Shown here: positions 1-20,344 of the stretch, piece after piece
Layout: each line of letters starts with the position of its first letter
How positions within the stretch are numbered: the first letter of the stretch is position 1
Source of the DNA: a virus
IMG/VR virus record: IMGVR_UViG_3300027142_000071
Location: 1-20,344 of that record
Direction: 5' to 3' (one strand)
Length of the DNA stretch: 20,344 nucleotides
The notes under the pieces: model-generated
The model's database searches: none
What the model was told of the DNA's origin: nothing
What the model saw: the letters and a program-made list of their open reading frames with translations, nothing else
Position numbers and translations under genes: made by a program

Positions 1-1
1 A

Positions 2-1126
2 TCAGAATCCGCTGCTGAAATTCTAAAAGCATCAATGAATGCTGCAAAGGATCCAATGCAGAAACCAGAAGGCGAGATGGTTGATCTCGGTGGCGCAACA
101 GCTGAAACCCCAGATGGTGGTGAAGTTGGTAAGAAAGTAGCAGCAGCTGCGGGCGAGGCATCAAAGCCAGCCGCAAAGGGCGACGCAAAGACTGCAAAAA
201 CACAGGCTATGGAAGAAACAGAAACTTCTGAGACTGCTGAAGTTGTAGCAGAAGAGTCTTCGGAAGAAGAAACTGCAGAAATCTCAGCTGAAGCAACTGA
301 AGAAGTTGATGAAATTTCTGAAGAAGAACTAGTTGAAGCCAAGAAGAAAATGAAGATGGACATGGTCGCCAAGCATAAAGGCTCAATGGTAGAAGATGTC
401 GACGCTCTCTTCAATGGTGAATCACTATCAGAAGAATTCCGCACAAAAGCAACAACAATTTTTGAAGCAGCTGTTCAATCACGTGTTGAAAAGATTGTCG
501 AAGATGTTATTGCTGATAACGAAACAATTATCGCAGAAGCTGTAGAAACAATCAAGAACGATCTATCAGAACAAGTTGATCAATATCTAAACTACGTTGT
601 TGAACAATGGGTTGAAGATAATCAAGTTGCTATTGAATCAGGTCTTCGCGCAGAACTCGTTGATGACTTCATCGGCGGTCTAAAGAATCTATTCGCTGAG
701 CACTACATTGAAATTCCAGATGAGAAGGTTGATGTAGCAGAAGAACTAGCAGTTAAGGTTGTTGAACTTGAAGAAAGCCTAACAGCCACTGAAGAAGAAG
801 CAGCATCAAAGATTAAGTCTTTGACTGAAGAACTAAATGCTGCAAAGAAGCACGAAGCAATTCGCAAGATTTGTGAAGGTCTAACCGAAGTACAAATCGG
901 CAAAATGATATCGCTCGCAGAGGGCGTGGAGTTCACCACAGAGGGTGAGTTTAATAATAAGCTCGCAGTAATTCGCGAGAACTATTTCCCAGCCAATAAA
1001 GTGATGAGTGAGGTTAAGGCTGTTGAGGAAACGACGGTTTCCGAAGAAACCCAGGAAGTAGCACAAGTTCATGGTCTAATGGCACATTATGTTAAGTCTC
1101 TATCAAAAACGGCTCCAAAAGCCTAA
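2..1126 (+). CDS. 22: Prohead core scaffolding protein gp22 (5'-partial)
   Basis: T4 gp22-type internal scaffold, the proline-poor, acidic core around which the prohead shell assembles and which the prohead protease later degrades. The frame is open from base 2, upstream of the first ATG at 35, so the true start lies outside the window. The visible part is 374 residues. The first 100 or so are a low-complexity Ala/Glu/Thr-rich stretch. The rest is predicted helical and aligns by eye with T4 gp22, for example DQYLNYVVEQWVEDNQ, the region around GGLKNLFAEH, and IPDEKVDVAEEL. Several (L/I)xE sites of the kind cut by T4 gp21 protease are present, such as IFE/A and LVE/A. It sits 26 bp upstream of the capsid gene with no terminator between, as expected for co-transcribed head genes. 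The acidic N-terminal part looks longer than in T4. Confidence 0.9.
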   Translation, partial: SESAAEILKASMNAAKDPMQKPEGEMVDLGGATAETPDGGEVGKKVAAAAGEASKPAAKGDAKTAKTQAMEETETSETAEVVAEESSEEETAEISAEATEEVDEISEEELVEAKKKMKMDMVAKHKGSMVEDVDALFNGESLSEEFRTKATTIFEAAVQSRVEKIVEDVIADNETIIAEAVETIKNDLSEQVDQYLNYVVEQWVEDNQVAIESGLRAELVDDFIGGLKNLFAEHYIEIPDEKVDVAEELAVKVVELEESLTATEEEAASKIKSLTEELNAAKKHEAIRKICEGLTEVQIGKMISLAEGVEFTTEGEFNNKLAVIRENYFPANKVMSEVKAVEETTVSEETQEVAQVHGLMAHYVKSLSKTAPKA

Positions 1127-1152
1127 TTTAATTTAACTGAGGAAACACTATC

Positions 1153-2472
1153 ATGTATATTAACGAAACATATGCAAAGAAGTGGGCACCAGTTCTTGAT
1201 CACCCAGAACTCCCAGCAATCACAGACAACTACAAGCGTGCTGTTACTGCTCTCGTTCTTGAAAATCAAGAGCGTGCTCTACAAGAAGAAGCCCGTTCAA
1301 TGCAAAACCTATGGGAAGCATCACCTGCTAACGCAATGGGTGCTGGCGTAAACGGTCTCGCATCTGCATCAGGCGCAGTTGTTGCTGGCTTTGACCCAGT
1401 TCTAATTGGTCTAGTCCGCCGCGCACTTCCAAACCTAATGGCTTATGACATCTGCGGCGTTCAGCCAATGACAGGTCCAACAGGTTTGATTTTCGCAATG
1501 CGCTCACAATACGCAAACGCAACATACGTTACAGGCGAAGCACTCTACAATGAAGCAAACACTGGATTCGCTGGTGTCGCTGGAGCTGCTCCACTTGCAA
1601 CATTGAGCGCAAACATTGCCAAGTATGAACTTGCAAACACTGGTACAGGCGATTCAACAGCAAACTTCGAAGACAAGACCCTTGCTTACATGGGTTTCCA
1701 AATCGATCGCGTTGCTGTAACAGCCAAGTCACGTGGCTTGCAAGCAGCTTACACGCTAGAACTTGCACAAGATCTAAAGGCAATTCACGGTCTAGACGCA
1801 GAAACAGAATTGACAAATATTTTGTCAACTGAAATTCTCGCAGAAATCAACCGCGAAGTTGTTCGTACGATCTATGCAACTTCAAACGTAGGTATCGTAA
1901 GTGCTGCAACAGCAACAATGAACCTAAACCTCGATGCTGCAAACAATGGCACATCAGGTCGCTGGCAAGTTGAAAAGTATAAGTCAATTTTGTTTGCTGT
2001 TGAAAGAGCAGCTAATAAGATTGCTAAAGACACACGTCGCGGTAAGGGTAACATCCTCATCCTATCAACGGATGTTGCATCAGCTCTTGCAATGACAGGT
2101 CTTCTAGACTACAACTCAGCATTGTCAAACAACACAAATCTAGCAGTTGACGATACAGGCAACACATTCGCTGGTACACTATTCGGTCGTATCAAAGTTT
2201 ATGTTGACCCATATTCTGTAACTGGCACAGACTACGTTGTTGTTGGCTATAAGGGTGCAAATCCTTATGACGCTGGCTTGTTCTACTGCCCATACGTTCC
2301 GCTACAAATGGTACGCGCAATCGACCCAACGACTTACCAACCAAAAGTTGGATTCAAGACTCGTTACGGTCTCGTTGCAAATCCATTCGCAACAGGAGCA
2401 GGTCTCGGTGTACTCGCAAACAACACGAATATGTACTACCGTCGCTTCCAGGTTGAGAATATCAACCAGTAA
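1153..2472 (+). CDS. 23: Major capsid protein gp23
   Basis: Main hexamer-forming shell protein of T4-like heads (HK97 fold). The 439 residues are shorter than T4's 521 but keep the family landmarks: LIGLVRRALPNLMAYDICG near residues 86-104, the following QPMTGPTG, AYTLELAQDLKAIHGLDAE, EINREVVRTIY, and a C-terminal FKTRYGLVANPF. A predicted prohead-protease site lies at LWE/A (E55/A56), matching the (L/I)xE rule and the place where T4 gp23 loses its N-terminal peptide. The start ATG follows a GAGGA ribosome-binding site at 1139-1143 with 9 nt spacing. The gene ends just before a strong terminator. Synonymous choices favour C-ending codons more than in the recombination genes, as is common for a very highly expressed phage gene. 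Confidence 0.97.
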   Translation: MYINETYAKKWAPVLDHPELPAITDNYKRAVTALVLENQERALQEEARSMQNLWEASPANAMGAGVNGLASASGAVVAGFDPVLIGLVRRALPNLMAYDICGVQPMTGPTGLIFAMRSQYANATYVTGEALYNEANTGFAGVAGAAPLATLSANIAKYELANTGTGDSTANFEDKTLAYMGFQIDRVAVTAKSRGLQAAYTLELAQDLKAIHGLDAETELTNILSTEILAEINREVVRTIYATSNVGIVSAATATMNLNLDAANNGTSGRWQVEKYKSILFAVERAANKIAKDTRRGKGNILILSTDVASALAMTGLLDYNSALSNNTNLAVDDTGNTFAGTLFGRIKVYVDPYSVTGTDYVVVGYKGANPYDAGLFYCPYVPLQMVRAIDPTTYQPKVGFKTRYGLVANPFATGAGLGVLANNTNMYYRRFQVENINQ

Positions 2473-2515
2473 TAGTTATTACCGACTGTATAAAAACAAT
2501 AAGGTAAAAAACTGG

Positions 2516-2546
2516 AGAGGGGGCTGCAAAGCCCCCTCTTTTTTTT
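2516..2546 (+). terminator. Rho-independent terminator after gp23
   Basis: A perfect 10-bp stem (2516-2525 with 2530-2539) is capped by a GCAA tetraloop (2526-2529). It is followed by an uninterrupted T run to 2546. It ends the capsid transcript immediately before a new late promoter. Confidence 0.95.
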
Positions 2547-2547
2547 G

Positions 2548-2555
2548 TATAAATA
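2548..2555 (+). promoter_or_regulatory. T4-type late promoter TATAAATA
   Basis: An exact match to the T4 late promoter consensus TATAAATA, starting 2 nt after the terminator T run and 33 nt before the tail tube ATG. No -35 element is expected: gp55-RNA polymerase recognises only this -10 box, and gp55 is encoded at 5593. I found no other exact copy in the intergenic gaps of this window. Confidence 0.88.
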
Positions 2556-2580
2556 ATTGTATTCACCAAGGAAATGACGC

Positions 2581-3126
2581 ATGACTGCATTAAACCGAAA
2601 TCCAAGCAATATTAATTTATTGCAAAGTACAAAGTTTAGAGTTACATTTGAGCGTCTTCGCGGATTGACTTATTTTTGTCAATCTGCAAATTTTCCTGGA
2701 ATATCACTAACAGAAATTGTTCGTCCAACACCATTTATTGATTTGTATCATCCTGGAGAGAAACTCATCTATGATACATTCAATGTAACGTTCTTGATCA
2801 ACGAAGATCTTGAAACGTGGACTGAAATTCATGATTGGATTCGCGGACTAACCTTTCCAACAAACTTCGAAGAATATGTGAACTTATCAAGACAATCACC
2901 TGGAGTCGTTGCAAGAAGCAATCTTACAAGACAGCCACCAGTATATTCTGATGCGTCATTGACATTCTTCACAAACAAAAATAATCCAAGTTTCAGAATT
3001 AAATTTGCTGATGTGTTTCCTACAAGTCTTTCAACAATCACATTTAGCACTGGCGACACTGCAGAAAATATCATGACGGCAGACGCCACGTTTAGATTCT
3101 CTTATTATAACTATGAGAGAATATAG
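2581..3126 (+). CDS. 19: Tail tube protein, T4 gp19 family
   Basis: A 181-residue protein of the T4 gp19/gp54 tail-tube superfamily. Family-like features are the early STKFRVTF strand, the FCQSANFPGISL segment (compare T4 gp19 FQCKATALPAGI), a YHPGEKLIYDTFNVTFLIN stretch resembling the T4 GDRTFDDWTVTVMND region, and an aromatic, beta-rich C terminus ending FSYYNYERI. It would polymerise into the inner tube of the contractile tail. AAGGA at 2568-2572 sits 8 nt before the ATG, and a dedicated late promoter lies just upstream. T4 and cyanophages usually have gp19 next to gp18, and cyanophages often place gp3 at this position, so this could be gp54 (tube initiator) or a second tube paralog. The superfamily call is firmer than the exact gene number. 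Confidence 0.8.
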   Translation: MTALNRNPSNINLLQSTKFRVTFERLRGLTYFCQSANFPGISLTEIVRPTPFIDLYHPGEKLIYDTFNVTFLINEDLETWTEIHDWIRGLTFPTNFEEYVNLSRQSPGVVARSNLTRQPPVYSDASLTFFTNKNNPSFRIKFADVFPTSLSTITFSTGDTAENIMTADATFRFSYYNYERI

Positions 3127-3147
3127 AGACTTAAAGTATCCCGCCGA

Positions 3148-3173
3148 AACCAGACATAGGTAGTATACTGGTT
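3148..3173 (+). other. Imperfect hairpin after tail tube gene
   Basis: AACCAG (3148-3153) pairs with CTGGTT (3168-3173), with a possible inner ATA/TAT pairing. There is no real T run behind it, so it is at best a weak terminator or a 3'-end stabiliser for the late transcript. The remainder of the 111-bp gap 3127-3237 holds promoter P1. Confidence 0.35.
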
Positions 3174-3202
3174 AATTTGAGCAATAACAACTATACAATA
3201 GT

Positions 3203-3231
3203 TTGTTTTTTTGAATTGATTGTTATATGAT
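3203..3231 (+). promoter_or_regulatory. Sigma70-like promoter P1 (uvsY operon)
   Basis: -35 TTGTTT at 3203-3208, 17-bp spacer, -10 TATGAT at 3226-3231. The predicted +1 falls at about 3238, the A of the uvsY ATG. It is probably read by host polymerase in the early or middle phase, before gp55 acts, and drives the run uvsY-uvsW-x-55-47-46-def. Confidence 0.65.
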
Positions 3232-3237
3232 ATTGTC

Positions 3238-3687
3238 ATGAAGATAGAAACACCTCCTCTCGAAGAATTAATGCAGCAATGGGAAAAGGATTCCGAAGTA
3301 GACACTACGGAACCTGGCAAAGAGATCTTGCGTATTCCATTGATTCACAACAAGTATAACAAATACTTGTCACTGCACAATCTTGCAGCCAAACGAGCAT
3401 CACTTGAGTTTGACAAATTAAAGAAACTCAAGTGGATGTACTACAGTGGCAAGTTAGACCAAGATGAATTGGATAAACTTGGTTGGGAGCCATTTCGATT
3501 CACTCTTAAATCAGATATGCAAGTTTATCTTGATGGCGATGATGATCTAAACAAACTCAAACGCAAGAAAGCATATCACGAAGAGTCTGCAAACTTTTGC
3601 ACCAATGTCATGAAAGAACTTAACAATCGCACATGGCAATTGAAAGAGTACATGGGTTGGGAGAAGTTTATCCAAGGTGCTCGATGA
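3238..3687 (+). CDS. uvsY: Recombination mediator UvsY
   Basis: A 149-residue homolog of T4 UvsY, the hexameric mediator that loads the UvsX recombinase on single-stranded DNA by displacing gp32. Similarity is read in LEELMQQWEKDSEVD at the start, HNKYNKYLSLHN (T4: YSKWLNKHSS), the KWMYYSGKLDQDEL block (T4: ARLDYYSGRGDGDEF), and the C-terminal helix containing FCTNVMKELNNRTWQLK. A TTG at 3220 is in frame, but the ATG at 3238 is preferred because it matches the family N terminus and coincides with the predicted transcript start. No Shine-Dalgarno precedes it, so the message may be leaderless. The stop overlaps the uvsW ATG (ATGA at 3684-3687), indicating translational coupling. UvsX is not in this window. 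Confidence 0.9.
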   Translation: MKIETPPLEELMQQWEKDSEVDTTEPGKEILRIPLIHNKYNKYLSLHNLAAKRASLEFDKLKKLKWMYYSGKLDQDELDKLGWEPFRFTLKSDMQVYLDGDDDLNKLKRKKAYHEESANFCTNVMKELNNRTWQLKEYMGWEKFIQGAR

Positions 3688-5150
3688 TTGAACACGTTGT
3701 GGTTGAAAAAGTCAGTAATGTTTATGTTCAGGTTCATGCTGACGATGGCATCATTCGAGAGATGTCTGATTTCTTTACATTCACAACTCCAGGATATCAA
3801 TTTTCACCAGCCTTTCGAAACAAATACTGGGATGGTAAGATTCGTCTGTTAAATACAAACACCAAACAGATCTATGTTGGTCTTGTTCCGTATATCAAAA
3901 AGTTTTGCAAGGATAGCAATTATGGCTTTGAATACCTCGATGAAGAAAAAGACGTTCACCCGATTGACACAAAAAATCTTGCAACTGCTCTATCACTTCC
4001 AATGGAGCCGAGAGATTATCAGTTGCTCGCTTCTAGCGTCGGACTTACGAAGAAGAGAACTATACTCATTTCACCTACAGCGTCAGGAAAATCGCTAATC
4101 ATCTATATGATGATTCGCCACTTGTTGAATAGTGGTAAGAAGCGCGGATTGTTGATTGTTCCTACGATTAATCTCGTCACTCAGATGCATTCTGACTTTA
4201 AAAACTATTCCAGCAACAATGGCTGGGATGTAGACAAATATTGCCAAAAGATATTTGGCGGCGAAAGTAAAATACCAGATACTGACTTGATTATCTCTAC
4301 TTGGCAAAGTATCTACGACATGCCAAAGAAATACTTCACGCAGTTTGATTTTATTATCGGTGACGAAGCACATACCTTCAAAGCCAAGTCGCTGACAAGC
4401 ATCATGACTAAATTAATCAATTGCGATGTGCGTATTGGCACAACAGGAACACTTGATGATAGTAAGATAAACAAGTTAGTTCTTGAGGGTTTGTTTGGTC
4501 CAACATTTAAAGTTATCTCAACAAAAGAACTCATTGAACGCAAGCAGTTGGCTAACTTTAGTATCAAGTGTATTGTGCTGAAGTATCCTGAGATTGTATG
4601 TAAGACTGTCAAAGGATTTACTTATCCTGATGAGATGAACTTTCTGACACAACATGAAGGTAGAAACAAATTCATTACTGATCTTGCTCTTAACCTTAAT
4701 GGAAATACACTAGTTTTATTTACTTATGTCGAAAAACACGGTAAACTATTATTCGAGTGGATACAAGAGAGGGCTGGCAATCGCAAAGTCTTTTTTATTC
4801 ATGGTGGGGTTGAGGCTGAAGATCGCGAAGCAGTGAGACATATCACTGAACAGGAAACTGATGCGATCATTGTGGCAAGTTATGGTACATTTTCAACAGG
4901 TGTGAATATCCGTAACCTACATAATATTATCTTCTCCTCTCCAACCAAGAGTAAAATTCGCGCTCTTCAATCCATTGGTCGTGTACTGCGTTTGGGTGAA
5001 AACAAAGACGCTGCTACACTTTACGATATCGCTGATGATTTGCGTTATGGTCCCTATACAAACTTCACATTGAAACACTATGAGGAACGAGTGAAGATCT
5101 ACAGCGAAGAAAAATTTCCTTTCACAACGAATAACGTAAGGATAAATTAA
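3684..5150 (+). CDS. uvsW: UvsW-type RNA-DNA/DNA helicase
   Basis: A 488-residue SF2 helicase homologous to T4 UvsW, which unwinds R-loops and branched DNA and helps switch replication from origin-dependent to recombination-dependent initiation. The N-terminal domain (about 1-90) carries FFTFTTPGYQFSPAFR and YWDGKIRLL, both close to T4. Helicase motifs: I SPTASGKS (130-137), II GDEAH (226-230), III GTTGTL (252-257), and VI QSIGRVLR (429-436), with ASYGTFSTGVNIRNLHNIIF upstream of it. Length equals the T4 enzyme to within about 15 residues. The ATG at 3684 overlaps the uvsY stop by 4 nt. An upstream in-frame TTG is rejected because it would add 17 residues inside uvsY that do not resemble the family. 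The stop codon shares one base with the next ATG (TAATG). Confidence 0.96.
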   Translation: MIEHVVVEKVSNVYVQVHADDGIIREMSDFFTFTTPGYQFSPAFRNKYWDGKIRLLNTNTKQIYVGLVPYIKKFCKDSNYGFEYLDEEKDVHPIDTKNLATALSLPMEPRDYQLLASSVGLTKKRTILISPTASGKSLIIYMMIRHLLNSGKKRGLLIVPTINLVTQMHSDFKNYSSNNGWDVDKYCQKIFGGESKIPDTDLIISTWQSIYDMPKKYFTQFDFIIGDEAHTFKAKSLTSIMTKLINCDVRIGTTGTLDDSKINKLVLEGLFGPTFKVISTKELIERKQLANFSIKCIVLKYPEIVCKTVKGFTYPDEMNFLTQHEGRNKFITDLALNLNGNTLVLFTYVEKHGKLLFEWIQERAGNRKVFFIHGGVEAEDREAVRHITEQETDAIIVASYGTFSTGVNIRNLHNIIFSSPTKSKIRALQSIGRVLRLGENKDAATLYDIADDLRYGPYTNFTLKHYEERVKIYSEEKFPFTTNNVRIN

Positions 5151-5590
5151 TGTCAGAAGATCCAGTAGAATATAAACCTAGAGGCGAACTTAAATTTGTT
5201 CGCTTACGATCAATCCCAGATGACCTCATTGGATATGTGACTTATGAAGAAGGATATATTGTTGTAGAACTTCCACTGCGAATTGAAATTGAAACTCTTT
5301 TCGATGAAGGTCGTCAGATTTTAGCAATGCAAGAATATCTTCCTCAATCTGTAATTAAAATTAGAGAAGTTGAATTCTACACTGAAGAAGTATTATTTGC
5401 AACTCCAGTAAAAGAAGACTTCGTTGAGCAATACGAATACGTCGCCGATTATTTCTATAACAATGAAACTAAACTAAAATCGCCAGAAAAGAAAAAGGCT
5501 AAAGGGTTCGATAAAACTCAAGAAAATGTTGACAAAGTCGTTTCCATTATGGAAGCATTACAATCAAAGAAAGACAAACCAGTACACTAA
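5150..5590 (+). CDS. Conserved hypothetical between uvsW and gp55
   Basis: A 146-residue protein of unknown function. Residues 14-110 look beta-rich: alternating hydrophobic strands (LKFVRLRSIPDDLIGYVTY, EGYIVVELPLRIEIE) suggest a small barrel, vaguely like Sm-fold proteins. From memory, a gene of this shape sits between uvsW and gp55 in other aquatic T4-like phages. Residues 110-146 form a Lys-rich, probably helical tail (SPEKKKAKGFDKTQENVDK). There is no signal peptide or membrane segment. Its start overlaps the uvsW stop by one base and it ends 2 bp before gp55, so it is co-translated with recombination and late-transcription factors. A role near RNA polymerase, RNA or DNA is a guess from position. 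It is not T4 UvsW.1, which is half the length and different in sequence. Confidence 0.82.
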   Translation: MSEDPVEYKPRGELKFVRLRSIPDDLIGYVTYEEGYIVVELPLRIEIETLFDEGRQILAMQEYLPQSVIKIREVEFYTEEVLFATPVKEDFVEQYEYVADYFYNNETKLKSPEKKKAKGFDKTQENVDKVVSIMEALQSKKDKPVH

Positions 5591-5592
5591 TT

Positions 5593-6132
5593 ATGGCAAA
5601 GAATCACTATATTAATAACAAGGATTTCCTCAAGGAAATGACTGCATATCGCACAGCAATTCGAAAAGCAAAGAGACAAGGCAACCCAAAGCCTCAGATT
5701 CCTCGCTATGTTGCTGAATGCTTCATGAAGATCGCTGAGAATCTTTCTCACAAGCCAAACTTCTTGTCGTATACCTTTAGAGACGAAATGGTCGCTGACG
5801 CAATTGAAAACTGCGTAATGTACGTTGACAATTTTGATCCAGCGAAATCAAGCAATCCATTTGCCTATTTCACTCAAATAGTATATTATGCATTCTTACG
5901 CCGCATTCAAAAGGAAAAGAAGCAGTTATACGTTAAGTACAAGGCGACTGAGACTGCTGGCATTCTTGATGAATTTGAACTGAATGAAACGGAAGATGGA
6001 ACATTCAGACAATTTGAGTTGTATGATAATATTTCTGAATTTATCGTAAACTACGAGAATTCAAGAAAGAATAAGAAAGCCAAGAAAGTTGGGCTGGAGA
6101 AATTTGTAGATGAAGATAGCAATCCTGGGTGA
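5593..6132 (+). CDS. 55: Late-transcription sigma factor gp55
   Basis: A 179-residue relative of T4 gp55, the minimal sigma factor that directs host RNA polymerase to TATAAATA late promoters. T4-like blocks include YINNKDFLKEM (T4: YVNNKELLQAI), FRDEMVADAIENC (T4: WKQEMIADGIEAS), NFDPAKSSNPFAYFTQ (T4: NFDETKYKNPHAYITQ), and FLRRIQKEKKQLYVKY. As in T4 there is no sigma region 4, so a gp33-like co-activator is expected elsewhere. The C terminus GLEKFVDEDSNPG keeps the hydrophobic-acidic pattern of T4's sliding-clamp-binding tail, fitting clamp-activated late transcription. It overlaps gp47 by 23 nt. The one exact late promoter seen here is at 2548. Confidence 0.93.
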   Translation: MAKNHYINNKDFLKEMTAYRTAIRKAKRQGNPKPQIPRYVAECFMKIAENLSHKPNFLSYTFRDEMVADAIENCVMYVDNFDPAKSSNPFAYFTQIVYYAFLRRIQKEKKQLYVKYKATETAGILDEFELNETEDGTFRQFELYDNISEFIVNYENSRKNKKAKKVGLEKFVDEDSNPG

Positions 6133-7165
6133 TACCCATTTTGGAATGCGCGGTGACTCTATTGCGTTCCACAATCATTATAAAGACTTCTATCTAAATA
6201 CATTTTTTCCGTATTTGGTGGACCATGGAATTAGGACCGTATTTCAACTGGGTGACTTATTTGATCGTCGGAAGTATATCTCTTTTCAGTCTCTTGCTCT
6301 TTGCCGTAATTATTTTTTTGATCAACTTGTAAAGCATGATATTCAATGCCATGTATTACTTGGCAATCACGATATCTTCTTTAAGAATACCCTCGAAGTA
6401 AACTCGCCAGACTTGCTCTTGCGGGATTATGCTCATCATGTCAAACTTTATGATGAGCCAACTGCTTGGGATGGTGTTGATATTATTCCATGGATCTGCA
6501 AAGATAATGAACTTGAGATCATGGACTTCATTAAGCGCAGCCAGAATCAAGTTTGCTTTGGTCACTTTGAACTTGCTGGCTTTGAGATGGATCGTGGCAA
6601 TGTCTGTCATGAAGGTATGGATCCAAGCATTCTAAACAAATACGATCTTGTTCTTTCTGGTCACTTCCATCACAAGAGCAACAGCGGCAGTATTGTATAC
6701 GTTGGCACTCCTGGCGAAATGACTTGGGCTGATTATAATGATGAGCGTGGGTTTCATATTTTTGATACTGAAACTCGTGAACTGACTTTCATTCCAAATC
6801 CCGAGAAGATGTTCCATAAGATTAAGTACAACGATGATGAATTGTTCTATAATGATATTGTCAATGCCGATTATGCAAATTTAAATAACAAGTTTGTGAA
6901 GATTGTTGTTGAGAAACGCAATAACACTTTCTTGTTTGACACTCTGTTAGATTCAATCGCAAAGGTAAATCCTCTCGAAGTGTCTGTTGTTGAAGACTTT
7001 TCTGAGATCACAGATAATGTTGAGGTTGATATCGATCAAGCAGAAGACACAATGACAATCCTGAATAAGTATGTTGATGGCTTGTCTTTACCTGTGGAAT
7101 CAGATAAGATTAAAACTGTTCTGCGTGATGTGTACAATGAAGCATTGTCTATGGAGACAACGTGA
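6110..7165 (+). CDS. 47: Recombination nuclease subunit gp47 (SbcD/Mre11 family)
   Basis: A 351-residue calcineurin-like phosphoesterase, the nuclease half of the gp46/gp47 complex that resects ends for recombination-dependent replication and helps degrade host DNA. Metal-binding motifs in order: GDTHFG (D8, H10), GDLFDRR (D49), GNHD (N86-H87-D88), CFGHFE (H152), and SGHFHH (H185, H187). The C-terminal part after about residue 240 corresponds to the capping and partner-binding region. ATG 6110 lies inside the gp55 end, with GGAG at 6096-6099 ten bases upstream. Its TGA overlaps the GTG start of gp46. All catalytic residues expected for Mre11-type enzymes are present. Confidence 0.95.
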   Translation: MKIAILGDTHFGMRGDSIAFHNHYKDFYLNTFFPYLVDHGIRTVFQLGDLFDRRKYISFQSLALCRNYFFDQLVKHDIQCHVLLGNHDIFFKNTLEVNSPDLLLRDYAHHVKLYDEPTAWDGVDIIPWICKDNELEIMDFIKRSQNQVCFGHFELAGFEMDRGNVCHEGMDPSILNKYDLVLSGHFHHKSNSGSIVYVGTPGEMTWADYNDERGFHIFDTETRELTFIPNPEKMFHKIKYNDDELFYNDIVNADYANLNNKFVKIVVEKRNNTFLFDTLLDSIAKVNPLEVSVVEDFSEITDNVEVDIDQAEDTMTILNKYVDGLSLPVESDKIKTVLRDVYNEALSMETT

Positions 7166-8868
7166 TTCTTTTTAAGAAAGTAAGATACAAAAATTTTCTA
7201 TCAACTGGAAATATCTTTACTGAAATTCCTTTGAATGAAAATGCAACGACATTGATTGTCGGTGAGAATGGTGCGGGTAAGTCAACATTTCTTGACGCCA
7301 TCACATTCTCATTATTCGGTAAACCATTCCGCAATATTAACAAACCTCAACTTGTAAACTCAGTCAACGAAAAAGAATGCGTTGTTGAGGTTGAGTTTTC
7401 TATCAACAAGAAAGAATATAAAGTCATTCGTGGTATCAAGCCAAATGTCTTTGAGATCTATGTTGATGGTAGTTTATTAAACCAAGACGCCAAAGCAAAA
7501 GATTATCAGGATCATTTGGAAAAATTGATTCTGAAGATGAACTACAAATCATTCACACAGATTGTCATTCTTGGATCAACAAACTTTACTCCATTCATGC
7601 AGTTGTCAGCGGCGGACCGTAGAACAGTGATTGAAGATCTGCTTGATATCCAGATTTTTAGTTCCATGAATGTGATTGTAAAAAGTAAAATACACGCACT
7701 TAAAGATGAAGCCGCGCAACTCAAGATTCAGATTGATAACACAAAAGATAAAATCGAATTACACAAGAAACATCTAGACGAACTCAAAAAGAATACCAAA
7801 GAACTAGTAGATGCAAAGAAACAAGAAGTAGTAGAGAATACGGCATCACTCTCGCAACTTGAAAACGATGCAACATCAAAAGAAGTTGAAATTGACAACC
7901 TAGTAAACGAAACAACTGATGAAGATTCAACAACAAAGAAGTTTCAAAAACTAAACAACCTTGAAGCCAAGATCGAAGGGAATATTCAGAAACTCGAGAA
8001 AGACATCGAGTTCTATTCTGTAAATTCGACTTGTCCAACCTGCGATCAGGCTATCAATAACAAAGAAGAAAAAGTACACACATGCAACAGTAAAATTACA
8101 GAACTAACTGAAGGTCTAACAAAACTAAAGGAAGAGAGTGATGCCGTTCTACGTCGAATCAATAACATTAAAGCAACGCAAAAGCAACTTCAGACTCTTG
8201 AACAAGATCTTGTCCGCATTAATACTTCTCGTAGCCAGATTCGAAAGTATGTTAAGAAACTTGAGGATGAAATTGCCGAGATAGAAAATAAACCAGCCAT
8301 GAGCGATGAGTTTAAGGCGCAAAGCAAAACATTACTCAATGCATTGCAAGGATTTAACGATAAACGAAAAGAAGTATCTGAACAAACACAAAACTACGAT
8401 ATTGTCGCGCAGTTGCTTAAAGATGGCGGGATTAAGTCGAAAATCATTAAGCAGTACGTTCCAGTCATAAACAAACTGGTAAATAAGTATTTGGCTGCGA
8501 TGGACTTCTTTGTCAACTTCAACATTGACGAGGAGTTCAAGGAGACCATCAAGTCTCGTCACCGAGATGATTTCAGTTATGAAAACTTCTCAGAAGGTGA
8601 AAAGAAACGTATTGATCTAGCACTGTTGTTTACCTGGAGGTCGGTCGCCAAATTAAAGAACAGTGTCAATACGAATCTGCTCATCTTCGACGAGGTCTTT
8701 GATGGTTCTCTTGACATTAATGGTACTGAAGAATTTATGAAGTTGATATATATGATGAATGATGATGCAAATATTTTTGTTATCACACACAAGACTGATC
8801 AAATGGTTGATAAGTTTAAACATACAATACGATTCGCGAAGGTTAAGAACTTCTCGCAGGTGGTGTAA
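7162..8868 (+). CDS. 46: Recombination nuclease ATPase subunit gp46 (SbcC/Rad50 family)
   Basis: A 568-residue SMC-like ATPase that partners gp47. Walker A GENGAGKST is at 34-42, a Q-loop region near TQIVILGSTNF, and a long coiled coil at about 175-390 broken by a zinc hook CPTC (C291, C294). The ABC signature FSEGEKKRIDLAL is at 476-488 and Walker B LLIFDEVFD at 506-514. Length is near the T4 protein. Translation starts at GTG 7162, overlapping the gp47 stop (GTGA). GGAG at 7153-7156 sits 5 nt upstream and supports that start. The coiled coil is very A-rich (Lys, Glu, Asn codons), giving a local G+C dip that does not imply foreign origin. Confidence 0.96.
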   Translation: MILFKKVRYKNFLSTGNIFTEIPLNENATTLIVGENGAGKSTFLDAITFSLFGKPFRNINKPQLVNSVNEKECVVEVEFSINKKEYKVIRGIKPNVFEIYVDGSLLNQDAKAKDYQDHLEKLILKMNYKSFTQIVILGSTNFTPFMQLSAADRRTVIEDLLDIQIFSSMNVIVKSKIHALKDEAAQLKIQIDNTKDKIELHKKHLDELKKNTKELVDAKKQEVVENTASLSQLENDATSKEVEIDNLVNETTDEDSTTKKFQKLNNLEAKIEGNIQKLEKDIEFYSVNSTCPTCDQAINNKEEKVHTCNSKITELTEGLTKLKEESDAVLRRINNIKATQKQLQTLEQDLVRINTSRSQIRKYVKKLEDEIAEIENKPAMSDEFKAQSKTLLNALQGFNDKRKEVSEQTQNYDIVAQLLKDGGIKSKIIKQYVPVINKLVNKYLAAMDFFVNFNIDEEFKETIKSRHRDDFSYENFSEGEKKRIDLALLFTWRSVAKLKNSVNTNLLIFDEVFDGSLDINGTEEFMKLIYMMNDDANIFVITHKTDQMVDKFKHTIRFAKVKNFSQVV

Positions 8869-8870
8869 TC

Positions 8871-9590
8871 ATGTCAAAGAATGTAAAGTTATACAACGGC
8901 AATCTAGTTGATTATGAAGTTTACAAACTTGTAGATTTTTATGATCCTATTTTGAGACAGCCAACAAAGCCATATGTTTTCGATGACGAAAAATCAAAAG
9001 ATAAAGCGGCATACATTGCATTCTCTATGGCTGAGAGTCTAGAAAGATTGCAAGGTCTTGGCTTGTCAGCCAATCAAGTTGGTTTGGATGTTAGAGTTTG
9101 TGCGTTGAACATGGGCAAAGAAATTTGGACAATGTTCAATCCAGAAATTATAGAACGCTCTGAAGAATTGAATACTCAATTCAGCGAAGGATGTTTAAGT
9201 TATCCTGGATTATTCTTGAAGATTCCAAGATATAAAACTGTTAAGGTGAGATTTCAAGCAATTGGTGGTCAGTTTGTTGAGCAAGAATTAACAGGACTCA
9301 CCGCAGTGTGTTTACAACATGAACTTGACCATTTGGATGGTATAGTGTATACTGATAGAGTGAGCAGAATTAAGTTAGACATTGCGAAAAAGAAAGTGAA
9401 GTCTAATGTGAAGAAAATGAATCGAATTTCTGAGAAGGTTGCGCAAGAACGAGAACATCTGATAGAGCAGTCTTCTGGTCTGCAATTGAAGAAACAAGAA
9501 CCAGAAGTTAGAATTCTTGATTCTTCTATGCTGGGACCACAAGAGTCAGTGGAAAAAACGCCCGAGAAATTCGTCTATAGAGTGGGTTGA
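8871..9590 (+). CDS. def: Peptide deformylase with C-terminal extension
   Basis: Metal-dependent deformylase that removes the formyl group from N-terminal Met of new proteins; common in T4-like aquatic phages. All three family motifs are intact: motif 1 GLSANQ (64-69), motif 2 EGCLS (106-110, ligand C108), and motif 3 HELDH (150-154, ligands H150 and H154, catalytic E151). The usual C-terminal helix (about 163-185, IKLDIAKKKVK) is followed by some 55 extra residues, polar and probably disordered (EREHLIEQSSGLQLKKQEPE and onward), which compact phage deformylases often lack. It starts 2 bp after the gp46 stop and is the last gene before the duplicated promoter region, so it probably closes the uvsY-def transcript. 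No terminator is evident after it. Confidence 0.96.
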   Translation: MSKNVKLYNGNLVDYEVYKLVDFYDPILRQPTKPYVFDDEKSKDKAAYIAFSMAESLERLQGLGLSANQVGLDVRVCALNMGKEIWTMFNPEIIERSEELNTQFSEGCLSYPGLFLKIPRYKTVKVRFQAIGGQFVEQELTGLTAVCLQHELDHLDGIVYTDRVSRIKLDIAKKKVKSNVKKMNRISEKVAQEREHLIEQSSGLQLKKQEPEVRILDSSMLGPQESVEKTPEKFVYRVG

Positions 9591-9660
9591 CGTAAGTTAT
9601 TGATTTTATTAGAGTTTTTTCTGTTGTATTCCAGGAACTTTTATTCTATAATGGTTCTAT
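9591..9660 (+). repeat. Duplicated promoter segment, copy A
   Basis: A 70-bp intergenic segment matching 11943-12012 without gaps. Positions 1-37 agree at 35 of 37 bases and the last 13 bases (from the -10 box) at 11 of 13 or better, while the middle 20 or so diverge. It begins right after the deformylase stop and ends within the ATG of the VWA gene. Confidence 0.88.
9624..9652 (+). promoter_or_regulatory. Sigma70-like promoter P2 (VWA gene)
   Basis: -35 TTGTAT at 9624-9629, 17-bp spacer, perfect -10 TATAAT at 9647-9652. The ATG at 9659 lies exactly 6 nt after the -10 box, so the predicted +1 is the start codon itself. Confidence 0.72.
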
Positions 9661-11947
9661 GAATATGAATATCCAGGCTTCCAAGTCTATCCTCGCCAAA
9701 CTCTTGGCGAGCGAGAATATCACGGTCTCGCACCAAAATGTCAAGACCGCATACTTCGACCTCAAGAATCGTACGATGGTGCTGCCTGTCTGGAAGGACA
9801 TGGATGGCGACTTGTATGACTTGCTGACTGGTCACGAAGTTGGTCATGCTCTGAACACTCCGCAGCAGGGCTGGCATAATGAAGTTGCTGCAACTGAAAA
9901 GAAATTCAAAGATTTCTTGAACGTCATCGAAGATGCGCGCATTGAGAAACTGGTCAAGCGCAAATTCCCTGGACTTTCCAAGTCTTTTGCGCGTGCATAT
10001 GCGTCATTGTATGAGCGCGATTTCTTCGGCATCAAGAAACTCGAAGACCTCAACACGCTCAATCTAATTGACCGCATCAACCTGCGCTTCAAGATGGGTT
10101 CACATGTCATTGTTGAATTCAATGACTTTGAGCGCGAGATTGTTCGCGAAGTTGAGGCTGTTGAAACATGGGATCAAGTTGTTGATATTGCTCGACGTGT
10201 GTATGATTACACGAAGCAGAATGAACAAAATAAGGTTCAGAATCAGCAAGACCTTCAAGAGCAGATGCGCAATGAGCGTCAAGAGACTCAAGAAGATTCT
10301 GGCGAGTTCGATGACATCGATGACAATTCTGACTATGAAGACGACATCGACGGCAACGATGACTCTGACCTAGACGAAGAATCAGACGGCACTGACGCTG
10401 AAGATTCGCAGGATCAAACTGAGTCTGAAGACGAAGACGATGCTAGCAGCGATCAATACAGTCCTGGCGAAGGCGCTGAAGAAGAACAAGAAGATGACGG
10501 TGAACCGCAGTCTGTAACTGACCGCAATTTCCGCCAGCGCGAGCAGGAATTGGTCAACGAGACTGGCAAAATCTTCATGTATGAATTGCCTGATGCTGTT
10601 CTTGAGAATATTATTCTTCCGAACACGGAAGTTGTGAGTGATCTTGAGAAATTCTTCCGCGAGCAAGTTGCTGATCCGACTCGCACTTATGGCAAACACG
10701 GTATCTCATACGACACTGTTGTGCAGAAGTGTGTGCGCAAGTTTAACACCAACAACAAGAAAGTCATCATGCATATCTTGAAGGAATTCGAGATGCGCAA
10801 GAAAGCCAGCGAGTATGCTCGAACGCAGACTGCTCGAACTGGTGAGTTGAACATGAATGTGCTGCACAAGTATCGTTTCAGCAATGACTTGTTCCGCAAG
10901 ATCACTGTCGTACCGAAGGGCAAGAATCATGGCTTTGTCATGTTTGTTGACATGTCTGGTTCGATGGGCGATATTCTTCGCAACACGATTGAGCAGATGC
11001 TTGTGCTTGCGTCGTTCTGTAAACTTGCCAAAGTCCCGTTTGAAGTTTATGGTTTCAGCGACGATTGTTATGGCAACAAGAAGTTGCGCGAGATGGTGAA
11101 CAAAGATCGTTTCGTGTCTAATCGTGCTGTTGACATGACGATGAGCAGCAGTTGGTTTCATCTCAAGCATCTGATTGGTTCTTCGTTGTCGCCTGTCCAG
11201 TATCGTCGTGCGTTCAATGCGATGTGCGTTGTTGCCAATGAGTATGGTCGTTGCTATGGATATGGCTATTATCCCCAAACCAATCAGGATGAAGATCATG
11301 GTGGTTGGTCATACAGTTGGGATTCATCTGGCTTTGGCTTGAATGGAACTCCGTTTCTCGAAACTCTGCTTGCTTCTCGCGGAATCATTACTGCATTCCA
11401 GAACAAGCATCAGTTGGATGTTTGCAACGTTGTATATCTCACCGACGGTGACGGTGGCAATCATCTTTCATATCCTCCGATGAGCAGCGACTCTGGTTTC
11501 TATGACGATCGTCGCAAGTCTGTTGTGTATCTGATTGACAAAAAGACCAAGAAGAAAGTGAAGTTGCCAAATTTCCATGATATGCAATCTGCCATCACGG
11601 AGTTGGTTGCCGATGTGACTGGTTGTAAGCATATTGGTTTCTATGTTGGCAACAAGAAAGGCATTCAGCGTGACATGAAGCATTTTGTTGCTGATAAGTC
11701 TCATGTTGAACAAGATGCTGCCAAGAAAACTTTCCGCGAGCACAATTACTTTGTTGTTGATCGTCTTGGTTATGACAAGTATTTCTATGTTGCTCTTCCG
11801 AACAGTAACATCGTTGATGACAAACTTGAGATCACCAGCGATATGAACAAGAACAAGATGGCTCGCGAATTTTCCAAGACTGTGGGCAGCAAGAAGAGTA
11901 ATCGCCTCCTGCTCACGAAACTCGCCGAAGAATTGGCGGTTGCGTAA
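9659..11947 (+). CDS. Metallopeptidase-like and VWA-domain protein (CobT/MoxR-partner type)
   Basis: A 762-residue multidomain protein. Residues 1-110 hold a zincin-like site GHEVGH (H59, E60, H63) followed by NVIEDARIE (88-96), whose Glu could be the third zinc ligand, as in putative metallopeptidase domains that accompany VWA domains. Residues 212-283 are a very acidic Asp/Glu/Ser stretch like the middle of CobT. The C-terminal VWA domain has a MIDAS motif DMSGS (D431, S433, S435), a candidate MIDAS Thr in NGTPF (T564), and TDGDG at 595-599. Such proteins act with MoxR/CobS AAA+ ATPases, and one is encoded next door. True cobaltochelatase is unlikely with no other cobalamin gene here. There is no SD before ATG 9659; ATG 9665 is an alternative. 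Substrate is unknown; proteolysis is only inferred from HExxH. Confidence 0.92.
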   Translation: MNMNIQASKSILAKLLASENITVSHQNVKTAYFDLKNRTMVLPVWKDMDGDLYDLLTGHEVGHALNTPQQGWHNEVAATEKKFKDFLNVIEDARIEKLVKRKFPGLSKSFARAYASLYERDFFGIKKLEDLNTLNLIDRINLRFKMGSHVIVEFNDFEREIVREVEAVETWDQVVDIARRVYDYTKQNEQNKVQNQQDLQEQMRNERQETQEDSGEFDDIDDNSDYEDDIDGNDDSDLDEESDGTDAEDSQDQTESEDEDDASSDQYSPGEGAEEEQEDDGEPQSVTDRNFRQREQELVNETGKIFMYELPDAVLENIILPNTEVVSDLEKFFREQVADPTRTYGKHGISYDTVVQKCVRKFNTNNKKVIMHILKEFEMRKKASEYARTQTARTGELNMNVLHKYRFSNDLFRKITVVPKGKNHGFVMFVDMSGSMGDILRNTIEQMLVLASFCKLAKVPFEVYGFSDDCYGNKKLREMVNKDRFVSNRAVDMTMSSSWFHLKHLIGSSLSPVQYRRAFNAMCVVANEYGRCYGYGYYPQTNQDEDHGGWSYSWDSSGFGLNGTPFLETLLASRGIITAFQNKHQLDVCNVVYLTDGDGGNHLSYPPMSSDSGFYDDRRKSVVYLIDKKTKKKVKLPNFHDMQSAITELVADVTGCKHIGFYVGNKKGIQRDMKHFVADKSHVEQDAAKKTFREHNYFVVDRLGYDKYFYVALPNSNIVDDKLEITSDMNKNKMAREFSKTVGSKKSNRLLLTKLAEELAVA

Positions 11948-12012
11948 GTTGTTGATTTTATTAGAGTTTTTACTGTTGTTTCCTGTGTGTTTTTCAGCGA
12001 TAATAGTTCTAT
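11943..12012 (+). repeat. Duplicated promoter segment, copy B
   Basis: Second copy of the 70-bp segment at 9591-9660, beginning inside the TAA stop of the VWA gene. The base triplet aligned with the VWA start ATG is ATA here, so the start codon of the downstream gene lies further on. Confidence 0.88.
11976..12004 (+). promoter_or_regulatory. Sigma70-like promoter P3 (AAA+ gene)
   Basis: -35 TTGTTT at 11976-11981, 17-bp spacer, -10 GATAAT at 11999-12004; predicted +1 about 12011. This leaves a short leader containing GGAG (12024-12027). Confidence 0.65.
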
Positions 12013-12033
12013 AGATTGATAATGGAGTCTGAT

Positions 12034-13422
12034 GTGAGAAAGTCTAATTATGATAATGCGGCTCGGATTGAGATTCTTGAGCGATTGCATGCGCACTTCG
12101 ACAAGGATACTATCTCGTTGAAGGAACTGAATGCCTTCTGCGAAAACAAGAAAAACAACGTTGAATTCTTTCCGTATTTTATTCTGCGTGAGCGCAAGGT
12201 TGCTCGTGGTCAATTCAGCATCGTACCGAGTGCTGCCAGTGCGATCGCTGCTCCGAAGCAGACTGCTGAAGTCCCTGTTGCTGCGGCTGCGATGGTTGCG
12301 CAAGTTGTGAACATTGCCAGCCGTCGTGCGCAAAATGTCACTGAGTCATTTGTGCCTGACCGCAACGAAACGTATGTTCCGTTCGGATTCTACAACGACA
12401 TGCGCGACATCATCAAGTCGCGAATCTTCTATCCTATCTACATCACTGGCTTGTCAGGTAACGGCAAGACATTCATGATTGAGCAGGTTTGTGCTGCGTT
12501 GAAGCGTGAGTTGATTCGCGTCAATATCACGAAGCGCACCGATGAATCTGACTTGATTGGTTCCTATGAATTGGTTGATGGCAATACCATCCGTCGTGAA
12601 GGTCCAGTGATTACAGCGATGCGTCGTGGTGCTGTGCTCTTGCTTGACGAGTGCGATCTCGGCACGGAAGACATTCTGTGCTTGCAGCCGATTCTTGAAG
12701 GCAAGCCATACTTTGACAAAAAGACTGGTGAAGTTGTCCACCCTGCTGCTGGCTTCAACGTGATTGCAACTGCGAACACGAAGGGCAAGGGCAGCGACGA
12801 TGGTCGGTTCATCGGTACAAACTTGCTCAACGAAGCATTCCTCGAGCGTTTCGCCATCACGGTCGAGCAGGAATATCCTCCTGCTGCTACTGAGCGCAAG
12901 ATTCTTGAGAAGAATTTCGCTGTTCTTGGTATCACTGACACGACGTTCATTGACCGTCTTATCACGTGGGCTGAAGTCATCCGCAAGAGTTTCTCGGATG
13001 GTGCGGTTGATGAAGTTATCTCAACTCGTCGTCTTGTTCATATCAGCAAGGCATTCTCTATCTTCAACAATCGTTTGAAGGCAATCGAGATGTGCTTGAA
13101 CCGATTCGATACTGATACCAAGACTGCGTTCTTGGATCTGTACACGAAGGTTGATGCGGAGGCAACTGCTCCAGTCGTACCGAAAAATGATGTTCAAGTG
13201 GAAACGATGAATGATCCAAATACTGGCAATCTTACCGTTCGTGTGATCAAGAATGGTAAAACGCAAGAAATGGTGTTGACTGCAATGGATATGGTGGAGT
13301 ATCAGCTTCAAGGAATGACTGAGCAGCAGGTTATTGATCGCGTCGTCAAGACTCTTGCTGAAGCTGATTTGATGACTTCTAGAATTCAATTGCTCAATCA
13401 AATTGTGATTAATGGAGGCTGA
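12034..13422 (+). CDS. MoxR/CobS-type AAA+ ATPase
   Basis: A 462-residue AAA+ ATPase of the MoxR/CobS clade, which remodels partner complexes together with VWA proteins. Numbered from GTG 12034: N-terminal helical region (1-50), Ala-rich linker (about 65-95), Walker A GLSGNGKT (139-146), Walker B VLLLDECD (201-208), sensor 1 IATAN (244-248), and arginine-finger region FLERF (269-273), then a helical lid and a C-terminal extension of over 100 residues. The GTG is chosen because GGAG ends 6-7 nt before it and the context matches the next gene's start (GGAGG, then GCTGAT, then ATG). ATG 12022 (466 residues) and a TTG at 12016 are in frame but lack an SD. Phage CobS annotations often refer to this family; a role in cobalamin synthesis is not supported here. 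Confidence 0.92.
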   Translation: MRKSNYDNAARIEILERLHAHFDKDTISLKELNAFCENKKNNVEFFPYFILRERKVARGQFSIVPSAASAIAAPKQTAEVPVAAAAMVAQVVNIASRRAQNVTESFVPDRNETYVPFGFYNDMRDIIKSRIFYPIYITGLSGNGKTFMIEQVCAALKRELIRVNITKRTDESDLIGSYELVDGNTIRREGPVITAMRRGAVLLLDECDLGTEDILCLQPILEGKPYFDKKTGEVVHPAAGFNVIATANTKGKGSDDGRFIGTNLLNEAFLERFAITVEQEYPPAATERKILEKNFAVLGITDTTFIDRLITWAEVIRKSFSDGAVDEVISTRRLVHISKAFSIFNNRLKAIEMCLNRFDTDTKTAFLDLYTKVDAEATAPVVPKNDVQVETMNDPNTGNLTVRVIKNGKTQEMVLTAMDMVEYQLQGMTEQQVIDRVVKTLAEADLMTSRIQLLNQIVINGG

Positions 13423-13423
13423 T

Positions 13424-13612
13424 ATGGATCAGTTTAGAATGAAAATGCAAGAAAAGGTCAATGTGTTCTTGGATAGACTTCGTGAGTCTGGTGAAACTAA
13501 CATGTTTGGTGCAGCCCCATATATCCAAGAAGCGTTTGGTGTAAACCGAACTGAAGCCAAGCAGTATCTTTTAAATTGGATGGAGACTTTTGCTGAGAGG
13601 CACAAGCAATAA
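13424..13612 (+). CDS. Small hypothetical protein (62 aa)
   Basis: A 62-residue protein starting one base after the AAA+ stop, with a strong GGAGG at 13414-13418 and 5 nt spacing, so the ATG at 13424 is preferred over one at 13412 that lies within the SD region. The sequence FGAAPYIQEAFGVNRTEAKQYLLNWMETF looks like a compact helical bundle with a possible helix-turn-helix (AAPYIQEAFGVNRTEAKQYL). Coupling to the AAA+ gene suggests a shared role, but nothing in the sequence defines it. Confidence 0.75.
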   Translation: MDQFRMKMQEKVNVFLDRLRESGETNMFGAAPYIQEAFGVNRTEAKQYLLNWMETFAERHKQ

Positions 13613-13614
13613 TT

Positions 13615-14082
13615 ATGGGTCTTGATATGTATTTGAATGCGAAGCGGTATCTTTCGGATTACAACGAAGCCGACCTCGCAAAGAAGAGAGAGATGATGAA
13701 TCTCTTTCCCGAGTTGGCTGTTTACCTGACACAGGAAAACGGTCATCCTATTAAAGAGATTACTGCTAGTGTTGGCTATTGGCGAAAGGCAAATGCAATC
13801 CATGGTTGGTTTGTGCAAGAAGTGCAAGAAGGCGAAGATGATTGCAAAGAATATTATGTCAGCAGAGAAAAACTTGAGGAGTTGAAGAATCTCTGCGAAC
13901 AGGTCTTGGCGAATCGTTCTCTTGCTGCAGAACTCTTGCCGTCGACCAGTGGGTTCTTTTTTGGAGGCACTGAGTATGATGATTGGTATTTCAGCGACCT
14001 TGAGTTGACTGTTGAAATTGTCAACGATACACTTTTGCTTTCTGAGAAGGATTGGAATTTTTACTATCAGTCTAGTTGGTAA
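13615..14082 (+). CDS. Conserved hypothetical, MGLDMYL family
   Basis: A 155-residue soluble protein with the hallmark start MGLDMYLNAKRY that I recognise from many uncharacterised phage and bacterial proteins. Other conserved-looking blocks are GYWRKANAIHGWFV (about 54-67), DDCKEYYVSREKLEEL, and FFFGGTEYDDWYFSDLE near 112-130. It is rich in aromatic and acidic residues with no known catalytic motif, signal peptide or membrane helix. The start ATG comes 2 bp after the preceding stop. No function is established for this family to my knowledge. It probably closes the P3 transcript, although no terminator is evident and promoter P4 begins 7 bp later. Confidence 0.86.
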   Translation: MGLDMYLNAKRYLSDYNEADLAKKREMMNLFPELAVYLTQENGHPIKEITASVGYWRKANAIHGWFVQEVQEGEDDCKEYYVSREKLEELKNLCEQVLANRSLAAELLPSTSGFFFGGTEYDDWYFSDLELTVEIVNDTLLLSEKDWNFYYQSSW

Positions 14083-14089
14083 GCAATAG

Positions 14090-14118
14090 TTTACTTTTGG
14101 CTCTTGTTGGTATATAAT
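14090..14118 (+). promoter_or_regulatory. Sigma70-like promoter P4 (HTH gene)
   Basis: -35 TTTACT at 14090-14095, 17-bp spacer, perfect -10 TATAAT at 14113-14118. The predicted +1 is about 14125, the first base of a structured leader. Confidence 0.68.
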
Positions 14119-14125
14119 AAGAGTC

Positions 14126-14171
14126 ATGTTACAGGATAAGCCCCGCTCTTGTAACATTATTGAAGGGGTTT
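14126..14171 (+). promoter_or_regulatory. Structured 5' leader, possible pseudoknot or attenuator
   Basis: An 8-bp perfect stem ATGTTACA (14126-14133) with TGTAACAT (14150-14157) encloses a 16-nt loop. The loop's AAGCCCC (14138-14144) can pair with GGGGTTT (14165-14171; 7 bp with one G-U), giving an H-type pseudoknot. Alternatively, the CCCC/GGGG stem followed by T residues could act as a weak terminator. The RBS (AAGG at 14177-14180) lies just downstream. The strand is inferred from P4. Confidence 0.5.
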
Positions 14172-14188
14172 TTGTGAAGGTATATTTT

Positions 14189-14485
14189 ATGTCTAATGCT
14201 CTTGATTCGTTTGTTACTTATCTTGCCGATGGCAACACTGTCACCTCGCGCCAAATTCGCGCCATGTTCAAGGTTGACAATGCTGCTGATCTTGCTTATC
14301 GTGCACGCAATGAGGGTATCTCTGTATACACCAATCGCGTCACGAATTCGCGTGGTGAAAAGGTTTTTGCCTATCGCCTCGGCAATCCTTCGGCTCAGTT
14401 CGAGAAGTATCTCGAACAGGGTAAGATTGCTCGCGCTCGCAAGACGCTCTATCGTGATGCTATCAACGTCTCGATGACTGCCTAA
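14189..14485 (+). CDS. Small winged-helix-like DNA-binding protein
   Basis: 98 residues from the ATG at 14189, which has AAGG at 14177-14180, eight bases upstream. Residues 18-43 (VTSRQIRAMFKVDNAADLAYRAR) read as a helix-turn-helix and 44-65 (ISVYTNRVTNSRGEKVFAYRL) as a beta wing, followed by a basic helix (KIARARKTLYRD). A role in DNA binding and transcription is likely by fold, but targets are unknown. It forms its own unit, with promoter P4, a structured leader and a terminator at 14515. An in-frame ATG at 14126 would add 21 residues encoded by the leader hairpin. That start coincides with the predicted +1, so a leaderless longer form is possible, though the added sequence looks unprotein-like. 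Confidence 0.78.
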   Translation: MSNALDSFVTYLADGNTVTSRQIRAMFKVDNAADLAYRARNEGISVYTNRVTNSRGEKVFAYRLGNPSAQFEKYLEQGKIARARKTLYRDAINVSMTA

Positions 14486-14514
14486 TCTGGCAATTCTAAA
14501 AATGTGATAACATT

Positions 14515-14545
14515 CTGTGGGGGTGCAATGCCCCCACAGTTTCAT
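14515..14545 (+). terminator. Hairpin terminator after HTH gene
   Basis: A perfect 9-bp GC-rich stem CTGTGGGGG (14515-14523) with CCCCCACAG (14531-14539), loop TGCAATG. The tail TTTCATTT is interrupted, so termination may be less complete than at 2516. It separates the HTH unit from promoter P5. Confidence 0.8.
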
Positions 14546-14567
14546 TTGGTTTTCTGAAATGCTGAGT

Positions 14568-14596
14568 TTGTTTTTTAAATTCTTTGCATATATAAT
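14568..14596 (+). promoter_or_regulatory. Sigma70-like promoter P5 (modification operon)
   Basis: -35 TTGTTT at 14568-14573, 17-bp spacer, perfect -10 TATAAT at 14591-14596; predicted +1 about 14603. The leader then contains AGGAG for the oxygenase gene. Confidence 0.74.
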
Positions 14597-14617
14597 GTCA
14601 TGAGAGGAGAAAATATC

Positions 14618-15910
14618 ATGACCAAAATTATTGTGGCAAAAACAAAATATGATTGTGAGCATCTGCTTGGACAATTTCTTGATGAATCACATTATGATGT
14701 TTTAATCGACGAAGACACAGATTGCTATCTTCATAATGAAGATGAAAGCAGCATTGCATTTAAGTTTCGTAAAAACTTCTTCTCCAAGGAAGAACAAGAG
14801 GCTGCTTATACTGGCTTGCGTGAAGCAGCCACACCAACTCAGAATCGTGGTCTTGCTGCAGGACCAAAGGGTGAGAAGTGCGGTGGTCGTGAGTGGGTGA
14901 CAGAATTTCAGATGCAAGTGTTTGATCTCTTCCAGAAGGAAGCAGAAAATACTGCAATCAAAATTAATGTTAAAGAAGAAATTGATAGACTTCGCGAACT
15001 TTATCAAAATAAAGAATCAACACGCGGTCTTGTTTGGTTGTCTGCTCTTGTTAAACAAGATGACTTTAGTTTTGAAAACTGGTTAGAGAATGTCAGCAAT
15101 CTTTCTGTCACAGAGCGAAAGAAAGAAGCACACAAAGTCGAAAACAAATATATTTCTGACACCACATATGCCAATCAGGTGAATTCTGGTATTGCTGGAT
15201 GGTTTGATCGTTATCCTCGAATTCCATACGGTCGAGCAACTGCATACACACAACATTCGTTCGACAAATTTAAAATGTCATTTCCATTTCTGCAAACACT
15301 TGATCGTGGTTTCGCTGAGTTGCTTCCAACTCGTCATGCCGCTCAACGCGAAGCAGCAGATAAAATTGATTCAGCATTTCTGGTTCCACAAACTGTATTT
15401 ACTACAATCACAGTGAACAAGACTTTCAGAACAGCAGCACATCGTGATGCTGGCGACTTTACAAATGGTTTGAGTAATCTTCTGGTTCTATCAAATAATG
15501 GTAATTATTCAGGTGGATATTTGATTCTTCCAGAAGTTCGTGTTGCTGTGAATGTACGTCCAGGTGACTTGTTGTTGGTTAATAATCATGAGTACATTCA
15601 CGGCAATACACCCATTGTAGTTAATGATGAAGTTGCAGAACGCATCAGTCTTGTCTGTTACTTGCGTGAGAAGATGCTAGAACTTGGAAGTAAAGAATAT
15701 GAAGATCATCGATTTAATTATGTTGAGTCACGTCGAAAGAACCCAGAACACCCACTTCAACGACGTCTTTGGAATGGTATTTCCGAAGGAATGTGGGACG
15801 AACAAGAATGGTATGACTATCTGGAGAGAATTGGTGGAAGGGCGATGGTTGAAAAGTATCATCCAAAAGCATACGAAAAGATCTCAACTCTAGAAGATTT
15901 GTTCGCTTAA
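14618..15910 (+). CDS. TET/JBP-like 2-oxoglutarate/Fe(II) dioxygenase
   Basis: A 430-residue protein whose C-terminal third is a double-stranded beta-helix dioxygenase of TET/JBP type. It has VNKTFRTAAHRDAGDF with iron ligands H275 and D277, GGYLILPEVRVAVNVRPGDLL, likely distal ligand H328 in YIHGN, and R342 in ERISLVCY for 2-oxoglutarate. TET enzymes hydroxylate 5-methylcytosine and JBPs hydroxylate thymine in DNA; phage members do likewise where tested. Residues 1-245 are a long N-terminal region of unknown role, perhaps DNA binding. ATG 14618 is chosen because AGGAG (14605-14609) sits 8 nt upstream. ATG 14600 is in frame but lies only 3 nt after the -10 box, before the likely transcript start. 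First gene of the operon. Its base substrate (T or 5mC) cannot be read here, and no methyltransferase is visible. Confidence 0.86.
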   Translation: MTKIIVAKTKYDCEHLLGQFLDESHYDVLIDEDTDCYLHNEDESSIAFKFRKNFFSKEEQEAAYTGLREAATPTQNRGLAAGPKGEKCGGREWVTEFQMQVFDLFQKEAENTAIKINVKEEIDRLRELYQNKESTRGLVWLSALVKQDDFSFENWLENVSNLSVTERKKEAHKVENKYISDTTYANQVNSGIAGWFDRYPRIPYGRATAYTQHSFDKFKMSFPFLQTLDRGFAELLPTRHAAQREAADKIDSAFLVPQTVFTTITVNKTFRTAAHRDAGDFTNGLSNLLVLSNNGNYSGGYLILPEVRVAVNVRPGDLLLVNNHEYIHGNTPIVVNDEVAERISLVCYLREKMLELGSKEYEDHRFNYVESRRKNPEHPLQRRLWNGISEGMWDEQEWYDYLERIGGRAMVEKYHPKAYEKISTLEDLFA

Positions 15911-15911
15911 T

Positions 15912-16595
15912 ATGTGTGCAGTGATTGGTGCTTACATCGAGAATCCAAGTTCTCTTGATTTGATCATGCTTGAGAATGTTTTCCGCGAGTCGAGTATTCG
16001 CGGATTGCACGCAACTGGTGTGTCGTGGGTCAAGGGTGGTCAAATTGATAGTCGCATTGACGCTGTTCCAGCAACCAAGTTTCTAGATTCATTTGATTTG
16101 CAATCATGCGTCAATGAAGACGGCAATCTATATCTAATTGGTCATTGTCGTTATTCAACCTCTGATCTTGCTTACAATCAGCCACTGTGGAATGAAAATG
16201 TTTCTATTGTTCACAATGGCGTTGTGAGTCAAGAGATGCCAGAGAACTGGGAACGACTTTATGGATACAAATGCAAAACTCGTAATGATTCTGAATTAAT
16301 TGTTCATACACTCCAAGCAAATAAATCTCCACTTGAAGAGTTTTCTAATTCCTCAATGGCTGTAATTGAACTGTATAAAGAAAAGAAGTTACGTTTCTAT
16401 CGCAACGGAAAGCGTCCAATTTACTTTACTTCTTTGCGCAATGGCGTTATAATTACTTCTACGAAAGATATTGCAAAGCGTTCTGATTTGTTTGAATCCC
16501 ATGAGATTCCAATGAATCAATACATCACAGTTGCAAAGGGTATCTTTCATATGAAAACCATCTTGATTGATAACGCAAAGGATCTTCAACAGTGA
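15912..16595 (+). CDS. Class II glutamine amidotransferase domain protein
   Basis: A 227-residue N-terminal-nucleophile amidotransferase. Cys2 becomes the catalytic N-terminal Cys after Met removal (MCAVIGAY). Other hallmarks are RGLHATG (30-36), GHCRYST (77-83), VHNGVVS (100-106), and a RNDSEL block (124-129) that matches the glutamine-binding Asp region. It would release ammonia from glutamine in the cytoplasm. GlmS, PurF and AsnB carry this domain fused to a synthase domain, but here it is alone, so the acceptor enzyme must be another protein. Its place between the oxygenase and the acetyltransferase suggests ammonia for a modified nucleotide or an amino-group donor; that is inference. It starts 1 bp after the oxygenase stop, and its TGA overlaps the next GTG. 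Confidence 0.9.
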   Translation: MCAVIGAYIENPSSLDLIMLENVFRESSIRGLHATGVSWVKGGQIDSRIDAVPATKFLDSFDLQSCVNEDGNLYLIGHCRYSTSDLAYNQPLWNENVSIVHNGVVSQEMPENWERLYGYKCKTRNDSELIVHTLQANKSPLEEFSNSSMAVIELYKEKKLRFYRNGKRPIYFTSLRNGVIITSTKDIAKRSDLFESHEIPMNQYITVAKGIFHMKTILIDNAKDLQQ

Positions 16596-17227
16596 AGTTT
16601 GCGACTAAAGAACAAGTAGAAGATTTGATAAGAAATTCGCCAGAAGGAAAGAACACGAAGTTTCTTTCTGCATCCCACAGCCTCTGGTTTCGATTTAAGA
16701 ACTACGATAAATCTCCGCCAATGATTCTTGAGGACAATGGTAAGATTGTCTCGCTTATTTTCGCAACATTCAATCGAGATAGGTACACTAACCTCTATGA
16801 GATCGTAACGGCGGAAGGATGCGAGGGTAAAGGATACGCATCGCAGATCTGGGATCAATATGTAGATTACGCTGTCAATATGCAGAACATGAAACGGCTT
16901 AAAATCTCTTGCACTCCAAGTTCTGTTACATGGCATATGAAAAATGGTCTTGTATTTTGGGCAGTTGATCCTACTGGATCATTACGCTCTGATCAACCTC
17001 TGTTCAAGAATCGTGAAGAGCAATTGATCTTTCGGAAACTCGCAGTAGACGATCCCTCAATTGCGCTGCCGACTGATTCGAAAGTGTTACTACAACTGCA
17101 AAATGAATCTCTGGAATCCCATAAGTTCGGATCGAAAAAGAAAGCCACGACTGAAGATGCAATTAATAAAGTTGGCAAATACTGGCTGCGTGATGCGTTA
17201 TTTCATCAAGTTGATTTGTTTGCATGA
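16592..17227 (+). CDS. GNAT-family N-acetyltransferase
   Basis: 211 residues with a GNAT core. Strand beta-4 YEIVTAEG leads into the acetyl-CoA pyrophosphate loop CEGKGYAS (77-84), followed by the helix IWDQYVDYAV, the strand KRLKISCTPSS, and a terminal WHMKNGLVFW block. A tail of about 70 residues after the core (from 145) is basic in its middle (HKFGSKKKATTED). GTG 16592 overlaps the amidotransferase stop (GTGA). Acceptors of GNAT enzymes are amines. In phage hypermodification clusters they are thought to acylate the amine installed on the base, and that is the best guess here. A protein target, or capsid or host modification, is not excluded. Confidence 0.86.
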   Translation: MKFATKEQVEDLIRNSPEGKNTKFLSASHSLWFRFKNYDKSPPMILEDNGKIVSLIFATFNRDRYTNLYEIVTAEGCEGKGYASQIWDQYVDYAVNMQNMKRLKISCTPSSVTWHMKNGLVFWAVDPTGSLRSDQPLFKNREEQLIFRKLAVDDPSIALPTDSKVLLQLQNESLESHKFGSKKKATTEDAINKVGKYWLRDALFHQVDLFA

Positions 17228-18231
17228 ATTTAGAAAGACGTGAACAATTTATAAGATGGTATGCATGGTCCATGAAATATGGCGATTGCGATCCAGCCGT
17301 ATGGTGCACAAACTATCTACACCAGCGATACGAACACAATGACGAAGAACGTCTGTGGTTTGCATGGCTTTATGGTAACACATATCAACTACCAACTGCA
17401 TGGGTTCTAAAAAATGAATTCCCTGACTATGAACTCGCCACTGTGGATCGCATCACTTGGTGGAATTCAACAAACTATAAACGACTCAGATACCAAACAG
17501 ATACAAAGTGGAACAAAGGTCACTTGCCAGCCATGTTCGAATCTTATCAAAAATTTATTGGCAAAAAAACTCAACGTGAAGTGCTGGAGAATTATTATGG
17601 AGACAACGAACAACGGACTTTCGACAACCTTTGGAATAATCTTAAAAACTCTCTTCACAAATTTGGTCGCTATTCCACTTGGTTTTATATGCAGCATCTC
17701 GCTCATACTGCTGGCATTAACTGCATACCTACTTCTCTCATGCTTTCTGATTATTCTGGCTCTCGCTCACATCGTAATGGCTTGCATCTTGCCCTCGGCG
17801 AAGATGACAAGTACGATACAAGACTTACTGCTGCAGAATGCGATGACCTTGAAAGTAAAGCGAAAGACATTCTCGAAGAAACAAGAGGAAGATTCCCTAG
17901 TTTAAAAAATCAAATTGATTTCTTCACGATGGAAACTTGCCTTTGTTCGTTCAAGAAAATCTTTCGTGAACACCATGGACGTTATCTTGGATATTATCTC
18001 GATCGTCAGTCTGAAGAAATCATGCAAGCAGAACAAGATGGTTGGGCTGGCATTGAATGGAACGTCTTATGGCAAGCACGCAATGAGACACTAGATGAAA
18101 GACTTGCTCCTAGAAGTAAAATCAACAAAGAAAAGTTTACTTTCTTTTTGAGAACAGGTAGAATAGAAAAACTAGATTGGATGTTTGATGATGAGGAAGT
18201 CCCGAAACAAGGACTGGAGGCTATATGGTGA
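17224..18231 (+). CDS. Amino acid:DNA transferase-like protein (hypermodification)
   Basis: A 335-residue protein that I match from memory to the amino acid:DNA transferase / alpha-glutamyl-putrescinyl thymine pyrophosphorylase group of phage hypermodification enzymes. These replace the phosphate on phosphorylated 5-hydroxymethyl-dU in DNA with an amino acid or amine. Conserved-looking blocks are YGDCDPA (19-25), TYQLPTAWVLKNEFPD (53-68), NYKRLRYQTDTKWNKGHLP (84-102), KFGRYSTWFY (146-155), and DYSGSRSHRNGL (176-187). It is wholly soluble and rich in Trp and Tyr. The family call is supported by the next gene, a DNA-kinase-like protein that would make its substrate. ATG 17224 overlaps the GNAT stop (ATGA). 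Exact subfamily and catalytic residues are uncertain; an HMM search would settle this. Confidence 0.76.
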   Translation: MNLERREQFIRWYAWSMKYGDCDPAVWCTNYLHQRYEHNDEERLWFAWLYGNTYQLPTAWVLKNEFPDYELATVDRITWWNSTNYKRLRYQTDTKWNKGHLPAMFESYQKFIGKKTQREVLENYYGDNEQRTFDNLWNNLKNSLHKFGRYSTWFYMQHLAHTAGINCIPTSLMLSDYSGSRSHRNGLHLALGEDDKYDTRLTAAECDDLESKAKDILEETRGRFPSLKNQIDFFTMETCLCSFKKIFREHHGRYLGYYLDRQSEEIMQAEQDGWAGIEWNVLWQARNETLDERLAPRSKINKEKFTFFLRTGRIEKLDWMFDDEEVPKQGLEAIW

Positions 18232-18794
18232 GAGTGATTGCGATGGGTGGTGAGCCAGCAACTGGCAAGACTACTCTGATGTTCAAGTTGATTTCGATGG
18301 CTGATGATTGGAAGATCTGTAAGCCACAGAAACTTCTTGATGCCATGTATTCAGAAAAATTAAATCTGTATATTCTTGGCAAATATGCAAATGATGGTAA
18401 TGTGTTTCAGGGAACAGATCGTTTGTCAATGGCTGTACAACCAGACGCTGAGAAGTTCTTCATGGAATTAGATTATGAAAATGCAAATGTGAACGTGATC
18501 TTCGAAGGCGATCGTTTGTTTAACGCTAAACTTTTAGATAAACTTTCGGAATCGTTTCCGAATGATTTTAAAGTTCTTGTTCTAACTGCGTCACATGATA
18601 CCAAAGAACAGCGTCATGTGGATCGCAAGGATGATCAAGACGATAAATTTAAGAATTCTCGTGCGACAAAAATCTCGAATATAATGGGTTCGTTGACACT
18701 CATGGACTATATAGAGACAATGGTCAACGAAAATCTCGATGATCAGTCTAAGATTATTGATGTTATTAGAAAATTTTACAACTGGAGTGAATAA
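18225..18794 (+). CDS. P-loop kinase, 5-hmdU DNA kinase-like
   Basis: A 189-residue P-loop kinase with Walker A GEPATGKT (9-16), a Walker B-like VIFEGD (91-96), and a distinctive ILGKYANDGNVFQGTDRLSM segment (50-69). I associate that segment with kinases that phosphorylate 5-hydroxymethyl-deoxyuridine already in DNA, the activation step before amino-acid transfer. It overlaps the upstream transferase gene by 7 nt, in keeping with a two-step pair. GGAGG at 18216-18220 lies 4 nt from ATG 18225 and 7 nt from GTG 18228, so the GTG (one residue shorter) may be the real start. A free-nucleotide kinase is the main alternative; gp1 at 19628 already fills that role. Confidence 0.8.
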   Translation: MVRVIAMGGEPATGKTTLMFKLISMADDWKICKPQKLLDAMYSEKLNLYILGKYANDGNVFQGTDRLSMAVQPDAEKFFMELDYENANVNVIFEGDRLFNAKLLDKLSESFPNDFKVLVLTASHDTKEQRHVDRKDDQDDKFKNSRATKISNIMGSLTLMDYIETMVNENLDDQSKIIDVIRKFYNWSE

Positions 18795-18796
18795 TT

Positions 18797-19612
18797 ATGC
18801 AGTTAGAAGTATCTGTTGAACAGTTGCGCAAAAATAAACTATTTGTTGCAACACCCATGTATGGCGGTTCTGCCCATGGCATGTATGTTAAATCCTGTCT
18901 TGACCTCCAATCCGTTTGTTCACAATATGGTATTGAAGTTCGATTCTCATTCATCTTTAATGAGTCTCTGATCACTCGCGCTCGTAACTATCTTGTTGAC
19001 GAATTCTTGCGCGCAGAAGGATTCACTCATTTGCTCTTTATCGATGCTGACATTCACTTTGATCCGCGAGATGTCGTCGCACTTCTTGCTTTGGATAAAG
19101 AAGTTGTTGGTGGTCCATATCCAAAGAAATCGATCAAGTGGGGAGCAATCAAGGAAGGCGTGAAGAAGCACCCAAACATTGAACCAAGTGATATGGAGAA
19201 ATTGGCTGGAGATTTTGTCTTCAATCCAGTTCCTGGCACCGAGAAGTTCTCTGTTGCTGAACCAATTGAAGTCCTTGAAATCGGTACTGGCTTCATGATG
19301 GTCAAGCGTGAAGTGTTTGATAAGTTTAAAGAACAATATCCACAACTTCGTTATCGTCCAGATCATGTCGGTCAGGCAAACTTCGATGGCTCGCGTTATA
19401 TCCATGCTTACTTTGATACAGTCATTGATAGCGTTGTGAATGGCGGCAAGGGTTCCGATCGTTACTTGTCTGAAGACTACATGTTCTGCCAGTGGTGGCG
19501 TAACATGGGCGGCAGCATCTGGTTGTGCCCATGGATGAAGACGCATCACATTGGAACCTATGCATTCACTGGTGATATGCCAGCCGTTGCAAACTTTGTT
19601 GGCTCTCTCTGA
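18797..19612 (+). CDS. GT-A fold glycosyltransferase
   Basis: A 271-residue glycosyltransferase. The N terminus KLFVATPMYGG begins a Rossmann-like GT-A domain. Residues around FNESLITRARNYLVDEFL and LLFIDADIHFDP contain the metal- and sugar-nucleotide-binding DxD (D83, D85). VVGGPYPKK (103-111), EIGTGFMMVKREVF, and a late SEDYMFCQWW (225-234) with H250/H251 in KTHHIGTYAF complete the usual acceptor-side motifs. There is no signal peptide or membrane helix, so it acts in the cytoplasm. Its place between the DNA-kinase-like gene and gp1 makes glycosylation of a hydroxymethylated base a reasonable hypothesis. It is unlike T4 alpha- or beta-glucosyltransferase in sequence, and related phage glycosyltransferases may act elsewhere. 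Start ATG lies 2 bp after the preceding stop. Confidence 0.88.
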   Translation: MQLEVSVEQLRKNKLFVATPMYGGSAHGMYVKSCLDLQSVCSQYGIEVRFSFIFNESLITRARNYLVDEFLRAEGFTHLLFIDADIHFDPRDVVALLALDKEVVGGPYPKKSIKWGAIKEGVKKHPNIEPSDMEKLAGDFVFNPVPGTEKFSVAEPIEVLEIGTGFMMVKREVFDKFKEQYPQLRYRPDHVGQANFDGSRYIHAYFDTVIDSVVNGGKGSDRYLSEDYMFCQWWRNMGGSIWLCPWMKTHHIGTYAFTGDMPAVANFVGSL

Positions 19613-19627
19613 TAAAGAGATTTTGTT

Positions 19628-20296
19628 ATGATTGTAGGTTTGATTGGCTTTATTGGAGCAGGTAAAGGCACAGTTGCAGATCTCTTGGTCGATCGTCATG
19701 ATTTCGAAAAAGAGAGTTTTGCAAATAGCGTCAAAGACGCCTGTGCCACAATCTTTGGTTGGAATCGCTCCATGCTTGAGGGTGACACTTTAGAATCCAG
19801 AGCATGGCGCGAACAACCAGATGTATGGTGGTCAGAAAAACTCGGTCGTGAGTTCTCACCAAGATTAGCACTCCAGCTAATGGGCACAGAGGCAGGTCGT
19901 GATGTATTTCACCCTGACCTCTGGGTTCATACAACAATGCGTCGATGTGAGAATAATCCTTGGCACAATCACGTGATTGCTGATGTTCGTTTTCCAAACG
20001 AGATTAATGCAATCATAAAGTCTGGTGGTAAGATTGTTCGTGTTCGTCGTGGTGAAGATCCAGAATGGTTTGCACTTGCTCGCGAGTGCAATATCTATAA
20101 CAAACAAGAAATAATGCGCAATGCATATCCAGAAGTTCATTATTCAGAATGGGCTTGGGTTGGTTCACATTATGATATTGTGATGGATAATAATTGTTCG
20201 TTAGATGAGTTGACCGTTAGGGTTGACAAGTTGGTTGATTCGTTATATAATAATCGTGTTGAAGCAAATGAGGTCGTTAATTATGAAACTTTCTGA
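19628..20296 (+). CDS. 1: Deoxynucleoside monophosphate kinase (gp1-like)
   Basis: A 222-residue P-loop kinase similar to T4 gp1, which phosphorylates dGMP, dTMP and 5-hydroxymethyl-dCMP for phage DNA synthesis. Walker A is GFIGAGKGT (7-15). SFANSVKDACATIFGW matches the gp1 region after the first helix, LMGTEAGRDVFHPDLWV matches T4 LMQALGTDLIVNNFDRMYWV, and IADVRFPNEI is the DxR-containing segment. A short purine-rich AAAGAGA (19614-19620) serves as RBS, though TCTCT just upstream could pair with AGAGA. Its end overlaps gp45 by 14 nt. In T4, gene 1 lies far from gene 45; here it joins the modification genes to the replisome genes. Confidence 0.88.
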   Translation: MIVGLIGFIGAGKGTVADLLVDRHDFEKESFANSVKDACATIFGWNRSMLEGDTLESRAWREQPDVWWSEKLGREFSPRLALQLMGTEAGRDVFHPDLWVHTTMRRCENNPWHNHVIADVRFPNEINAIIKSGGKIVRVRRGEDPEWFALARECNIYNKQEIMRNAYPEVHYSEWAWVGSHYDIVMDNNCSLDELTVRVDKLVDSLYNNRVEANEVVNYETF

Positions 20297-20344
20297 TAAT
20301 ACTGTGAACATCTTGAAAAATTTTTCAAGTATCAACTCTGGAAT
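20283..20344 (+). CDS. 45: Sliding clamp gp45 (3'-partial)
   Basis: The first 20 codons of the DNA polymerase processivity clamp. MKLSDNTVNILKNFSSINSG matches the T4 gp45 start MKLSKDTTALLKNFATINSG. GAGG at 20270-20273 is 9 nt upstream, and the ATG lies inside the end of the dNMP kinase gene. The remainder is outside the window. In T4-like phages the clamp also activates gp55-dependent late transcription. Confidence 0.92.
   Translation, partial: MKLSDNTVNILKNFSSINSG

Follow-up and report, generated by a model that had tools for sequence, protein, structure and literature searches.

The gene pair described here is already known in T4-like marine phages, where it is usually labelled a vitamin B12 enzyme. 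In the Kyanoviridae it consists of a PHROG 459 member (T4-GC146, 'peptidase') and a PHROG 249 member (T4-GC150, 'CobS'). T4-like cyanophages carry cobS as a core gene (PMC3037559), and virome surveys, which take it as a sign of B12 synthesis, count it among their most frequent 'auxiliary metabolic genes' (PMC9301287, PMC2984593). The pair has been interpreted both as a viral CobST that hijacks host CobN to act as a B12 chelatase (PMC8651126) and as a MoxR-vWA-metallopeptidase chaperone for virion assembly (PMC7824862). A first-pass annotation of the present locus had called the function in phages unresolved; we found no functional experiment on the phage pair in the literature, but interpretations, as these two papers show, already existed.

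The locus lies in a 20,344-nucleotide stretch of viral DNA, called the window below. Its features are as follows:

9591..9660, + strand: promoter-like element of 70 nt before the VWA gene, 79% identical to the copy at 11943-12012
9659..11947, + strand: VWA gene, PHROG 459 'peptidase', T4-GC146; 762 aa, with zincin-like domain, acidic linker and VWA domain
9659..10282, + strand: N-terminal zincin-like domain, aa 1-208, from AF2 model and PDB fold matches
9833..9847, + strand: H59-E-V-G-H63, predicted zinc ligands and catalytic Glu; HExxH invariant in 51/51 relatives
9920..9946, + strand: N88-V-I-E91-D92-A-R94-I-E96, with E91 the predicted third zinc ligand; AF2 helix; N88, E91, D92 and R94 invariant
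10271..10513, + strand: acidic linker, aa 205-285, predicted disordered; D/E at 40 of 81 residues (49%), K/R at one
10922..11944, + strand: VWA domain, aa 422-762, with structural matches to Midasin/Rea1 MIDAS and NorD VWA
10949..10963, + strand: MIDAS motif DxSxS, D431-x-S433-x-S435, invariant; completed by T564 (11348-11350) and D596 (11444-11446)
11943..12012, + strand: second copy of the promoter-like element, before the AAA+ gene, 79% identical to 9591-9660
12022..13422, + strand: AAA+ ATPase gene, CobS/NorQ type, PHROG 249, T4-GC150; ATG 12022, alternative TTG 12016
12448..12471, + strand: Walker A, GLSGNGKT, invariant in 27 homologues except L146
12637..12651, + strand: Walker B, LLLDE, catalytic D/E invariant

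The first-pass annotation had placed a MoxR/CobS-type AAA+ protein and a metallopeptidase-VWA protein at 9659-13422, and both genes were located there; the TTG at 12016 is a possible start of the second, but the ATG at 12022 is more likely. The full length of the VWA protein matched PHROG 459 (E 2.8e-182) and AAA+ residues 96-390 matched PHROG 249 (E 2.4e-113), two families that occur as a pair in some 450 records of cyanophages and pelagiphages. At all 66 loci with room downstream, the two genes adjoined on one strand. The same promoter-like element stood before both genes in this phage and its close relatives, and its 20-mer core occurred twice in the window as against 0.02 times expected. 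The strict linkage and the shared element support the reading that the two products work as one machine.

The AAA+ protein was of the CobS/NorQ type in Pfam (AAA_5 and CbbQ_C) and not MoxR proper, a small correction to the first-pass annotation. Walker A, Walker B, sensor and Arg finger were intact, and G145, S147-T152, D211, E212, N254, R278, R338 and R339 were invariant in the 27 homologues, which supports a remodelling motor. As in AAA+/VWA remodelers, its gene adjoins that of a VWA protein with a complete MIDAS. That protein reached no VWA model in Pfam, as the domain is too divergent, and no peptidase domain; weak matches to WHD_ORC2 and Aegyptin fell below cut-off and were disregarded. 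Structural comparison nevertheless gave a clear VWA fold despite the sequence divergence, with Midasin/Rea1 MIDAS (Z 15.2) and the VWA domain of NorD bound to NorQ (Z 15.1) as best matches. Both are VWA partners of AAA+ motors, and this supports assignment of the pair to the remodelling machines.

The HExxH at 59-63, the acidic stretch and the MIDAS domain of the first-pass annotation were confirmed, and the EDARIE motif was present, although EDARIE proper spans residues 91-96 and it is the longer NVIEDARIE that spans 88-96. Residues H59, E60, H63, N88, E91, D92 and R94 and those of the MIDAS did not vary across 51 distinct relatives, for most of which identity was only 32-36%. In shuffles of the N-terminal 208 residues, HExxH arose by chance in 0.7%, and HExxH followed by NxxEDxR in 0 of 20,000. 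The AF2 model of these residues (pLDDT 84.8, pTM 0.79) placed both motifs in helices, NxxEDxR in the second helix after that of HExxH. Zincins filled nearly all of its top 20 PDB fold matches, led by ZMPSTE24, ArdC, IrrE, BlaR1 and selecase/jannalysin, with a maximum Z of 7.0 that lies below the tool's safe level. The domain thus has the gluzincin combination of HExxH with a downstream Glu as putative third ligand; the conservation of both motifs and the modest, zincin-headed fold matches support a protease part.

HExxH was also present in DLP6, XG4, RHEph10, SSU5, V1VFA-S, CRP810, ICP2, GMA7 and HHTV-2, in the last on a protein separate from the VWA protein. Loss of the zinc ligands in close relatives, which the first-pass annotation had named as evidence against its reading, was not seen (51/51 keep them). 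Loss of both zinc histidines was confined to far relatives (hairong, BUCTxx99, an Acinetobacter plasmid and Caballeronia), which retained the AAA+/VWA pair, indicating that the core function does not require proteolysis in every lineage. These lineages, which still have AAA+ and MIDAS, and cellular CobT, a degenerate homologue that functions without zinc histidines, are what one would expect if the zinc site were structural, with an N-terminal domain that binds zinc or a client without cutting, and the pair were a pure remodeler. We consider this doubtful, as the catalytic Glu60 is, like the ligands, invariant across the same divergent relatives.

The neighbourhood of the pair bears on when it might act. 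In the Kyanoviridae it lies between gp46/gp47 and gp45-gp44-gp62-gp43; in DLP6 it is near gp43-UvsX-gp41, in XG4 near gp44/gp43-like genes (as read from the sequence), and in ICP2 near primase/helicase. DNA polymerase III alpha is near the pair in RHEph10, SSU5, hairong, BUCTxx99 and plasmid relatives, a group that probably represents one event. Replication genes make up a large share of such genomes, which lowers the weight of this neighbourhood. Its recurrence in rearranged contexts supports a role in replication.

We propose that the pair is probably an ATP-driven AAA+/VWA-MIDAS protein-remodelling machine with a gluzincin-like metallopeptidase, most likely active during the replication/middle phase of infection and not in B12 synthesis. 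The two products would form one machine working like NorQ-NorD or Midasin, in which the AAA+ protein would be the ring motor and the VWA protein would dock on the ring and use its MIDAS metal site to grip a client. The N-terminal domain would be a small metallopeptidase that binds zinc and may cut the client.

The pair could instead serve virion assembly or processing, as a MoxR-vWA chaperone whose substrates, the structural proteins, it would remodel and cleave; this was proposed from the example of the archaeal virus ATV (PMC7824862). The domain logic is the same, that paper cites a report of a MoxR-vWA pair in the tail assembly of ATV, and a conserved peptidase site would suit processing. 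We nevertheless regard this role as unlikely: replication genes adjoin the pair in several lineages, and cobS, although also core, is not named structural, only T4-GC15 and T4-GC190 being so named among 25 cyanophage-core genes (PMC3037559). The window has a single ATAAATA site resembling a late promoter, and it stands before the tail tube gene and not before the pair, a weak point since 3 such sites are expected by chance.

Less likely still, in our judgement, is a role in host takeover, in which the pair would dismantle or cleave some host machinery, for instance that of transcription, photosynthesis or defence. A conserved, predicted protease domain on a client-gripping arm would be apt for this purpose, and phages whose hosts differ widely carry the pair, archaeal viruses included. 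Such breadth, together with a single conserved active site, is better explained by a client that is universal or encoded by the phage than by a host target particular to one lineage, and neither protein matched a PADLOC defence-system profile. The suggestion of the first-pass annotation that the pair possibly attacks or activates a host complex thus gained no support.

Compared directly by profile, the Kyanoviridae N-terminal domain and cellular CobT matched only weakly (9.5%), but the RHEph10/SSU5 group bridges the two (97% and 95%); because of this bridge we conclude that, at the level of sequence profiles, the N-terminal domain of cellular CobT is a degenerate homologue of the phage domain, which suggests that CobT carries a dead zincin domain. 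A direct whole-length match of the VWA protein to CobT (69%) takes in the acidic linker, and we place no weight on it. Neither model had CobT among its listed fold matches, which is uninformative either way.

That phage CobS and CobT substitute for their host partners and drive cobalt insertion by host CobN, giving more B12 for class II ribonucleotide reductase (PMC8651126), is very unlikely, even with a CobS-like AAA+ protein (TIGR01650, E 1.3e-22), VWA-protein domains in CobT order (N-terminal domain, acidic linker, VWA), profile links of PolIII-group phages to cellular CobT (VWA E 3.8e-50, N-terminal domain E 4.5e-8) and CobN in a cyanobacterial control genome. The curated cut-offs were missed by far (TIGR01651 CobT, 16.9 vs 759.05 bits; TIGR01650 CobS, 80.4 vs 558.55 bits), and HExxH was found in 0/73 cellular CobT as against 51/51 phage relatives. 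CobN was found in 0/16 related phage records as against 13/24 cellular CobT genomes, the window itself being a fragment. Among 8 phages with clear ribonucleotide reductase, 7 had the B12-independent class I and none a class II over cut-off. Pelagiphages have the pair, although SAR11 is not known to make B12. In an AAA+ tree rebuilt without the very long branches of the first tree, a joint clade of phage AAA+ with cellular CobS was rejected (AU p 0.0066), a result to be taken with caution given long branches. The first-pass annotation, which had preferred a remodelling or processing machine to a chelatase and had proposed this phylogeny, is supported on this point: the phage AAA+ protein does not cluster with cellular CobS, and no CobN was found in the related phage records.

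The argument against a chelatase is a specific one: HExxH is kept, CobN was not found, the ribonucleotide reductase is of class I, the AAA+ protein falls in a clade of its own and the neighbourhood is one of replication; these tests are new here and weigh against that function. Tentatively, a widespread viral AAA+/VWA/metallopeptidase machine might work for the phage replisome, for instance by clearing away or trimming complexes of replication or transcription, with bacterial cobaltochelatase CobST as a relative in which the peptidase site has been lost; we regard this as possible. Phage 'cobS' would then not be a metabolic gene at all, although it is counted around the world as one for B12. 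Should phage CobS/CobT prove to be a protein-remodelling protease, many conclusions drawn in ecology about viral B12 production would be wrong, and very abundant marine phages would have a conserved machine that still needs a function.

Among known systems, the pair of the Kyanoviridae has the same gene order and neighbourhood, its isolates being about 30-40% (VWA) and 59-66% (AAA+ domain) identical to this fragment, which differs in having a peptide deformylase gene between gp46 and the pair. The pair of group 2.2 jumbo phages has, as described, the same architecture and likely belongs to the same family; it was proposed for virion assembly (PMC7824862), whereas the context here points to replication. 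With gluzincins and minigluzincins (selecase, jannalysin, ZMPSTE24) the N-terminal domain, a predicted peptidase, shares the HExxH helix and downstream Glu, at low overall similarity. CobNST has in common with the phage pair the CobT domain order, a CobS-type AAA+ protein and, through intermediates, a homologous N-terminal domain; the phage pair differs in keeping HExxH, in lacking CobN and in its separate AAA+ clade. NorQ-NorD and Midasin/Rea1, the closest VWA folds (Z 15), likewise combine an AAA+ ring with a MIDAS VWA domain, but the NorD-like proteins checked are without HExxH, and Midasin is a single giant chain.

The 20,344-base virus record derives from a T4-like phage, and its genes run in the order head scaffold, major capsid protein, tail tube, UvsY, UvsW, late sigma gp55, gp47, gp46, peptide deformylase and the VWA and AAA+ pair. 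Every sequence feature that the first-pass annotation had described for 9659-13422 was found in the window. The genes concerned are:

6110-7165, gp47, identified by gene order
7162-8868, gp46, identified by gene order
9659-11947, VWA gene
12022 (ATG, likelier) or 12016 (TTG) to 13422, AAA+ gene

A 66-residue ORF at 13412-13612 shares 11 bases with the 3' end of the AAA+ gene and has a DUF5049 match below cut-off. Positions 14600-20296 hold a likely DNA hypermodification cassette (Tet/JBP dioxygenase, glutamine amidotransferase-like protein, GNAT acetyltransferase, amino acid:DNA transferase [ADDT, E 1e-20], P-loop kinase, glycosyltransferase-like protein and dNMP kinase); the P-loop kinase-like protein at 18225-18794 matched a PHROG named terminase small subunit (E 2e-10), a family that is probably misnamed.

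The VWA protein belongs to PHROG 459 ('peptidase', E 2.8e-182), with relatives in 463 phage records that are cyanophages and pelagiphages nearly throughout, and the AAA+ protein to PHROG 249 ('porphyrin biosynthesis', E 2.4e-113), with relatives in 445 records at 60-80% identity. The S-PM2 and P-SSM2 counterparts are T4-GC146 and T4-GC150, with gp46 on one side and gp45 on the other. In the sections consulted, PMC8651126 names the pair viral CobST, proposes that it uses host CobN, and calls the 'peptidase' label on cobT 'mistakenly' given; PMC7824862 proposes virion assembly and processing for a jumbo phage MoxR-vWA pair with an N-terminal metallopeptidase; neither describes a functional experiment on the pair in those sections. 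The pair belongs to a known family, within which it is divergent; what is new is the evidence setting it apart from cobaltochelatase. The same pair lies upstream of DNA polymerase III alpha in Enterobacteria and Aeromonas phage-plasmids (loci L262, L093 and L264; about 1000 plasmid records), where its annotation reads cobalamin or porphyrin biosynthesis; the copies that were checked retain an intact HExxH.

The AAA+ active-site residues were invariant, and both genes stood side by side in all 66 loci with enough room. The structures nearest to the VWA domain were the Midasin/Rea1 MIDAS domain (Z 15.2) and the NorD VWA domain bound to NorQ (Z 15.1); generic VWA domains scored lower, at Z ~12. 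We consider it reasonably probable that the pair is an ATP-driven AAA+/VWA remodeler, in which the VWA protein would be the arm holding the client and a predicted gluzincin-like peptidase would sit on that arm.

Residues H59, E60, H63, N88, E91, D92, R94 and I95 of the VWA protein were invariant among 51 distinct relatives, most only 32-36% identical; the chance that seven named residues would all fall within the 44 invariant of 208 columns is ~1e-5, although these positions were picked because of the motif. An AlphaFold2 model of the N-terminal domain (pLDDT 84.8, pTM 0.79) placed HExxH in helix 50-66 and E91 in a separate helix, 81-102, and its top structural matches were zinc metallopeptidases: ZMPSTE24 (Z 7.0), ArdC, IrrE, BlaR1 and jannalysin/selecase. 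A Z of 7 is insufficient alone; because fold, motif and conservation agree, the predicted metallopeptidase site is persuasive. Many phage 'CobT' proteins share this zincin domain, which in halovirus HHTV-2 (L260, 416-2989) is a separate protein (gp2, HEVQH) adjoining the VWA gene (gp3). Loss of zinc ligands in close relatives, which the first-pass annotation had held would speak against its remodelling or processing machine, was seen in none of them. Far relatives (L094, L095, L099 and L098) have lost both HExxH zinc histidines, apparently more than once, and kept MIDAS and the AAA+ protein; the HExxH position reads SEIAK in hairong, REVST in BUCTxx99 and QEVAK in an Acinetobacter plasmid, with nothing left in Caballeronia.

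In Kyanoviridae the pair is flanked by gp46 and gp45-gp44-gp62-gp43; in Stenotrophomonas phage DLP6, where the genes are arranged differently, gp43, UvsX and gp41 precede it. It is followed by clamp-loader and polymerase genes in XG4 (recognised from translated sequence), by DNA polymerase III alpha in RHEph10, SSU5, hairong, BUCTxx99 and plasmid relatives, and by primase and helicase in ICP2. The only virion structural proteins named among cyanophage core genes are T4-GC15 and T4-GC190 (PMC3037559), which counts against a structural role, and according to PMC7238727 cyanomyoviruses express nucleic acid genes in the middle phase and capsid genes in the late phase. Together these favour, and do not prove, a replication-phase role rather than virion assembly, and in that role the machine would remodel its client using ATP; a replication client is a weaker proposal than the machine itself, and we hold it only tentatively.

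A 70-nt element precedes both genes (9591-9660 and 11943-12012). As the window holds just two copies of its 20-mer core (0.02 expected) and the element recurs at the same position in close relatives, joint regulation is suggested. L007 and L008 have a third copy further upstream. The element contains a -10-like ATAAT, and the last base of this ATAAT lies ~7 nt ahead of the start codon of the VWA gene, whose mRNA may lack a leader.

Tests of the chelatase reading counted against it. CobN was found in none of the 16 phage records searched, including HTVC008M, S-PM2, Mosig, P-SSM2, RHEph10, SSU5, hairong, CRP810, ICP2 and a close relative of 172,991 bases. Of 24 genomes carrying cellular CobT, which may be drafts, 13 had it; several bacterial CobT genomes, including that of Caulobacter vibrioides (L177), gave no CobN match, and cellular CobST, too, may therefore serve other purposes. 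The benefit that PMC8651126 proposes is B12 for class II ribonucleotide reductase, and the enzymes present do not match it: class I NrdA/E scored above cut-off in HTVC008M, S-PM2, Mosig, P-SSM2, SSU5, hairong and DLP6 (RHEph10 was ambiguous) and class II NrdJ in none of the phage records searched. In the AAA+ tree cellular CobS and Kyanoviridae formed separate clades, with roseophage CRP810 next to that of cellular CobS; forcing Kyanoviridae and cellular CobS into one clade was rejected (AU p 0.0066), a separation that, given the long branches, is supporting and not final.

Cellular CobT proteins (73 kept from a bacterial genome scan, mostly with CobS alongside) carried no HExxH within the first 250 residues (0/73). 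Profile comparison linked the N-terminal domains as a chain with the RHEph10/SSU5 group in the middle: this group matched Kyanoviridae at 97.4% (E 1e-11) and cellular CobT at 94.9% (E 4.5e-8). The HExxH columns of cellular CobT read, for example, DQMALR or DSFALR, and the third-ligand Glu is retained in EQAR; cellular CobT therefore looks like a relative whose zinc site is dead.
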